This document shows positions 1 to 64,000 of a DNA stretch of 64,000 nt, one piece after another (the first letter of the stretch is position 1; every line of letters begins with the position of its first letter). The stretch covers positions 62,001 to 126,000 of the forward strand of contig NZ_JALZWP010000003.1 of assembly GCF_023336755.1 (NCBI RefSeq), given 5' to 3'. The DNA comes from Roseinatronobacter domitianus (GTDB lineage Bacteria > Pseudomonadota > Alphaproteobacteria > Rhodobacterales > Rhodobacteraceae). The notes beneath the pieces are model-generated. The model was not told where the DNA came from. It worked only from the letters and a program-made list of their open reading frames with translations, and ran no database searches. A program made the position numbers and the translations under genes.

Positions 1-1205
1 CGGGTGAGGCAACGGGCAGCACGTTCCAACCGCTGCGCCGCTCGCCATTGCAAGACTGGCATGAGCAGAACGGCGCAGACCCGGAGCCCGTAGGCCATTG
101 GCGCCGCCCCTATACCTTCCTGCGCGCGGGCGAAGATCGGCACAAGGCGGTCAACCGCGAAGTCACCAATGCACGCACGAATATCGGGCTGCTCGACGCC
201 TCTACCCTTGGCAAAATCCTTGTCAGCGGGCCGGATGCGGGGCGGTTCATGGATATGCTCTACACCAATATGATGAGCAATCTGAAACCCGGCAAATGCC
301 GCTATGGGCTGATGTGCAACGAAAACGGCTTCCTGATGGATGACGGTGTCGTGGCGCGGCTGTCAGAGGATGCGTTCCTGGTGCACACCACATCGGGCGG
401 GGCGGACCATGTGCATGGCTGGATGGAAGACTGGCTGCAATGCGAATGGTGGGACTGGAAGGTTCACACCGTCAACCTGACGGAACAATACGCGCAAATC
501 GCCGTGGTCGGCCCGAAAGCGCGCCAGCTTCTGGAACGGCTGGGCGGCATGAATGTGAGCGCCGATGCGCTGAAATTCATGGAATGGACCGACGGCAAAC
601 TGGGTGGGTTCGATGCGCGCGTGTTCCGCATCAGCTTTTCCGGTGAGTTAAGCTTCGAGATTGCCGTGCCTGCAAGCCAAGGCCGTGCGTTTTGGAACAA
701 GCTGCTGGCCGAGGGGGCTGATCTGGGCGTCATGCCTTACGGCACCGAAGCGTTGCATATCCTGCGCGCCGAGAAGGGTTTCATCATGATCGGCGATGAA
801 ACCGATGGCACGGTCATTCCGCAAGACCTGAACCTGAACTGGGCGATCAGCAAGAAGAAGGATGATTTCCTTGGCAAGCGCGGCATGGAACGCGAGGCCA
901 TGATCCACCCCGACCGCTGGAAGCTGGTGGGGCTGGAAACGCTCGATGGCTCTGTTTTGCCCCATGGCGCGCTGGCCGTGACCGGGGGCAAGAACGCCAA
1001 CAAACAGGCCGAAACCGAGGGGCGCGTCACCTCGACCTATTATTCGGCCACGCTGAAGCGGGGCATTGCCATGGCGCTTGTGCGCTTTGGTCCCGACCGT
1101 ATGGGCGAAGTGTTGGAATTTGCCGGGCCGAATGACGCCCGCATAAAGGCGCGGATCGTGGACCCGGTTCTCTATGACAAGGAAGGGGCGAAGCAAAATG
1201 TCTGA
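1..1205 (+). CDS. soxA: Sarcosine oxidase alpha subunit, C-terminal part (5' end outside window)
   Basis: The frame is open from base 3 to the stop at 1203-1205, so the gene begins upstream of the window; about 400 residues are visible. They form an aminomethyltransferase (GcvT-like) folate-binding domain, as found at the C-terminus of the alpha subunit of heterotetrameric sarcosine oxidase. Recognisable stretches are GLLDASTLGKILVSGPDA near the start, FSGELSFEIAVP and PYGTEALHILRAEKGF. The enzyme oxidises sarcosine and passes the methyl carbon to tetrahydrofolate. The stop overlaps the start of the gamma-subunit gene by 8 bases, which supports the assignment over a stand-alone GcvT or dimethylglycine dehydrogenase. 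Symbol caution: this soxA is not the sulfur-oxidation soxA at 59693. Confidence 0.9.
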   Translation, partial: GEATGSTFQPLRRSPLQDWHEQNGADPEPVGHWRRPYTFLRAGEDRHKAVNREVTNARTNIGLLDASTLGKILVSGPDAGRFMDMLYTNMMSNLKPGKCRYGLMCNENGFLMDDGVVARLSEDAFLVHTTSGGADHVHGWMEDWLQCEWWDWKVHTVNLTEQYAQIAVVGPKARQLLERLGGMNVSADALKFMEWTDGKLGGFDARVFRISFSGELSFEIAVPASQGRAFWNKLLAEGADLGVMPYGTEALHILRAEKGFIMIGDETDGTVIPQDLNLNWAISKKKDDFLGKRGMEREAMIHPDRWKLVGLETLDGSVLPHGALAVTGGKNANKQAETEGRVTSTYYSATLKRGIAMALVRFGPDRMGEVLEFAGPNDARIKARIVDPVLYDKEGAKQNV

Positions 1206-1758
1206 GCTGGCACAAAGCGCCCTGCCCGGCGCACGGTATGAGGGCTTTGTCACGGTCACTGAGGCGGGCCTGCGCGGGATGATTACTTTGCGTGGCGATC
1301 TGTCGGCCATGGCAGGCGCGGTCAAGGATGCCACGGGCTGCGCGGTCCCGGCACTGCGCCGGGTGGAAGCGTCAGACGGCAAAGCGGTAGCCTGGATGTC
1401 GCCTGATGAGCTTCTGATCTTGTGCGACTATGCCGATGCTCCCGGATTGGCCGCGTCGCTGGCAAGGGCGCTGGAAGGTCAGTTTGCCACGGTCGCCAAT
1501 GTATCGGACGCGCGGGCGGTGTTTACGCTGACCGGCGCGCAGACGGGCGATGCTTTGGCCAAACTCTGCCCGGTCGATTTCGGCACGCTGCGCACGGGCG
1601 ATATTCGCCGCACGCGGGCAGCACAGGTGGCCGCAGCGATCTGGGTGTCGGGCGAGGGCGAAATGACGCTGGTCTGCTTCCGCTCGGTCGCGCAATACAT
1701 GTTCGACCTGTTGTCGCGGGCCGCCGCGCCGGGGTCGGAACCACGGCTTTATGCTTAA
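1198..1758 (+). CDS. soxG: Sarcosine oxidase gamma subunit
   Basis: 186 residues. The ATG at 1198 overlaps the end of the alpha-subunit gene by 8 bases, typical of translational coupling in the soxBDAG operon. The sequence is Ala/Gly-rich and weakly GcvT-like, with no catalytic motif, as expected for the gamma subunit, which helps assemble the heterotetramer. Evidence is mainly position, size and general similarity to the family (for example ALRRVEASDGKAVAWMSPDE near residues 49-68). An in-frame ATG at 1174 lies inside the alpha gene and is less likely as the start. A strong hairpin follows at 1813-1841, so this is probably the last gene of the operon. Confidence 0.85.
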   Translation: MSELAQSALPGARYEGFVTVTEAGLRGMITLRGDLSAMAGAVKDATGCAVPALRRVEASDGKAVAWMSPDELLILCDYADAPGLAASLARALEGQFATVANVSDARAVFTLTGAQTGDALAKLCPVDFGTLRTGDIRRTRAAQVAAAIWVSGEGEMTLVCFRSVAQYMFDLLSRAAAPGSEPRLYA

Positions 1759-1806
1759 GGCGAAGGGCAGCGGCGGATCGGGTTCTACTGTCGAAACGGC
1801 AAGGTA

Positions 1807-1846
1807 AAGAAAAAGGCGCAAGGGGGAAGCCCTTGCGCCTTCTTTT
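1807..1846. terminator. Bidirectional rho-independent terminator between soxG and rhlE
   Basis: A perfect 12-base-pair stem, 1813-1824 with 1830-1841 and a five-base loop, is followed by TTTT at 1842-1846. It is preceded by an A-rich run at 1807-1812 that gives a T-run on the other strand. It sits between the convergent genes soxG (+) and rhlE (-) and can serve both. Confidence 0.9.
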
Positions 1847-1849
1847 GAT

Positions 1850-3133
1850 TTATCCGAAGCGACGGCGCTTCTGACCGCCGCCAGCACCCGGCGCCTTGGC
1901 CTTCGGCTTGTCGCCCCGCGCGCCGCCTGCGCCTTGCGGCTTGCGACGTTGCTGCGGTTGGCCACGCTTGCGCTGTTCAGCGCGCGCAGGACCAGCCAGA
2001 TCGGCGGACCACGGCACGCCGCCTTCAACCTTCATGCTGATCTTCATCAGTTTCTCGATCGCGCGCAGGTCTTCCATCTCGGCCGGGGCACAGAACGCCA
2101 GTGCGCGGCCAGAGGCCCCCGCCCGCGCGGTGCGGCCAATGCGGTGGACATAGTTTTCCGGCACTTCCGGCAGATCATAGTTATAGACATGCCCCATATC
2201 GGGAATGTCGATGCCGCGTGCAGCCACATCCGTGGCGACGAGCACCTTGATCTCGCCCGCGCGGAACGCCGCCAAAGTGCGCTCCCGTTGGCCCTGGCTT
2301 TTATTGCCGTGGATAGACCCCGCCGAATGGCCCCAGGTGTTCAACAACTTCATCAGCTTTTCCGCGCCATGCTTGGTCCGAGAGAACACCAGTGCCAGAT
2401 CGTCCGGGTGTTTTTCCAGATAACTGGCCAGCAGCTTGGCCTTGTCGCCCTGCGAGACGAAATGCACGGCTTGCGTGACCTTATCAGCGGGTTTGCCCGG
2501 CGCAGAGACCTCGATCCGCTCGGGACGGTCCAGATAGGCCGCCGCGATCTCGTTCATCTGCTTTGACATGGTGGCCGAGAACATCATCGTCTGACGCTCG
2601 CGCGGCAGCAGCGCCGCGATCTTGCGCAGCGCGTGGATGAAGCCAAGGTCCAGCATCTGGTCGGCCTCGTCCAGCACAAGCATGCGGGTTTCGGCAAGCG
2701 TCAGCGCGCGGCGGTCCAGCAGGTCCAGCAGGCGGCCCGGCGTGGCCACCAGAATGTCGGTGCCCTTGGCCAGTTTCTGAATTTGCGGGTTAATGCCCGC
2801 GCCGCCCACAACCCGCGTCACCTTGATCGGCGATTTGCGCGCGAAGCCGTCCAACGTGGTCGCGATCTGGGTGACCAGTTCGCGTGTGGGCGCAAGGATC
2901 AGGGCTTGGGTGGTCTTGGGGTTGGGACGGCCCGCACCCAGCACCTCGTGCAGGATGGGCAGGCCGAAGGCCAGCGTTTTGCCGGTGCCGGTCTGCGCCA
3001 AGCCCAGAATGTCACGGCCCTGCATGACCAAGGGAATGGCGCGCGCCTGGATCGGGGTGGGCTTATCCAGCCCCTGAGCTTCAAGCCCAGCGGTCAGAAG
3101 CGGACGCAGGCCGAACATGGTGAAATCAGTCAA
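1850..3133 (-). CDS. rhlE: DEAD-box ATP-dependent RNA helicase (RhlE-like)
   Basis: 427 residues. Visible motifs in order: Q-motif PTPIQ (25-29), Walker A AQTGTGKT (46-53), PTRELVTQI, TPGRLLDLL, DEAD (about 154), SAT, ARGID and HRIGRTARAG (about 330-339), then a basic Gly/Lys/Arg-rich tail ending KRRRFG. Such enzymes unwind structured RNA in ribosome assembly and mRNA decay, often at low temperature. The proposed start is TTG (reverse of 3131-3133), because GAGAGGAAC lies just before it. ATG codons at 3148 (no Shine-Dalgarno) and 3119 are alternatives. It is divergent from a cold-shock protein gene. The exact paralogue (RhlE, DbpA or another) is uncertain. Confidence 0.9.
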   Translation of the reverse strand: MTDFTMFGLRPLLTAGLEAQGLDKPTPIQARAIPLVMQGRDILGLAQTGTGKTLAFGLPILHEVLGAGRPNPKTTQALILAPTRELVTQIATTLDGFARKSPIKVTRVVGGAGINPQIQKLAKGTDILVATPGRLLDLLDRRALTLAETRMLVLDEADQMLDLGFIHALRKIAALLPRERQTMMFSATMSKQMNEIAAAYLDRPERIEVSAPGKPADKVTQAVHFVSQGDKAKLLASYLEKHPDDLALVFSRTKHGAEKLMKLLNTWGHSAGSIHGNKSQGQRERTLAAFRAGEIKVLVATDVAARGIDIPDMGHVYNYDLPEVPENYVHRIGRTARAGASGRALAFCAPAEMEDLRAIEKLMKISMKVEGGVPWSADLAGPARAEQRKRGQPQQRRKPQGAGGARGDKPKAKAPGAGGGQKRRRFG

Positions 3134-3618
3134 AATAGTTCCTCTCATGGCACGCGAAAGCGGCCAAAAATGCCCCATTCCATTGGGGACGGTTGGGGGC
3201 GCCAAACATGGACGCCGCCCCCCACGCGTGATGTCGGGAAGCTGGTTTGAGGCATATAGCCCCAGTCGCAAACCTTGTCAGTGCTCACGCGGCACGTTTG
3301 CGGTTGGGGTGCAGATGCGCGTCCGGGCACCAAAAGTCAAGGAATTTCCCGTGCACCGGCCAAGTGGCAACGAATCAGAACATGTTAAGAGCGTTCCGGA
3401 TTGCGCCAAATATGCGCGCCAAACCGGCAATTAACCCCGCTAAACCGGGGGTTTTAGACGAAAACCTTGCCTTTTCGCGCGGCTGTGGCAACATTTTCCT
3501 GTGATGACAGACTTTCTACCACGGCCCCTTGCGTCTGCGACAGCCGGAAACTGGAAGACCTGGCTGAACGCCCCTTGGCAATCCCGCCTTGGGATACGAC
3601 AGAACGAGGAGATGCTGT
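3134..3618. other. Divergent regulatory region between rhlE and cspA; no gene seen
   Basis: About 485 bases with no credible coding frame. It holds a GC-rich inverted repeat (arms 3195-3201 and 3216-3222, 14-base loop) on the rhlE side. On the csp side a hairpin-like CCCCG/CGGGG (3435-3439/3446-3450) is followed by TTTT at 3452-3455, which could be an attenuator or terminator. The distance to the csp start leaves room for a long 5' leader, common for cold-shock genes. I could not assign promoters with confidence. Confidence 0.5.
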
Positions 3619-3825
3619 ATGCCAACCGGCACAGTAAAGTGGTTCAATACGACCAAAGGTTACGGCTTCATCGCGCCCGATGATGGCGGCAAGGATATTT
3701 TCGTGCATATTTCTGCCGTCGAACGGGCTGGTCTGACCGGCTTGGCCGATGACCAGAAGGTCGGATATGAGCTGCGCGCGGGGCGCGATGGGCGCGAATC
3801 CGCCAGCGATTTGCATCTGCTGTAA
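3619..3825 (+). CDS. cspA: Cold-shock protein, CspA family
   Basis: 68 residues, a single cold-shock domain. RNP1 is KGYGFI (13-18) and RNP2 is IFVHI (27-31); the opening MPTGTVKWFN is classical. These small beta-barrel proteins bind single-stranded RNA/DNA and melt RNA structure. The ATG at 3619 has AGGAG a few bases upstream; an in-frame ATG at 3589 would add ten unrelated residues and is rejected. A hairpin terminator follows. The gene is divergent from an RNA helicase, a plausible functional partner. The exact Csp paralogue cannot be named, so the symbol is generic. Confidence 0.93.
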   Translation: MPTGTVKWFNTTKGYGFIAPDDGGKDIFVHISAVERAGLTGLADDQKVGYELRAGRDGRESASDLHLL

Positions 3826-3846
3826 CCGCACATTCGCTTCAATGGG

Positions 3847-3878
3847 ATCGCTGCCGGGCATCTGGCAGCGATAGTTTT
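3847..3878 (+). terminator. Rho-independent terminator after cspA
   Basis: A perfect 9-base-pair stem, ATCGCTGCC (3847-3855) with GGCAGCGAT (3864-3872), has an 8-base loop and is followed by AGTTTT. Its distal end touches the stop codon of the convergent ArsC-like gene. Confidence 0.8.
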
Positions 3879-4197
3879 ACAGCCCAAGCGCCTTTTGCGT
3901 ATCGGCCTTCCAGCCCAGAAACCACGCATCGCCGTTTCGAATGACCGGGCGTTTCATCAGTGTCGGGTGCGTGCCCAGAAGGGTGTCCAAATCTTGCGCT
4001 CTCTCCTCTTCCGACAACCCCCGCCATGTGGTCGAGGCGCGGTTCACCAGCGCATCCCCGAACTGGTCCAGAAGCGCTGCACGCTCTTGCGGGCTTAATG
4101 GGTCCGTGCGGATGTCGCGGAATGTCGCCTCTGGCAAGGCTTTGATAGCTTTGCGGCAGGTATCACAGGTTTTCAGGCCAAGAATGGTCGTGGTCAT
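3877..4197 (-). CDS. ArsC/Spx-family thioredoxin-fold protein (arsenate reductase-like)
   Basis: 106 residues. KTCDTCRK at 9-16 gives a CxxC pair (Cys11, Cys14), and LMKRPVIRNGDAWFLGW near residue 80 is the substrate-loop region of the ArsC/YffB family. The start ATG at 4197 is preceded by GGAGGCGACC; the longer in-frame ATG at 4245 lacks support. Similarity to ArsC does not establish arsenate reduction: no other arsenic genes are near, and many chromosomal members of this family have unknown redox roles. Confidence 0.85.
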   Translation of the reverse strand: MTTTILGLKTCDTCRKAIKALPEATFRDIRTDPLSPQERAALLDQFGDALVNRASTTWRGLSEEERAQDLDTLLGTHPTLMKRPVIRNGDAWFLGWKADTQKALGL

Positions 4198-4285
4198 GGT
4201 CGCCTCCATTTGGGGCAAGATGCCCGCAGGTTCCGCGCCTCGCAAGGGGCTTTTCGCGCCCTGCGCAACGGGCTAAAGCAATCGC

Positions 4286-4882
4286 ATGGCCAAGCTTTAT
4301 TTCAATTACTCGACCATGAACGCGGGCAAATCCACGATCCTGCTGCAAGCGGCGCATAACTACCGCGAGCGGGGCATGGTGCCCTATCTGCTGACCGCAC
4401 GACTGGACGGTCGCGCCGGGCAAGGGCGGATCGCGTCGCGCATCGGGATCGGGGCAAAGGCGGACACATTCGACACGGCGGATGATCTGTTTACCAGGCT
4501 GGCCGGGCAGTTGGCGCAGGGTCCCATCGCCTGCGTCTTTGTGGATGAAGCGCAATTTCTGACACCCGATCAAGTCTGGCAACTGGCCCGCGCGGTGGAT
4601 GATTTGGGCGTGCCTGTCATGTGCTATGGGCTGCGTGTGGATTTTCGAGGAGAGCTGTTTCCCGGTTCCGCGACCCTGCTGGCACTGGCCGATGAAATGC
4701 GCGAGGTGCGCACGATCTGCCATTGCGGCAAGAAAGCCACGATGGTCGTGCGCATGGGCGACTATGGCCAGGCCCTGCGCGATGGCGCGCAGGTGCAGAT
4801 CGGCGGCAACGAGACATATGTCGCGCTCTGCCGCCGCCACTGGCGCGAGGCAATGGATGATTGCCCCGCGCTGCGGGATTAG
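4286..4882 (+). CDS. tdk: Thymidine kinase (type II)
   Basis: 198 residues. The P-loop STMNAGKS (9-16) and the Walker B-like VFVDEAQF (about 84-91) are classical for type II thymidine kinase, which phosphorylates thymidine in the salvage pathway. A structural zinc site is suggested by CHCGKK and by CRRH near the C-terminus. The stop overlaps the convergent alanine dehydrogenase stop by 4 bases. Thymidine phosphorylase (deoA) is also present in the window at 44375, so both salvage and catabolic routes for thymidine exist. Confidence 0.95.
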   Translation: MAKLYFNYSTMNAGKSTILLQAAHNYRERGMVPYLLTARLDGRAGQGRIASRIGIGAKADTFDTADDLFTRLAGQLAQGPIACVFVDEAQFLTPDQVWQLARAVDDLGVPVMCYGLRVDFRGELFPGSATLLALADEMREVRTICHCGKKATMVVRMGDYGQALRDGAQVQIGGNETYVALCRRHWREAMDDCPALRD

Positions 4883-6000
4883 GCGGTTTTCAGCGCCGCC
4901 TCCGGGGCCATAACGTCAAGCCCCAGCGCCTTGCCGACCGCGCCATAGGTCAGGTGGCCTGCATGGGTGTTCAGCCCGGCCAGAAGATGCGGATCATCGG
5001 CACAAGCCTGCCGCCAGCCTTTATTCGCCAGCGCCAACATGAAGGGCATGGTCGCGTTGCCCAGCGCAATCGTCGAGGTTCGCGCCACCGCGCCCGGCAT
5101 ATTGGCAACGCAATAATGCATGATTCCGTCCACCACATAGATCGGGTCCGCATGGGTGGTGGCGCGCGAGGTCTCGAAACAGCCGCCTTGGTCGATAGCC
5201 ACATCGACAAGCACCGCGCCCGGTTTCATATCTGCCAGTTGCGCGCGGCTGAGCAGCTTGGGCGCCGCTGCCCCCGGCACCAGCACCGCACCAATAACCA
5301 TGTCAGCCTGCGCGACCAGTTCGGCGGTGCGCGCGGCGCTCGCATAACCGGTGCGAAAATGCTGGCTGAACATGTCATCCAGATAGCGCAGACGGGGCAA
5401 GGACAGGTCCAGCACGGTCACATCCGCGCCCATACCGGCGGCGATGCGGGCGGCATGGGTGCCGACCACGCCACCGCCAATAACCACGACATTGGCCGGA
5501 CCAACGCCGGGCACGCCGCCCATCAGCACGCCACGTCCGCCATTCGCTTTTTGCAGCGTCCATGCGCCCATTTGCGGGGCCAGACGGCCAGCCACTTCGG
5601 ACATCGGCGCCAGCAGCGGCAGGCCACCTGCGCGGTCAGTGACGGTCTCATAGGCAATCGCGGTCACGCCGCTATCCAGCAGGTCGCGGGTTTGCTCGGG
5701 GTCGGGGGCAAGGTGCAGATAGGTGAACAACACCTGACCGGCGCGCAACTGCTTGCGTTCGACCGCCTGAGGCTCTTTGACCTTGACGATCATATCGGCA
5801 CGAGCAAACACCTCTGCGGCAGTCTCGGCCAGCGTGGCACCGGCCTGCATGTATTGCGCATCCTCGAACCCGGAACCTGCGCCGGCACCGGTCTGCACCA
5901 ACACCTCTTGGCCCGCACGCACCAGTTCTTGCGCGGCAGCGGGCGTCAGGCCAACGCGGTATTCCTGCGGTTTGATCTCGGCCGGGCATCCGACAAGCAT
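4879..6000 (-). CDS. ald: Alanine dehydrogenase
   Basis: 373 residues, the usual length. It catalyses NAD-dependent oxidative deamination of L-alanine to pyruvate and ammonia. Visible features: N-terminal EIKPQEYRVGLTP, the substrate lysine in VKVKEP, a histidine in TYLHLAPD, the Rossmann signature VIGGGVVGTHAA and the late motif MPGAVARTSTIALGNAT. The ATG at 6000 has a strong AAAAGGAGG before it; an upstream in-frame ATG at 6201 lies within the divergent regulator gene. Divergent transcription from an Lrp-type regulator suggests amino-acid-responsive control, as for AldR/ald pairs. Confidence 0.96.
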   Translation of the reverse strand: MLVGCPAEIKPQEYRVGLTPAAAQELVRAGQEVLVQTGAGAGSGFEDAQYMQAGATLAETAAEVFARADMIVKVKEPQAVERKQLRAGQVLFTYLHLAPDPEQTRDLLDSGVTAIAYETVTDRAGGLPLLAPMSEVAGRLAPQMGAWTLQKANGGRGVLMGGVPGVGPANVVVIGGGVVGTHAARIAAGMGADVTVLDLSLPRLRYLDDMFSQHFRTGYASAARTAELVAQADMVIGAVLVPGAAAPKLLSRAQLADMKPGAVLVDVAIDQGGCFETSRATTHADPIYVVDGIMHYCVANMPGAVARTSTIALGNATMPFMLALANKGWRQACADDPHLLAGLNTHAGHLTYGAVGKALGLDVMAPEAALKTA

Positions 6001-6055
6001 GGCGATCCTCCTTTTCGCGGTGAAAACAGGATGATCTGTATTGCATGAAATGTGT

Positions 6056-6085
6056 TTGCGAATATTCGTTCCATTCGGGTAATCT
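6056..6085 (+). promoter_or_regulatory. Candidate promoter of the Lrp gene with palindrome
   Basis: On the plus strand TTGCGA (6056-6061) and TAATCT (6080-6085) are 18 bases apart. The perfect palindrome CGAATATTCG (6059-6068) overlaps the -35 and sits downstream of the divergent ald -10, so one bound protein could affect both genes. The regulator itself is the obvious candidate (inference). Confidence 0.35.
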
Positions 6086-6112
6086 ATACAAATTCTTCGG
6101 CAATTTCGCCAA
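6083..6112 (-). promoter_or_regulatory. Candidate sigma70-type promoter of ald
   Basis: On the minus strand TTGGCG (6107-6112) and TATAGA (6083-6088) are separated by 18 bases. The transcript would start about 75 bases before the ald ATG. Confidence 0.45.
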
Positions 6113-6136
6113 ATTATGCACAAGGATTGCGCTGCA

Positions 6137-6595
6137 ATGCAGCTAGACGATATTGATCGCCGCATCTTGCGGGTATTGCAGCGCCAAGGACGTGTGACCA
6201 ATGCGGAACTGGCGGAACAGGTTAACCTGTCGCCTTCGGCCTGTCACCGGCGGGTGCAGCGGTTGGAAAGCGACGGGATCATCGCGGAATATGTGGCGCT
6301 GCTGGACCTGAAGCGCATTGGTCGGCCGACCACGGTTTTCGTGGAAATCACCTTGTCAGGTCAGAGCGACGACTTGCTCGACCGGTTCGAGCGCGAGGTC
6401 GCGCGGGTCCCCGATGTGCTGGAGTGCCACCTGATGGCGGGAAGCGCGGATTACCTGCTGAAGATCATCGCCATAGACACCGAGGATTTCGCACGTATTC
6501 ATCGGCGCTACCTATCGCGTTTGCCGGGCGTGACGCAGATGCAATCTTCTTTCGCGCTGCGGCGGGTGGTGCAGACGACAGCCGTCGATATTTAG
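6137..6595 (+). CDS. Lrp/AsnC-family transcriptional regulator, probable regulator of ald
   Basis: 152 residues. The N-terminal winged helix-turn-helix reads NAELAEQVNLSPSACHRRVQ; the rest is the RAM (ligand-binding) domain, with ECHLMAGSADYLLKI as a landmark. The ATG at 6137 starts MQLDDIDRRIL, the normal family start, with AAGGA ten bases upstream. The ATG at 6116 adds seven residues and has no Shine-Dalgarno. It is divergent from alanine dehydrogenase across 136 bases, so it most likely senses alanine or a related amino acid. A strong terminator follows at 6671. Confidence 0.93.
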   Translation: MQLDDIDRRILRVLQRQGRVTNAELAEQVNLSPSACHRRVQRLESDGIIAEYVALLDLKRIGRPTTVFVEITLSGQSDDLLDRFEREVARVPDVLECHLMAGSADYLLKIIAIDTEDFARIHRRYLSRLPGVTQMQSSFALRRVVQTTAVDI

Positions 6596-6608
6596 GGCCA
6601 GCCTCGCG

Positions 6609-6668
6609 GGGGGCTTTGCCCCCGTCGCGCTGCGCGCGCCTCCCCCAGGATATTTTTGCAAGGATGAA
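6609..6668 (+). repeat. Two-hairpin dispersed palindromic element, copy A
   Basis: Hairpin 1: GGGGGC-TTT-GCCCCC (6609-6623). Hairpin 2: CGCGC-TGC-GCGCG (6626-6638). The tail runs from CCCCC through GGATATTTTTGC to AAGGATGAA (6642-6668). Architecture and tail match a second copy at 34364-34427. It lies between the convergent genes lrp and the 5'-nucleotidase. Confidence 0.7.
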
Positions 6669-6670
6669 TG

Positions 6671-6700
6671 GGGGCGGGGTATCTGGCCCCGCCCTTTGTT
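6671..6700 (+). terminator. Rho-independent terminator after lrp
   Basis: The stem GGGCGGGG (6672-6679) pairs with CCCCGCCC (6687-6694) across a 7-base loop and is followed by TTTGTT. It directly follows repeat copy A. Confidence 0.7.
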
Positions 6701-6704
6701 GGGG

Positions 6705-8348
6705 TTATTGCAGAATGCGGCCGTCGATCTGCGGCGCGAAGGGTTCATTTGCCGACAGGTAGCGGGCCAGCACTTCGGCGAGGTCGATGGCGGTGTCGTA
6801 GCCATTCACGCCCTGTTCGCGCAACATCGCGTAACCATCGCCGCCTCCGGCCATGAAGTTGTTGGTCACAAGCCCATACATGGCGGCAGGATCGATCGGG
6901 GTCCAGATGTCGCCAGTGCTGATCTCGACATCCGACACACGGCCGGCGCCGGGTGCCACAGACGGGTCGAGCTTGAACCGGATACCCGCCACTTGCGGGA
7001 ACCGGCCTGCGCCGTTTTCGACGTCGTTCACGCCATGCTCCAGCGCCGCAACCAACGCCGCGCCGGGGATTTCGAGCGTGTAAAGCGTATTCTGGAAGGG
7101 CAGCACCGTCAGCACATCGCCAAGCGTGGCCGTGCCCGCCCCGATGGACGCGCGCAAGCCGCCGCCATTGGCCAGCGCGATGGTGATGCCTTGGTCTGCC
7201 ACTTCGGCCAGCATGGCATCGGTCACGGTATTGCCCATTTCGCATTCGCGCGCGCGACAGTTTTCGCGGGCCCCGTCGATGGGGGCTGCGAGTTCAGCTA
7301 CGGGCGCGCGCACCAACCTTTCGATGGGTTCGGCAAGGGGCGCGATCAAGGCTTCGATATCTTCGGCCGGGGCGAAGCTTGCATCCAGAAGCACTGTGTC
7401 GCCATTTGCCGCGACGACCGCGCCATCATCGGCAAAGTCCAGTTGCAATTCGCCAAGGTAACGCGAGAACGCAAAAGCCTGCACGATCGGCACCGCACGG
7501 CCCGAAGGGCTGGCGACCAGCGTGGCATATGCGACCGCGCCCTCTTCGGTGTTGGACATGCGGGTGTGGCTGTGGCCGCCAATGATGGCCGAAATGCCGT
7601 CCACGGCGGCGGCGATCTCTTGGTCACGGTTATAGCCGACATGGCTGAGAAGAAGGATTTTGCTGATGCCCTCGGCCTGCAAATCGGCGACGGCAGTTTG
7701 CAGGAACGCGATCTCGTCCTGAAAGGTGACATCTGGTCCGGGCGAGGACAGGAATTCGGTATCCGGCGTGGTCACGCCGAGGATCGCAATGCGTTCGCCG
7801 TCCTTCTCGATCACCGCGCGGGGCTGAATACGCCCGGCCAGCGGGCTACCGTCTGCTACGATGATATTACCGGACACAACGGGGAAATTCGCCTCCGCGA
7901 TCATCTCGGCCAGACTTTCGGGCCCGCGGTTGAATTCGTGATTGCCCACGCCCATCGCGTCGAAGCCGATGGCGTTCATCATCTGGATCTCGGCCTTGCC
8001 GCCATAGGTCGTGTAATAGAGCGTGCCCTGGCTTTGGTCGCCCGCATCCAGCGTCAGCACCGGGCGGCCTGCGCTTTCATGGCTCGCGCGGCGGTCACGG
8101 ATGGCGGTGGCCAGTCGGGCAGAGCCGCCAAAGCATTTGCCTTCGGCCGAAGCGTCATCCGAGCAAGATGAGTTGAAGCTGCTGATCTCGCTGATGCGGC
8201 TGTGCATGTCGTTGATATGCAGCACGGTCAGTGAAAAGCCCGACTGTGCCTGTGCGCTGCGCATGGTGAAGCTGCCCGCGCCGGTCAATGCCAGCGTGGC
8301 CCCGGCAAGGCTTAGAAAGCCGCGGCGGTCAAGATGAGTGTTGGTCAT
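6705..8348 (-). CDS. Exported bifunctional 5'-nucleotidase / metallophosphatase (UshA-like)
   Basis: 547 residues. The N-terminus has a twin-arginine-like signal (LDRRGFLSLAG at 6-16, then a hydrophobic stretch ending near SAQAQ). The metallophosphatase domain shows HINDMHSRI, LDAGDQSQGT, VGNHEFNRG, LLSHVGYNRD and IIGGHSHT. The C-terminal 5'-nucleotidase domain shows ALANGGGLRASI and MAGGGDGYAML. It probably hydrolyses nucleotides or related phosphoesters in the periplasm. It shares its fold with SoxB, also in this window, but lacks the SoxB landmark SHWEW and is not in the sox cluster. The exact substrate is not readable. Confidence 0.88.
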   Translation of the reverse strand: MTNTHLDRRGFLSLAGATLALTGAGSFTMRSAQAQSGFSLTVLHINDMHSRISEISSFNSSCSDDASAEGKCFGGSARLATAIRDRRASHESAGRPVLTLDAGDQSQGTLYYTTYGGKAEIQMMNAIGFDAMGVGNHEFNRGPESLAEMIAEANFPVVSGNIIVADGSPLAGRIQPRAVIEKDGERIAILGVTTPDTEFLSSPGPDVTFQDEIAFLQTAVADLQAEGISKILLLSHVGYNRDQEIAAAVDGISAIIGGHSHTRMSNTEEGAVAYATLVASPSGRAVPIVQAFAFSRYLGELQLDFADDGAVVAANGDTVLLDASFAPAEDIEALIAPLAEPIERLVRAPVAELAAPIDGARENCRARECEMGNTVTDAMLAEVADQGITIALANGGGLRASIGAGTATLGDVLTVLPFQNTLYTLEIPGAALVAALEHGVNDVENGAGRFPQVAGIRFKLDPSVAPGAGRVSDVEISTGDIWTPIDPAAMYGLVTNNFMAGGGDGYAMLREQGVNGYDTAIDLAEVLARYLSANEPFAPQIDGRILQ

Positions 8349-8487
8349 GGTCGCATCCCCGTTGGTGGCCGCGCTGTCGCGGCGGACAAGACATGGCGTG
8401 CCAAGCTTCTGTTACGGCTTGATGACACCTTTGCCATTTCAGCTTAGCCACACCGCGCAACTTGGCAATAGGCTTGGCGGGCTTAGA

Positions 8488-9369
8488 TCATTGAGATGCC
8501 AGAACAGCCCGACACGCGCCCGGAAGATCAGCCATCGTGAACTCACGCGGGTGTCGACGGCGTTCGGGCGGGGGCGCGTTGGGATCACGCGGGGGCGGAT
8601 TCAGGAAATCTGTGACCCACCATTGCAAGGTTTCGTCGCAGCCATTGCCACCCTTGGACAGCTCCGCCACGGTCGGCGTTTGCGTTTCGCAATTGCGCGC
8701 GCCGCGCGGGCATTTAAGTCGCACATGAAAATGGTAATTGTGCCCAGCCGCAGGGCGGATTTTCTGAAGCCACCCCGTATCGGCAGGGCGCGCAGTTTTG
8801 CACATTTCCAGCTTCACGGCGGCGGCAACGAAAATGCGGTCCACGCGCGGATCAGACGCGGCGGCACGCATAATGTTGTAATGTGACTGGGTCCAATTGC
8901 TGTTGACGCGCAACTGATCATGGGTGCGGACGGAAATGGAACTGAGGTTTTCGCGTTCCGCCATACTTAGGTTCAGCCGGGTCGCGGGCAGCATCCAGAT
9001 ATCCACGTCCAGCCCGATCTGGTGGCTGGCATGCCCCGAGGTCATCGGCCCGCCGCGTGGCTGGCTGATATCGCCCACATACAGCCCCGACCAACCATGG
9101 CGCGTGGCTTCGCGGCTTAGGTCCTGGACGAATTCCATCAGGCTGGGATCGCCCCAGTTGCGATTGCGCGACAGGCGCATGGCCTGCCATGTCGGCCCGG
9201 TTTCGGGCAGTCGCACCAACCCTGCCGCGCAACCATTGGAATAGCTGCCGATGGGCTCTGGCGCTTGCAACGATCCATAGGCATGGGCGCCGAAAAGCTG
9301 GTTGGCAAGCTGTTGCGCATGGGCCGGGGCGGCCAGCAGCAGGGCAAGGGCAGTCAGGACGGCGCGCAT
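8488..9369 (-). CDS. mepA: Penicillin-insensitive murein endopeptidase
   Basis: 293 residues with a cleavable signal (hydrophobic 4-14, APAHAQ at 14-19). Family M74 metal ligands are visible in HASHQIGLDVDIW and HNYHFHVRLKC. MepA cleaves the D-alanyl-meso-diaminopimelyl cross-bridges of peptidoglycan in the periplasm. The ATG at 9369 has GAAGGGGAG upstream and overlaps the end of the preceding MFS gene by 16 bases. The frame stays open further upstream but runs through the MFS gene, so the shorter start is chosen. The proline-rich stretch NPPPRDPNAPPPERR near the C-terminus is unusual but plausible. Confidence 0.93.
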   Translation of the reverse strand: MRAVLTALALLLAAPAHAQQLANQLFGAHAYGSLQAPEPIGSYSNGCAAGLVRLPETGPTWQAMRLSRNRNWGDPSLMEFVQDLSREATRHGWSGLYVGDISQPRGGPMTSGHASHQIGLDVDIWMLPATRLNLSMAERENLSSISVRTHDQLRVNSNWTQSHYNIMRAAASDPRVDRIFVAAAVKLEMCKTARPADTGWLQKIRPAAGHNYHFHVRLKCPRGARNCETQTPTVAELSKGGNGCDETLQWWVTDFLNPPPRDPNAPPPERRRHPREFTMADLPGACRAVLASQ

Positions 9370-10706
9370 CTGAATTCGGGCTCCCCTTCTGGGTCTACCA
9401 AGATTAGCAGCACAAGCCCCGCCATGAAAAGCACGATCAACGGGGTCACGCCCAGGCGTTGGCTGTCGGTCAGCGTTGTGACCAGCGCTACCGAGGCGGG
9501 CGCGAGGAAGGCCAGCGCCTTGCCCGACAGCGCGTATAGCCCGAACCCTTCGGTCATGCGCGCGGGGTCGGCTTGGCGCACCATCATGGTGCGCGAGGCC
9601 GATTGCAGGCTGCCGCCCCCGGCCCCGATCAGCGCGCCGCAGATGTAGAATGTGATGTCGGGCAGGCTCGACCCATCCGCCACCGGCAAGAACACGGCCA
9701 TACTGCGGTCGGTGCCGACGATAATGACACAGACCGCCATTAGCAGCACGACACATCCGATAATCACGGGCTTGGGGCCGAAACGCGTGTCCAACTTGCC
9801 CGCCAGCCAACACGCAACCGCGCCCACGGCAGCGGCGAGTATCCCGAAGACACCGATTTGCACAATGGACCAACCCAGCACGCCTGCCGCGTAAATACCC
9901 CCGAACGCGTAGATGCCGTTCAGCGCGTCACGATAAAGCAGCGATGCCCCAAGATAGGCAAACAGGCTGCGCCGTCCGGGCAAAGCGCGCAGGCTGTCGC
10001 GCAATTCGCTCAAGCCCCGACGCACCGCGCCTGTCGCGCGCGCGCTGGCCGATTTGATCGGCACCCACAGGAAGAACGGAATGACGAATATCGCATACCA
10101 GATCGCAGTGAACGGCCCGACAAAGCGCGTGCCTTCGCGCGCGTCCGCATCAAGCCCAAGGAGCGGGGAGAGGCCGATCAACGTCACGCCTTGGTCGTTT
10201 TCCGCCAGAAACAGCAGCATGACAACCAATGACACCAGACCGCCAACATAACCAAGCGCCCAGCCAGTGCCCGATATCTGGCCCAGATCCTCGCGTGTGC
10301 CCAGATCTGGCAAGGTGGCGTTGGTGAAGACGATCCCGAATTCCAACCCAACCAAGCCTATCGCAAAGGCCAGCAACACCAAAGCAATTGTCACCGGGTC
10401 TGCATTCGGAACAGCAAACCAAAGCGATGCCGCGCCAAGCGCGTAAAGCGCGGACCACAGCAACAACCAAGAGCGTCGGTTCCCGGAACTGTCGGCAATC
10501 GCCCCCATCACGGGGGCAGCCACAGCAATCAGCAGCCCCGAAATTGCCAGCATCCAACCCCAAAGCGCTTGTCCCGTTACCGGGTCCGAAGCGACGGCAG
10601 ACGCAAAATAGGGCGCGAAAATGAAGGTTAGCAGCAGGGTGTTATACGGCTGGTTGGCCCAGTCAAAGGCCCACCAGCCCCAGATGCGTTTGCGCGGCGT
10701 TGTCAT
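9354..10706 (-). CDS. MFS permease, UMF1 (Atg22-like) family
   Basis: 450 residues, about 12 membrane segments. The start WGWWAFDWANQPYNTLLLTF is diagnostic of the UMF1/Atg22-like branch of the major facilitator superfamily. GALIGAGGGSLQSASRTMM and RMTEGFGLYALSGKALAF are also typical. The substrate is unknown; fungal Atg22 exports amino acids from the vacuole, which cannot be transferred here. It overlaps mepA by 16 bases and is probably co-transcribed with it. Confidence 0.9.
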   Translation of the reverse strand: MTTPRKRIWGWWAFDWANQPYNTLLLTFIFAPYFASAVASDPVTGQALWGWMLAISGLLIAVAAPVMGAIADSSGNRRSWLLLWSALYALGAASLWFAVPNADPVTIALVLLAFAIGLVGLEFGIVFTNATLPDLGTREDLGQISGTGWALGYVGGLVSLVVMLLFLAENDQGVTLIGLSPLLGLDADAREGTRFVGPFTAIWYAIFVIPFFLWVPIKSASARATGAVRRGLSELRDSLRALPGRRSLFAYLGASLLYRDALNGIYAFGGIYAAGVLGWSIVQIGVFGILAAAVGAVACWLAGKLDTRFGPKPVIIGCVVLLMAVCVIIVGTDRSMAVFLPVADGSSLPDITFYICGALIGAGGGSLQSASRTMMVRQADPARMTEGFGLYALSGKALAFLAPASVALVTTLTDSQRLGVTPLIVLFMAGLVLLILVDPEGEPEFRCAPS

Positions 10707-10766
10707 GGCGGACCTTTTCGGAAAGTTGGGCCCACTAAGCCACTTCAGCGCTGGCCTGACAAGCGC

Positions 10767-11129
10767 TTAGCCCGGGTTGCGCAACCGCAGATCGGCCGAA
10801 TCCCCCTGCCCTTGGTCGGACACGAAACGCAGAGTGGCGCCATCGCGCAGCACCAACTGACAGTTATAGCCATCTCCAGAGCCGCCGAATTCCAGCGTGC
10901 GACAGAAATACCCGTCACGCCATTCCCAGATTCCGCCGACATCCATGCCAAATCCGCGCCCGCGAATCTCGCCTTGGGGTAGCACTTGCAAACGAATGCC
11001 GAAGCGGGTCAACTCACGCCCCTCGACCAAGGACCGAAAATTTCCTTCATCGCGTACGGGTTCAAAATCCGCCAACGCGGGCGCGGCAGTGGTCAGCGCG
11101 GTGGCAAGAGCAATCGCAAATCTCATCAT
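10767..11129 (-). CDS. Small exported protein of unknown function
   Basis: 120 residues. A signal peptide is clear (RFAIALATALTTAAPALA, 3-20). The mature part has two Cys (in GYFCRTLEF and YNCQLVL), which could form a periplasmic disulfide, and a WEWRDGYFCRTLEFGG stretch that I have seen only in uncharacterised proteobacterial proteins. Either of two adjacent ATGs (11129, 11126) is served by GAGG upstream. It has its own intergenic space on both sides; function is unknown. Confidence 0.8.
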   Translation of the reverse strand: MMRFAIALATALTTAAPALADFEPVRDEGNFRSLVEGRELTRFGIRLQVLPQGEIRGRGFGMDVGGIWEWRDGYFCRTLEFGGSGDGYNCQLVLRDGATLRFVSDQGQGDSADLRLRNPG

Positions 11130-11193
11130 GGCAACCTCGTTTTGGTGGTCTTCAAATTATACGAGCAGATACCAAGATTGGTTTAAAAAAATG

Positions 11194-12003
11194 TCAGCGC
11201 CCGATTAAACCCAGAACATCCAACATGGAATATTCGCCGGGGCCGCGCCCTTCCAGCCACATCGCCGCGCGCAAAGCGCCCCGCGCGAATAATGCCCGGT
11301 CAGAGGCAACATGGCGCAACGTGACCCGTTCGCCCGGCCCGGCAAAGATAACATCATGCTCGCCAATGAAATCGCCGCCACGGATGGCATGAAACCCGAT
11401 TGCGCCGTCGCGGCGCGCACCCGTAATCCCATCGCGGCCCCGATCGGCCATGTCGGATAGGCTGACACCGCGCCCTTCGGCCACCGCTTCGCCCAGCATC
11501 AGCGCGGTCCCAGACGGGGCATCGACTTTGTGACGGTGATGCGCCTCGACAATCTCTATGTCATACTCGTCGCCCAACGCGCGCGCCACTTGCCGCGCCA
11601 GCGTGACCAGCAGGTTGACCCCAAGGCTCATGTTACCGGCGCGGACAATATGGCCGCGCGTGCCGATTTCCGCAATCGCGGCCAGATCGGCCTCCTCGAA
11701 GCCCGTGGTCCCGATGACATGCCCAACCCCGGCATTCGCAGCACGCGCAGCAAGCGCCACGGTGGCGGCGGGAGCGGTGAAGTCGATAATGACATCGCTG
11801 GCGGCAAGCGCGGCGTCGATATCATCGCTTACCAGCAAATCACGCGCCCCGCCCCCCATGGTTTGCCCCAGATCCTGGCCGATCCATTCATGGCCAGCCC
11901 GCTCTACCGCCGCCGACAGGGTCGCGCCGGGATGCGCGTCCACTTCGCGCACCAGCATCTGCCCCATGCGCCCTGATACGCCAAAAACCGCAATTTTCCG
12001 CAT
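11194..12003 (-). CDS. dapB: 4-hydroxy-tetrahydrodipicolinate reductase
   Basis: 269 residues. The Rossmann start [13 protein letters not shown] (3-15), [19 protein letters not shown] and the catalytic region [15 protein letters not shown] identify DapB. It reduces 4-hydroxy-tetrahydrodipicolinate with NAD(P)H in the lysine/diaminopimelate pathway. The ATG at 12003 follows AGGAAAGGAACG; the frame is open further upstream to 12369, but that part overlaps the divergent rbfA. It is divergent from rbfA-truB. Confidence 0.97.
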
Positions 12004-12105
12004 GACCCGTTCCTTTCCTGCGCAAACTGCAAGCGGCATAGCCAAATGCCGCCGACTTGGCAAAGGCTCGTTGCGCGGGCGCAGCGTTTGGCCTAAACGG
12101 GGCGT

Positions 12106-12528
12106 ATGTCGAACCATCGCTCTTCCACCGCTTCCGGCCCGTCGCAACGTCAGTTGCGCGTTGGCGAATTGCTGCGTCGCACTCTGGCGGATGTGCTGAC
12201 ACGCGGCGATGTGCATGACCCGGACCTGAACCGCATTCCGATCACGGTCAGTGAGGTGCGCTCCTCGACCGACCTGAAGATCGCGACGGTCTATGTCATG
12301 CCCCTTGGCGGACGCGATCAAGAGGCCGCACTGGCGGCCTTGCGCCGCAACAAGGCAGAACTGCGCCATCTTGTCAGCCGCGAGATGACCCTGAAATACG
12401 CGCCCGATCTGCGGTTCAAGCTGGATGAAAGCTTCGACCGGATGGACGAAACCCGCCGCTTGCTAAGTGACGAAACGGTGCAGCGCGACATTGTCAGCGG
12501 GACCGACCCCGATGGCACGGACACTTAG
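12106..12528 (+). CDS. rbfA: Ribosome-binding factor A
   Basis: 140 residues, KH-fold RbfA. Landmarks are [20 protein letters not shown] (15-34), the [20 protein letters not shown] strand region and the [17 protein letters not shown] ending. RbfA binds the 30S subunit and assists 16S rRNA 5'-end maturation, notably in the cold. It often neighbours truB; here one exported protein gene lies between them and overlaps the rbfA end by 17 bases. Confidence 0.96.
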
Positions 12529-13258
12529 CGCAATCGCGGCACTGCTGTTCTGGGCCGCCCCGGCGCAGGCCGAATGCAGCCGCACGAACTACCTGGATCA
12601 GCGGTTTACCATCTGCGAAGCAACGGCAGGCGACGACCTGCGGCTGTTTTTGCGTGACGGTGACGGGCAGACCTATGGCAGCTTTGCTACGATAGACACC
12701 GCTTTGGCGCGGGACGGCAAGGTTTTGTCCTTTGCGATGAATGGCGGCATGTATCACCCTGATCGCGCACCCGTCGGGCTTTATATTGAGGATAACACCG
12801 AAGCGGCACGACTGATCCTGTCGGAAGGTCCGGGCAATTTCGGATTGCTGCCAAATGGCGTATTCTGCATCGAAGAGACGCGGCTGACCATTATCGAGAG
12901 CAGAGCGTTCGCGCTGGCCCGCCCCGCGTGCCGCCATGCCACGCAATCGGGGCCAATGCTGGTGATTGACGGCGTGTATCATCCGCGTTTCGTAGAACAC
13001 TCAGATTCGCGGCTGATCCGCAATGGTGTCGGCGTCTCTGCCGATGGCCAACGCGCGGTATTTGTCATCTCTGACAGCGCGGTAAACCTGTGGGAATTCG
13101 CGCGCTTCTTCCGCGATCATCTGGGGTTGTCGCAGGCGCTCTATATAGACGGGCGGGTTTCGCGGTTGCACGCGCCCGCGCTTGGCCGGTCGGATTGGGG
13201 CCTGCCCTTGGGACCGATCATCGGCAAGGTTGTTGACGCGCCCAGCGCCAGACAGTAG
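12512..13258 (+). CDS. Exported DUF2233 (phosphodiester glycosidase-like) protein
   Basis: 248 residues. A short signal peptide ([16 protein letters not shown], 5-20) precedes a DUF2233/NAGPA-type domain. Family landmarks are [54 protein letters not shown] and [11 protein letters not shown]. Related proteins cleave phosphodiester-linked sugars; the substrate here is unknown. The ATG at 12512 lies inside rbfA (17-base overlap), so it is translated from the same message. Sandwiching an exported cell-surface enzyme between rbfA and truB is unusual in function but fits simple operon packing. Confidence 0.85.
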
Positions 13259-13292
13259 CAGCACCGACTTGATAGAACTTCAAGAGGGTAGC

Positions 13293-14204
13293 ATGGGACG
13301 CAAGCGCAAGGGTCGCGCCATTTCGGGTTGGCTGCTGGTGGACAAGCCCGCGGGCGTGACCTCTACCGCCGTGGTGAACAAGGTGCGCTGGGCGCTACAG
13401 GCGCAAAAGGCGGGCCATGCCGGCACGCTGGACCCGGCGGCGACGGGGCTTTTGGCCGTTGCCCTGGGCGAGGCCACCAAAACCGTGCCCTATATTACCG
13501 ACGCTCTGAAATGCTACCGCTTTCGCGTGCGATTGGGGCAATCCACAACAACGGATGATGCCGAGGGCACGGTGATCGAGACGTCAGACCAGCGCCCGTC
13601 AGATGATGACATCGCGGCCGCCCTTGGCGCGTTTCGTGGAGAGATTATGCAGGTGCCCCCGCAATTCTCTGCCGTCAAGGTAGAGGGCGAGCGCGCCTAT
13701 GACATCGCGCGTGCAGGCGAGGAGATGGATTTGGCCGCGCGCCCCTTGTGGGTGGAAAAGTTGGAGATATTGGCGCGCCCCGATCCCGACCATGTTGATC
13801 TTGAAATGGTCTGCGGCAAGGGCGGCTATGTGCGCTCGATCGCGCGCGATCTGGGCGCGGCCTTGGGCTGTCTGGGCCATGTCGCGTGGTTGCGGCGGGA
13901 ATGGTCCGGGCCATTCGACGCCGCCGAAGGTCTGAGCATGGAGCAGATCGACGCCATGGCCCATAGCCCCGATCTGGACACTCATATCCGGCCCTTGGAA
14001 ATGGGGTTGGCCGACCTGCCCGAACTGCCCGCCACACCAGAGGGCGCGGCACGGTTGCGCAACGGCAACCCCGGCATGGTGCTGGCCTCGCATGTCGATT
14101 ACGGCGCCGAAGCATGGGCCAGCCTTGACGGCCAAGCCATTGCCGTGGGCCGCTACAAGGCTGGCGAACTGCACCCCAGCCGCGTGTTCAACCGCGACGG
14201 ATGA
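13293..14204 (+). CDS. truB: tRNA pseudouridine(55) synthase
   Basis: 303 residues. The catalytic motif [14 protein letters not shown] (41-54) has Asp47 as nucleophile; the start [13 protein letters not shown] and [14 protein letters not shown] are family hallmarks. TruB converts uridine 55 in the tRNA T-loop to pseudouridine. The ATG at 13293 has AAGAGGG upstream. The stop overlaps the next ATG (ATGA). Confidence 0.97.
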
Positions 14205-14722
14205 CCCAAGCTGGCCTGATAACCCGCAGCCATATCAAAGGCGACGCGCCATCGGTGGCGGTGTATTCACCTTGCGAAAGCTACCGCTACCTGCTGACCC
14301 GTGAATGGGCGCCACAGCAAGGGCGTGTGTTGTTCATCATGCTCAACCCATCGACCGCAACAGAGGTGCAGAACGACCCCACGGTCGAGCGTTGCGAGCG
14401 GCGCGCACGGACGCTTGGCTTTGGTGCATTCCGGGTGTGCAACATCTTTGCCTTTCGCGCGACCGACCCGCGCGTGATGCGGGCCGCCGCCGACCCGGTT
14501 GGCCCCGCGAATGATGCGGCCATTCTGGACAGCCTGCCTTGGGCAGACCGGGTGATCTGCGCCTGGGGCACACATGGTGCATACCAAGCGCGCGGCGCGC
14601 AGGTGGAAGCCATGCTGCGCAAGTCTGGCACCGCGCTGCATCATCTGGGCCTGAGCAAAGACGGGCATCCGAAACACCCGCTTTATATCGGCTACGCGGT
14701 GCAGCCGCTTCCCTGGGGCTAA
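14201..14722 (+). CDS. DUF1643 domain protein
   Basis: 173 residues. [19 protein letters not shown] followed by ERCERRAR and [12 protein letters not shown] are the signature of DUF1643. The function of this family is unknown. It is translationally coupled to truB through an ATGA overlap, so it belongs to the same operon. No signal peptide or membrane segment is seen; it is predicted cytoplasmic. Confidence 0.88.
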
Positions 14723-14763
14723 GGCCACTGGACAGAGCGCCGGTTTTATCCGATCCCTTGCGG

Positions 14764-15852
14764 ATGACCCAAGACCTGATCGCCCTGCGCCATGCGCTGC
14801 ACCGCCACCCCGATATTTCCGGGGACGAAGGCAACACGGCCCATATGGTCGCCACGGCGCTGCGCAGCACCCCAGCCGACCTGCTGGTGACGGATCTGGG
14901 CGGGCACGGCGTTGCCGCCGTTTACGACAGCGGCCAACCCGGCCCGACCGTTATGTTCCGCGCCGAGTTGGACGCGCTGCCGATTGCAGAGGCCTCTGGC
15001 GTGGCGCATGCGTCGCAGCGCCCCGGCATGGCGCATCTATGCGGACATGACGGACATATGGCCATCCTGATGGGGCTGGCGGGAACCCGCCCCGCGCGCG
15101 GGCGGCTGGTGCTGCTGTTTCAACCCGCAGAGGAGACCGGCGCGGGCGCGCGTGCGGTTCTGGCAGATCCGACATTCGCCGCGCTACGCCCGGATTTCGC
15201 CTTCGCGCTACACAACATGCCCGGTCTGCCCTTGGGTGCGGTAGCGGTCGCAGCAGGGCCAGCCAGTTGCGCGTCAGTTGGCTGGCGAATTGCCGTTCGG
15301 GGACGCGAAGCGCATGCCGCCTTCCCCGAAACCGGGCAGTCCCCGGCGCCCGTCTTGGCGCGATTGGTGCAACATCTGGCCAGCCTGCCCGTCAGCACCG
15401 CCACGATCTGCCATCTGAACATGGGCGCGCCTGCCTTCGGCATCGCCCCCGGTCAGGCGGTGGCCCATGTGACCCTACGCGCAGCGTCCGACACCGGCCT
15501 AGAGGCGCTGGAACATGATCTGCGCAACTGGATCGCAGACAATACAGGCGGGCTGACACTCGACATCACCCGACACGACCATTTCAACGCCACGCTGAAC
15601 GACCCAGAGGCGGCGGCGCATGTCGAAGCGGCGCGCGACGAGTTGCGTATCGAAAAGGCGGCGTTCAACTTCCCCATGCGCCCCTCAGAGGATTTCGGCG
15701 CCTTCAGCGCGCAAGCCAAATGCGCATTGTTTTTCCTTGGCGCGGGCGAAGCCCACCCCGCTTTGCACGATCCGGCCTATGACTTTCCAGACGCGCTGAT
15801 CGCGCCGGGGCTGGCAATGTTCCGCGCAATCCTCGCGCGCCTCACGGGATAA
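14764..15852 (+). CDS. M20 family amidohydrolase (hippurate/N-acyl amino acid hydrolase type)
   Basis: 362 residues. RHALHRHPDISGDE (9-22), the metal-binding HLCGHDGHM, and FQPAEETGAGARAV mark a peptidase M20D amidohydrolase. These enzymes release amino acids from N-acyl or N-aroyl conjugates. It follows DUF1643 by about 40 bases. The ATG at 14764 matches family starts; a TTG two codons earlier is possible. The specific substrate is not readable from the sequence. Confidence 0.88.
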   Translation: MTQDLIALRHALHRHPDISGDEGNTAHMVATALRSTPADLLVTDLGGHGVAAVYDSGQPGPTVMFRAELDALPIAEASGVAHASQRPGMAHLCGHDGHMAILMGLAGTRPARGRLVLLFQPAEETGAGARAVLADPTFAALRPDFAFALHNMPGLPLGAVAVAAGPASCASVGWRIAVRGREAHAAFPETGQSPAPVLARLVQHLASLPVSTATICHLNMGAPAFGIAPGQAVAHVTLRAASDTGLEALEHDLRNWIADNTGGLTLDITRHDHFNATLNDPEAAAHVEAARDELRIEKAAFNFPMRPSEDFGAFSAQAKCALFFLGAGEAHPALHDPAYDFPDALIAPGLAMFRAILARLTG

Positions 15853-16450
15853 GCCGCGCGGGGCTAAGACCGCGCAACGCATTGCCCAACCACAGGCGGA
15901 CATGCGGCAAATCGTGAGCAAGAAGCACCTCTTCCGGGCAATCCAGCGACGCGCGCAAAACGCCGGGCAACAGGCCACTGGACAGAGGCGGCGTGCGCAT
16001 CCCCGATCCACGGTCGAAAAACACGGTCGTTATGGTGCCGTCGCAGACCTCATTGCGCTCGTTGCACAAGATCAGTTCATCCAACCCTGCAGGCAAGGCC
16101 GCGCGCGCCGCGTCATAGGTTGCGCGCTGGCTGGATTTCAGGCGCAACCAAGGGTCATCAGAGGCCAATCGCAAGTCGGACAGGCCCACGCGCCATGTGT
16201 CGATGGCCGGCGGAATCGGGTGGTGTTCCTGCCGGATCACGCCCACAGCATTCAGCGTCAGCCGCAACCGCGCGGGATGGTCGGGGCCGGAGAAGGCAAA
16301 GGCGGGCACGTGCCAGCCCAAGGCCGCAGCCCCCGCCTGCAAGCGCGCGCGATGCAAGCCCTCGTGCCGCAATGCCCTGCCATCCCAATAGCCTGTTTCA
16401 ATCAGGGTCAGGCCGCGCGGCGCAACCCCTTGGCAAAGCGGGTTTTCCAC
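15842..16450 (-). CDS. pabC: Aminotransferase class IV, probable 4-amino-4-deoxychorismate lyase
   Basis: 202 residues, short for the family but with the key parts: TLIETGYWDG at the start, the PLP-lysine region RLKSSQRATYD and ELILCNERNEVCDGTITTVFF. Together with the preceding pabB it would split aminodeoxychorismate to p-aminobenzoate and pyruvate for folate synthesis. I chose the GTG at 16450 (MENPLCQG...), with GGGAGGAAG just upstream; an ATG at 16465 is also in frame. The gene starts inside pabB, overlapping it by about 43 bases in another frame. Its 3' end overlaps the convergent M20 gene by 11 bases. Confidence 0.85.
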   Translation of the reverse strand: MENPLCQGVAPRGLTLIETGYWDGRALRHEGLHRARLQAGAAALGWHVPAFAFSGPDHPARLRLTLNAVGVIRQEHHPIPPAIDTWRVGLSDLRLASDDPWLRLKSSQRATYDAARAALPAGLDELILCNERNEVCDGTITTVFFDRGSGMRTPPLSSGLLPGVLRASLDCPEEVLLAHDLPHVRLWLGNALRGLSPARLIP

Positions 16451-17550
16451 AAGGCTTCCTCCCATTCTCCGGCCTCTGTGCTGTCTTGCACGATGCCGCC
16501 GCCGACATTGCCTTCGACCATACCGCCGCCGAACAGGCGCAGGGTGCGGATCGCCACGGACCACGCCTGATCGCCGTTCGGACCGGCCCAGCCGATCGCC
16601 CCGCAATAGACCGAGCGCGGCACCTGTTCCAATTCTGCAATAATCTGCATAGCCCGGATTTTCGGCGCGCCAGTAACGGACCCACAGGGGAACAACGCCG
16701 CCATGATCTCTGTCAGGCCCAGCCTGGCACGCAACTGCCCACGAATACGGCTGCTCATCTGGTGGACGGTGGCAAAACTGTCGATGGTGAAAAGTTCCGG
16801 CACCTTGACCGATCCGATCTCAGAAATCCGGGCGATGTCGTTGCGCAGAAGGTCCACGATCATCAGGTTCTCGGCCTGCACCTTGTCGCTTGCCGCCAAC
16901 CCGTCGCGCAGGGCGCGGTCGGCATCGGCTGTGGCCCCGCGCGGGGCGGTGCCTTTCATGGGGCGGCTTTCGATCACACCATCTTGCAAGGTAAAGAACA
17001 ACTCTGGGCTGCATGATAGCACAACCGGCCCCGCGCCAAGGTCCAGATAGGCGCCAAAACCCACCTGCTGCCGCGCCCGCAACGCCCCATAAAGCCCCTG
17101 CCCTGTGCCAGATGTCAGGTGCGCGGCCAAAGGGAAGGTCAGGTTAACCTGATAGCAATCGCCTGCCGCGATATACTCCATCAGCCGTCCGAAAGACCGC
17201 GCGTAATCGCCGCGCGTGGTTCGGGGCAGAATGGGCGACAGGCTGCCCATTTGCGCGTCTGCCTGTGCATGAAACGCGGTGGCAGGTTCGGGCGCATTGA
17301 ACACGGCCAAGGCCACAAGCGGCGCGCGCGGGTCGTGATGCGGAATGCCGGACAGCCGCGGCTCGAAGGCGTAGCCTGCCTCATAGGCGATATATCCGGC
17401 CACCCACGCCCCCGCACGGCGCGCGGCTTCGGCGCGGTCCAGCACATTGGCGACCTCGGCGCGGGACCATGCCAAAAGCAAGTCGCGCGGACGGGTAAAC
17501 AGCGCCGGGCGGGCGCGCGGTCCGTGGTCAAGGGCGATGACGGGCTGCAT
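16408..17550 (-). CDS. pabB: Aminodeoxychorismate synthase component I
   Basis: 380 residues, chorismate-binding fold. Landmarks: YIAAGDCYQVNLTFPL, the catalytic ESRPMKGTAPRG loop, ENLMIVDLLRNDIARIS, LFPCGSVTGAPKIRAMQII and the closing VEGNVGGGIVQDS. PabB aminates chorismate with ammonia from a PabA glutaminase, which is not in this window. The ATG at 17550 (MQPVIALDHGP) fits the family; an ATG at 17574 is weaker. The downstream pabC-like gene overlaps its end. An anthranilate synthase role is less likely given that partner. Confidence 0.93.
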   Translation of the reverse strand: MQPVIALDHGPRARPALFTRPRDLLLAWSRAEVANVLDRAEAARRAGAWVAGYIAYEAGYAFEPRLSGIPHHDPRAPLVALAVFNAPEPATAFHAQADAQMGSLSPILPRTTRGDYARSFGRLMEYIAAGDCYQVNLTFPLAAHLTSGTGQGLYGALRARQQVGFGAYLDLGAGPVVLSCSPELFFTLQDGVIESRPMKGTAPRGATADADRALRDGLAASDKVQAENLMIVDLLRNDIARISEIGSVKVPELFTIDSFATVHQMSSRIRGQLRARLGLTEIMAALFPCGSVTGAPKIRAMQIIAELEQVPRSVYCGAIGWAGPNGDQAWSVAIRTLRLFGGGMVEGNVGGGIVQDSTEAGEWEEALWKTRFAKGLRRAA

Positions 17551-17672
17551 CTTGGCCTTCGGTTGGGGAAACACTGGCGCGCTGAATACACCGCCTTTTC
17601 CCTGCTGGCCATGTCCGAAACGGTCGCATCAGAGCGGTTTTGCGCCATGCTGGAGCGGTTCGGCCCCAGCGC

Positions 17673-18986
17673 CTAACCTTCGCGCAACGCGCGCGCGAAA
17701 TATGACAGGAACGGTTCTGTCAGGTATTGCAACGGGCTGCGATCACCGGTTTGCAAGAACACCTCTACCGGCATACCGGGGAGCAAGGTCTGGTCCGCCA
17801 GAAGCACGCGGCTTTCGTCCTGCAATTCCAACTCGATCCGGTAGTAACTTTGCGCCAATTCGGCATTGGTGAAGGCGTCGGCAGAAACCTTGGTCACAAG
17901 CGCGCCGAGTTGCGGCAGATCGCGCAGATTGAGACCCGAGAACATGACAACGGCGTCCTGACCCGCGCGGACCTGGTCAATATCGGACGGGTTGACCCGT
18001 GCCGAAATCACAAGCGGCCGGTCTTGTGGCACAACAAACAAGGCCGGTTCAGCCGCGCGCAGCACAGCGCGCGGGGTCGTCACCTGCAACCCGTAGACCA
18101 AGCCGGACACCGGGGCGCGGATATCCAGACGTGCGACCTGTTCACGCAATGCGCGCCGGCGTTCGGACAGTTCGACCTCTGTCGCAGCAATGTCACGCAG
18201 CTCGGTTTGCGCCTCTTCGCGGGTCTGCGCACCAAGCGACAAAATCTGTTGCGCGATTTCCGCCTGACGCTCTGCCGCAGAGCCGCGTTCAGAGAGCAAG
18301 GCACCGCGTGCGCCCTCAAGCCGCGCGGCTTCGCGGTCAAGCGACAGAACGCGGGCGGCCTGTGCCAGCCCGCGTTCAAGAAGGTCAGCCTGCGTCGCGC
18401 GCTCCTCGCCAACAAGCGTGATCTGCCGATCCGTGGCGCCAATCTGCGCGGTAATTCCTTCAACCTGCGTGTCGATCTGGGCCGCACGCTGTTGCAGTTG
18501 CGTAATAAGCCCGTCGCGGGTTTCGCGGCGCGCGGCCAAAAGGCTGCGCTGCCCGTTCATCAAACCCTCGATCCGCGTGGCAAGGTCCGGTCGCTCCGCT
18601 CTGGCTGCATGCAATTCCGCTGGGAAGGTTATGGTCGCGGTATCGTCGCGCTCGGCCTCCAGTCGGGCGCGGCGGGCCAGCAATTCGAACAGGCGGTTTT
18701 CGACCACGTTCAGCTCTGATTGCAGGTTTGTGCCATCCAGCCGCAACATGACATCGCCCGCCGCAACGCGCGCGCCTTCAACAACATTGATCTGCGCAAC
18801 CACCCCGCCTTCGGGGTGCTGGACGATCTGGCGGTTCTGCTCGACCTCTAGCTGTCCGGGCGCGATGATTGCACTGGAGATCCGGCTTAGCACCGCCCAA
18901 GCCCCAAAGCCAAAGACCAGCACGGCAAGGGTCAGCGCCGCAAGCAACAGGTGGCGTCTTGGCGAAAATGGGTCGCGCGCGCTCAT
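17673..18986 (-). CDS. Type I secretion periplasmic adaptor (HlyD/PrtE family)
   Basis: 437 residues. One N-terminal membrane segment (about 13-38) is followed by a lipoyl-like motif, a long Glu/Arg/Gln-rich coiled coil (about 80-290) and a beta-barrel region ending with LPGMPVEVFLQTGDRSPLQYL and TEPFLSYFARALREG, a classical PrtE/HlyD finish. It bridges the inner-membrane ABC transporter to an outer-membrane TolC channel. The ATG overlaps the ABC transporter stop (ATGA). The TolC-type protein is not in the window. The likely cargo is the RTX protease encoded divergently at 21622. Confidence 0.93.
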   Translation of the reverse strand: MSARDPFSPRRHLLLAALTLAVLVFGFGAWAVLSRISSAIIAPGQLEVEQNRQIVQHPEGGVVAQINVVEGARVAAGDVMLRLDGTNLQSELNVVENRLFELLARRARLEAERDDTATITFPAELHAARAERPDLATRIEGLMNGQRSLLAARRETRDGLITQLQQRAAQIDTQVEGITAQIGATDRQITLVGEERATQADLLERGLAQAARVLSLDREAARLEGARGALLSERGSAAERQAEIAQQILSLGAQTREEAQTELRDIAATEVELSERRRALREQVARLDIRAPVSGLVYGLQVTTPRAVLRAAEPALFVVPQDRPLVISARVNPSDIDQVRAGQDAVVMFSGLNLRDLPQLGALVTKVSADAFTNAELAQSYYRIELELQDESRVLLADQTLLPGMPVEVFLQTGDRSPLQYLTEPFLSYFARALREG

Positions 18987-20836
18987 GCCCCGCCCGTCCC
19001 GCTTGTGTCCCACGGGAAGCGGGCCACGAGTGGTTTTGCCGGTCCCGCCCCCAGAGCAGCAGCAGGGGAGGCCGCAGTCGTCGCAGCGCCCGCGCCCTGC
19101 CCCAGGATCGCACCGCTGTTGCGCGTGGTTTTGCGCAAAACCTCTTCCATCGGGCCGAACGCGGCGACAGTCCCGGCCAGCAGCCGCAACACAACGTCAC
19201 ATTCCACAATGGCGCTTGGCCGATGGGTCATGATGATGACGGTCGCGCCGCGCGCCTTGGCGTTGCGGATGGCCAAATTCAGCGCCCGTGACCCGGCATC
19301 GTCCAGATCGGAATTCGGTTCGTCCAGCACCAGAAGCGCGGGGTCGCCGTAAAACGCACGGGCCAGCGCGACCCGTTGCATCTGCCCGCCAGACAGCCCG
19401 CCGCCGTCGGAATCGATGATCGTGTCATAGCCATTGGGTTGCGCAAGGATAACCTCATGCGCGCCCGCAGCCTGTGCGGCGGCAATGACCCGTTCATCGG
19501 TCGCGTCCGGGTCCAGCCGGGCAATATTGTCGCGCAAGCTGCCCGCGAACAGCGACACCTTTTGCGGCAAATACCCAATAGCGCGCCCCAGTTGCGCGGC
19601 ATCGTATTGCTCCAGCAACGCACCGTCGAGCCGGATTTCCCCCATGGCTGGTGGCCAAATACCCACAAGGGCCTCTGCAAGGCTGGATTTGCCTGCACCC
19701 GAATCTCCGATCACGCCCAGGGCCTGACCGGGCCGCAGCCCGAAAGAGACATCGCGCAAAATGAGCCCGCTGCGCCCCGCCGAGCCCGGAATACGCAGGG
19801 CCAGACCTTTGACGGCCAACTGACCTTTGGGCCTTGGCAGCATGGTTTTCGGGGCTTCGGACGGCGCGGCGGCCATCAGCCTGCGCAAACGTGCGCGGGC
19901 GGCGCGGGCCGCCTGCACTTGCGGCCAACCCGATATCACCTGATCCAGCGGCGCAAGCGCGCGCCCAAGGATAATAGAGGCCGCGATCATCCCACCCGGC
20001 GACAATTCCGCGCGCAATACCAGCCATGCGCCCAGCGCCAGCATGGCAGATTGCAAGAACAAACGCATCGCGCGCGCCGAAGCGCTGAAACCGCCGCTGC
20101 TGTCATTTCCTGCGACGGCTTCTGACAAAGCATGACGACGCAGCGCGACCCAGCGGTCCAAAGCAGTTGCCTGCATACCAAGGGCGCGCATTTGCCCCGC
20201 TTCGGAACTGATCTGACGGCCCAACGCCTCTGCCCGCTGTTGCGAGGCGAAAATATTGTCCTGCCGCGCCCGGCTGCGCTGCATGTTGACAAAGCTCATC
20301 GCGGCCAGGGCCAGCGCCGCGCCACCCGCAAACAGGCCCAGAAGCGGGTGCAACAGCGCGATCACGCCGATAAACAACGGCACCCAGGGAAAATCGAACA
20401 GCGCCAGAAAGACAGGGCTGCCGGTGATCTGCTGCAACAACGCAACATCCTGCGTGGCGCGCACCGGCAGATGGCGCGACGTCCCGCGCATAACAGCCCC
20501 TGCCAAGGCCGCGCGAAACACCTTTGCGTCCAGATGCAATTGATATTGCGCCCCGGCCCGCGCCGCGATCCGCGCGCGGGCGTGATCCAGCACCCCGAAC
20601 ACCACATACAGAAAGGCCACAAGTGCGAACAGCACAACAAGCGTCGCTTCGGACCGGCTGGAGAGCACCCGGTCATAGACCTGCAACATGAAAACCGGCC
20701 CCGTCAGCATCAGCAGGTTGGTGAAAATGCTGACCAGACCGACCACTATGAAAAGCCGCCAAGTGACACTGCCAGCGGGGCTTGGCCCATTCGCGGACGA
20801 AGGCTGTCCAGACGCGTGCCTGCGTTCTGCGGTCAT
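18983..20836 (-). CDS. Type I secretion ABC transporter (permease/ATPase, PrtD-like)
   Basis: 617 residues. The membrane domain starts at WRLFIVVGLVSIFTNLLML with GPVFMLQVYDRVLSSRS, the PrtD/HasD signature. The ATPase has Walker A GDSGAGKSS, signature LSGGQMQRVALARA and Walker B LLVLDEPNSDLDD. It exports RTX proteins in one step through both membranes. I chose the ATG at 20836; a TTG at 20914 would add 26 residues, and neither has a strong Shine-Dalgarno. The Ala-rich C-terminal tail after the ATPase is longer than in typical PrtD. Confidence 0.93.
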   Translation of the reverse strand: MTAERRHASGQPSSANGPSPAGSVTWRLFIVVGLVSIFTNLLMLTGPVFMLQVYDRVLSSRSEATLVVLFALVAFLYVVFGVLDHARARIAARAGAQYQLHLDAKVFRAALAGAVMRGTSRHLPVRATQDVALLQQITGSPVFLALFDFPWVPLFIGVIALLHPLLGLFAGGAALALAAMSFVNMQRSRARQDNIFASQQRAEALGRQISSEAGQMRALGMQATALDRWVALRRHALSEAVAGNDSSGGFSASARAMRLFLQSAMLALGAWLVLRAELSPGGMIAASIILGRALAPLDQVISGWPQVQAARAARARLRRLMAAAPSEAPKTMLPRPKGQLAVKGLALRIPGSAGRSGLILRDVSFGLRPGQALGVIGDSGAGKSSLAEALVGIWPPAMGEIRLDGALLEQYDAAQLGRAIGYLPQKVSLFAGSLRDNIARLDPDATDERVIAAAQAAGAHEVILAQPNGYDTIIDSDGGGLSGGQMQRVALARAFYGDPALLVLDEPNSDLDDAGSRALNLAIRNAKARGATVIIMTHRPSAIVECDVVLRLLAGTVAAFGPMEEVLRKTTRNSGAILGQGAGAATTAASPAAALGAGPAKPLVARFPWDTSGTGGA

Positions 20837-21048
20837 CACGCTTGGTCCCGACTGCTCCACGATACTTGCCCTATGCTGCCCCAAAGGTAAGGCAATGCGA
20901 CGTCCCTGGGACAAGGGATTACATCACCGTCGAATTGTCAATTGATGCGGCTTCGCAGGATAGAGCCAAACATCCTGTCAAAGGATTAAAGCGCTTGAAC
21001 AGCTTTGCCGCGTATGCGAATTTTCTTCTGATTTAAAAAAGGTATCGA

Positions 21049-21573
21049 ATGCAGCGCGTCGCAAAGCCACCAAGCACGAGGCCCGCAAAGGGGTTTCACC
21101 TATTGCGGACGAGGCAAGCACCGCGGCGGTCTCGTATTTCGCTGCGGGTGCTCTTCGCCATGCCTTTTATTGTTGCATTTTGGATTGGACCCAACATGGC
21201 TGATGCCCATTCTAAAAACCCACCTGTTCTGGGTCTGGCCTGCGGCAAGGCTCCTGAGGAGTTATGTCGATCCGTGGCGCAATCCATCGCCCAGTATTCG
21301 GGCGGGCGCTATGATATCCGCGTTTTGAGGCAGTCCGGTGCCACCCCAGATCGTGAGGGCGACCTGGTGGTGACCGTGGTTTTAGACGGGCGCGGTCAGG
21401 ACTGGATCGCCGCGCATCTGGACTGGCAACAGGGGCCAGAGGGTAAACGTCACGAAGGGCCAAGCCTGGAATTAAGCGTGATGGATGCCGCATTGACGCC
21501 GCAAATGTATGAACGATACGCCAAAAACCTCATCCGCGCAGATGCCGCCATTATGGCGCTGCTTTCGAATTAG
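21049..21573 (+). CDS. Exported protein of unknown function next to secreted protease
   Basis: 174 residues. A long basic N-region (1-34, rich in Arg/Lys/Pro) precedes the hydrophobic stretch VLFAMPFIVAFWIG and a possible cleavage near ADAHS, so it is probably exported, or membrane-anchored if not cleaved. The mature part has two Cys (in LACGKAPEELCRS), possibly a disulfide. AAAAGG lies before the ATG. It is 48 bases upstream of the RTX protease and divergent from the type I transporter. Position suggests a protease-related role such as a periplasmic inhibitor, but I do not recognise the sequence and it is not evidently the AprI/Inh family. Confidence 0.75.
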   Translation: MQRVAKPPSTRPAKGFHLLRTRQAPRRSRISLRVLFAMPFIVAFWIGPNMADAHSKNPPVLGLACGKAPEELCRSVAQSIAQYSGGRYDIRVLRQSGATPDREGDLVVTVVLDGRGQDWIAAHLDWQQGPEGKRHEGPSLELSVMDAALTPQMYERYAKNLIRADAAIMALLSN

Positions 21574-21621
21574 ACGACAGGCAAAAGTCATTGAGACCGC
21601 CCTACCCCCGGAGGATTAAAC

Positions 21622-23844
21622 ATGTGCCAGATTTGTGCAGGGACGCAGACTTTCGACCCGACACGCCACCCCGATGGGGGGGATTTCGCAGCAATCTTCG
21701 AAGGGGTAGATGCGCCGAGCGACACAAGCACGCCCTATTCCATTGGCATTGGTGATGTGTTTTCGGGCACGCTCGGCTTTGCAGGGGATCGCGACTGGGT
21801 CGCCGTGACTTTCGAGGCCGGCGAGACATACGCGATTTCGCTCTCCGGGAGCGGGGGCGGAGGAGGAACGCTATCTGACGCCCTCCTGCGGCTTTACGAT
21901 GGGTCCGGATCGTTCATAACGTTCAATGATGATGGTGGCGCTGGCCTTGATTCACTGTTGACCTATACCGCGACAACCAGCGGGACGTATTACCTCAGCG
22001 CCGGATCATGGAATGACAGTGTAACCGGGACCTACCAACTGTCGTTCACCCAAGCGGAACCAGCCTCACTTGGCACACTGGACGAATTGGCAACCTATTT
22101 GACCCACGGTTACTGGAACGATTCAGGCCGTTCGGAACGCAGCTTTGACACGGCATCCGACAACCAGATCACGGCGAATATCACCGGTCTGACATCTGCC
22201 GGGCAACAGCTTGCGCTTTGGGCTATGGAAGCCTGGGAACTGGTGGCCGATCTGGAATTCGTGGTGGTCAACGGCTCTGCCGACATCAATTTTGATGACA
22301 ACGACACCGGCGCCTACGCCCAGATCTTCACCATCGGCACGACAATTGACTCGGTCGATGTGAACGTCTCGACCAACTGGCTGGCCACCTCCGGAACCAC
22401 GATCGACAGCTATTCGTTCCAGACCTATGTGCATGAAATCGGGCACGCGCTCGGATTGGGGCATCAGGGCAATTACAACGGCAACGCCACATATGGCAGC
22501 GACGAAACGTTCCTGAACGACAGTTGGCAATTGTCCATCATGTCGTATTTCGATCAAACTCAAAACACGTCCGTGAACGCGTCCTTTGCGCGGCTTCTTA
22601 CGCCAATGATGGCCGATATTCTGGCCATTCAAAACCTGTATGGCGCAAGCACACAAACCGCCGGAAACACCACTTGGGGCGCGAATTCCAACCTTGGCGG
22701 CTATATTGGTGCTGTCTTTGCGGAAATGGCAGGGGAAGGGTCTACATCCATCTACAATGGCGGTGGTATGGCGCTGACCATTGCCGACACAGGCGGTCAC
22801 GATACGCTGGACCTGTCATATTTGACGAGTGGTGCGAATATCGACATGCGACCAGAGAGTTTCTCTGATGTGGGCGGCCTGATCGGCAACCTTGCCATCG
22901 CGCGCGGCACGATCATTGAGGATTTGGTCACAGGCACGGGCCACGACACCATCCAAGGCAATTACGCCGGCAACTTTATCGATAGCGGCTCCGGCAATGA
23001 CAGTGTCGATGGCGGGGCCGGGTTCGATTCCCTTATCGGCGGCGATGGGAATGACACGCTGAACGGCGAAAGCGGGAACGACACCATCCGCGGAAACGAT
23101 GGCGCTGACAGTATCACGGGTGGCACCGGGGATGACGTCCTCTGGGGTGGCGCGGGCAATGACACGCTGCTAGGCGGCGCGGATAACGACATCATAGGCG
23201 GCGGCGCGGATGACGACCTCATCTACGGCGGCACCGGCAATGACACCATGTATGGCGGTGCAGGCAATGATACGATCCATGCCGAAAGCGGCTCGAATGC
23301 GATTTGGGGCATGGGTGGCAACGATGTGCTGAACGCGTCTGACAATGGCGACCGCATCGGCGGCGGCGGCGGGGAAGATACCATCAATGGCGGCGCTGGG
23401 AACGACACGATTTATGGTGGCATTTTCCTGGGCGAAACCACGATTTACGGCAATGGCGGTGATGACGAGATTTACGGCAGCATCGACAACGACACAATCT
23501 ATGGCGGCGCCGGAGATGACAATATCGGTGGCAACTTGGGCGATGATCGCATTAGCGGCGGCACCGGAGATGACACTGTGCGCGGCTTTGACGGCGCGGA
23601 TACTTTCGTGTTCATGGACGGCCATGAGGGCCTGACCGTTGAGGATTTTGACTTCACTGAAAACGACCGGCTGGAGTTGGACGATGGGCTCTGGGGCGGC
23701 GGTCTGACCGTGTCGCAAATGCTGTCAACCTACGGCACTGTCATCGGTGGCGACCTTGTGCTCGACTTTGGGGGGGGCGACATTGTAACGCTGATGGGCG
23801 TGACCAACACGGCGCAACTTAGCTCTTATATAGACGTCGTGTAA
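21622..23844 (+). CDS. Serralysin-like M10 metalloprotease with PPC domain and RTX repeats
   Basis: 740 residues. The zinc motif HEIGHALGLGH is at 271-281 and the Met-turn MSYFDQ at 307-312. An extra pre-peptidase C-terminal (PPC)-like beta domain (about 40-145, GTLGFAGDRDWVAVTFEAG, TYYLSAGS) precedes the protease domain. About 20 glycine/aspartate nonapeptides follow (about 438-660), then a C-terminal type I secretion region ending SSYIDVV. There is no Sec signal, as expected for type I export. The gene has GGAGG before its ATG and a strong terminator after it. It is probably secreted by the divergent ABC/HlyD pair and folds on binding calcium outside. The N-terminus MCQICAGTQ carries a CxxC. 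Confidence 0.95.
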   Translation: MCQICAGTQTFDPTRHPDGGDFAAIFEGVDAPSDTSTPYSIGIGDVFSGTLGFAGDRDWVAVTFEAGETYAISLSGSGGGGGTLSDALLRLYDGSGSFITFNDDGGAGLDSLLTYTATTSGTYYLSAGSWNDSVTGTYQLSFTQAEPASLGTLDELATYLTHGYWNDSGRSERSFDTASDNQITANITGLTSAGQQLALWAMEAWELVADLEFVVVNGSADINFDDNDTGAYAQIFTIGTTIDSVDVNVSTNWLATSGTTIDSYSFQTYVHEIGHALGLGHQGNYNGNATYGSDETFLNDSWQLSIMSYFDQTQNTSVNASFARLLTPMMADILAIQNLYGASTQTAGNTTWGANSNLGGYIGAVFAEMAGEGSTSIYNGGGMALTIADTGGHDTLDLSYLTSGANIDMRPESFSDVGGLIGNLAIARGTIIEDLVTGTGHDTIQGNYAGNFIDSGSGNDSVDGGAGFDSLIGGDGNDTLNGESGNDTIRGNDGADSITGGTGDDVLWGGAGNDTLLGGADNDIIGGGADDDLIYGGTGNDTMYGGAGNDTIHAESGSNAIWGMGGNDVLNASDNGDRIGGGGGEDTINGGAGNDTIYGGIFLGETTIYGNGGDDEIYGSIDNDTIYGGAGDDNIGGNLGDDRISGGTGDDTVRGFDGADTFVFMDGHEGLTVEDFDFTENDRLELDDGLWGGGLTVSQMLSTYGTVIGGDLVLDFGGGDIVTLMGVTNTAQLSSYIDVV
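22930..23610 (+). repeat. RTX nonapeptide repeat coding region
   Basis: Tandem 27-base units encode variants of GGxGxDxxx (for example GGAGNDTLL, GGTGNDTMY, GGAGDDNIG). Units are diverged, so this is an old array. An interruption near IFLGETTIYGNG breaks the register once. The repeats form calcium-binding beta-rolls. Confidence 0.9.
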
Positions 23845-23866
23845 CCTACAGCAATTTCCCACATGC

Positions 23867-23898
23867 AAAGCCCGGCCGTCTTGGTCGGGCTTTTTGCA
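23867..23898 (+). terminator. Rho-independent terminator after the RTX protease
   Basis: The stem AAAGCCCGGCC (23867-23877) pairs with GGTCGGGCTTT (23883-23893), with one G-T pair and a five-base loop, and runs into TTTT. Confidence 0.85.
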
Positions 23899-24235
23899 TT
23901 TCGCCCCGCAGATCCGCCAATCATACTGCGATGCAGCACCAAATTCTGCATGTGCAAAGTAATTGTGCACGAAGGCTAATTTTTATTCAAAGCGCCTCGT
24001 CAGCACCGTGTCAGACCACAGGCTCAAATGCGACTCATTGGCACCTGCCCCAAGACCGTTTTGCATAGTGACAGCCCAAACACGGGTCAAACACCGCCCA
24101 GTGGACCACATCTCGGCAGATCACAGCCCACCGGACGGCGACAACAATAAATGCTGTTTTGCCAGCATAGCGGAATCGGGCCATGCCCGAAAGCTGATTT
24201 GGCACGATAGCCCTGACATAGGAGCGCTGCCCCTC
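23899..24235 (+). other. Upstream region of urtA; no gene seen
   Basis: About 340 bases before the urea transporter operon. It contains a direct repeat TGTGCA (23951-23956 and 23964-23969) and a perfect inverted repeat TCGGGC-CAT-GCCCGA (24176-24190) 46 bases before the urtA ATG. I looked for a sigma54 (-24 GG/-12 GC) promoter, which would fit nitrogen control, and found no good match at the TGGCAC sites near 24039 and 24201. Confidence 0.45.
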
Positions 24236-25522
24236 ATGACTTCCAGATCCCTGCTTGCCGCCCTTGCCACCAGCACTGCGCTGGTCGCGGCCCCCGCCCT
24301 TGCCCAAGATTGTGCCGACCCGATCAAGGTTGGTGTGCTGCACTCGCTTTCGGGCAGCATGGCGATTTCCGAAACCACGCTACGCGACGTGATGTTGATG
24401 CTGATCGAGCAGCAAAACGCCGCAGGCGGCGTGCTCGGCTGCCAACTGGAAGCGGTGGTCGTCGACCCAGCCTCTGACTGGCCGCTATTCGCCGAACTGA
24501 CCCGCCAGCTTCTGACAGTCGATGAGGTCGACGTGATCTTCGGCGCGTGGACCAGCGTCAGCCGCAAATCCGCGCTGCCCGTGCTGGAAGAACTGAACGG
24601 GCTGATGTTCTACCCCGTCCAGTATGAGGGCGAGGAATCCTCGCGCAACGTGTTCTACACCGGTGCCGCGCCGAACCAGCAGGCCATCCCGGCTGTGGAC
24701 TACTTCCTTGAAGAACTTGGCGTCGAGAGCTTCGCGCTTCTTGGCACCGACTATGTCTATCCGCGCACAACAAATGCGATCCTCGAAGCCTATTTGCTCG
24801 ACAAAGGCATCGCGGCCGAAGACATCTTCGTGAACTACACGCCCTTTGGCCATTCCGACTGGTCAACCATCGTGTCGGACGTGGTGGCACTTGGCGCAGG
24901 CGGCAAGCAGGTCGGTGTGATCTCGACCATCAACGGCGACGCGAATGTCGGCTTCTACACCGAACTGGGCGCGCAAGGCGTCAGCGCAGATGATATTCCC
25001 GTCGTTGCCTTCTCTGTCGGTGAAGAAGAACTGTCGGGTTTGGATACCGGGCCACTGGCCGGGCATCTGGCCGCGTGGAACTACTTCATGTCTGCTGACA
25101 CAGAGATCAACGCCGAATTCGTCGCCGCTTGGAAAGAGTTTGCCGGCGAAGACCGTGTGACCAATGACCCGATGGAAGCGCATTACATCGGCTTCAATAT
25201 GTGGGTGAACGCGGTTGAAGCGGCTGGCACCACCGATGTGGATGCTGTGCGCGAAGCCATGTGGGGGCAGGAATTCCCCAACCTGACCGGCGGCATGGCG
25301 GTGATGAACCCCAACCATCACCTCTCCAAGCCCGTTCTGATCGGTGAAATCCGCGAAGACGGCCAGTTCGACATCATCAGCCAGACAACAGAAGTGCCAG
25401 GCGACGCATGGACCGATTTCCTTCCGGAAAGCGCTGTTCTGACAAGCGATTGGCAGGAACTGGGCTGCGGCATGTATAACACCGCAACCTCGACCTGCGT
25501 GCAGCTGACCTCGAACTACTAA
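24236..25522 (+). CDS. urtA: Urea ABC transporter, substrate-binding protein
   Basis: 428 residues. A Sec signal (SLLAALATSTALVAAPALAQ, 5-24) precedes the periplasmic ligand-binding protein. DPIKVGVLHSLSGSMAISE, VIFGAWTSVSRKSALPVLEE, FYPVQYEGEESSRNVFYTGA and NQQAIPAVDYFLEELG are highly characteristic of UrtA rather than branched-chain amino acid receptors. It captures urea for the UrtBC permease. The ATG at 24236 has GGAGC eleven bases upstream; earlier in-frame starts would spoil the signal peptide. It is the first gene of urtABCDE. Confidence 0.97.
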   Translation: MTSRSLLAALATSTALVAAPALAQDCADPIKVGVLHSLSGSMAISETTLRDVMLMLIEQQNAAGGVLGCQLEAVVVDPASDWPLFAELTRQLLTVDEVDVIFGAWTSVSRKSALPVLEELNGLMFYPVQYEGEESSRNVFYTGAAPNQQAIPAVDYFLEELGVESFALLGTDYVYPRTTNAILEAYLLDKGIAAEDIFVNYTPFGHSDWSTIVSDVVALGAGGKQVGVISTINGDANVGFYTELGAQGVSADDIPVVAFSVGEEELSGLDTGPLAGHLAAWNYFMSADTEINAEFVAAWKEFAGEDRVTNDPMEAHYIGFNMWVNAVEAAGTTDVDAVREAMWGQEFPNLTGGMAVMNPNHHLSKPVLIGEIREDGQFDIISQTTEVPGDAWTDFLPESAVLTSDWQELGCGMYNTATSTCVQLTSNY

Positions 25523-25588
25523 AACCCTGCGGGCGCGCTGGATTGTCCCTGCGCGCCCGATTTCGTCCTGCAAGTTGATGGACCTTCA

Positions 25589-27553
25589 ATGCCCCTCCGC
25601 ATCCTGATTTTCCGCGCGTTGGTCTTGACCGCGCTGGCCTTTGCGTCCCTGCCCGGCAATGCCCGCGCGCAAGAGACGCTGCAACCCGCGCTGCAAGCCT
25701 TTGCCGAGGACCTTGCCAGCCCGTCGCGGCGGACCATCGAAAGCGTTGTCACTGCGCTGATCGCGCAGGACCATCCCAATATCGGCGAGTTTCTCCGCCG
25801 CTACAGCGAGCGAGAGGTCGTGCAGCGCCCCGAAGATGGTTTGTTCTTCTATGCAGAGGATGCGGGTGACCTTGTGCGCTTGACCGACATTGACAGCGGT
25901 GAGGCCGTGGCCGAAGTTTCCAGCCGCGATGTGACGCAAATCCGCACCAATTCGGGTGTGCAGCGCGTGATTGCGGCCGCGCTTGTTCCCCTGGAACTGA
26001 ACGCTCCGGACCCTGCGCGCCGTTTGGCAGCGCTTGATGCCATTGGCCGTAGCCCCGATGCCAGTCAGATCACGCCGCTTTTCGACAGTATTGCCACCGA
26101 AACCGAGGCCGCGTTGCAGAGCCGCAAGGAACGTCTGCTACTGCTTCTACAGGCCCAATTCGCAGAAGACCGCACCGTGCAACTGGCCGCGATCCAAGCC
26201 CTTGGCGGCGATACCAGCATTGAAGCGCGCGGGGTGCTGAACCGCCTGACCGCAACCGTGACCGAAGTGGCCCCTGAATTGCCCGAAAGCGTGAATGTCG
26301 CGCGCGTGCTAACCGTTGGCGAAGACCTGACCGAAAGCGCCGCCTATGACCTGCTGGTGAGCGCCGGGCTAGCCGAACCCGCCCAAACCCCAGCCATGCT
26401 GCGCGAGGTTCTGGCGCAGAACATCGTGGACGGCCGCGTGGGTGGTGTTCCCATCGGGCGGCTGAGCGATCCTGCGGCCCGGATCACAGCCTATGAGACG
26501 CTGGAAGCCGCGGGCACCGTTCCCCCGCGCGCCGCCCCGGACGAGGCCGCGCGAGCCTTAGCCGCCCATACGTTCTACACACGCTACACGCTGAACGACG
26601 CAGAGATCACCACCGCAGCGCAAGAGGCGCTCGACAGCACCAGCCAATTGATCGCCAGCTATCAGGTCGCCGACCTTGTGCTGGACGGGTTGTCACTTGC
26701 CTCAATCTTTTTCCTCGCGGCGATTGGCCTCGCCATCACCTTTGGGGTTATGGGTGTCATCAACATGGCGCATGGCGAGTTCATCATGATGGGCGCCTAT
26801 ACCGGCTATGTGGTGCAACTGTTCATCCCCGATTACACAATCAGCCTGCTGGTCGCGCTGCCCCTGGCCTTTCTGGTCACATTCGGTGCAGGCGTGGCGA
26901 TGGAACGCAGCGTGATACGCCATCTGTATACCCGCCCGCTGGAAACGCTGCTGGCGACCTTCGGCATTTCCATCGCTTTGCAACAGCTTGCCAAGAACAT
27001 CTTTGGCACCCAAGCCCGCCCCTTGACCGCACCCGACTGGCTGGGCGGGGCGCTGCGCTTCAACGACATTGTGGGCATCAGCACGATTCGCGTGGCGATC
27101 TTCGTGCTGGCGCTGATCTTTCTGGCGCTGCTGCTGTATATCCTGAAACGCACACGGCTGGGGCTAGAGGTCCGCGCCGTTACCCAAAACCCCGGCATGG
27201 CGGCAAGCATGGGCATCAATCCCGACCGCATCAACATGCTGACCTTCGGGCTTGGGTCGGGCATTGCCGGGATCGCGGGCGTGGCCATCGGGCTATACGC
27301 GCAGGTCACATCTGAAATGGGGTCCAGCTACATTGTCCAAAGTTTCATGACGGTCGTTGTCGGCGGCGTGGGCAATGTGTGGGGCACGCTTGCAGGCGCA
27401 TCCTTGATCGGGTTCCTGCAAAAGGGGATCGAGTGGTTTAACCCCTCGAACACGCTGGCGGCGCAAACCTTCATGGTGCTGTTCGTGATCCTGTTCATCC
27501 AGTTCCGGCCCAAGGGCATTGTCGCCCTCAAGGGCCGCGCGGCGGGGGATTGA
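25589..27553 (+). CDS. urtB: Urea ABC transporter, permease UrtB
   Basis: 654 residues. The first third is periplasmic: a signal (about 5-27, ending NARAQ) and a helical region to about residue 365, a known extension of UrtB compared with LivH. The permease domain follows (about 366-650) with ITFGVMGVINMAHGEFIMMG, a LivH-family hallmark, and VVGGVGNVWGTLAGA. It forms the membrane channel with UrtC. It is spaced by 66 bases from urtA and 4 from urtC. Confidence 0.96.
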   Translation: MPLRILIFRALVLTALAFASLPGNARAQETLQPALQAFAEDLASPSRRTIESVVTALIAQDHPNIGEFLRRYSEREVVQRPEDGLFFYAEDAGDLVRLTDIDSGEAVAEVSSRDVTQIRTNSGVQRVIAAALVPLELNAPDPARRLAALDAIGRSPDASQITPLFDSIATETEAALQSRKERLLLLLQAQFAEDRTVQLAAIQALGGDTSIEARGVLNRLTATVTEVAPELPESVNVARVLTVGEDLTESAAYDLLVSAGLAEPAQTPAMLREVLAQNIVDGRVGGVPIGRLSDPAARITAYETLEAAGTVPPRAAPDEAARALAAHTFYTRYTLNDAEITTAAQEALDSTSQLIASYQVADLVLDGLSLASIFFLAAIGLAITFGVMGVINMAHGEFIMMGAYTGYVVQLFIPDYTISLLVALPLAFLVTFGAGVAMERSVIRHLYTRPLETLLATFGISIALQQLAKNIFGTQARPLTAPDWLGGALRFNDIVGISTIRVAIFVLALIFLALLLYILKRTRLGLEVRAVTQNPGMAASMGINPDRINMLTFGLGSGIAGIAGVAIGLYAQVTSEMGSSYIVQSFMTVVVGGVGNVWGTLAGASLIGFLQKGIEWFNPSNTLAAQTFMVLFVILFIQFRPKGIVALKGRAAGD

Positions 27554-27557
27554 CGCC

Positions 27558-28742
27558 ATGGCAAAGACAACACTCGCCCCGCGCAAAGGCTTTCTGGCCG
27601 AAAACCCCTCGGTGTTGCGGTTTCTGGGGCTACTGGCGCTGTTCACGGTAATCGTCAGCGCGCTCGCTGAGGGCTTTGGCGCGGGCGTCATCTCGACCTC
27701 TTTCCTGAAAGTGTTGGGCATGACGCTGTGCCTTTGCCTGATCGCGGTCGCGATGGATGTGGTCTGGGGCTATTGCGGCATCCTGAGCCTTGGGCATTTC
27801 GCGTTCTTTGGTTTGGGTGGCTACGGCATTGGCATGTGGCTGATGTATGCCCGCACGGAAGGAATCGTGCGGGACTCACTCGCCAACGCCCCGATCCCCG
27901 CCACCGAGGGCGAAGTGCGGGACGCCATCGCCAGCCAGATTTTCAGCGTGGTCGGCAGCACCGAACTGCCCTTCATCTGGGGGTTTGCGCATAGCCTGAC
28001 TTTGCAACTACTGCTGATCGTTCTGGTGCCGGGCCTGCTGGCGCTGGTGTTCGGCTGGCTCGCGTTCCGCAGCCGCGTGACCGGGGTTTACCTGTCGATC
28101 CTGACGCAAGCCATGACGCTGGCGCTGTCGCTTTACCTGTTCCAGAACGACACTGGCCTGCGCGGCAACAACGGCCTGTCGGGCTTGCAGAACATTCCTG
28201 GCCTGTTGCACCTGCCGCAATCGACCATTGCGCTCTGGTTCTTCTGGGCCTCTGCGCTAGCGCTTGGCCTTGGCTATCTGCTGTTTGCGTGGCTGGTGTC
28301 GGGCAAGTTCGGGTCCGTGGTGCGTGCCATCCGCGACAACGAAAGCCGCGTGCGCTTCCTTGGCTACCATGTCGAAAGCTACAAGCTGGTGGTCTTCACC
28401 GCGACCGCCATCGTGTCAGGCATTGCAGGCGCGCTCTATTACCCGCAAGCGGGCATCATCAACCCCGCCGAGATTGCACCCATTACCTCTATCTACCTTG
28501 CCGTTTGGGTCGCCATCGGCGGGCGGGGGCGGCTTTACGGCGCAGTCATTGGCGCGGCTTCGGTCAGCCTGCTCTCCAGCTGGTTTACCGGCGGTGGTGC
28601 GCCGAATATCAACCTTGGTTTTTACGAAATCGTCTGGACCGATTGGTGGCTTGTGCTGCTGGGCCTTGGGTTCGTGGCGGTCACGCTGTTCTTCCCGAAA
28701 GGCATTGGTGGGCTGTTTGACTATCTGGTGAGGAAACCATGA
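27558..28742 (+). CDS. urtC: Urea ABC transporter, permease UrtC
   Basis: 394 residues, about 9-10 membrane segments. DVVWGYCGILSLGHFAFFG and YLSILTQAMTLALSLYLFQ match UrtC, and AVWVAIGGRGRLYGAVIG is the conserved LivM-type loop. It pairs with UrtB in the inner membrane. The ATG at 27558 lies four bases after the urtB stop; the gene's own stop overlaps the urtD ATG (ATGA). Confidence 0.96.
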   Translation: MAKTTLAPRKGFLAENPSVLRFLGLLALFTVIVSALAEGFGAGVISTSFLKVLGMTLCLCLIAVAMDVVWGYCGILSLGHFAFFGLGGYGIGMWLMYARTEGIVRDSLANAPIPATEGEVRDAIASQIFSVVGSTELPFIWGFAHSLTLQLLLIVLVPGLLALVFGWLAFRSRVTGVYLSILTQAMTLALSLYLFQNDTGLRGNNGLSGLQNIPGLLHLPQSTIALWFFWASALALGLGYLLFAWLVSGKFGSVVRAIRDNESRVRFLGYHVESYKLVVFTATAIVSGIAGALYYPQAGIINPAEIAPITSIYLAVWVAIGGRGRLYGAVIGAASVSLLSSWFTGGGAPNINLGFYEIVWTDWWLVLLGLGFVAVTLFFPKGIGGLFDYLVRKP

Positions 28743-29479
28743 GTGCGCTTCTGGAAGTCTCTGGCGTATCTGTCACCTTCGACGGGTTCCGCGCCATCAA
28801 CAACCTGTCCATTTCCATCGGAGAGCCGGAATTGCGCGCGGTGATCGGCCCCAATGGCGCGGGCAAGACCACCTTCATGGACATCGTGACGGGCAAGACC
28901 CGGCCGGATGAGGGGCGCGTTCTATGGGGTGAGGCATCGCAGAACCTGCTGGGCATGTCTGAGTCGGCCATCGCCCGCGCGGGCATTGGCCGCAAGTTCC
29001 AGAAACCCACGGTGTTCGAAGATCAGACCGTGCGCGAGAACCTTGCCATGGCGCTGCGCAACAAGCGCGGGCCGCTCAACGTACTGTTTTACAAGACCAA
29101 CCGGCAGGCGCGCGCGCGCATTGCCGAACTGGCCGATGAAATTGGCTTGTCCGACGCCCTGCCCCGCCGCGCGGGCGATCTGAGCCACGGGCAAAAGCAA
29201 TGGCTGGAAATCGGGATGTTACTGGCCCAAGACCCGCGCCTTTTGCTGGTCGATGAACCGGCGGCGGGCATGACCCCGGCAGAACGTGAACACACAACAG
29301 AATTGCTGACCCGTGCGGCGAAAACCCGCGCTGTTGTCGTGATCGAGCATGATATGGAATTCATCCGGCGGCTGAATTGCAAGGTCACGGTGCTGCATGA
29401 AGGGTCAGTTCTGGCCGAGGGCAGCTTGGACCATGTGACCCAAAACCAAGAGGTGATCGATGTCTATCTGGGGCGGTAA
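28739..29479 (+). CDS. urtD: Urea ABC transporter, ATPase UrtD
   Basis: 246 residues. Walker A is GPNGAGKTT, the signature is LSHGQKQWLEIGMLL (SHGQ variant, usual for UrtD), and Walker B is LLLVDEPAAGM. GRKFQKPTVFEDQTVRENL is a LivG/UrtD hallmark. It energises urea uptake together with UrtE. It is coupled to urtC by an ATGA overlap. Confidence 0.97.
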   Translation: MSALLEVSGVSVTFDGFRAINNLSISIGEPELRAVIGPNGAGKTTFMDIVTGKTRPDEGRVLWGEASQNLLGMSESAIARAGIGRKFQKPTVFEDQTVRENLAMALRNKRGPLNVLFYKTNRQARARIAELADEIGLSDALPRRAGDLSHGQKQWLEIGMLLAQDPRLLLVDEPAAGMTPAEREHTTELLTRAAKTRAVVVIEHDMEFIRRLNCKVTVLHEGSVLAEGSLDHVTQNQEVIDVYLGR

Positions 29480-29482
29480 GCC

Positions 29483-30178
29483 ATGCTGAACGTGGAAAAC
29501 CTGACGCTGCATTACGGGGCGTCACAGATCCTTTATGGCATTGACCTTGTGGCACGGCCCGGTGCGGTCACGGCAGTGATGGGCACGAATGGTGTGGGCA
29601 AAACAAGTCTGCTAAAGGCCATTGCAGGGCGGCACCCTTATTCCGGCGGCACGATCACGCTGGACGGGCAGGAATTGCGCCATCTGAGCGCAGCCCAAGC
29701 AGCAAAGGCCGGTATTGCCTATGTCCCGCAGGGGCGCGAGATTTTCCCGCTGCTGACGGTGACAGAGAATCTGGAAACCGGCTTTGCCTGCTTGCCGAAG
29801 GATCAACACCGCATCCCGCAGCGCATTTATGAGCTGTTCCCGGTTCTGAAGCAGATGAGCACGCGGCGCGGCGGCGATTTGTCGGGCGGGCAACAGCAAC
29901 AGCTTGCCATCGCACGCGCGCTGATCGCGCAACCCCGCGTGCTGCTGCTGGACGAACCGACAGAGGGCATCCAGCCCAACATCATCAAGCAGATCGGAGA
30001 GGTCATCAAATTGCTGCGCGATGAAGGCGAAATCGCCATCGTGCTGGTCGAGCAATTCTTCGATTTCGCTTATGATCTGGCCGATGAGTTTGTCGCGATA
30101 AACCGGGGCGAAGTGCGGCTTGCCGCCCCTGCTGCCCAAGTGACACGCGAGAAGCTGCTGGCGGAAGTGTCCATCTGA
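29483..30178 (+). CDS. urtE: Urea ABC transporter, ATPase UrtE
   Basis: 231 residues. Walker A is GTNGVGKTS, signature LSGGQQQQLAIARAL, Walker B VLLLDEPTEGIQPN. The start HYGASQILYGIDL is typical of UrtE/LivF. It lies three bases after urtD. No urease genes are present downstream; a DMT permease gene follows instead. Confidence 0.97.
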   Translation: MLNVENLTLHYGASQILYGIDLVARPGAVTAVMGTNGVGKTSLLKAIAGRHPYSGGTITLDGQELRHLSAAQAAKAGIAYVPQGREIFPLLTVTENLETGFACLPKDQHRIPQRIYELFPVLKQMSTRRGGDLSGGQQQQLAIARALIAQPRVLLLDEPTEGIQPNIIKQIGEVIKLLRDEGEIAIVLVEQFFDFAYDLADEFVAINRGEVRLAAPAAQVTREKLLAEVSI

Positions 30179-30217
30179 CCCTTGACGACGGCGCGGATTT
30201 GTCTGCTTTTGGCGGCC

Positions 30218-31120
30218 ATGACCGTCCAAGCCCCGCCCCTGCCCGAAGCCCAGCCCTTCAAGGCCGCCTTGTGGATGTGCGGGGCGATAGCTTCCTTTAC
30301 GCTGATGGCCATATCGGGCCGCGCGATCCAAGTAGAATTGAACAGTTTCGAGCTGATGTTCTGGCGGTCGCTGATCGGCTTTGCGATCATCGGCACACTG
30401 GTCTTGTCACTGCACCGTGGCGCGATCTGGTCCGCAATCTGCCCGACCAGCCTGCGCCTGCATCTGGCGCGCAACATCTTTCACTTCACCGGCCAAAACC
30501 TGTGGTTTTATGGGATTATGGTCATTCCACTGTCGCAGCTTGTCGCGCTGGAATTCACCTCTCCGATCTGGGTGGCGGTGCTGGCCCCGCTGGTGGTGGG
30601 CGAGATATTCACCCGCCGCCGCTTATGGATCGCGCTTCTGGGCTTCAGCGGCATTTTGATCGTGGCGCAACCGGGCGTGCAACCGCTGAGCAGCGGGCAT
30701 TTGGCGGGGGTTCTGTGCGCAATCGCTTTTGCCATGAACCTGCTGCTGACCAAACGCATCATGCGTCATGACAACGTTCTATGCGTGCTATTCTGGATGA
30801 CGGCTTTGCAAACCCTGTTCGGCCTGGCCTTGGCGCAGTGGGGTGGATTTACATGGCCCAGCCCAGCAATCTGGGGCTGGATCGTGCTGGTGGGGCTGAC
30901 AGGCTTAAGCGCGCATTACTGCCTGACATCGGCGCTGGGGCTGGCCCCAGCCACCATCGTCGCCCCGATGGAATTTTTCCGCCTGCCCATCATCGCGCTG
31001 GTCGGGATGGCGCTATATTCCGAAGCGCTGGATCCGTTCGTGTTCCTTGGAGGCGCGGTGATTTTCGCGGCGAATTGGCTAAACCAGACGAAGCCGAAAC
31101 TGCGTCGGCCTGCGGTCTAG
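30218..31120 (+). CDS. DMT-superfamily (EamA) permease
   Basis: 300 residues, ten predicted membrane segments in two EamA halves: FKAALWMCGAIASFTLMAIS opens the first and LAGVLCAIAFAMNLLLTKRI the second. SALGLAPATIVAPMEFFRLP is a family landmark. The substrate is unknown. It is only 39 bases after urtE, so it may be co-transcribed with the urea transporter. I prefer the ATG at 30218; a TTG at 30182, four bases after urtE, would add twelve residues. Confidence 0.88.
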   Translation: MTVQAPPLPEAQPFKAALWMCGAIASFTLMAISGRAIQVELNSFELMFWRSLIGFAIIGTLVLSLHRGAIWSAICPTSLRLHLARNIFHFTGQNLWFYGIMVIPLSQLVALEFTSPIWVAVLAPLVVGEIFTRRRLWIALLGFSGILIVAQPGVQPLSSGHLAGVLCAIAFAMNLLLTKRIMRHDNVLCVLFWMTALQTLFGLALAQWGGFTWPSPAIWGWIVLVGLTGLSAHYCLTSALGLAPATIVAPMEFFRLPIIALVGMALYSEALDPFVFLGGAVIFAANWLNQTKPKLRRPAV

Positions 31121-31141
31121 AACCTAAAATTCATAGAAAAT

Positions 31142-31217
31142 TGGTGGAGCCTAGCGGGATCGAACCGCTGACCTCCTGCATGCCATGCAGGCGCTCTCCC
31201 AGCTGAGCTAAGGCCCC
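31142..31217 (-). tRNA. tRNA-Ala (anticodon GGC)
   Basis: A 76-base cloverleaf on the minus strand with CCA encoded. The acceptor GGGGCCT pairs with AGGCTCC (one G-U). The D-arm contains AGCTCAGCTGGGAGAGC, the anticodon stem is CCTGC/GCAGG with loop ATGGCAT (anticodon GGC, alanine), and the T-loop is GTTCGATCC. It decodes GCC, an abundant codon in this GC-rich genome. Confidence 0.96.
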
Positions 31218-31310
31218 AATACCAAGGCCATTGCCTTGATGCGCGGGTATTACGAAAGCCGCTTTGTCAGTGCAAGCGGAAAATCGTAACCCCGCGCGGG
31301 TTTCGACAAA

Positions 31311-31625
31311 TTAATCGTCGTCATTCTCGGCAACATCGGCCAGATCATCCAGCGCGACCGTGTCGTCGTCATCATCTTCCAGAAGCTCGTCGCTGACATC
31401 TGCCGAATCGTCATCATCGACCAGCAATGAATCATCGTCATCCTCGGCGGCTTTCTTGGCCTTGGCTTTCAGCGCGGCATTGCCTTCGTCTGCGCGGCGC
31501 TCCTGCGCTTCGATCACCACGGTCTTGCCGGTGTAGGGGCTGATGATCGGGTTCTTGTTCATATCGTAGAACTTGTTGCCTGTTTCCGGGCAAATGCGCT
31601 TTACGCCCCAGTCAGGATTAGTCAT
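31311..31625 (-). CDS. TIGR02300 family 'FYDLN acid' protein
   Basis: 104 residues. KRICPETGNKFYDMNKNPI and SPYTGK form the small conserved N-terminal domain with a FYD(L/M)N motif, after which the protein is extremely acidic (runs of Asp, DDDDDT, ending ENDDD). This family is characteristic of Alphaproteobacteria; its function is unknown. The ATG at 31625 is followed by the conserved start; the longer open frame upstream overlaps the divergent hydrolase gene. Confidence 0.93.
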   Translation of the reverse strand: MTNPDWGVKRICPETGNKFYDMNKNPIISPYTGKTVVIEAQERRADEGNAALKAKAKKAAEDDDDSLLVDDDDSADVSDELLEDDDDDTVALDDLADVAENDDD

Positions 31626-31737
31626 GAGGTTGCCCCTTCGAATGCGAGTCTTTCGTGCAAGGGCGTGCCGTGCCATAAGGATGCGCGCCTGTAAAGCCCT
31701 CTGGCGCGCCCCATGACCGATTATTGAACGGTGCGAC

Positions 31738-32442
31738 ATGCCGCAACTAACCGAAACTGTTGTTTTGCCGGGGGAACCTGCGCTGCGCGTGCAGATAAAG
31801 GCATCGGCCCGCGCACGGCAGATGTCGCTGCGCGTATCGGGTCTGGATGGCAAAATCACGCTGAACGTGCCGCGCGGGCTGGCGCACCGGCACGCTTTGG
31901 CATTCCTGTCCGAGAAAGAAGGCTGGCTGCGCGCCGCTGTCGCCCGCGCGCCGGGCGTGCAGCCGATTGCACCGGGCGGGCTGGTGCCGGTGGACGGCAT
32001 TTTGCACCGGGTGACACCTGCCCCGGTCCGCAGTGTTACGCTTAAGGACGACCGCCTGCTGGTCCCGGAAACTGGCCCCGCCGGTGCGCGCGTGGCGGCG
32101 TTTCTGAAAACCCGCGCGCGCGACAGGTTGGTGCCGATGGCCGACCATTATGCACAGGCTCTGGGCCGCACGGTGGCTGCGGTGTCCTTGCGCGACACGC
32201 GCTCGCGCTGGGGGTCATGCACGGCGCAAGGACGGCTGATGTTCTGCTGGCGGCTGGCGATGGCCCCGCCCATCGTGCAGGACTACGTTGCCGCGCATGA
32301 GGCCGCGCATCTTGTTCACATGGACCATTCGCGCGCCTATTGGGCCACTGTGGCCCGGATCATGCCGGATTACGCAGCACATCGCGCATGGTTGCGCAGC
32401 CACGGGGCGACACTGCACAGCTACCGGTTCGACAACGGGTAA
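31738..32442 (+). CDS. SprT/YgjP-like metal-dependent hydrolase (DUF45)
   Basis: 234 residues. The zinc site is HEAAH (187-191) with a further His at 197 followed by SRAYW, the DUF45 pattern HExxHxxxxxHxxxFW with Tyr-Trp. RSRWGSCTAQGRLMFCWRL is the second family block. YgjP-like proteins are believed to be zinc metalloproteases, but the physiological substrate is unclear. It is divergent from the FYDLN-acid gene and its 3' end overlaps convergent thpR by 22 bases. Confidence 0.9.
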   Translation: MPQLTETVVLPGEPALRVQIKASARARQMSLRVSGLDGKITLNVPRGLAHRHALAFLSEKEGWLRAAVARAPGVQPIAPGGLVPVDGILHRVTPAPVRSVTLKDDRLLVPETGPAGARVAAFLKTRARDRLVPMADHYAQALGRTVAAVSLRDTRSRWGSCTAQGRLMFCWRLAMAPPIVQDYVAAHEAAHLVHMDHSRAYWATVARIMPDYAAHRAWLRSHGATLHSYRFDNG

Positions 32443-32966
32443 TCCGCAGCAACATCGTATCGGTTGCCGTGTTTTCCTTGGTGAACACGGAACATCGCCA
32501 GCGCATCTGGCGTGAAGGGATCACTGGCAAAACCCATCCCGCGCGCGAGCGCCATTTCCAACTCACCAAGCTCAAAATCCGCCGGGCGCAGATAGGCCAG
32601 CGTAACATGCGGGGTGAATTTGCGGCGGGGGATGTCCATCCCGAAGCCGCGCGCCAGTGTTTCCAGCCGCTTTTGCAGATGGGCCAAGGCCGGGTTCGGC
32701 ACAACACCCGCGTGCAGATTGTGCGGCTTTGCGCCCCCAAACAGCCCCAGCCCCGCAAGTTGAACCGTTGGGGCGGGCGCGCGGAACTCTTGCAAGGCAA
32801 GGTCAAGCTCTTCCAACACGTCGAACGGCTGCTCCCCCAGAAAGACCAGTGTCAGGTGATAATTCTCTGGCGGTTGCTTGCGCGCCACGGGCAGTTTGTG
32901 GCTTTGCAGCAAAAGCTGCGCGCCGATATGCGGGGGAATTTCAAGGCCAAGGAACGCGCGCATCAT
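32421..32966 (-). CDS. thpR: RNA 2',3'-cyclic phosphodiesterase
   Basis: 181 residues. The two HxTx catalytic motifs of the 2H phosphoesterase family are HLTL (37-40) and HVTL (120-123), correctly spaced. ThpR (LigT) hydrolyses RNA 2',3'-cyclic phosphates to 2'-phosphate ends. Two adjacent ATGs (32966, 32963) are possible starts; a TTG at 33029 is weaker. It lies 70 bases downstream of the coxE-like gene, on the same strand. Confidence 0.92.
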   Translation of the reverse strand: MMRAFLGLEIPPHIGAQLLLQSHKLPVARKQPPENYHLTLVFLGEQPFDVLEELDLALQEFRAPAPTVQLAGLGLFGGAKPHNLHAGVVPNPALAHLQKRLETLARGFGMDIPRRKFTPHVTLAYLRPADFELGELEMALARGMGFASDPFTPDALAMFRVHQGKHGNRYDVAADYPLSNR

Positions 32967-33036
32967 AGCAGGGATCGTGACGCAAACAGCCACAAAGGAA
33001 AAGAGCCCTTGCGTGACGAAGACGCTCAAGCTCGGC

Positions 33037-34296
33037 CTAATCAGAGAGGGTCGCCATCAAACGGGCTTTCTCGCCATGGTCGGACGGGTCGGATATCGCA
33101 TCGGCCAAGGCTTCGAGCGAGGCGATGGAATGCGCGGCGCGAAATGCGTCGACATGCGGCAGCATGGCGCGCACACCGCGCGCGCGGGGGGCGAAACCGT
33201 CCCAACGCAGCAACGGGTTCAGCCAGATGACGCGACGTGCGAACAAGTGCAGCCGCTCCATCTCTCGTGCCAGAAGGGCCGGATCGTCGCGGTCCAGCCC
33301 GTCAGAGATGAGCAAGACGACTGCGCCCTGCGCCAACACGCGGCGCGACCAATCGACATTGAAGGCGCGCAGGCAGCCACCGATTCGGGTGCCGCCCTGC
33401 CAGTCCTGCGCCTCTGCCCCGGCGGCGTTCAGGGCGCTGTCCACGTCGCGGGTTTTCAGATGCCGCGAGATATTGGTCAGCCGTGTGCCAAAAGTGAAAG
33501 CGTGGACCTTGGCCCAGCCTTGGCCCTGACGGTTGGCGACCGCATGGACGAAATGCAGCACCATGCGCGAATACTGAGACATCGACCCGGAAATGTCGCA
33601 CAGCACAACCAAAGCAGGCCATCGGGTGCGTGGCGTCTGGCGGTGCAGATGCCGCAACTCGCCCCCTGCCCGCGCGGCGGCACGCAGGCTGCGCCGCCAA
33701 TCGGGCTTGCGCCCGCGCGGGTCCGGCGCATGGCGACGCGTGGCGATGGGTTTCACCGGCAAGGTCAAGCGCGCAAGCATCCGGCGGGCCTGCGCGGCTT
33801 CGTCAGTCGACATCTGTTCGAAATCGAGGCTGCGCAGGCGTTCCTCGGTCGAGGCCGTTTGTGACGCGTCGATCTCGATCTCTGTCTCGTCACTGTCCTT
33901 GGGCTGGCTGGGCAAATCGGGCGCTTCTGCCCCATCCAAAAGCGCCTCGGCGGCGCGTTTGGCAGCGGCAGCGGCGGCTTTTTCTTCGGACACATTGCGG
34001 ATCGCCGGCAGCATCATGGACATCATATGCTCCAGATACCGCGGATCGCGCCAATAGAGGCGGAACACCTGCGCGAAGACCTGACGCTCTTCGGGGCGGT
34101 TGACGAAAACGGCGTGCAACGTCCAGTAAAAATCCGCCTTGCGGTCGAACCCTGCCGCTGCAATCGCCTGAATGGCGGTTTGGACCCGCCCCGGCCCGAT
34201 CGGCAGACCCGCTCGCCGCAAGGCCCGCGCGAAATGGGTGATATTGTCAAGAAGCTTGCCGTCCTCTGGCAGCGCCAGTTCGGTATATTCCGCCAT
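33037..34296 (-). CDS. VWA-domain protein, CoxE-like
   Basis: 419 residues. The N-terminal helical region (HFARALRRAGLPIGPGRVQT) and the later VWA domain with the MIDAS-like CDISGSMSQYSRM identify a CoxE-type protein. CoxE and the AAA ATPase CoxD help mature the CO dehydrogenase active site in carboxydotrophs, but pairs like this also occur without CO dehydrogenase. The ATPase partner is 133 bases upstream on the same strand. No cox structural genes are in the window, so the client is unknown. Confidence 0.88.
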   Translation of the reverse strand: MAEYTELALPEDGKLLDNITHFARALRRAGLPIGPGRVQTAIQAIAAAGFDRKADFYWTLHAVFVNRPEERQVFAQVFRLYWRDPRYLEHMMSMMLPAIRNVSEEKAAAAAAKRAAEALLDGAEAPDLPSQPKDSDETEIEIDASQTASTEERLRSLDFEQMSTDEAAQARRMLARLTLPVKPIATRRHAPDPRGRKPDWRRSLRAAARAGGELRHLHRQTPRTRWPALVVLCDISGSMSQYSRMVLHFVHAVANRQGQGWAKVHAFTFGTRLTNISRHLKTRDVDSALNAAGAEAQDWQGGTRIGGCLRAFNVDWSRRVLAQGAVVLLISDGLDRDDPALLAREMERLHLFARRVIWLNPLLRWDGFAPRARGVRAMLPHVDAFRAAHSIASLEALADAISDPSDHGEKARLMATLSD

Positions 34297-34363
34297 GGCT
34301 AATCCAGCGGAGGGGCTGCGCCCCATGCCTTTACGAGGGCCGTGGCTGCGCCCCGGCAGGGTT

Positions 34364-34427
34364 GAGGGGCGCTGCCCCTCTGGTCCCTGCGGGACCATTC
34401 ACCCCGGGATATTTGAGCAAGGATGAA
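34364..34427 (+). repeat. Two-hairpin dispersed palindromic element, copy B
   Basis: Hairpin 1: GAGGGGC-GCT-GCCCCTC (34364-34380). Hairpin 2: TGGTCCC-TGC-GGGACCA (34381-34397). The tail continues as CCCC(G)GGATATTTGAGC and AAGGATGAA (34402-34427). Same order, same TGC loop in hairpin 2 and a near-identical tail as copy A at 6609. An extra hairpin GGGGC-TGC-GCCCC lies at 34312-34324. It occupies the space between the MoxR-like and CoxE-like genes and abuts the former's stop codon. Confidence 0.7.
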
Positions 34428-34429
34428 CC

Positions 34430-35335
34430 TCATACAGTGGTCAGGGATTGGCGAGCTTCGTCGAGGAGCTTCTTCGCTTCCGACCCTTGCAGGCGGGCAA
34501 TGTCGTCCTGATATTTCAGGATCGCACCCAGCGTGTCGGCGATGGTTTCGGGCGAGAGTTCAAGCACATCGAGTGCGAGCAGGCATTTCGCCCAATCGAT
34601 GGTTTCAGCCACACCCGGTTTCTTGAACAGGTCTTCCGTGCGCAGGCGCTGCACAAAAGCAACGACTTCACGCGAGAGGGTATCCGAGGCCTCGGGGGCG
34701 CGGGCTTGCAAAATGGCGCGCTCGCGGTCGAAGCTTGGGTAATCAACCCAGTGATAGAGGCAGCGGCGCTTGAGCGCATCGTGCACTTCGCGCGTGCGAT
34801 TCGAGGTGAGAATGACGATCGGCGGGGTCGCGGCCTGAATCGTGCCCAATTCGGGAATCGTGACCTGAAAATCGGAGAGAGCTTCGAGCAGGAAGGCTTC
34901 GAACGGTTCGTCGGTTCGGTCGATTTCGTCGATGAGCAGCACCGGCGCACCGCCGGGCTGCGGACGCATTGCTTCGAGCAGGGGGCGTTCGATCAGGTAG
35001 TCGGCGCCGAAAAGACGCGCGTGCAGGTCGGTCTTGTCGCCAGAGGCTTCGGCGCTGCGAATGGCGAGCATCTGGGCTGCGAAATTCCATTCATAGACCG
35101 CAGAGGCCGCGTCGAGCCCTTCATAGCATTGCAGCCGGATCAGGCGACGACCGAGGGCTGAGGCGAGAGCCTTGGCGATTTCGGTCTTGCCGGTGCCGGG
35201 CTCACCCTCAAGAAAAATAGGTCGACCGAGCTTGAGCGCCAGAAACAGAACGGTCGCCAGCGCACGGTCGGCAAGATAGGATTGCCCGGCAAGCAGGGTC
35301 TGCGTGGCGTCGATACTGCTGGGATTGTCGGTCAT
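34430..35335 (-). CDS. MoxR-type AAA ATPase, CoxD-like
   Basis: 301 residues. Walker A is EGEPGTGKTEIA, Walker B LLIDEIDRTDEPFEAFLLE, sensor region VILTSNRTREVHDALKRRC. These are the features of the CoxD/MoxR group, chaperone-like ATPases that work with a VWA partner. That partner is encoded next (33037). The ATG at 35335 suits the family; the open frame further upstream reaches into the ccmF gene and is ignored. It is divergent from ccmF. Confidence 0.9.
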   Translation of the reverse strand: MTDNPSSIDATQTLLAGQSYLADRALATVLFLALKLGRPIFLEGEPGTGKTEIAKALASALGRRLIRLQCYEGLDAASAVYEWNFAAQMLAIRSAEASGDKTDLHARLFGADYLIERPLLEAMRPQPGGAPVLLIDEIDRTDEPFEAFLLEALSDFQVTIPELGTIQAATPPIVILTSNRTREVHDALKRRCLYHWVDYPSFDRERAILQARAPEASDTLSREVVAFVQRLRTEDLFKKPGVAETIDWAKCLLALDVLELSPETIADTLGAILKYQDDIARLQGSEAKKLLDEARQSLTTV

Positions 35336-35515
35336 GCGGCGTCCTTGTGCCAAGGTTTGGATCACGCTGGCGCGGGTCTGGAGCTTGGTCAAGACTGGAT
35401 CATGGCGCTTGCGACCATTGGACAAGCCTGCGTTGACGCGCCTGTGACCCTTGACCGCATCCGCATATGCTATCAGTTGTTTGCTAGCTTCATCGCATAG
35501 GTTATCACCGGACCC

Positions 35516-37492
35516 ATGATAGTAGAACTCGGACACTTCGCCCTCATACTTGCTTTTGCCGTGGCATTGGCACAAACCGTGATCCCGTTGGTCGGCGCCC
35601 ATAAAGGCTGGCGCGCCTGGATGGGGGTTGCAGCCCCCATGGCCAGCGTTCAATTCACTTTGACCGCGCTCTCCTACGCTGCGCTGACATACGCCTTCAT
35701 CGTATCGGATTTCTCCGTCAAGCTTGTAGTGGATAATTCGCACACGCTGAAGCCGCTGCTATACAAGCTGTCGGGCGTTTGGGGCAATCATGAAGGGTCG
35801 ATGCTGCTCTGGGTGTTAACCCTGACTTTGTTCGGGGCCTCCGCCGCATGGTTCGGCGGCAACCTGCCACGCAGCCTGCAAGCCCGGGTGTTGGCGGTTC
35901 AATCTTCGGTGACGGCGGCCTTCATGGCCTTCACCATCTTTACGTCAAACCCCTTCACCCGTTTGGCCCAGCCACCCTTTGACGGCACCGACCTGAACCC
36001 GCTTCTGCAAGACCCTGGTTTGGCGTTTCATCCGCCGTTTCTGTATTTGGGCTATGTCGGGCTGTCTATGGCGTTCAGCTTTGCCGTGGCCGCCCTGATC
36101 GAAGGCCGGGTCGATGCGGCTTGGGGACGCTGGGTGCGTCCCTGGACGCTGGCCGCTTGGGTGTTTCTGACCATCGGCATCGCGCTTGGGTCGTGGTGGG
36201 CCTATTATGAATTGGGCTGGGGTGGCTACTGGTTCTGGGACCCGGTGGAAAACGCCAGTCTTATGCCATGGCTGTTCGCGGCAGCATTGCTGCACTCTGC
36301 CATCGTGGTGGAAAAACGCGAGGCGCTGAAAAGCTGGACAATCCTGCTGGCAATTCTGGGCTTCGGTTTTTCGCTAATGGGCACGTTCGTGGTGCGCTCG
36401 GGGTTGCTGACATCTGTCCACGCCTTCGCCACAGACCCGGATCGCGGGATCTTCATCCTGCTGATCATGGCGGCCTTCTTGGGCGGTGCGCTTACGCTAT
36501 TTGCCTTCCGCGCCGAACAACTGGAAGCGAAGGGCGTGTTTTCCACCATCAGCCGCGAATCGGCCTTGGTCATGAACAATGTCTTGCTGGCCGTGTCGTC
36601 CTTCGTGGTGTTCATCGGGACGATGTGGCCGCTGGTGTCTGAAATGGTGTTCGACCGTGTGTTGTCGGTCGGTCCGCCCTTCTTTGACGCCGCCTTCACA
36701 CCCTTCGCGGTCGCGTTGGCCATGATCCTGCCGATTGGTGCCATGATGCCTTGGAAACGCGGCAACCTGTCGCGGGTGATGCGCCCGCTTTGGGGGCTGG
36801 CTGCGTTGTCGCTGGCCATGGGCGCATTGGTCTGGGCCATGCAGACCGGCAACTCTGCGATCGTGCCTGTTGGTGTCGCGCTGGGGCTTTGGGTTGTGAT
36901 GGGAGCAGCCGCTGATTTGTGGCTTCGCACCGGGCGCGGGGGCATCGGGAACCGTCTGGCCCGTCTGACCCGCCTGCCGCGCGCGGATTGGGGCAAGGCC
37001 ACGGCGCATGCCGGGCTGGGCATGACCGTCTTTGCCGTTGCCGCGCTAGAGGGGTGGCAAAGCGAAGATATCCGCGTGTTGCAGATTGGCGAGAATTTCG
37101 ACAAAGGCGGCTACACACTGACCTTGGCTGGCGTGGAACGCGTGCAAGGGCCGAACTATACCTCGACCATGGGGATCATAGAGGCCACGCGCGACGGTGA
37201 ACCCGTATCTGTGTTGCGCCCGGAAAAGCGGTTCTACCCGATTGCCGGAATGCCCACGACCGAAGCCGCGATCAATTACAAAATCCACCGCGACCTGTAT
37301 GTAACGCTGGGCGATCCGCAGGATAATGGTGGCTGGGCCGTGCGAACCTATATCAAGCCATTTGCCAACTGGCTCTGGATGGGCTGCGCGCTTATGGCGC
37401 TGGGGGGCTTGTTGTCGCTGAGCGACCGCCGCTACCGGGTGGCTGCCGGTGCCAAAAAGCGGGTCGGGCCCAACGCGGTGCCTGCCGAATGA
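35516..37492 (+). CDS. ccmF: Cytochrome c-type biogenesis protein, heme lyase CcmF
   Basis: 658 residues, about 15 membrane segments. The WWD heme-binding signature is GGYWFWDPVENASLMPWL, and SGVWGNHEGSMLLWVLTLTL and NPFTRL are further hallmarks. CcmF with CcmH attaches heme covalently to apocytochrome c in the periplasm. The stop overlaps the ccmH ATG (ATGA). The sox cluster in this window encodes about eight CxxCH hemes per set (SoxX, A, D, E), which depend on this system. Confidence 0.97.
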   Translation: MIVELGHFALILAFAVALAQTVIPLVGAHKGWRAWMGVAAPMASVQFTLTALSYAALTYAFIVSDFSVKLVVDNSHTLKPLLYKLSGVWGNHEGSMLLWVLTLTLFGASAAWFGGNLPRSLQARVLAVQSSVTAAFMAFTIFTSNPFTRLAQPPFDGTDLNPLLQDPGLAFHPPFLYLGYVGLSMAFSFAVAALIEGRVDAAWGRWVRPWTLAAWVFLTIGIALGSWWAYYELGWGGYWFWDPVENASLMPWLFAAALLHSAIVVEKREALKSWTILLAILGFGFSLMGTFVVRSGLLTSVHAFATDPDRGIFILLIMAAFLGGALTLFAFRAEQLEAKGVFSTISRESALVMNNVLLAVSSFVVFIGTMWPLVSEMVFDRVLSVGPPFFDAAFTPFAVALAMILPIGAMMPWKRGNLSRVMRPLWGLAALSLAMGALVWAMQTGNSAIVPVGVALGLWVVMGAAADLWLRTGRGGIGNRLARLTRLPRADWGKATAHAGLGMTVFAVAALEGWQSEDIRVLQIGENFDKGGYTLTLAGVERVQGPNYTSTMGIIEATRDGEPVSVLRPEKRFYPIAGMPTTEAAINYKIHRDLYVTLGDPQDNGGWAVRTYIKPFANWLWMGCALMALGGLLSLSDRRYRVAAGAKKRVGPNAVPAE

Positions 37493-37950
37493 GGGCGCTG
37501 CATCTCATAGCCGTTGCGCTGATGCTGGCCCTGAACGGGCCAGCCTTGGCCGTGCAGCCGGATGAAATTCTGGACAATCCGGTGCTGGAGCAGCGGGCGC
37601 GCGACCTGTCATCGGGGCTGCGGTGCCTTGTGTGCCGCAACGAATCCATCGACGAATCGAATGCCGATCTGGCCCGTGACATGCGCATCTTGGTGCGCGA
37701 ACGGCTTGTCGCAGGCGACACCGATGATGAGGTTGTCGCCTTTCTGGTGGATCGGTTCGGTGAATATGTCTTGCTACGCCCGACCACCGAAGGCAGCAAC
37801 GTGATCTTGTGGATTGCGGCGCCTACGCTGTTCCTGTTCGCGCTGGGTGGCGCGTTGATCTACCTTCGCAACCGCGCCCGGCAACAGCCCGACACTACCG
37901 ACCTGAGCGACGCAGAAAAGCAAAGGCTGAATGAGTTGCTGAACGACTAA
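37489..37950 (+). CDS. ccmH: Cytochrome c-type biogenesis protein CcmH
   Basis: 153 residues. An N-terminal signal (LIAVALMLALNGPALA) is followed by the apocytochrome-binding thiol motif LRCLVCRNES (CxxC) and one C-terminal membrane anchor (SNVILWIAAPTLFLFALGGA). It reduces the CxxCH thiols for heme attachment. ATGA overlap with ccmF. No ccmI follows, so other ccm genes must lie elsewhere. Confidence 0.96.
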   Translation: MRALHLIAVALMLALNGPALAVQPDEILDNPVLEQRARDLSSGLRCLVCRNESIDESNADLARDMRILVRERLVAGDTDDEVVAFLVDRFGEYVLLRPTTEGSNVILWIAAPTLFLFALGGALIYLRNRARQQPDTTDLSDAEKQRLNELLND

Positions 37951-38019
37951 CGCAAGGTCCGGGCTTTCACCTGCCCCGGCTTTGCGCCACTATCGCGCCA
38001 GATCAGGCGTGAGGACATC

Positions 38020-38796
38020 ATGGATTACCAGACGATCACAACCCGCGAAGACGGCGGCATCGGCATTGTCACGCTGGCGCGCCCCGACATGATGAACGCG
38101 CTCAACCGCCAAATGCGGGCCGAACTGACCCATGCGCTGAAAGACCTGGCCAGCCGGGTGCGCGTGCTGGTTTTGACCGGCGAAGGTCGGGCGTTTTGTT
38201 CTGGGCAAGACCTGGGCGATGGCGGCAGCGCCGCCGATATCGACCTGGAACGCACGCTGCGCGAAGAATACGAACCGATGCTGCGCGCGATCTATGACGC
38301 GCCTGTGCCGGTGATCTGTGCGGTGAATGGCGCAGCGGCAGGGGCAGGGGCCAATCTGGCGCTGGCGGCGGATGTGGTCATTGCGCAAGACGATGCGGTG
38401 TTCATTCAGGCATTTTCCAAGATCGGGCTGATCCCGGATGCAGGCGGCACATGGTTCTTGCCACGACAGGTGGGCTTTGCCCGCGCCATGGGGGCCATGC
38501 TGTTTGCAGAACGGATCACAGCGCAACAGGCCGTGGACTGGGGCATGATCTGGGAAACCGCCCCCGCTGGCGCGTTTGAGACACTCTGGATGGCACGGGC
38601 ACGCATGTTGGCTGATGGACCAACAGTGGCCTATCGCAACATCCGCCGCGCGCTGCGCGACAGCCTGTCGAACCCGCTGAACACGCAACTGGAGCTGGAA
38701 GCGCGCTTGCAGGCAGAAGCCGGCAAGACCCGCGATTTCAAGGAAGGCGTGCTGGCATTTCTGGAAAAGCGCCCCGCCAGTTTCGAGGGCCGCTAA
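38020..38796 (+). CDS. Enoyl-CoA hydratase/isomerase family protein (PaaG-like)
   Basis: 258 residues, crotonase fold. Oxyanion-hole regions are LTGEGRAFCSGQDLGDGG and NGAAAGAGANLALAADVV; FIQAFSKIGLIPDAGGTWFL is typical of the PaaG group (2-(1,2-epoxy-1,2-dihydrophenyl)acetyl-CoA isomerase). The catalytic Asp expected in the PDAGG stretch is present. No other phenylacetate (paa) genes are nearby, so a general enoyl-CoA hydratase role is also possible. It starts 70 bases after ccmH. Confidence 0.87.
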   Translation: MDYQTITTREDGGIGIVTLARPDMMNALNRQMRAELTHALKDLASRVRVLVLTGEGRAFCSGQDLGDGGSAADIDLERTLREEYEPMLRAIYDAPVPVICAVNGAAAGAGANLALAADVVIAQDDAVFIQAFSKIGLIPDAGGTWFLPRQVGFARAMGAMLFAERITAQQAVDWGMIWETAPAGAFETLWMARARMLADGPTVAYRNIRRALRDSLSNPLNTQLELEARLQAEAGKTRDFKEGVLAFLEKRPASFEGR

Positions 38797-39085
38797 AGAA
38801 CACCTGCCCTTCGGGTTTGGTCTGGCTCCGAGACCCGGAACCGATTCGTTCGGCCACGGCGACACTATCGGCGCATTACGTTGCGATCAGCGCGAGCGCT
38901 TTCTCTGTTCCATTCAATTCAATGGGCAAGCCCCAGTTTCCAGCCCTCCTAAGGCTCTAATACGTCTTGTCGTGGACGCGCATCGGCAGCCCTGAACGCA
39001 TGAACGCGCAAAAGCGGTGCGGAACCGTTGCGAAAAACGCATCCTGCGACCGTGCGTCGCAGTGCATTCTGCCCCTTAAATATTC
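38797..39085. other. Intergenic region before the orphan membrane protein; no gene seen
   Basis: About 290 bases after the hydratase gene with no convincing coding frame, no tRNA and no clear terminator. It becomes sharply AT-rich only in the last 20 bases (from about 39076), where a candidate operator begins. Confidence 0.5.
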
Positions 39086-39105
39086 ATATTCATATTTGTA
39101 AATAT
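39086..39105. promoter_or_regulatory. Candidate ArsR/SqrR-type operator upstream of orphan membrane protein
   Basis: ATATTC (39086-39091), eight bases, AAATAT (39100-39105): 11 of 12 arm positions match ATATTC-N8-GAATAT. It also contains the shorter perfect inverted repeat TCATATTT-GT-AAATATGA (39090-39107). It ends just before AGGAGG (39109-39114) and the ATG at 39120, where a repressor would block transcription or early elongation. The same motif occurs twice in the sox cluster (59608, 62032). Confidence 0.5.
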
Positions 39106-39119
39106 GATAGGAGGGCATC

Positions 39120-40325
39120 ATGTCGACCCGCAAACCATCCGATACCTATTCGCCGCTCTACTTCCTCGCCTCTGTCGGCGCCGGTGGCCTGACGGTGACA
39201 TTCTTCATGTGGTTGATGTTCTGGATTCCGCATCCCGGCAAAACCGTCCCGGTGTTCGAAGACATCATGGCCGCATTCGCCAGCGGCACCCCCATGACCC
39301 AAGCCATGATCGTGACCGCCGTGGCCGGGATCGCGTTCTTTGCCTTTCAGAACATCAAGTTCCTGATCTGGAACCTGCAACGCTACAGCGCATGGCGCAA
39401 AACCGACGCCTTCGCGGCATTCGCCAAGACCAACGCGCAGAGCCAGATGCTGGCGCTGCCCTTGGCACTGGCCATGGCCGTCAATGGCGGCTTCATCGCG
39501 GGTCTCGTCTTTGTTCCGGGCCTGTGGTCGATCGTGGAATACCTGTTCCCGTTGGCAATGGTTGCCTTTATGGCCATCGGTGTTTTGGCCCTGAAACAAT
39601 ATGGTGGCTTTCTGGGCCGCGTGCTGACGGAAGGCGGCTTCAACTGCGCGGCCAACAATAACTTTGGCCAAATCCTGCCCGCGTTCGCCTTTGCCATGGT
39701 TGGTGTCGGCCTGTCCGCCCCTGCGGCGATGAGCACAAGCGCCACGGTTGCCGGCACGTCAATTGCCATCTCGACCTTCTTCCTGATGACAAGCGCGCTG
39801 ATCGCGGTGGTTGCCATGTTCCTTGGTCTGCGTTCCATGATGGAAAACGGTGCAAATGCCGAAACCGCGCCGACGCTGCTTATCATCGTCCCGCTTCTGA
39901 CAGTGCTGGGCATTCTGATGCTGCGCCAAGCGCATGGGTTCGGGGTGCATTTCGGCATTGACGAAGGCGCCGGGGCCACGCTGGCTTTGACCTCTAAGTT
40001 GCTGGCCACGCAAGTCGCCATCCTGCTGTTTGGTGGTTTGGTCTTGGTCAAGCAGGGCTATGCAGGCCGTTTCCTCTTTGGGTCGGAAAACTCTGCCGGT
40101 GCTTATGCGCTTGTCTGCCCCGGTGTGGCGCTGTCGGTCATGTTGCAATTCTTCCTGAATAACGGGTTGGTCAAGGCCGGAATCTTGGACAAGTTTGGCA
40201 TTGCTTTCTGGGCCATCACGGCGCTGGCGATTGCAGCACAAGTCGCGATGATCTGGCTGGTGCTGCTGCTGAACCGTCGCCATTTCAGCGCATCCAACGG
40301 TGCCACGCCCGTCCCGGCGGAATAA
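39120..40325 (+). CDS. Polytopic membrane protein of unknown function
   Basis: 401 residues, about ten hydrophobic segments, no signal peptide. The start YSPLYFLASVGAGGLTVTFF resembles the opening of TDT/SLAC1-like anion channels and transporters, but I see no decisive motif. A conserved-looking block is GGFNCAANNNFGQILPAFAF. I have a weak memory of Rhodobacterales homologues filed as 'TsoY family (seleno)protein'; no in-frame TGA is present here. AGGAGG sits five bases before the ATG. It stands alone, with a candidate sulfur-type operator upstream and its own terminator downstream, so it is likely an independently regulated transporter or membrane enzyme (inference). Confidence 0.8.
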   Translation: MSTRKPSDTYSPLYFLASVGAGGLTVTFFMWLMFWIPHPGKTVPVFEDIMAAFASGTPMTQAMIVTAVAGIAFFAFQNIKFLIWNLQRYSAWRKTDAFAAFAKTNAQSQMLALPLALAMAVNGGFIAGLVFVPGLWSIVEYLFPLAMVAFMAIGVLALKQYGGFLGRVLTEGGFNCAANNNFGQILPAFAFAMVGVGLSAPAAMSTSATVAGTSIAISTFFLMTSALIAVVAMFLGLRSMMENGANAETAPTLLIIVPLLTVLGILMLRQAHGFGVHFGIDEGAGATLALTSKLLATQVAILLFGGLVLVKQGYAGRFLFGSENSAGAYALVCPGVALSVMLQFFLNNGLVKAGILDKFGIAFWAITALAIAAQVAMIWLVLLLNRRHFSASNGATPVPAE

Positions 40326-40344
40326 GCCATCACAGAACGACATG

Positions 40345-40375
40345 ACGCGCGCGGCCCAACCGGGCCGCGCGTTTT
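40345..40375 (+). terminator. Rho-independent terminator after the orphan membrane protein
   Basis: A perfect stem CGCGCGGCCC (40348-40357) / GGGCCGCGCG (40362-40371) with loop AACC, followed by TTTTA. Confidence 0.9.
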
Positions 40376-40524
40376 ACATGGTAGCGCCACATCTTGGGGC
40401 GCACCGATAGCCGCACCTTCCATCTGGTGGGCAAAACCCTGCGCGTCGCAGAAAGAGTGCTTGCAACTGGGCGGCACGCTTGGCAGCATTATGCAAGGCC
40501 AAACGCCATGAATGGGAGACCCGC

Positions 40525-41523
40525 TTGGGTATCAGCACCATGACCCCGGCTACCGGGGCAGACGATGCCAGTGTGCATCTAGAATTCGCCGATAACCGCC
40601 TGCTGGTGGAGTTATGTGGCGAGTATGACCGCAACCTGACACAGATCGAAAGCCAGCTCGGCGTGCAGATCGTGCGGCGGGGCAACCAACTGGCCGTCAT
40701 GGGGGATGCGCGCGCCGAAGCAGGCGAAGTGCTGCAATCCATGTATCAGATGCTGACAGAAGGGCGTTCGCTGGATCACGGCGATATTGCCGCGCTGATC
40801 CGGCTGGGCAACCCCGAAGAGGCCGCGCCCGAACAGATGGAAATGTTCCGCGCGGGCCGTCTGGAACTGCGGACGCGCAAGAAAACGATCATCCCGCGCA
40901 CCGAAGCGCAACAGGCCTATACCCGCGCCCTGCTGGACGCAGAGCTGAATTTCGGGATCGGCCCTGCGGGCACCGGCAAGACCTATATCGCCGTTGCCGC
41001 CGCCGTGCAGATGTTTGCCGATGGTCATGTGGACAAGATTATCCTATCCCGCCCCGCCGTGGAAGCGGGTGAGCGGCTGGGCTTCCTGCCCGGCGACATG
41101 AAGGAAAAAGTCGACCCCTACATGCAGCCGCTTTACGATGCGCTGAATGATTTTCTGCCCGGCAAGCAGTTGCAAAAGCTGATGGAAGAGCGCCGGATCG
41201 AAATTGCGCCATTGGCCTTCATGCGCGGCAGGACGCTCTCGAACGCGTTTGTTCTGCTGGACGAGGCGCAGAACGCGACAGAAATGCAAATGAAGATGTT
41301 CCTGACCCGTCTGGGCGAGGGCTCGCGCATGGTCATCACCGGCGACCGCAGCCAGATCGACCTTCCACGTGGCGTGCAATCGGGCCTGCGTGCGGCGGAA
41401 CGGATTCTGGACGGGGTAGACGGCATTCGCTTCAGCTATTTCACATCGTCCGACGTGGTGCGCCATCCGCTGGTGGCCCGCATTATCCGCGCTTACGAAA
41501 AAGACGAGGAAACAAGTGGCTGA
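40525..41523 (+). CDS. phoH: PhoH-like ATPase
   Basis: 332 residues from a TTG at 40525 that has GGGAG upstream; the ATG at 40540 (five codons later) is the alternative. Walker A is FGIGPAGTGKT; ILSRPAVEAGERLGFLPGDM, FVLLDEAQNATEMQMKMFL and MVITGDRSQIDLPRG are hallmark PhoH blocks. An N-terminal KH-like region (LVELCGEYDRNLTQIESQLG) fits the YbeZ type. It acts with YbeY in rRNA metabolism, and ybeY follows with an 8-base overlap. Confidence 0.95.
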   Translation: MGISTMTPATGADDASVHLEFADNRLLVELCGEYDRNLTQIESQLGVQIVRRGNQLAVMGDARAEAGEVLQSMYQMLTEGRSLDHGDIAALIRLGNPEEAAPEQMEMFRAGRLELRTRKKTIIPRTEAQQAYTRALLDAELNFGIGPAGTGKTYIAVAAAVQMFADGHVDKIILSRPAVEAGERLGFLPGDMKEKVDPYMQPLYDALNDFLPGKQLQKLMEERRIEIAPLAFMRGRTLSNAFVLLDEAQNATEMQMKMFLTRLGEGSRMVITGDRSQIDLPRGVQSGLRAAERILDGVDGIRFSYFTSSDVVRHPLVARIIRAYEKDEETSG

Positions 41524-42043
41524 CCTGCTGGACCTTGTTCATGAAGCGGGAGACTGGGACTTATCCGCCTTGCACGGTTTGGCAGAACCTGCGGCTCGCG
41601 CCACCCTGTCGCATGTCGACCTGCCCGCAGCCGAGTATGAAATCGCGCTGCTGGCCTGCGATGACGCGCGGATCGCAGACCTTAACGCGCAGTTTCGCGG
41701 AAAACCGACACCGACGAACGTGCTAAGCTGGCCCGCATGGGATTTGTCTGCCGCAACCGAGGGCGATACGCCCGACCTGCCGCCAGAGGGCGACGTAGAC
41801 GACCCCGAATCGCTGGGCAATATTGCGTTGGCCTTTGAAACCTGCGCCCGCGAGGCGGAAGAACAACGCAAACCGTTTTCCGCGCATGTGACACATCTCA
41901 TCGTTCATTCGGTGTTACATCTTTTGGGTTATGACCATATCCGTGACAAAGATGCCGCGCTGATGGAAGAAACAGAAATCGCGATACTTGCCAGCATGGG
42001 GCTACCGAACCCATATGAGGGCGGGGCCGAGATGCCTCTTTAA
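41516..42043 (+). CDS. ybeY: Endoribonuclease YbeY (rRNA maturation)
   Basis: 175 residues. The zinc site HSVLHLLGYDH (131-141) is the UPF0054 signature; RGKPTPTNVLSWP is the other conserved block. YbeY takes part in 16S rRNA 3'-end maturation and ribosome quality control. The start is GTG at 41516, inside the end of phoH. The order phoH-ybeY-corC-lnt is a conserved operon. Confidence 0.96.
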   Translation: MADLLDLVHEAGDWDLSALHGLAEPAARATLSHVDLPAAEYEIALLACDDARIADLNAQFRGKPTPTNVLSWPAWDLSAATEGDTPDLPPEGDVDDPESLGNIALAFETCAREAEEQRKPFSAHVTHLIVHSVLHLLGYDHIRDKDAALMEETEIAILASMGLPNPYEGGAEMPL

Positions 42044-42058
42044 TGTCGGAAAGGACCA

Positions 42059-42922
42059 ATGGGCGACACAACAGACGGATCTAGCGCGGCGCATGGCGCG
42101 CAAGAGGAAACCGGAACCGAACCGCGCGGGCTGTTTAGCCGCCTGTTCGATGCATTTTCCCCGGACGAGGTCGAGGGCCAGAGCGAAAGACTGGGACGAA
42201 CACTTCCCGGGCTGGCAAATCTGCAACGACTGCGGGTCGAGGATGTGGCCGTCCCCAAAGCGGAAATCGTGGCGCTTAGTGTCGACACGGACCTGAAGGA
42301 CATTGTTCAGGAATTCCGCAATTCAGGCTATTCCCGGATACCGGTTTACGAAGACACGCTCGACAAGCCCCTGGGCCTGCTTCTGCTGAAGGATCTTGCG
42401 CTGCACTACGGGTTCAACGGACATCACGACCTTGACCTTGCACCCTTGCTGCGCCCGATCCTGTATGTTCCACCATCCATGACGCTCTCCGTATTGCTGC
42501 GCAAGATGCAGGCGGACCGCACGCATATGGCGCTGGTCATCGACGAATATGGCGGGGTGGATGGGCTGGTCACGATCGAAGACCTGTTGGAACAGGTCGT
42601 GGGAGAGATCGAGGACGAACACGACACCGAAGAAGAAGTCACCATCCAACGCGTGGATGAGGCCACATACATGGCCGATGCGCGCACACCGCTAGAAGAA
42701 CTGGAAGAGGTGCTGGGCATGACCCTCGCCTATGAGGACATGGATGAGGAGGTCGACACGTTGGGTGGTCTTGTCTTCGTGCTTTCGGGCCATGTTCCGG
42801 TGCGCGGTGAGATGGTAGAGCACCCCTCTGGCCTGGAGTTCGAGGTGATCGAGGCAGACCCACGCCGCATCCGCCGTTTGCGCGTGCATTTGCCCGAAGG
42901 CCTGCAAAGCGCCCCCCAATGA
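42059..42922 (+). CDS. corC: CBS-domain protein, CorC/YbeX family
   Basis: 287 residues, without the membrane DUF21 part. Two CBS domains (about 60-190; EFRNSGYSRIPVYEDTLDKP, ALVIDEYGGVDGLVTIEDLL) are followed by a CorC_HlyC transporter-associated domain (DTLGGLVFVLSGHVPVRGE). Proposed roles include magnesium/cobalt efflux and ribosome-linked functions; neither is shown here. The stop overlaps the lnt ATG (ATGA). Confidence 0.93.
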   Translation: MGDTTDGSSAAHGAQEETGTEPRGLFSRLFDAFSPDEVEGQSERLGRTLPGLANLQRLRVEDVAVPKAEIVALSVDTDLKDIVQEFRNSGYSRIPVYEDTLDKPLGLLLLKDLALHYGFNGHHDLDLAPLLRPILYVPPSMTLSVLLRKMQADRTHMALVIDEYGGVDGLVTIEDLLEQVVGEIEDEHDTEEEVTIQRVDEATYMADARTPLEELEEVLGMTLAYEDMDEEVDTLGGLVFVLSGHVPVRGEMVEHPSGLEFEVIEADPRRIRRLRVHLPEGLQSAPQ

Positions 42923-44382
42923 GACTGCCGCCCCAGTGGCTTGCCGCGCCAGCCTTGGGCGCGGTCATGGCGCTGGGGCACGCCCCTCTCGGCTGGTGGT
43001 GGGCAACGCTGCTGGCTGCGACCGCGCTGTTCAGCCTAATGCCCCCAACCCCGCGCGGCGCGACACGCTGGCTATGGCTTGGCGGGCTTGGGTATTTTGG
43101 GTTGGCACTTGTCTGGATCGTGCAGCCCTTCTTCATCAACCCTGCCGTTCATGGCTGGATGGCCCCTTTCGCGCTGGCCTTCATGGCCGGTGGCATGGCG
43201 CTGTTCTGGGCGGGCGCGGGTCTGGCGGCCCGGTTTGGTCCGGTGCTGGTCGCAGTTATATTCCTTGCACTGGAACTGCTGCGCGGCTGGGTGCTGACGG
43301 GCTTTCCGTGGGCCATGCTGGGGCATGTTCTGATCGATACGCCGCTGGTGCAACTGGCCAGCCTTGGCGGCGCGGGACTGCTCTCTGGCATTGTGCTGGG
43401 TGTCGCGGCGCTGCTGGGCTTGGCGCAGACATGGCGCGGGCGGATGCTGGGCAGCGGCGTGATGATCGCGGTTTTGGCGGCGGCATGGGTTTGGGGCGCA
43501 GCGCGCGGCCCGTCCGACATGGCCCAAACAGGGCCGGTGGTTCGGCTGGTGCAGCCCAATGCGCCTCAGACCGAGAAATGGGATCAGGCGCGCGCGCTGT
43601 TCTTCTTCGAGCGGATGCTGGATCAGACCGCGACGCCCGCGCAAAACCCGCCCGCGTTAATTGTCTGGCCCGAAACCTCGGTCCCGTTCCTGCTGGACTA
43701 TCCGGGCGCGGCCTTTGGAATGATGGCGGATGCCGCAAGCACACATGGCCCCGACACGCAGATCGGTTTCGGGGTGCAACGGCTGGACGCCGGGCGCTAT
43801 TTCAACAGTCTCGCGATTCTGGATACCAAGGGGCAGGTCGGTCAGGTCTATGACAAACATCATCTGGTTCCCTTTGGCGAATACATCCCGTTTGCAGAGT
43901 GGATCGCGGATAGCCCCGTTGGCGGCTTGGCGGGCCAAGCCCTGCAAGGCTACAGCCCCGGCCCCGGCCCACGCGCGCTGGACCTTGGCCCCTTGGGCCG
44001 CGCCTTGCCGTTAATCTGCTACGAGGCGATCTTTCCGCGCCACAGTCGCATCGCTCCCCGCCCCGATTGGCTGTTGCAGGTAACGAATGATGCGTGGTTC
44101 GGCACGTTTTCCGGGCCTTATCAACATTTGGCGCAAGCGCGGTTGCGGGCGGTCGAACAAGGGCTGCCCTTGTTACGCAGCGCCAATACCGGGGTCAGCG
44201 CCGGTTTTGATGGGTATGGCCAACCGCTTGGCCAGCTTGTTTTGGGGGAGGACGGGTTTATCGACATCGCGCTGCCGCCTGCCCTGCCGCCCACGCCCTA
44301 TGCCCGCTGGGGGGATGTGCCGATCTGGGCGCTGCTTGTGCTGCTGGCGGTCAGTTTAGCCGCTGCGCGTCGGTTCAGATAA
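42919..44382 (+). CDS. lnt: Apolipoprotein N-acyltransferase
   Basis: 487 residues: about seven membrane segments, then a nitrilase-type periplasmic domain. Catalytic Glu, Lys and Cys are recognisable in VWPETSVPFLL, VYDKHHLVPFGEYIP and LPLICYEAIFP. Lnt adds the third acyl chain to lipoproteins. The last gene of the phoH-ybeY-corC-lnt operon. Its end overlaps the convergent deoA by 8 bases. Confidence 0.96.
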   Translation: MRLPPQWLAAPALGAVMALGHAPLGWWWATLLAATALFSLMPPTPRGATRWLWLGGLGYFGLALVWIVQPFFINPAVHGWMAPFALAFMAGGMALFWAGAGLAARFGPVLVAVIFLALELLRGWVLTGFPWAMLGHVLIDTPLVQLASLGGAGLLSGIVLGVAALLGLAQTWRGRMLGSGVMIAVLAAAWVWGAARGPSDMAQTGPVVRLVQPNAPQTEKWDQARALFFFERMLDQTATPAQNPPALIVWPETSVPFLLDYPGAAFGMMADAASTHGPDTQIGFGVQRLDAGRYFNSLAILDTKGQVGQVYDKHHLVPFGEYIPFAEWIADSPVGGLAGQALQGYSPGPGPRALDLGPLGRALPLICYEAIFPRHSRIAPRPDWLLQVTNDAWFGTFSGPYQHLAQARLRAVEQGLPLLRSANTGVSAGFDGYGQPLGQLVLGEDGFIDIALPPALPPTPYARWGDVPIWALLVLLAVSLAAARRFR

Positions 44383-45676
44383 TCTCTGACACAAGGACGG
44401 GTTCGGTCGCCTGCCGGGCAATCTGGCAGGCGGTTTGGAACGCGGCGCTGGCTGTCTGAGCATCGGCATCGGTTGCGGCATGAACCATGCCGAGAGGATC
44501 GCCCATGCTGAGATCTGCTCCGATGGGCGCAATCGCGGAAAAGCCGACATGGGGGTCGATCTTGTCACTGGCCGCGCGCCGTCCGCCACCCAAGCCGATC
44601 ACCGCCTGACCAATGGCGCGGGTATCATAGCCCGCGACCCGGCCCGCAACGGCTGCTGGGATTGCACGGATGACAGGCGCGCGCTCCAGATAGACAGCGC
44701 TACGCTCGACAAAGTCGTTAGGCCCGCCAAGGCCCGCGACCATGCGCCCGAAAAGCTCTGCCGCAGCGCCACAACCAAGCGTTTCCGCAATCCGCGCGCG
44801 TCCCTCGGCGGCGTCGCGCACAAGCCCGGAAAGCGTAAGCGCCTCGCCCCCCAGAACCAGCACCATCTCGTGCAGTCGCGGTGCCGCTGCCGCATTGCCC
44901 CGCAACAGCTCCAGCGCGACAGTCAGTTCCACAAGGTTTCCCGCCGCCGGTGCCAGAGGTTGGCTCATATCGCTCAGCACAGCGCGGGCCGGGCAGCCTG
45001 CGCGCGTGGACACATCGACCAAGGTTTGGGCCAAAGTCCGTGCGTCGGACGGGTTGGAGATGAACGCGCCAGAGCCGGTTTTCACATCCAGCACCAACCC
45101 TTGGACGCCCGCCGCCAGTTTCTTTGACAAGATAGAGGCCACGATCAGCGGTTGCGACGCCACGGTCGCGGTCACATCGCGGATCGCATATAGCCGCCGG
45201 TCCGCCGGGGCCAGTTCGGCGCTGGCCCCCACAATGGCGCATCCGGCACCTGCAACCACCGCGCGCAGCCGCGTCGGGTCCGGGTTAACGATGTAGCCCG
45301 GTATCGCTTCCAGCTTATCCAGTGTGCCGCCCGTATGCCCCAATCCCCGGCCAGAGATCATAGGCACCACCGCCCCACAGGCGGCAAGTGCCGGGGCCAG
45401 CACGACTGAGACCGTGTCGCCCACCCCGCCGGTCGAATGCTTGTCAATGACAGGGCCGGTATCCCAGTGCAGCTTTTGCCCCGAATCGCGCATCGCCAAG
45501 GTCAGGGCGGCTGTCTCGGCAGCATCCATGCCACGCAAAACAATCGCCATGGCGAGCGCGCCCGCCTGTGCGTCAGAGAGGCTGCCGTCGCTGAGCCCGC
45601 GCGCAAGGGTCGCGATCTGGTCAGACGACAGCGCCGCGCCGTCGCGTTTCAAGGCGATCAGATCCTGGTAAAGCAT
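44375..45676 (-). CDS. deoA: Thymidine phosphorylase
   Basis: 433 residues. The phosphate-binding DKHSTGGVGDTVS, GRGLGHTGGTLDKLEAIPG and LVLDVKTGSGAFI are signatures of pyrimidine nucleoside phosphorylases. It cleaves thymidine (or deoxyuridine) with phosphate. The ATG at 45676 is preceded by GGAGGGG. No other deo genes (deoC, deoD) flank it. Confidence 0.95.
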   Translation of the reverse strand: MLYQDLIALKRDGAALSSDQIATLARGLSDGSLSDAQAGALAMAIVLRGMDAAETAALTLAMRDSGQKLHWDTGPVIDKHSTGGVGDTVSVVLAPALAACGAVVPMISGRGLGHTGGTLDKLEAIPGYIVNPDPTRLRAVVAGAGCAIVGASAELAPADRRLYAIRDVTATVASQPLIVASILSKKLAAGVQGLVLDVKTGSGAFISNPSDARTLAQTLVDVSTRAGCPARAVLSDMSQPLAPAAGNLVELTVALELLRGNAAAAPRLHEMVLVLGGEALTLSGLVRDAAEGRARIAETLGCGAAAELFGRMVAGLGGPNDFVERSAVYLERAPVIRAIPAAVAGRVAGYDTRAIGQAVIGLGGGRRAASDKIDPHVGFSAIAPIGADLSMGDPLGMVHAATDADAQTASAAFQTACQIARQATEPVLVSEII

Positions 45677-45753
45677 CGCCCCTCCATCCGGTTGGCGCAA
45701 GTGTCGCGCCCGACCTGCCAATATGCAAGACAAGACCGGATATCGTCGCGCGC

Positions 45754-46356
45754 CTAGACCAACTCTTCCGACCGGATTATCGGGAAAAACTGCCCACCAG
45801 ACCAGAGCCCAAACCATGACACGCCGTCACGCTCGGCATGGGTGCCAAGCTCCACCAGCCGGTAAAAGCTTTTGCGGTCGATCAACGCCTCTAGCCCCGC
45901 GCGGATATGCACATAAGGCGAAGGTTCGCCTGATTCCGGGTCGCGCTCCACCCGCAGGGGGTTGTCCGGCCCGGCCAATGCTTCGTCGCCCATATTGGTC
46001 ACGAAGGTCAGGTCTTGCGCATCGCCTGTCCCTTTGGCCCGAAAATCTACCGCGACGAACGGCGCGTCCTCGACAGTTATACCGACCTTCTCAACCGGGG
46101 TGACAAGGAAAAACTTGTCACCCTCACGCTTCAGGATGGTCGAAAACAGCCGCGCCAGCGCGGGCCGCCCGATGGGCGTGCCTTCATAAAACCATGTGCC
46201 ATCGCGCGCGATGCGCATGTCCAGATCGCCGCAAAAGGGCGGGTTCCACAGGTGCACCGGCGGCAATCCGCGCTCTTTGCTGGCAGCGCGCGCCGCATCT
46301 GCCAGCGCATTGGCCGAAGGTGTCACGTTATTTTGTTGCATCGGTGTTTTTGCCAT
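45754..46356 (-). CDS. DUF1285 family protein
   Basis: 200 residues. VHLWNPPFCGDLDMRIARDG, TPIGRPALARLFSTILKRE and LVTPVEKVGITVEDAPF are the conserved DUF1285 blocks. It is soluble, with no signal; function unknown. The ATG at 46356 is taken because the upstream open frame runs through the divergent moxR gene. It is divergent from the MoxR/DUF58 operon, with 97 bases between the two starts. Confidence 0.92.
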   Translation of the reverse strand: MAKTPMQQNNVTPSANALADAARAASKERGLPPVHLWNPPFCGDLDMRIARDGTWFYEGTPIGRPALARLFSTILKREGDKFFLVTPVEKVGITVEDAPFVAVDFRAKGTGDAQDLTFVTNMGDEALAGPDNPLRVERDPESGEPSPYVHIRAGLEALIDRKSFYRLVELGTHAERDGVSWFGLWSGGQFFPIIRSEELV

Positions 46357-46453
46357 TGGCTGCCTTTGCGATATGTCTGAGGGTAACGTAACATGACTTC
46401 GCAAGTTTTCATCCCGAAGCGGGGCGAAACCCAAAGGCAAAAGGACGCGCCCT

Positions 46454-47461
46454 ATGACAGATGTCACCGACCTTCCCCAGCAGATCGAAGCCCTTGGGGA
46501 AAAATTGGCAGAGGCGCGCGCCAGTATCAACCGGCGTTTTATCGGACAGGAAACCGTTGTGGACCTGACCTTGACCGCCATGCTCTGCGGCGGGCATGGG
46601 TTGCTGATCGGCCTTCCGGGCTTGGGGAAAACACGTCTGGTCGATACGCTCTCGACCGTGATGGGGCTGCACGGCAACCGCGTGCAGTTTACCCCCGACC
46701 TTATGCCCGCCGATATTCTGGGCTCCGAAGTGCTGGACGTGGATGACAGCGGCAAACGCGCGTTTCGCTTTATCGAAGGGCCGATTTTCTGCCAGCTTCT
46801 GATGGCCGATGAGATCAACCGCGCCAGCCCGCGCACACAAGCGGCTTTGTTGCAGGCGATGCAAGAGCGCGAAGTCACAGTCGCGGGCCAGCACCACAAG
46901 CTGGCCGCACCCTTCCATGTGCTGGCCACGCAAAACCCACTGGAACAGGAAGGCACGTACCCGCTGCCCGAAGCGCAGCTTGACCGCTTTCTGGTGCAGA
47001 TCGATGTTCTATATCCCGACCGCGACACCGAGCGCGACATCTTGATTGCAACCACCGGGGCTGCCGAAGACACCGCGCATGAGGTCTTCAGCGCCGCCGA
47101 ATTGATCGCCGCGCAAGGGCTTCTGCGCCGCATGCCGGTGGGTGAACGGGTGGTGGATGCCATCCTTGATCTGGTGCGCGCCTGCCGTCCGGGTGAAGCT
47201 GAGGCTCATGACGCCGTGCAGGGCATGGTTGCTTGGGGCCCCGGCCCGCGCGCGGCGCAAGCGCTGATGCTGACAGTGCGCGCACGGGCGCTGTTGCAGG
47301 GGCGGCTTGCGCCATCGCTGGACGATGTCGCCGCTATGGCCCGCCCGGTGCTGTCGCACCGTATGGCGCTGGGTTTTGCCGCCCGCGCGCAGGGGGCCGA
47401 TCTGGGTCAAATTATCGACACGGTCGCCGCCCAAGCCACCGACATGGCGGCGGCTGCGTGA
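46454..47461 (+). CDS. MoxR-family AAA ATPase
   Basis: 335 residues. INRRFIGQETVVDLTLTAM, Walker A LIGLPGLGKTRLV, Walker B LLMADEINRASPRTQAALLQ, and ATQNPLEQEGTYPLPEAQLD are textbook MoxR. MoxR ATPases are thought to act as chaperones with DUF58/VWA partners. This is the first gene of a four-gene operon; it overlaps the DUF58 gene by GTGA. It is a second MoxR in this window, distinct from the CoxD-like one at 34430. Confidence 0.95.
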   Translation: MTDVTDLPQQIEALGEKLAEARASINRRFIGQETVVDLTLTAMLCGGHGLLIGLPGLGKTRLVDTLSTVMGLHGNRVQFTPDLMPADILGSEVLDVDDSGKRAFRFIEGPIFCQLLMADEINRASPRTQAALLQAMQEREVTVAGQHHKLAAPFHVLATQNPLEQEGTYPLPEAQLDRFLVQIDVLYPDRDTERDILIATTGAAEDTAHEVFSAAELIAAQGLLRRMPVGERVVDAILDLVRACRPGEAEAHDAVQGMVAWGPGPRAAQALMLTVRARALLQGRLAPSLDDVAAMARPVLSHRMALGFAARAQGADLGQIIDTVAAQATDMAAAA

Positions 47462-48321
47462 CGGCCGATCTGCGCCAAAGGGCCGAAGGGCTTGCCGCCC
47501 CCCTGCCCGCGCTTTTGGCGCAGGCAGAGCATTTGGCTGCGTCTGTGCTACCCGGTGCGCATGGACGTCGGCGTGCCGGGCAAGGCGATGAGTTCTGGCA
47601 GTATCGCCCCGCCACCGCGTCCGATGGTGCGGGGCGGATAGACTGGCGGCGCTCTGGGCGTGCCGATGCACATTTCGTGCGCGAGACCGAATGGCAAGCG
47701 GCGCAGGCAGTCACGCTTTGGGTGGACCGCGCACAGGCGATGGCGTTTTCCGGCGCAAAGGATCGCGCCCCAAAAGCCGACCGCGCGCGGCTTTTGGGGC
47801 TGGCCTTGGCTGTGTTGCTGCTGAAGGGCGGCGAGCGTGTGGGCCTGTTGCCCGACCTGCCGCCGCGGATGGGGCGCGCGCAGTTGGAGCCGTTGACGCT
47901 GTCGCTGGCCACGGATGACGCGACCGATTTTGGCACCCCCCCGCCGGCAGCGATGCCTGCACGCTCGCAAGCCGTGTTCCTGTCGGATTTCCTTGGCCCG
48001 ACCGAGGGGCTGGAAGAGGCTATCGCACGGGCGGTCGAGCAAGGGGTTGGCGGTGTTCTGGTGCAGATCCTTGATCCGGTGGAAGAACAGTTTCCCTATC
48101 AGGGCCGCTCTATTTTCGAATCCATGAGCGGTATTATACGTCACGAAACCCTGCGCGCGAATGACTTGCAGACCCGCTACCGTGATCGCCTGGCGGCGCG
48201 CAAAGACGCGCTGTCCGCCTTGGCGCGTCACAGTGGCTGGCAGGTTTTGACCCACCATACCGACCAACCGCCAGCCAAAGCCCTGATGGCGCTGTGGCAG
48301 GCGCTGGATGGGGGGCGATGA
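47458..48321 (+). CDS. DUF58 domain protein
   Basis: 287 residues from a GTG at 47458 that overlaps the moxR stop. The DUF58 signature is EFWQYRPATASDGAGRIDWR and RRSGRADAHFVRETE, near residues 46-80. DUF58 proteins have a VWA-like fold and always accompany MoxR ATPases. Its stop overlaps the next ATG. Function of the complex is unknown; in other bacteria it affects envelope stress and viability. Confidence 0.92.
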   Translation: MTADLRQRAEGLAAPLPALLAQAEHLAASVLPGAHGRRRAGQGDEFWQYRPATASDGAGRIDWRRSGRADAHFVRETEWQAAQAVTLWVDRAQAMAFSGAKDRAPKADRARLLGLALAVLLLKGGERVGLLPDLPPRMGRAQLEPLTLSLATDDATDFGTPPPAAMPARSQAVFLSDFLGPTEGLEEAIARAVEQGVGGVLVQILDPVEEQFPYQGRSIFESMSGIIRHETLRANDLQTRYRDRLAARKDALSALARHSGWQVLTHHTDQPPAKALMALWQALDGGR

Positions 48322-51068
48322 TGGGCGCGGTCGGTTTTTCTACCCCGTGGCTGCTGGCGGCCTTGATCGCGCTTCCGTTGCTGTGGTGGCTGTTGCGCGC
48401 TGTGCCACCGGCGCCGGTTGTGCGCCGGTTTCCCGGTGTGGCGCTATTGCTTGGCCTGACCGATGAGCGCACGGAGACCGACAAGACGCCGTGGTGGCTG
48501 TTGCTGTTGCGCGCCCTTGCGGTAGCTGCGTTGATCGTGGGTTTTGCTGGCCCCATGCTGAACCCTCAGGCCGCACGCACCGGCGATGCGCCGCTTCTGA
48601 TTGTGATGGACGCAAGCTGGGCCAGCGCCCGCGACTGGCCGCGCCGTGCCGAACGGGTGGGCGAGCTGCTGGCAGAGGCCGAACGCGCCGACCGGCCCGT
48701 GGCCGTTGTGGCATTGACCGACCTTCCCGAAGGACCGTTGCCGCTGCGGGATGCGCGCTTTTGGGCCGAACGCGTTGGCGCATTGGCCCCGACCCCTTTC
48801 GCTGCCAAGCCTGAAACAATCTTCGCTTGGGCCGCTAATCTGCCCGACCGGCTGGACAGCTACTGGGTCTCTGATGGGCTGGACGCTTCTTATCGTGCTG
48901 GCCTAACCGAAGACCTACAAACGCGCGGCACCTTGACAGTGTTTGAAACCTCGCGCCCCGTGATTGCGCTCGCACCGCCCAGCCTGCGGGAAGGCGTTTT
49001 GAACCTGCAAGCCATCCGATTGCCCGACCAACCGGCCACTGAGGTCGACATCATCGCGACAGGCCGCGACCCGTCGGGGGTAGAGCGTGCGCTGACCCGC
49101 GCCACGGCCCGCTTCGAGGCAGGCGCAGAGCGCGCAGAGGTCGATTTGGTTCTGCAACCCGAATTGCGCAACCGCATCACCCGATTCCAGATTGCCGGGG
49201 TGCGCAGCGCTGGCGCAGTCGCGCTGACCGATGACGCGCTGCAACGCCGCAAGGTGGCGCTTCTGACCGGACGCGAGGGTGACGAGGGGGCAGAGTTGCT
49301 GTCGCCATTCTTCTATTTGCGCCAAGCTTTGGGACCGGTCGCAGAGCTGATCGAAAGCCCGTCGATTGACGATCTGCTGCTGACCGCGCCGGATGTTCTG
49401 ATTCTGGTCGATGTCGCCAGTTTGGGAGAGGTCGAAACCGCGCAGATCCTTGATTTCGTGCGAGCGGGTGGGATGTTGATGCGCTTTGCCGGGCCGCGCC
49501 TTGCCGCATCGGAAATCGCGCGCGACGCCGAAGACCCGCTACTGCCTGTCCGGCTGCGGATCGGCGGGCGCACGGTCGGTGGGGCCATGAGCTGGGGCGC
49601 ACCGCGACGCTTGCGCGATTTCGCGCCGGACTCGCCTTTCGCGGGTCTTACAATCCCCGAAGATGTGACCGTCGCCGCGCAGGTCTTGGCACAACCCGAT
49701 CCCGGCCTGGCGGACCGCACGATTGCCACATTGGCCGACGGCACGCCGCTGGTTACGCGCAAGTTCGACGAGGACGGCCAGATCGTGCTGGTCCACACCA
49801 CTGCCAATGCCGATTGGTCGACCCTGCCATTATCGGGATTGTTCGTGCAGATGTTGGAGCGGCTGGCCGTCTCTACCCGTGGGGCGGCGCTTGACCCGGA
49901 CGCGGTCGGCGATCAGCTTTGGCAACCGCAACGCGCGCTTGATGGGTTTGGCGAAATACAGGATACCAGCCGCGAACCTGCGGTCGAAGGCACAATCCTG
50001 GCGGCGCGCGCTTTCGGGCCAGACCTGCCGCCCGGTGTTTACAGCAGTGCCGCAGGAACGCTGGCGCTGAACCTTGGCACGCAGGACATGGCATTGTCAC
50101 CCAGCACATGGCCCGCGACCGTTGCGGTCGAGCGCGACGCCGTCGCTGTCACCCGTGATCTGCGTGCACCGCTCTTGATCGCGGGTCTGGGGTTGCTGCT
50201 GATCGACATCCTTGCCGCATTGTGGCTGTCCGGGCGGCTGCGCGGCAGCGCTGTGGCGGCAGTCTTGTTGGCGTTTATGTTGCCTGCCGAAAGCTACGCA
50301 CAAGACCCGGATGACCGGCTTGCCCTGCAAGCGACAAACGCGCTGGTTCTGGGCCATGTGCTGACCGGCGATGGCCGCGTGGACGACATGGCCGAGGCCG
50401 GTTTGCGCGGGTTAAGCCGCATCCTGTTTGCCCGCACCTCTATCGAACCCGCGCCGCCGATCGGCGTAGATATAGAACGCGATGAATTGACCTTCTTCCC
50501 GTTCCTGTATTGGCCGATCACGGAAAACACACCCATCCCGTCAGATGCTGCTTATGCCAAGCTGAACCGCTACTTGCGCGGCGGTGGAATGATCTTGTTC
50601 GACACGCGCGATGCCGAACTGGCCGGGCTGACCCGCACCACTCCAGAAGCCAGACGCTTGCAGGCAATCGCCCGCCCGCTGGACATACCGCCGCTGGAGC
50701 CCGTGCCAGAGGACCATGTGTTGACCCGCACGTTCTACCTGCTCAGCGAATTTCCGGGCCGCTACCGGGGGCGCGATGTCTGGGTCGAAGCCGCCCCCGC
50801 CGATGCAGAACGCGCCGAAGGTATGCCGTTTCGCAATCTGAATGACGGGGTAACGCCGGTCATTGTCGGCGGGCATGACTGGGCCAGTGCATGGGCGGTG
50901 GATGAGGCCGGGCAACCTATGGTGCGCATAGGCATGGGGCTGGTGGGCGAGGAGCAGCGTGAAATGGCTTACCGCTTCGGGGTGAACCTGATTACCCATG
51001 TGCTGACCGGAAATTACAAGTCGGATCAGGTGCATGTGCCTGCTTTGCTGGAAAGGCTGGGGCAATGA
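48318..51068 (+). CDS. DUF4159 / BatA-type membrane protein
   Basis: 916 residues. The N-terminus FSTPWLLAALIALPLLWWLL is a BatA-like membrane segment, with a second segment at WWLLLLRALAVAALIVGFA. A VWA-like region follows (LLIVMDASWASARDW), then two more membrane segments (about 615-665: LLIAGLGLLLIDILAALWL, AAVLLAFMLPAESYA). The last 215 residues form DUF4159 (FPFLYWPITENTPIPSD, RGGGMILFDTRDA). ATG at 48318 overlaps the DUF58 stop. The MIDAS-like DASWASA lacks the full DxSxS, so metal binding is doubtful. Confidence 0.88.
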   Translation: MMGAVGFSTPWLLAALIALPLLWWLLRAVPPAPVVRRFPGVALLLGLTDERTETDKTPWWLLLLRALAVAALIVGFAGPMLNPQAARTGDAPLLIVMDASWASARDWPRRAERVGELLAEAERADRPVAVVALTDLPEGPLPLRDARFWAERVGALAPTPFAAKPETIFAWAANLPDRLDSYWVSDGLDASYRAGLTEDLQTRGTLTVFETSRPVIALAPPSLREGVLNLQAIRLPDQPATEVDIIATGRDPSGVERALTRATARFEAGAERAEVDLVLQPELRNRITRFQIAGVRSAGAVALTDDALQRRKVALLTGREGDEGAELLSPFFYLRQALGPVAELIESPSIDDLLLTAPDVLILVDVASLGEVETAQILDFVRAGGMLMRFAGPRLAASEIARDAEDPLLPVRLRIGGRTVGGAMSWGAPRRLRDFAPDSPFAGLTIPEDVTVAAQVLAQPDPGLADRTIATLADGTPLVTRKFDEDGQIVLVHTTANADWSTLPLSGLFVQMLERLAVSTRGAALDPDAVGDQLWQPQRALDGFGEIQDTSREPAVEGTILAARAFGPDLPPGVYSSAAGTLALNLGTQDMALSPSTWPATVAVERDAVAVTRDLRAPLLIAGLGLLLIDILAALWLSGRLRGSAVAAVLLAFMLPAESYAQDPDDRLALQATNALVLGHVLTGDGRVDDMAEAGLRGLSRILFARTSIEPAPPIGVDIERDELTFFPFLYWPITENTPIPSDAAYAKLNRYLRGGGMILFDTRDAELAGLTRTTPEARRLQAIARPLDIPPLEPVPEDHVLTRTFYLLSEFPGRYRGRDVWVEAAPADAERAEGMPFRNLNDGVTPVIVGGHDWASAWAVDEAGQPMVRIGMGLVGEEQREMAYRFGVNLITHVLTGNYKSDQVHVPALLERLGQ

Positions 51069-53122
51069 GCGGAACAGAGATTACCTTTGCGCCACTGCTG
51101 CCTTGGCCGTTCTTGGGCGCGGTTGCCGGGGTCGCTGTGCTGATGGTGGCCTTGGCGCTTTGGCGTGGCTTGCGCGGGTGGTGGTTGCGCGGGCTGTCGG
51201 CGCTGGCGCTGCTGGCCGCGCTGGCCAATCCGGCGCTGCAAACCGAATTGCGCGATACGCTCTCTGATATCGCGCTGGTGGTGGTGGATCAGACTGCCTC
51301 GAACCGGCTAAGCGACCGCATCGCGCAAACCGACACAGCCCGCACCCATCTGGAACAGGAACTTGCAGCCCTGCCCGGAGTGGAAACCCGCTTCGTCACA
51401 GTCGAGGATGCCGCACGCGATCAAGGCAGCCTGCTGGCCGGAGCTTTGGCAGAGGCGCTTGCGGAAATCCCGCGCGACCGGCTTGCCGGGACATTCTTGC
51501 TGTCGGACGGGCTGGCGCATGACGCGGACATGGCTTTGGACCTGCCCAGCCCACTGCACTTGCTGCAAACCGGACAATCCGAGGACTGGGACCGCCGCTT
51601 GGTCGTGACCAATGCACCTGCCTTTGCAATCCTTGGTGAACCCGTAACGCTGACCCTGCGCGTTGAAGACCAAGGCGCAGTTCCATCCGGGGCCGGGGGT
51701 ATGGCCCCCTTGTTTTACTCTATAGACGGCGGACCGCGCCAAAGCGCCATGGTGCCCATTGGGCAGGACATGGAGATCGACGTCACGCTGGACAGAGGCG
51801 GGATGAATGTTCTGCAATTCGAACTGGAGGACGCTCCGGGCGAGTTGACCGACCGCAACAACGCCGCCATCGTGCAAATGAATGGCGTGCGCGACCGGTT
51901 GCGCGTGCTGCTTGTTTCGGGTGAACCCAACGCAGGCCAACGCACATGGCGCAACCTGCTGAAATCGGACCCGGCGGTTGATCTGGTGCATTTCACCATT
52001 CTGCGCCCGCCCGACCGGCATGATGGTGTGCCGGTAAATGAATTGTCACTCATCGCGTTCCCAACGCGCGAATTGTTCATCGAGAAGATCGACGAATTCG
52101 ACCTTATCATCTTCGACCGTTACAAACGGCGCGGCATTTTACCGTCGGCTTATTTCGCCAATATTGCGCGCTATGTGCAGGATGGCGGGGCACTTCTGGT
52201 CGTTGGTGGGCCGGAACTGGCCGGGGCAGAGAGCATCTGGCGCTCGCCACTTGGCGCGGTCTTCCCTGCCAGCCCAACAGCCCGCGTCCTGGACCAGGGC
52301 TTCCGCCCAGAGGTAACGGATCTTGGCCAGCGCCACCCGGTCACGGCCGGGTTAGAGGCTTTGGCCCCCGCAGCTGAAGGCTGGGGCCGCTGGTTTCGTC
52401 AGATAGAAGTTGTGGCAGAGGATGGCCAAGTCCTTATGGACGGGATCGACGGACGCCCTCTGCTAATGCTGAATCGAGTCGAGCAAGGCCGCATGGCGCT
52501 TATCGCCTCTGACCAGACATGGCTTTGGGACCGTGGCTTTGAGGGCGGTGGGCCGCAGCTTGAACTGCTACGGCGCCTTGCGCATTGGATGATGGGCGAG
52601 CCGGAATTGCAGGAAGAAACCCTGACCGCCACCGCAGAAGGCCAACGCCTGTCGATCACCCGTCGCAGCCTAGGCGATGGGGTCGGTGATATCATCGTGA
52701 CAGCACCGGATGGCACCGAAACAGCCCTTGCCGTAACGGAAGAGGCACCGGGCGAATACCGCACAGAATGGGATGTGCCGGAAATCGGACTTTACCGGCT
52801 GCGCGAGGGTGATTTGACAAGCGTGGTCGCTGTCGGCCCACAAGCCCCGCGCGAATATGAAAGCACGATTGCGACAGGCGCGCGGTTGGGCGGACTGATC
52901 GAACCCACGCGTGGCGGTGTGGTCGAGATGTCCGAAGGTTTACCAGAATTGCGGCAGATCCGAGAAGGCCGCGCCGCAGCCGGGCGCGGTTGGCTGGGTA
53001 TCACACCGCGCAACGCCTATGTGACGACCGACCTGACCACCGCCGCGTTGCTGCCCGGCTGGGCTTGGCTTATACTGGCTGCCGGTCTGGCTCTTGGGGC
53101 TTGGCTGCGCGAAGGGCGCTGA
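51065..53122 (+). CDS. Large membrane protein with glutamine-amidotransferase-like region
   Basis: 685 residues. Two N-terminal segments (about 9-60: LGAVAGVAVLMVALALW, GLSALALLAALANPAL) and one C-terminal segment (WAWLILAAGLALGAWL) flank a long extracytoplasmic region. The middle part (about 275-460: RVLLVSGEPNAGQRTWRNLL, RYVQDGGALLVVGGPELAGA) looks like a class I glutamine amidotransferase/ThuA-like fold, but the catalytic Cys and His are not evident. It is coupled to DUF4159 by ATGA. Homologues travel with MoxR-DUF58-DUF4159; function unknown. Confidence 0.85.
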   Translation: MSGTEITFAPLLPWPFLGAVAGVAVLMVALALWRGLRGWWLRGLSALALLAALANPALQTELRDTLSDIALVVVDQTASNRLSDRIAQTDTARTHLEQELAALPGVETRFVTVEDAARDQGSLLAGALAEALAEIPRDRLAGTFLLSDGLAHDADMALDLPSPLHLLQTGQSEDWDRRLVVTNAPAFAILGEPVTLTLRVEDQGAVPSGAGGMAPLFYSIDGGPRQSAMVPIGQDMEIDVTLDRGGMNVLQFELEDAPGELTDRNNAAIVQMNGVRDRLRVLLVSGEPNAGQRTWRNLLKSDPAVDLVHFTILRPPDRHDGVPVNELSLIAFPTRELFIEKIDEFDLIIFDRYKRRGILPSAYFANIARYVQDGGALLVVGGPELAGAESIWRSPLGAVFPASPTARVLDQGFRPEVTDLGQRHPVTAGLEALAPAAEGWGRWFRQIEVVAEDGQVLMDGIDGRPLLMLNRVEQGRMALIASDQTWLWDRGFEGGGPQLELLRRLAHWMMGEPELQEETLTATAEGQRLSITRRSLGDGVGDIIVTAPDGTETALAVTEEAPGEYRTEWDVPEIGLYRLREGDLTSVVAVGPQAPREYESTIATGARLGGLIEPTRGGVVEMSEGLPELRQIREGRAAAGRGWLGITPRNAYVTTDLTTAALLPGWAWLILAAGLALGAWLREGR

Positions 53123-53182
53123 CCCCTGAAGTGGGTCGCACTACTTCGCATTCGCGCCACATGTTCTGTAATGATCGACATG

Positions 53183-53214
53183 AAAAAGGCGGCGCTGACA
53201 CCAGCACCGCCTTT
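53183..53214 (-). terminator. Rho-independent terminator at the end of the sox operon
   Basis: Stem 53185-53197 / 53202-53214 (13 bp with one C-A mismatch), loop ACAC. On the minus strand it runs into TTTTTCA, so it ends the transcript from soxF. It could also slow transcription from the plus strand. Confidence 0.75.
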
Positions 53215-53235
53215 CAATATCGATGTTAGCGCGGA

Positions 53236-54498
53236 TCAGCCGAAGATGTCAGCCACGATCCCGTTATACCAACCGATGCTTTCCTCGTAGGTCTGGCGGC
53301 GCAGATCAGCTTCTTCGCCGGTCTGGCTGATGAAGCTGGAGACGGATTCGATCTGGTTTTCTCCTGCTTCGTAGCTTGCGCCAACCTTCACACCGTCATC
53401 CGTCGCAATCAGCGACCAGCAGGTGTTGGAGTAGCGCGCCGGGAAGATGCGGCTGCCCGTCAACTCGCCGCGCACCACATTGGCGACGACCTTGGCCTGA
53501 CTATTGGCCGAGAAGCCCGATTTCGGCATCGCGCCCTGTTGTGCGGCATCACCCAAAACGAAGACGTTTTCGTCCATGGTCGAGCGCATGTCAGATGGCG
53601 TGACAGGAGCCCAGCCCGCGTCATTGGTCAGGCCAGCCAGCTCTGCGATCTTGCCCGCTTTCTGGGCGGGGATCACGTTGCAGACGTCAACCTTCTCGAC
53701 CTGCCCATCAATCACGACTTCCATCGCATCGGGGCGCACTTCGACATTCGCACCGCCAAAATCGGGGCCAATGCGTGTGACCATACCTGGGTAATGCTTG
53801 GCCCAGCCTTCCTCGAACAATGCTTGCTTCGAGAAATTCTCTTTCGGGTCGACCACCAGAATTTTCGCGGTCGGGTTCGACTCTGACAGCATATGCGCGA
53901 CCATCGACACGCGCTCTCCCGGACCGGGGGGGCAACGATAGGGGTTCGGCGGGGCAACCATGCAGAAAGTGCCGCCGTCGCGCATGTTCTCGATCTGGTT
54001 CTTCAGCAGTTGCACCTGTGTGCCAGACTTATAGGCATGGGGCATAAGGCTTTGCTTGGTCACGTCCCAGCCCGGCACGGCATTATCGACAAAGTCGATG
54101 CCGGGGGCGACAACCAGCTTATCATAAGGCACCGACGCGCCCGAAGCGAGCGTAACAGTCCGCGCATCACGGTCTACGCCAATCGCCCAGTCATGGACCA
54201 CATTCACGCCCGCAGCGGCTATGCCTTCATAGCCATGACCAAGTGCGTCATAGCCCCAGAACCCGCCCAGATAGAGGTTCGAGAAATAGCAGGTGTAGTA
54301 GCGCTTGGTCGGTTCAATCAGCGTAACGTCGACCGCACCATCGCTATCCTTCGCGATATAACGAGCCACCGTGCCACCGCCAGACCCACCGCCGATAACA
54401 ACCACACGTGGACGCGCTTGCCCCAGGACAGGCGGCGCAGCCATGACTGCACTGGCCGCCGAAACGCTCGCGAGAAATGTTCTGCGTTGAAGCTTCAT
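53236..54498 (-). CDS. soxF: SoxF, flavocytochrome c sulfide dehydrogenase flavoprotein
   Basis: 420 residues. A twin-arginine-like signal (KLQRRTFLASVSAASAV) precedes the FAD-binding PRVVVIGGGSGGGTVARYI. KRYYTCYFSNLYLGG carries a redox Cys, a second Cys follows at NPYRCPPGPGERVSM, and VFVLGDAAQQGAMPKS is the late FAD site. SoxF resembles the FccB subunit of sulfide dehydrogenase and acts on sulfide or reactivates SoxYZ. It is the last sox gene here, followed by a terminator; soxG and soxH are not seen. Confidence 0.95.
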   Translation of the reverse strand: MKLQRRTFLASVSAASAVMAAPPVLGQARPRVVVIGGGSGGGTVARYIAKDSDGAVDVTLIEPTKRYYTCYFSNLYLGGFWGYDALGHGYEGIAAAGVNVVHDWAIGVDRDARTVTLASGASVPYDKLVVAPGIDFVDNAVPGWDVTKQSLMPHAYKSGTQVQLLKNQIENMRDGGTFCMVAPPNPYRCPPGPGERVSMVAHMLSESNPTAKILVVDPKENFSKQALFEEGWAKHYPGMVTRIGPDFGGANVEVRPDAMEVVIDGQVEKVDVCNVIPAQKAGKIAELAGLTNDAGWAPVTPSDMRSTMDENVFVLGDAAQQGAMPKSGFSANSQAKVVANVVRGELTGSRIFPARYSNTCWSLIATDDGVKVGASYEAGENQIESVSSFISQTGEEADLRRQTYEESIGWYNGIVADIFG

Positions 54499-54702
54499 TG
54501 GTTTTCTCTCCCATGTTTCGCCTCGAAACGAGACGAATTTGCGCCCTTCTCCTCCAGTCGTCCAGCCTCCCCTGCGCCAATAGCGCAGCTCCGGACGGGT
54601 CAGGGTTCCTCGCAGGGCATAGAGCGTGGAACCGGATTATTGGCCGTGCGCAATCCGCGAAACGGCAATGCGGCCCACACCAAACGGCATGGGCCTACAT
54701 TC

Positions 54703-55422
54703 TTATTCGTCCAACTCCGCAAAATAAGCGGCGAGGGCTGCGATTTCTTCTTCACCAAGGCGAGCTGCGATCGTTTGCATCACCTCATGCGGGCGCAGCT
54801 TTTCCTTGTAAGCGTGCATGGCGACAACGAAATCTTCTTCGGGCCAGCCGACAATGCCGGGAATACCCTCATTTGCACCGCTACGCTGATGGCAGGTGGC
54901 ACATTCCTGACTTAGATATTCGCCATATTCCACATCCCCCACGATGGCGAGTATTTCAGGCGAAAGCTCTATTTCGGGACGAAGTGCCGTCGGCGCGGCT
55001 TCGGGGATGTTCTGCGGTTGGTCCGAGAAAACGCGCAAGTAAGCGATCAAGTCAGAGCGGCGTTCTTCATCTTTCAACCCGCGATACGACATGCGGGTGC
55101 CCGACACCAAGGCCCGCGGGTTTTCAATATATGCATGAAGGCGCCGCAGATCCCATGTCAGCCCGTCACGTCCCTGCCGTTCCAGCGCCCCGGAATACCG
55201 AAAATCATCGTGGCTGGCAGCGCCGCGGTCAAAGATATGGTTCAAATGGGGGCCGATGCGGTGCGTCGCACCTTCACCGATCTGGTGACAACTCGCGCAT
55301 TCGCGTCGATAGACATCTGCGCCAGCCTCTGCATCGCCAATAGCGATCGCTTGCGCGAAAGCTGAAGTCGGGGCCAGCAAGGCCCCGATGCAGAGTGAAA
55401 TGGAAAGGAATTGTCCCTTCAT
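54703..55422 (-). CDS. soxE: SoxE, diheme cytochrome c
   Basis: 239 residues with a signal (1-23, ending SAFA). Two heme sites: CASCH (42-46) and CATCH (174-178), with Met ligands likely in TRMSYRGL and later. SoxE is the cytochrome partner of the flavoprotein SoxF, encoded 204 bases downstream. The gap to soxF holds no gene. Ten bases separate it from soxD upstream. Confidence 0.93.
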   Translation of the reverse strand: MKGQFLSISLCIGALLAPTSAFAQAIAIGDAEAGADVYRRECASCHQIGEGATHRIGPHLNHIFDRGAASHDDFRYSGALERQGRDGLTWDLRRLHAYIENPRALVSGTRMSYRGLKDEERRSDLIAYLRVFSDQPQNIPEAAPTALRPEIELSPEILAIVGDVEYGEYLSQECATCHQRSGANEGIPGIVGWPEEDFVVAMHAYKEKLRPHEVMQTIAARLGEEEIAALAAYFAELDE

Positions 55423-55432
55423 AATTCTCCGC

Positions 55433-56530
55433 TCAGTTAGAGTAAGAGGTCAGATAGGCGATCAAAGCTGCGCGTTCGTCCGCATCCCGCACGCCGCGGA
55501 ACGCCATGCGATTGCGTTCAATGTAGTCTCGCGGATTTTCGAGGAATGCGTCAAGGGATTCTTCGGTCCAGACATGGCCCTCTTCCGCTTTCTCCACGAA
55601 TGCTGGCGAATAGCGGAACCCATCAACTTGCCCGGCAACGTTCCCGACAATACCATTCAGCGTCGGACCCGTGCCATTGCGGGCGCCGTCACCGACCTGA
55701 TGGCACGACCGGCATTGACGGAAAGCCCGTTCACCTGCTTCGACCATCGCTGGATCAAGACTTGCGACCTGCACCTCTTCGGCAGCGGGTTCGGCCGCAG
55801 CCTCTTCCATAGGTGCCGCATCTGTCGCGGTGCCCTGCGCCGAGGCTTCCTCTAGCGTCGCACCCGGCTCCAGCACGGTTCCGTCAAGCAGCAAGCGCGG
55901 GAAGGCTGGAGTCACGGCTATGTCAGTGGCCCGTTTCGTGATTTCGACCGGCGCAGAGCAATCGCTCATGCAAGGCTCTGTCACAAAGAGCGGAAACTCT
56001 GTTTCCATCCGATCATCTATGATGAACCCATCGACGTTCGGCATCACGACCTCTGTGAAGTTCTCATTGCTGAGCACGAAGTCATCTTCCACGATCCCGT
56101 TCGAATACAGGATATAAGCCGTGATCGCATAAGTTTCGTCATAGGTCAGGATCTGGGCCGCGCCAAAGGGCATGGAGCGGTGCACATAGTCGAACACCGT
56201 GGACAGATAAGGCCAGTAGGAACCAACCGTTTTCACCGGGCGCGCGTCGGTCAGGGTTCCGTCCCCGCCCGCAACCACAGGCCATGCGCCAGCGCCCTCG
56301 GCGAAGTCGCCATGGCACGCCGCGCAATTGTTGATCCACGCTTCTTCACCGTCATAGACATCGCCCTGCCCTTCCGGCAGGCCGGTGCCATCCGGCAATA
56401 CTGCAACGTCCCAAGCTTCGATCTCTTCGGGCAAGGCCGCGCGACCAAGGCCGAATTCCTGCGCCAGAACCGGGGCGGCAGCCAAGGTTGCGAGCGCCGT
56501 GGTAGCGATCAGATTACGACACTTCGACAT
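55433..56530 (-). CDS. soxD: SoxD, cytochrome subunit of sulfane dehydrogenase
   Basis: 365 residues with a signal (about 1-23). Heme sites CAACH (69-73) in the first domain and CRSCH (273-277) in the second, joined by an Ala/Glu-rich linker (about 228-256). Two extra Cys lie in EPCMSDCS. It takes electrons from SoxC during oxidation of the SoxYZ-bound sulfane sulfur. The ATG at 56530 lies inside soxC (17-base overlap), supporting translational coupling and 1:1 production. Confidence 0.95.
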   Translation of the reverse strand: MSKCRNLIATTALATLAAAPVLAQEFGLGRAALPEEIEAWDVAVLPDGTGLPEGQGDVYDGEEAWINNCAACHGDFAEGAGAWPVVAGGDGTLTDARPVKTVGSYWPYLSTVFDYVHRSMPFGAAQILTYDETYAITAYILYSNGIVEDDFVLSNENFTEVVMPNVDGFIIDDRMETEFPLFVTEPCMSDCSAPVEITKRATDIAVTPAFPRLLLDGTVLEPGATLEEASAQGTATDAAPMEEAAAEPAAEEVQVASLDPAMVEAGERAFRQCRSCHQVGDGARNGTGPTLNGIVGNVAGQVDGFRYSPAFVEKAEEGHVWTEESLDAFLENPRDYIERNRMAFRGVRDADERAALIAYLTSYSN

Positions 56531-57803
56531 TTTCAGCTTCCCCATTCTCGTTGACATACCAGGTCTGGATGCCGTTGTTGTGGTAGATCGAGTTCAGACC
56601 GCGCACGGCACGCAACTGGTCTTTGGTGGGCTGGACATAGCCGGTTTCATCGACTGCACGCGATTGCAGCAGCATCGGCTTGCCATCCCAGACATGATCG
56701 ACATAGAAGCGCGTCAGTGCCATCGACTGCGCATCGCCCGCGATCCGGGCCTCGACCCAGTTGGCGCCACCATCCGTGGACACATCGACACGGGTGATCT
56801 TGCCTCGGCCGGACCATGCCAATCCAGTGATAACCATCGGACCGGGGCCGTGGCTTGCCGGCGTTTGCGGCGAGGGTGATGTGACAACGGATTTCGCGTC
56901 CATCTCCCATGTCCATTTGCGGGCGATCCCATTGGCCAGCAGGTCGGTGTATTTGCTGGTTTCTTCGCGGGCTTCGACGGCCTGATCGTAGACGCCGATG
57001 CGGCGCAGCCACTTGACCCACATGTTGCCTTCCCAACCGGGCACGATCAAGCGCACCGGGTAGCCATGCTCCATGCGCAGGGCTTCGCCATTGGCGTAGA
57101 AGGCAACAAGGCAGTCATCCATCGCTTTTTCCAGCGGAATGGACCGGCCATTGGAACTGGCGTCATGGCCTTCAACGAAGATCCACTTGCCTTCTGGCTG
57201 CACGCCAGCTTCTTCCAGCAGCACACGCAACGGAACACCGATATATTCCATATTATGGATCATGCCGTGGGTGAATTGCACACCATTTAGCTGTGCGCCC
57301 CCCCACTCCATGCCGCTATTGGCGGCACATTCACAAAACGCAACGCGGCTTTCACGCGGCAGGCGCATCAGGTCGGCAAAGGTAAAGACCAGCGGGCGAT
57401 CGACCAGCCCGTTGATCATCAGGCGGTATTCCTGCTTGCTCATCTCGATCGCGCCGGAATGGTGGCGCTCGAACGCACAGCCCTGCGGCGTGATCGTGCC
57501 TTCCAGCGCGTGGATCGGCGTGAAGTTGATAGAGCTGATCGGGTCAGCGGTCAGCCACTCGACATTGCGGCGCACGACATGCTCTTCATAATGGATCGGC
57601 ATTCCGTATGGCGTGGCGTCCACCGCTTCCCCAGTGAAAGAGGCATAGGGCTGCACTTCTGTAATCAACGGGTCCGGCGTATTCGCGCGAGCACCCGTGG
57701 CCCCAAGGGCCGCGCCCCCGGCGGCAAGCCCTGCGGTGCGCAGGAAATCGCGGCGGCTGGCACCGCCGGCCTTGCGGGGCGCGTCATTCGACTGGTCGGT
57801 CAT
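56514..57803 (-). CDS. soxC: SoxC, molybdenum subunit of sulfane dehydrogenase
   Basis: 429 residues. Twin-arginine signal SRRDFLRTAGLAAGG (16-30), as expected for a cofactor-loaded protein. Molybdopterin oxidoreductase domain with the Mo-ligating Cys in RVAFCECAANSG, then PVRLIVPGWEGNMWVKWL and a dimerisation domain (GRGKITRVDVSTDGGANWV). With SoxD it makes the sulfane dehydrogenase, which allows complete oxidation of thiosulfate to sulfate without sulfur globules. Confidence 0.97.
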   Translation of the reverse strand: MTDQSNDAPRKAGGASRRDFLRTAGLAAGGAALGATGARANTPDPLITEVQPYASFTGEAVDATPYGMPIHYEEHVVRRNVEWLTADPISSINFTPIHALEGTITPQGCAFERHHSGAIEMSKQEYRLMINGLVDRPLVFTFADLMRLPRESRVAFCECAANSGMEWGGAQLNGVQFTHGMIHNMEYIGVPLRVLLEEAGVQPEGKWIFVEGHDASSNGRSIPLEKAMDDCLVAFYANGEALRMEHGYPVRLIVPGWEGNMWVKWLRRIGVYDQAVEAREETSKYTDLLANGIARKWTWEMDAKSVVTSPSPQTPASHGPGPMVITGLAWSGRGKITRVDVSTDGGANWVEARIAGDAQSMALTRFYVDHVWDGKPMLLQSRAVDETGYVQPTKDQLRAVRGLNSIYHNNGIQTWYVNENGEAENVEVS

Positions 57804-57857
57804 GACGTAGTTCCTTTTGCTGATCTGGGCAGGCGCAGACCCACCCCGGTTAAATGG

Positions 57858-59552
57858 TTAAAGCCCTGTCACTTCTACCGAGTTATTCGGTGACAGCGCC
57901 ACACGACCGATCTTGCGGATATGGTTTTCGACCACGTCCCAGATCTGCGGGCCTTCTGTCCCCTCGTTCACACTTGCCCAACCGCCCACGGTATAGGAGC
58001 GGGCCGGGTCGATCGCATCACCTGTGGACAAAAGCGTCATGTTCGAGATGCGCTCGCCAATCGGCTTCGAGATGTCGATCTTGTAACCAAGCCCGCCCAT
58101 GCGCACCATGTCCCCACCCTGTTGGAAATAGGGGTCCGGGTTAAACAGGTTATCGCCCACATCTTCCAGAACGACTTTCAGGAACTCGCCGGTCATCTCG
58201 GTCCGGTAGCACTGGCCATAGGTCATGCTTGTAACCGAATGGATATCTTCGCGGGTAATCGCGTCGCCCGGCATCAGGCTGGCACCCCAGCGCACGCCCG
58301 GTGACATGGCGATTTCGGTGTCCCGCTCGGACATGATCGCATCGCAGATCAGGTCATCCCAGGTGCCGTTGAAGTTACCCCGACGATACAACAGGCTATC
58401 GGTATGGCCGATGACCTCTTCCAGTTGGTCCTTGAACGGCGCGCGTTCCGCGTCGATCAGGGTGGCCATTTCCGCATCGGGCGTGATGACATCCGAGAAA
58501 ATCGGGATCAGCTTGCTGCGGAAGCCCATCATGCGGCCATCACGGACATCAAGGTCCAGACGGGTCACGAACTTGCCGTGGCTGCCGCTGGCGATCAGAA
58601 GGGTTTCGCCCACGATCACCGGTTCGGGCAACGCGTCATGCGTGTGGCCGGTCAGGATAACGTCAATACCGCTTACGCGGCTTGCCATCTGGCGGTCCAC
58701 GTCAAAGCCGTTATGCGACAGCACGACGACCAGATCGGCCCCCTGCGCGCGCACTTCATCGACCATTTCCTGCATGCGCCGGTCGCGAATGCCGAAGCTG
58801 TATTCGGGGAACATCCAGCCGGGGTTGGCAATGGGCATGTAGGGGAAGGCTTGCCCGATAACCGCGACTTTCGCGCCACCACGCTCAAACCACGTGTAAT
58901 CGGGGAATTCGGCGGGTTCGTCCCACTCAGAATCGAAAATATTCTGGCCAAGGAAGGGGAACGGCAGACCGTCTACGATCTCCATGACGCGGTCGGTGCC
59001 AAAGGTCCATTCCCAATGGCTGGTCATGGCCTCAACGCCAAGCTTGTTCATAACATTGACCACGTCCTGCCCTTTGGTCAGGTAGCTGGTCATAGAGCCG
59101 TGCCATGTATCGCCACCATCCAGCAAGATCGCATCAGGGCGGTCGGCCTTGATCGCCTTGACCACGGTTGCAACGCGGTCCATCCCGCCCATTTGGCCAT
59201 AAGTTTTGCCAAGCGCGACGAAATCTTCGTAGGTCAGGGCATAAGCCTCGGGCGAGCCGGGCTTAAGGTTGAACATCTCGATGAAGTCCTTGCCGACGAC
59301 ATGTGGCGGCTTGCCCTTCACATCGCCCACGCCGACATTCAACTCCGGCTCGCGGAACCAGATCGGCTTCAGATGGGCGTGAATATCGGTGATGTGGATG
59401 ATCGACAGATTTCCGAACGTGTCGAATTTCAGCAGATCATCCTGCGTCAGCGTCTGCTGCGCGGCCAGTTTGCCCCAGTTGCCATAACCGGAAATGCCGT
59501 AGAGCGCAGAAGCCGCGACAGAGGCTTGCAGGAATTCGCGCCTGGAAATCAT
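57858..59552 (-). CDS. soxB: SoxB, thiosulfohydrolase
   Basis: 564 residues. Twin-arginine signal SRREFLQASVA (3-13). Dimanganese-site motifs DIHAH (56-60), GGDTWHGS (146-153) and GHTHD; the SoxB landmarks SHWEWTFG (178-185) and PGWMFPEYSFGIR separate it from plain 5'-nucleotidases. It hydrolyses the terminal sulfonate of SoxYZ-bound intermediates to release sulfate. The ATG at 59552 has CAAGGAGAA upstream; the frame is open to 59669 but contains no better start. A 140-base gap with hairpins and a candidate operator separates it from soxA. Confidence 0.97.
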   Translation of the reverse strand: MISRREFLQASVAASALYGISGYGNWGKLAAQQTLTQDDLLKFDTFGNLSIIHITDIHAHLKPIWFREPELNVGVGDVKGKPPHVVGKDFIEMFNLKPGSPEAYALTYEDFVALGKTYGQMGGMDRVATVVKAIKADRPDAILLDGGDTWHGSMTSYLTKGQDVVNVMNKLGVEAMTSHWEWTFGTDRVMEIVDGLPFPFLGQNIFDSEWDEPAEFPDYTWFERGGAKVAVIGQAFPYMPIANPGWMFPEYSFGIRDRRMQEMVDEVRAQGADLVVVLSHNGFDVDRQMASRVSGIDVILTGHTHDALPEPVIVGETLLIASGSHGKFVTRLDLDVRDGRMMGFRSKLIPIFSDVITPDAEMATLIDAERAPFKDQLEEVIGHTDSLLYRRGNFNGTWDDLICDAIMSERDTEIAMSPGVRWGASLMPGDAITREDIHSVTSMTYGQCYRTEMTGEFLKVVLEDVGDNLFNPDPYFQQGGDMVRMGGLGYKIDISKPIGERISNMTLLSTGDAIDPARSYTVGGWASVNEGTEGPQIWDVVENHIRKIGRVALSPNNSVEVTGL

Positions 59553-59607
59553 GAGAGAGTTCTCCTTGGGAGAGACGGCATGCCGCTGGGAGGAATACGG
59601 ACATGCC

Positions 59608-59629
59608 AATCTTCGTAAGTGTGAATATT
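59608..59629. promoter_or_regulatory. Candidate ArsR/SqrR-type operator in the soxA-soxB gap
   Basis: AATCTTC (59608-59614), eight bases, GAATATT (59623-59629): one mismatch between the arms. It matches 11 of 12 arm positions of ATATTC-N8-GAATAT. It lies 56-77 bases upstream of the soxB ATG, a normal operator or promoter position, which suggests an internal, separately controlled promoter for soxBCDEF. Confidence 0.5.
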
Positions 59630-59632
59630 GTT

Positions 59633-59683
59633 GGTCTGAAAAAACGCCAGACCATAGGCCGGGGCGCATATCCTGCGCCCCGG
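59633..59683 (-). other. Tandem hairpins between soxA and soxB
   Basis: In transcript order: first CCGGGGCGCA/TGCGCCCCGG (59659-59668 with 59674-59683), a perfect 10-base-pair stem with 5-base loop. Next GGTCTG/CAGACC (59633-59638 with 59648-59653), whose loop carries a T6 run. The pair could be an attenuating terminator or an mRNA-stabilising element that sets soxA versus soxB levels. Confidence 0.6.
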
Positions 59684-59692
59684 TCCAATAGG

Positions 59693-60559
59693 TTACTGAC
59701 GAACGGCAACGCCTTCGACTGCCAGCCCGTTGCCGCGCGACGCGACATACAGTTCCAGCTCGCGGAACTCTTGCGAGCCAATGGCGAAGGATTCCGCCCG
59801 CGTGTCACGGATACAACCACGGAAGCGGTTATGTATGGACACCATGCCAGCGTTTTTCAGACGGTAGGTCGGAAAGCCGTTGGTCTGGCCCTGGCTCAGA
59901 TGGTCCGCACGGATCATCATGCCCCAGCTGTCTTCGTGGCAATTGGCGCAAGACAGTTCCAACTGGCCGAAGCGGGTGTAATACATTTCCTTGCCCTTCT
60001 CCCAGAAGGGAGCGGCTTCACCGTCAATCGCCACATTCACCGGCATACCGCGAGACTGCATGGAAATGAACGAGGTCATGTTGCGCATGTCCCCACTGTT
60101 CCAGCCATAAGGCTCTGCTTCCATCCGGGTCGTCCGGCAGTTGTTGACGTAGTCTTCCATGGACCACAGGTCACCATTCTCGTTGACCTTGGGCATAGAG
60201 GCGCGAACGCCTTTCATGGATTCGGACGCATCACCGTGGCAATCCGCGCAGGACTGTCCGGCAGCGCCATCTGCGGTTTCCCACAGATCGGCACCGTCTT
60301 CGACAGCGATCATTGCAGGGTTTTCGAAGTCATCCATCTGAAGTTCGCGGGTCTCATCCGTGCGGAACAACCAACCCGAATACAGTTCGGGTAGCGCGCC
60401 GTCCAAATGCGCCGGAGCCTCGGCCCGCACGTTCAGCTTCAATTCGCCCTCAATGATAAGCTCTGCATCCGGATGCGGGTCTGCATAGGCCGCGCCGGTA
60501 AGCGCGACCGCACAGATTGCCGCAGAGGCCATCAGCTTGCTTAGGGTAAAGGTCTTCAT
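59693..60559 (-). CDS. soxA: SoxA, diheme subunit of SoxAX
   Basis: 288 residues with a signal (about 1-26, ending YADP). Heme sites CADCH (104-108) and CANCH (204-208); Cys249 in FRGCIRDTRAESF is the position of the catalytic cysteine that is persulfide-modified in SoxA. SoxAX oxidatively couples thiosulfate to the SoxY swinging-arm cysteine. The ATG at 60559 follows GGGAGGAGACGT. Both N- and C-terminal CxxCH are present, so this is the diheme (Paracoccus-type) SoxA. Confidence 0.97.
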   Translation of the reverse strand: MKTFTLSKLMASAAICAVALTGAAYADPHPDAELIIEGELKLNVRAEAPAHLDGALPELYSGWLFRTDETRELQMDDFENPAMIAVEDGADLWETADGAAGQSCADCHGDASESMKGVRASMPKVNENGDLWSMEDYVNNCRTTRMEAEPYGWNSGDMRNMTSFISMQSRGMPVNVAIDGEAAPFWEKGKEMYYTRFGQLELSCANCHEDSWGMMIRADHLSQGQTNGFPTYRLKNAGMVSIHNRFRGCIRDTRAESFAIGSQEFRELELYVASRGNGLAVEGVAVRQ

Positions 60560-60595
60560 ACGTCTCCTCCCAGACTGGCGCATGACCAAGTTAGA

Positions 60596-60925
60596 TTAAC
60601 CGACCGAAAGCTGTTGCGTTTCGGTGTAGACCGCGCCGCCATCTTCATACCAAGTGAAGACAACATCGGTAGCGTCGCTAACCATAATGTCGAATTCGAC
60701 ATACGGGTTGGCGGAAATAGCGCCTTCCAGCGCCATATCGATCACCATCTCACCACCATATTCGCAGGTGAAGCGATTGATGATCATGCGCGGGATGGTG
60801 TTGCCGTCTGCGTCTTTGCGCAGGCCGGTTTCCATGACGTGGCTGACCAGCGTCTTGACTTCGGCGGCTTGGCCAGCCTTTGCAGAACGCGGCAGGCGGA
60901 TACGGGGTTTTACGTCGGACATCAT
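60596..60925 (-). CDS. soxZ: SoxZ, sulfur carrier complex subunit
   Basis: 109 residues, no signal peptide. KPRIRLPRSAKAGQAAEVKT and the RMIINRFTCEYGGEMVIDM block are diagnostic of SoxZ. It pairs with SoxY; the complex is exported together using the SoxY signal. Two adjacent ATGs (60925, 60922) follow TTAGGAGAGAC. The gene lies between soxY and soxA. Confidence 0.97.
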   Translation of the reverse strand: MMSDVKPRIRLPRSAKAGQAAEVKTLVSHVMETGLRKDADGNTIPRMIINRFTCEYGGEMVIDMALEGAISANPYVEFDIMVSDATDVVFTWYEDGGAVYTETQQLSVG

Positions 60926-60963
60926 GTCTCTCCTAAAATATCGGTTGGCAGGGGAGGGCTGGA

Positions 60964-61377
60964 TTAGCCGCCGCAACCGCCAATGGTCACTTTCACTTCG
61001 ACAGCGGCTTGCTGGAAGCTGCCATCAGGCATCTTGGCCACTGCAACCACGTCCTGCGTGCCACCCAAGCGAATGCGGGTCGACGCACGGTGCGATCCGG
61101 CAGCGGGGCCGAATTTGAACACCGCAACGCCCGGTGTCGGGTTGCCATCGGCGTAGATTGCGATTTCTTCTGCACCCGGTGCCTCTACCGAGATGGGCAC
61201 AGTGTTGCCGTTTTCCGCAATCTCGGGCGCGGTGATCATAACGCCGCCTTCGGTCACGGATGCGCCGCCGGTATAGGCCGCGATGGCATCGTCAGCCGCC
61301 GCATGGACGCTGATCGGAAGCAAGGTGATGGTGGCAGCGCCAAGGCCCAAGGCCATTGTGTCGCGTCGTGTAAACAT
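60964..61377 (-). CDS. soxY: SoxY, sulfur carrier protein
   Basis: 137 residues. Twin-arginine-type signal (FTRRDTMALGLGAATITL, 2-19) and the essential C-terminal swinging arm GGCGG (133-137), whose Cys135 carries all sulfur intermediates. It is a periplasmic heterodimer with SoxZ, coupled tightly upstream of soxZ (38 bases). Confidence 0.98.
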   Translation of the reverse strand: MFTRRDTMALGLGAATITLLPISVHAAADDAIAAYTGGASVTEGGVMITAPEIAENGNTVPISVEAPGAEEIAIYADGNPTPGVAVFKFGPAAGSHRASTRIRLGGTQDVVAVAKMPDGSFQQAAVEVKVTIGGCGG

Positions 61378-61426
61378 GGTGCAATCCTTTCGCAGTCAGA
61401 GAGGAACCGAGGGACGTCTGGCCGCC

Positions 61427-61921
61427 TCAGTATTCGGTCAGGGTGGTCAAGTAAGCCACCACATCTTCAATCTGCTGAGCAGTCAGCAGCGTCGAAAAAG
61501 TTTCGGGATCGTAAGCTTTTGCCGTGTATGCATTTCCGGGACGAATGAAGTCTTCCGGATTATCGTTGTAGAACACGGGCATCATGCTGTCGGGGAAGAC
61601 ACGTTTTGCATTGGCGACAATGCCGCGCAGCTCAGCTTCGGACCAGCGAGCCCCCGTTCCATCAAGAGCGGGACCGACGTTGCCCTGAAATGCGACATCC
61701 GGCATTGCAGAATTTTCATGGCACGCAACGCAATTGCCAAGCGACCTGGCCGAAAGGACCTTCGCGCCCTCCAACGGGTCACCCGGCACACCGGTCAAAG
61801 ACGCCGGAATTGCGATCTCGTCTTCCCAGACGACATCTGCGGGTTTGATCTCTGCGGATGCGGACGCGGCCGCCACGACCATCGTCGTTGCCAATGCTGC
61901 GCGGATGAAACGTGAAGTCAT
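61427..61921 (-). CDS. soxX: SoxX, monoheme subunit of SoxAX
   Basis: 164 residues with a signal (about 4-23, ending ASA). One heme site CVACH (64-68); the distal ligand is likely Met in PDSMMPVFYN. The ATG at 61921 follows GGGAGGACATCC; the frame stays open to 62011 without a better start. It is the first gene of soxXYZABCDEF, behind its own regulatory region. Confidence 0.96.
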   Translation of the reverse strand: MTSRFIRAALATTMVVAAASASAEIKPADVVWEDEIAIPASLTGVPGDPLEGAKVLSARSLGNCVACHENSAMPDVAFQGNVGPALDGTGARWSEAELRGIVANAKRVFPDSMMPVFYNDNPEDFIRPGNAYTAKAYDPETFSTLLTAQQIEDVVAYLTTLTEY

Positions 61922-62031
61922 GGATGTCCTCCCAGACACGCTATTTGGTTTTGGCGCTCTCCCAAGCTCACCATGGTTATTACTGTAGACCATGGGATGC
62001 CGTGGCCGCAAATGAAAATTCGATTTTTTGC

Positions 62032-62051
62032 ATATTCTTTTAGTTGAATAA
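62032..62051. promoter_or_regulatory. Candidate ArsR/SqrR-type operator of the soxXYZABCDEF operon
   Basis: ATATTC (62032-62037), eight bases, GAATAA (62046-62051). It contains exact ATTC-N8-GAAT and matches 11 of 12 arm positions of ATATTC-N8-GAATAT. It lies about 111-130 bases upstream of the soxX ATG, immediately after the soxW terminator. In Paracoccus pantotrophus the ArsR-family repressor SoxR binds the soxW-soxX intergenic region; this is the equivalent place. Confidence 0.6.
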
Positions 62052-62083
62052 GAAAAACCCGCCCGTGATGACCAAGGGCGGGG
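62050..62083 (-). terminator. Rho-independent terminator after soxW
   Basis: On the minus strand CCCGCCC (reverse of 62076-62082) pairs with GGGCGGG (reverse of 62058-62064), loop 11 bases, followed by TTTTTCTT. It separates the soxVW message from the main sox operon. Confidence 0.85.
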
Positions 62084-62107
62084 ATAAAACAGAACAGTTG
62101 CAGTAGG

Positions 62108-62677
62108 TTACTGTGCCGCGCGCATTTCATCCAATCGGCGCGCCACATATTTCTGGAAATGTTCGTCGCCCTCGTAACCTTTCTCCAACACCCATTCCAG
62201 CATCAGTCGGGTACTGCCCTTCTCGAACGCGCCGGGCATGACAACTGCGGCCGATTCGCGCAGGCTGGCTGATTCGGGCGCCTCCTCGGAAGCGAAAATC
62301 AGCGTGGGCGTGAACACCACGCCCCAACGCCGGGCCATGTCACGTTCTTCCATCACGGTGCCGTCGAAATCGGTCACTTCCAGGTTGCCGAACAGGTTCA
62401 TCTGGATGACGTAGAATTTTTCGGACAGCAGACGCTCGATCTCTGGGTCGACATAGACGGTTTCATGCATCCGTGTGCAGTAGATACACCCGCGCTGTTC
62501 AAACATCAAAAGCAGGCGTTTACCTTCGGCATTCGCATCCGCCAGATCATCGCGCATATCGCGGAAGGTTTCCACGAACCAGTCAGGTTTGTGCAGACCG
62601 TCTTCTCCCAACGGCACGGCCGTGGCGGGGCCAGCCAGTATCAGGCCGGTTAGCAAGGCGTAAGCAAATCTCAGCAT
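62108..62677 (-). CDS. soxW: SoxW, periplasmic thioredoxin
   Basis: 189 residues. Signal (about 3-20, ending ATA), thioredoxin fold with CIYC (64-67) and the cis-Pro region VVFTPTLIF. It passes reducing power from SoxV toward the sox proteins. It is 16 bases downstream of soxV. Ends just before a terminator. Confidence 0.95.
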   Translation of the reverse strand: MLRFAYALLTGLILAGPATAVPLGEDGLHKPDWFVETFRDMRDDLADANAEGKRLLLMFEQRGCIYCTRMHETVYVDPEIERLLSEKFYVIQMNLFGNLEVTDFDGTVMEERDMARRWGVVFTPTLIFASEEAPESASLRESAAVVMPGAFEKGSTRLMLEWVLEKGYEGDEHFQKYVARRLDEMRAAQ

Positions 62678-62693
62678 GTTTTCCTCCCAGTTT

Positions 62694-63431
62694 TCAACCC
62701 AAGGTAGCAGTCCATGGCATGTTCCGAAGCATCCATTCGGCGATCAGGCTGATCGAATCGGTCGCTATCAGAATCGCGAAGACCACAAGCATACCACCCA
62801 TGACCTTTTCGACATGCGCCAGTTTCGACCGGTGCTTGCCGACCCAGTTCAGGAACGGGCGCGCGAACAGCGCTGCAATGACGAAAGGGAAGGTCATGGA
62901 AATGCCATAGACCGCCAGCAAAAGCCCACCGCGCCAGACCTCTCCCATACCCGACGCAACCATCAGGATCGCAGCCAGCGCGGGGCCGACACAGGGTGTC
63001 CACCCGAACCCGAAGGCCAACCCCATGACATAGGATCCGACCACGGATTTCGGGGCGCCGACATTCTCGATCCGGGCCTGCCGATACAGGAAGCCAATCT
63101 TGATAACCCCCAGAAAGTGCAGGCCAAACGCCAGCAAAACGGCGGCCGCGACCCACTTCAAAATGTCGCGGTAAGCGATAAACGCCTGCCCAAGCGCGGT
63201 TGCCCCCATCCCCAGCAGCACAAAAATACTGGTCACGCCCAGCGCAAAGGCAACAGAGGACAGCACAAGCCGCTTCTGCGCGCCGGGCTCAAGGCCGCCC
63301 TCATCGCGCAACTCTCCCATCGAGAGCCCGGCCATGTAGCATAGGTAAAACGGCACAATGGGCAGAATGCAGGGCGTGAAGAACGATAACAGCCCCGCCA
63401 GCGCCGCCCCTGCAAAACTGATATCGAACAT
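62694..63431 (-). CDS. soxV: SoxV, CcdA/DsbD-like thiol electron transporter
   Basis: 245 residues, six membrane segments. The two redox Cys are in FFTPCILPIVPFYL (Cys21) and FGWTPCVGPALAAI. It carries electrons from cytoplasmic thioredoxin across the membrane to SoxW and SoxS. It is divergent from soxS; the two start codons lie about 65-70 bases apart, as in Paracoccus. It could also supply CcmH-type thiol chemistry. Confidence 0.95.
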   Translation of the reverse strand: MFDISFAGAALAGLLSFFTPCILPIVPFYLCYMAGLSMGELRDEGGLEPGAQKRLVLSSVAFALGVTSIFVLLGMGATALGQAFIAYRDILKWVAAAVLLAFGLHFLGVIKIGFLYRQARIENVGAPKSVVGSYVMGLAFGFGWTPCVGPALAAILMVASGMGEVWRGGLLLAVYGISMTFPFVIAALFARPFLNWVGKHRSKLAHVEKVMGGMLVVFAILIATDSISLIAEWMLRNMPWTATLG

Positions 63432-63483
63432 GTGACCGGCTCCTTCGGGTTAGGGCCTGCATGCTGGTTGCAGCAGCCACAAC

Positions 63484-63507
63484 AACATATTACCTTATGC
63501 TTATGTT
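63484..63507. promoter_or_regulatory. Inverted repeat in the soxV-soxS divergent region
   Basis: AACATA (63484-63489), twelve bases, TATGTT (63502-63507), a perfect pair in an AT-rich patch. With an 8-base spacer the frame ATATTA/TTATGT (63487-63506) matches only 8 of 12 positions of the sox motif. In Paracoccus the corresponding soxS-soxV region binds SoxR. Confidence 0.3.
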
Positions 63508-63907
63508 TAGATCGTTTCGTCAACTTGCGGTTTGGGCCGCGCTTGCTGTTTTTACGCAACTCCCACCCGCCATGGCAGACCCTGCCAGCGGGCTGCGTCT
63601 GCTGATGATCGAACAGCCGGGCTGCGCTTATTGCGTGGCGTTCAACCGCGACATCGCCCCGATCTATGAAAAGACAGAGCATGGTGCAGCGGCCCCGCTG
63701 TTTCATGCCGACCTGCGCAAAGACATGCCCGAGGGGATCACCTTGGAATCGAGGCCCTTTGTGACCCCGACTTTCATCCTCATCGGCCCCGATGGCCACG
63801 AGATGTCGCGCATGACCGGCTTTCCGGGAGAAGATTTCTTCTGGCCTTATATCGCGAAAATGATTGAGGAAGCTCAGACCGAGCTGGGCCAACCCGCTTT
63901 GAACTGA
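63497..63907 (+). CDS. soxS: SoxS, periplasmic thioredoxin-like protein
   Basis: 136 residues from the ATG at 63497. Signal peptide FRSFRQLAVWAALAVF to about AMA (4-27), then CAYC (43-46) and the cis-Pro region FVTPTFILIG. In Paracoccus SoxS is needed for full sox expression and keeps SoxY reduced. Start uncertain: ATG 63461 has AGGG upstream but would add twelve non-signal-like residues over the AT-rich regulatory patch; ATG 63503 is also possible. No soxR is adjacent, and the last 93 bases of the window hold nothing I recognise. Confidence 0.9.
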   Translation: MLMFRSFRQLAVWAALAVFTQLPPAMADPASGLRLLMIEQPGCAYCVAFNRDIAPIYEKTEHGAAAPLFHADLRKDMPEGITLESRPFVTPTFILIGPDGHEMSRMTGFPGEDFFWPYIAKMIEEAQTELGQPALN

Positions 63908-64000
63908 CGGGTTTTGCCACAATCAACAGAATTTGACGCGCCGAACTCGCCACCTGCCTTCGCATCTGTTACAGTGTCTGGAACGATAGCGCGCTGATAT

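Follow-up and report, generated by a model that had tools for sequence, protein, structure and literature searches.

Among the systems closest to the locus described here are those controlled by ArsR-type sulfane-sulfur sensors of the SoxR/SqrR/BigR group. According to the available portions of two publications (PMC10451225, PMC12423496), SoxR and SqrR sense sulfane sulfur bridging two conserved cysteines, and the recognition site deduced for SqrR of Rhodobacter capsulatus is ATTC-N8-GAAT (available part of PMC9774250). The accessible text of PMC12423496 names pdo, rhodanese, RND, TauE and YeeE among the target classes of these repressors; tsoY is not named among SqrR/SoxR/BigR targets in the available portions of these three papers. 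The selenoprotein TsoY itself is tabulated, with the motif UxxV, in a 2026 review citing Haft and Tolstoy 2025 (PMC13188914, partial text), and no TsoY function was found in print in the open-licence literature.

We analysed a stretch of 64,000 nucleotides from Roseinatronobacter domitianus, referred to as the window, in which tsoY is present together with soxB and soxX (Table 1). Genes were called with a simple reading-frame script and their starts set by rule. The sequence ATATTCATATTTGTAAATAT ahead of tsoY carries the palindrome ATATTC-N8-AAATAT and leaves 14 bases to the ATG, exactly as described in the first-pass annotation, which had also assigned it to the same motif as two sox sites. 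Consistently, the window includes three sites only within one mismatch of ATATTC-N8-GAATAT, those of tsoY, soxB and soxX, with one mismatch each. The first-pass annotation had set its three near-matches against a uniform-base expectation of 0.14; in 100 dinucleotide-preserving shuffles the mean was 0.05 per window and the largest count 1. All three sites are non-coding, as claimed, if soxB starts at 59552 and soxX at 61921, both starts being inferred and the longest frames being longer. The right arm of the tsoY site reads AAAT against GAAT in the published core, i.e. ATTC-N8-AAAT with one core mismatch; an arm of AAATAT or ATATTT served in the earliest scans, and GAATAT or RYATTC-N8-GAATRY in later counts. 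A consensus promoter scan upstream of tsoY detected no promoter. Downstream, the terminator attributed to the gene is backed by a strongly folding hairpin (-28.7 kcal/mol), but this is followed by just four T and is absent from the entries of the terminator scan.

Table 1. Coordinates of the features discussed, in window positions.
Feature	Position	Strand	Evidence or remark
Second, less perfect copy GCATTC-N8-AAATAT, 22 bp 5' of the main tsoY site	39064..39083	+	
Operator-like palindrome ATATTC-N8-AAATAT, 5' of tsoY	39086..39105	+	Site class conserved in orthologues
tsoY, 401 aa, ten-helix membrane protein, stand-alone gene	39120..40325	+	NCBIfam NF047644, 497.3 bits; model
GC-rich hairpin and four T, probable terminator	40347..40372	+	Folding z -5.05
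soxB	57858..59552	-	TIGR04486, 830.8 bits; start inferred from Tat-type MISRREF (59552)
Operator-like site ahead of soxB	59609..59628	-	One mismatch
soxX	61427..61921	-	TIGR04485, 91.8 bits; start at 61921 inferred
Operator-like site ahead of soxX	62032..62051	-	One mismatch

Since the motif had been defined after the fact, the real test had to use other genomes. TsoY is encoded in 43 of 149 sampled genomes of the bacterial family (one genome per genus). Leaving aside the host itself and G147, whose locus is truncated at a contig end, upstream DNA could be read in 41 (a set of 40, plus G011). The exact motif RYATTC-N8-GAATRY was found within 120 bp upstream in 25 of the 41 orthologues, in 30 when one mismatch was allowed and in 33 with two, and no site within two mismatches was present in the other eight. 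The search for orthologues lacking the palindrome, proposed in the first-pass annotation as a way to refute its own claim, thus came out in favour of that claim. Cores were frequently paired (at most one mismatch, 20-30 bp apart), as observed in 20 of 41 upstream regions, window included, with 19 of the 21 pairs at 24-26 bp.

We settled on the RY form after inspecting the first orthologues. Several controls were carried out on the 40 orthologues, whose proteins are 52-70% identical to that of the window. Shuffling of the upstream DNA left a mean of 0.01 exact sites, with no round of 40 giving more than one. The stricter form ATATTC-N8-GAATAT, known beforehand from the sox sites, was found with up to two mismatches in 28/40, compared with 0.37 in shuffles (largest 2). 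Among 60 arrangements of the arm letters the true one was matched, within one mismatch, in 18/40 and the next best in 2. Similarly, when the spacer was varied from 4 to 12, a spacer of 8 gave 28/40, a spacer of 12 gave 8, and the rest 0 to 2. Across the 40 loci, all 34 exact sites fell within the 4,040 upstream positions, the 541,251 others having none; the corresponding counts were 49 versus 11 with up to one mismatch and 56 versus 109 with up to two.

A second set was drawn from the best 80 of at least 503 named relatives, mostly Rhodobacterales (Roseibaca ekhonensis reaching 90% identity), from which 4 duplicates of the first set and 1 locus without upstream DNA were dropped. Among 70 of its loci, which were not thinned among themselves, 29 carried an exact site, 51 a site within one mismatch and 60 within two. 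No site within two mismatches was detected at the five loci with Desulfobacterota-type titles (Desulfobulbus twice, Desulfovibrionales, Syntrophus and Syntrophorhabdus), all of Cys type. The same was observed near tsoY in L205, a family member met later, and in L207; L206, from outside the bacterial family, has a one-mismatch site. In some palindrome-free orthologues (L053, L054, L055, L057, L058, L135, L159, L161, L169 and L172) an alternative element, GTRAY-N3-GTCACCGWC, lies about 60-85 bp before the tsoY start and perhaps marks a second regulator. Across five genomes the element had five further exact matches, three of them inside frames and two with no called target in range, so that no second regulon was seen.

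We then considered the company of tsoY behind such sites. In the 3.36-Mb host genome, 13 sites match ATATTC-N8-GAATAT with no more than one mismatch. Seven of these are inside reading frames or without clear target; the remaining six read as promoter-proximal, ahead of tsoY, soxB, soxX, a Blh-like dioxygenase, an RND adaptor and a SulP permease. Exact RYATTC-N8-GAATRY occurs at two places only in this genome, before the dioxygenase, which resembles the C-terminal part of Blh (452.7 bits, short of the whole-Blh cut-off of 625), and before the RND adaptor (125.2 bits, cut-off 94.9). A one-mismatch site (L007:1501-1520, C10:49682-49701) is found 84 bp ahead of the gene for the SulP-type sulfate permease (384.2 bits, cut-off 380.45), making this gene a possible further member of the regulon. 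Exact sites are widespread, with at least one in 134 of the 149 family genomes, and all 13 found in each of two of them, G003 and G095, were read individually. The targets in G003 are TauE, an RND-type adaptor, an Mrp-type ATPase, YeeE, a metallo-beta-lactamase-fold dioxygenase, a rhodanese, a rhodanese-like protein, tsoY and a NirB-like flavoprotein, the four remaining sites being inside frames or without clear link. Those in G095 are tsoY (twice), Mrp, YeeE-like, RND-adaptor-like and rhodanese-like genes and a SoxT-like gene at its likely start, with six sites lacking a clear link. The names TauE, G003 adaptor (HlyD type), Mrp, YeeE, dioxygenase and one rhodanese come from Pfam or NCBIfam, and the other target names were given by eye. 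The Mrp-type iron-sulfur carrier ATPase gene, behind an exact site in both genomes (L232:1501-1520, L233:1501-1520), is outside the target list in the available portion of PMC12423496.

SoxB was found over cut-off in 93 of the 149 family genomes, namely in 38 of the 43 with TsoY and in 55 of the 106 others (Fisher p 2.7e-5, ignoring kinship), the latter having SoxB without TsoY. Class-wide, TsoY was over cut-off in 4 of 385 genomes, the host and one more of its family among them; the three besides the host are the sources of L205, L206 and L207. Of the five TsoY genomes in which SoxB was not over cut-off, three (G037, G040 and G076) keep the operator within one mismatch, and non-sox genes carry it as well. 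The label 'sox-type' given to the operator in the first-pass annotation is therefore too narrow. Inspection by eye of the top 40 gene clusters (up to 6 kb, one representative each) revealed no recurrent sulfur gene beside tsoY. In 59 of 121 tsoY loci (4 duplicates included, some loci short) the upstream flank holds an smc-like gene on the other strand, an old neighbourhood with no evident sulfur link.

Which repressor could act on these sites? The operator core in orthologues is the SqrR site ATTC-N8-GAAT, and the host genome holds two proteins of the SqrR/SoxR group. The SoxR gene is located just right of the window (C3:126010-126426, L016:2011-2427), and the gene of a SqrR-like paralogue adjoins a Sulf_transp (YeeE-type) gene. 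Neither protein reaches the NCBIfam BigR cut-off of 155 (65.6 bits for SoxR and 101.7 for the paralogue), so that both names are our own. They have in common SRQAAVSQQLARLR in the recognition helix. Both sensing cysteines are present in the SqrR-like protein and in 28 further aligned relatives; the host SoxR is devoid of them, with Tyr at the first place and none at the second, and has CERDC, so its sensing may differ, as judged from sequence. In G065, which has the operator at two mismatches, the best group repressor is distant (E 1.3e-20). Where the sole repressor at E 1e-15 is beside soxB, the operator is present in three genomes (G007, G024, G126) and absent in three (G017, G035, G134).

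The product of tsoY had been presented as an orphan. This description is incorrect: the protein belongs to NCBIfam NF047644, TsoY family (seleno)protein, over the whole model with the score given in Table 1 (cut-off 150). It falls below the selenoprotein model NF047643 (55.7 bits, cut-off 250), its open frame having no TGA and a Cys at the Sec position, and no Pfam family was over cut-off. This residue, Cys333, belongs to the ninth long helix; each of the 121 aligned Cys-type sequences (4 duplicates) has Cys there, and no other cysteine is invariant in the family alignment. Each of two selenoprotein tsoY genes, both over cut-off, has one in-frame TGA which aligns with Cys333. Next to one of them (L220) are a rhodanese gene (71.2 bits) and the ArsR gene tsoR (126.1 bits, cut-off 115); the other (L221) adjoins a TsoA piece (130.9 bits, cut-off 170), with ArsR-like and DsrE-like frames recognized by eye. 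In a distant phylum (Desulfobacterota) too, the TsoY family is accompanied by an ArsR-type repressor and sulfur-transfer proteins.

An AlphaFold2 model built with 41 sequences (pLDDT 90.2, pTM 0.89) has ten long helices, in agreement with the ten membrane segments initially counted. In a Foldseek comparison with the PDB, TehA and plant S-type channels took the first 21 places (best E 7.8e-4, probability 1.00); the best TehA/SLAC1-type match gave a TM-score of 0.53 by query and 0.65 by target, with an rmsd of 6.0. The earlier suggestion of a TDT/SLAC1 channel is thus upheld at the fold level, but not by profile alignment or Pfam. Kinship with TehA by sequence was not obtained, hhalign being not significant and a search with the TsoY profile giving no PDB TehA match. 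The window protein has no match to Pfam SLAC1 (PF03595), and weak matches in 3 of 41 members (18.2-21.8 bits, below the cut-off of 27.9) span most of protein and profile. We consider it likely, on the basis of the model, that TsoY adopts the TehA/SLAC1 channel fold. The gating residue of TehA is Phe262 on TM9 (available text of PMC11050165), and PDB chains 3m73, 3m74 and 3m75 differ at the letter matching it. A relaxed, forced full-length hhalign placed Cys333 onto Phe262, but with a probability of 0.37% this is no more than a hint. Separately, on a plasmid of Thioclava sp. FTW29 (L287), a TDT/SLAC1 channel gene sits 12 bases ahead of one annotated as encoding a TauE/SafE sulfite exporter, an arrangement which hints that TDT proteins of Rhodobacterales carry sulfur anions.

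Since the switch is kept before tsoY in many related genera, tsoY is very probably part of the reactive-sulfur response, as a member of the sulfane-sulfur (SqrR/SoxR-type) regulon. An ArsR-type sensor of the SoxR/SqrR/BigR group would bind the palindrome ahead of tsoY and repress its promoter. Persulfide or polysulfide would bridge the sensor cysteines, and the sensor would leave the DNA. Derepressed tsoY would then be expressed along with sox, dioxygenase and RND genes and, in relatives, also with rhodanese, YeeE and TauE. TsoY would act as a ten-helix TehA/SLAC1 (TDT) channel or exporter passing a small sulfur anion across the inner membrane, with the TM9 thiol of Cys333 at or near the gate. 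We give this whole reading, a SoxR/SqrR-type-repressed tsoY encoding a sulfur-anion channel or exporter with sulfite as a first guess, a probability of roughly 0.6. Several observations count against it: the eight family orthologues, L205 and the five Desulfobacterota-titled loci with no site inside two mismatches, the imperfect site of the window, the 55 genomes having SoxB but not TsoY, the sensing cysteines missing from the host SoxR, the TDT link that falls short of significance by profile alignment and of the Pfam cut-off, and the negative promoter scan. The site, its conservation, the shared regulon, the family, the fold and the invariant Cys/Sec were computed; the repressor chemistry and the SqrR site were taken from papers.

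Persulfide dioxygenase makes sulfite, and the yeast TDT protein Ssu1 exports it. Sulfite export by TauE and YeiH has moreover been described in this setting (available portion of PMC12423496). For these reasons sulfite is the best single guess for the cargo of TsoY, tentative as it is and somewhat short of even odds. More speculatively, TsoY could be a SLAC1-fold channel in which the TM9 gate Phe is replaced by Cys/Sec, whose reaction with sulfane sulfur opens the pore or carries the cargo, which we find rather doubtful.

The main rival, because of the Cys/Sec, leaves tsoY in the same regulon and gives its product another job, the handling of sulfane sulfur, either by uptake of thiosulfate or polysulfide or by relay of a sulfur atom through the membrane via a Cys333 persulfide (Sec in some anaerobes). 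The replacement of the invariant Cys by Sec, the rhodanese gene and, by eye, the DsrE-like frames adjoining selenoprotein tsoY, and the presence of the same operator on YeeE genes all agree with such a role. However, the fold is that of anion channels, and a relay of the YeeE/TsuA kind probably uses several cysteines, whereas the family alignment offers a single invariant one; we regard this job as unlikely, while keeping it as the first to be considered beside the sulfur-anion channel.

Other possibilities concern the operator itself. It could serve another ArsR-type sensor, for a metal or metalloid, its likeness to the sox sites being a mere ArsR family resemblance: seven frames of the host genome have Pfam HTH_5 matches, tellurite-resistance proteins are known to have the TDT fold, and the NCBIfam name of TsoR is that of a metalloregulator. 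This would leave unexplained a core identical to the SqrR site, the sulfur-type genes behind exact sites in G003 and G095, and the recognition-helix sequence common to SoxR and the SqrR-like protein, so that we judge it improbable. Alternatively, the site of the window lineage could be decayed or a chance AT-rich match, with regulation persisting only in orthologues. One arm indeed deviates from GAAT, and the exact motif is absent from the window and from its close relatives L094-L096 (84-90% protein identity). Nevertheless, these relatives keep both half-sites at an unchanged position (-34), with no more than one mismatch to RYATTC-N8-GAATRY, and the soxB and soxX sites are equally imperfect, making a lost or fortuitous site very improbable. 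Repression of tsoY by a sulfane-sulfur sensor, with a sulfur-anion channel as its product, remains our preferred reading.

The conserved sulfane-sulfur operator links the named (seleno)protein family TsoY to a defined signal and to partner genes, which makes its function directly testable. Were TsoY to export sulfite, its place would be the step that follows persulfide dioxygenase. If the thiol-gating proposal is true, the signal derepressing tsoY via SqrR/SoxR would also act on the channel itself, and a Cys/Sec gate would be a new way to control an anion channel.

Compared with TehA, TsoY has 13-14% identity and bears its Cys/Sec in TM9, the helix that carries the gate Phe262 of TehA. With the selenoprotein TsoY of Desulfobacterota it has in common the Cys333/Sec position; theirs has an ArsR (tsoR) neighbour and clustered sulfur-transfer genes, whereas the window tsoY stands alone. 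With the SqrR/SoxR/BigR regulon, the TsoY orthologues share ATTC-N8-GAAT, and the dioxygenase, rhodanese, YeeE, TauE and RND genes behind such sites match its target classes; the window site differs as ATTC-N8-AAAT.
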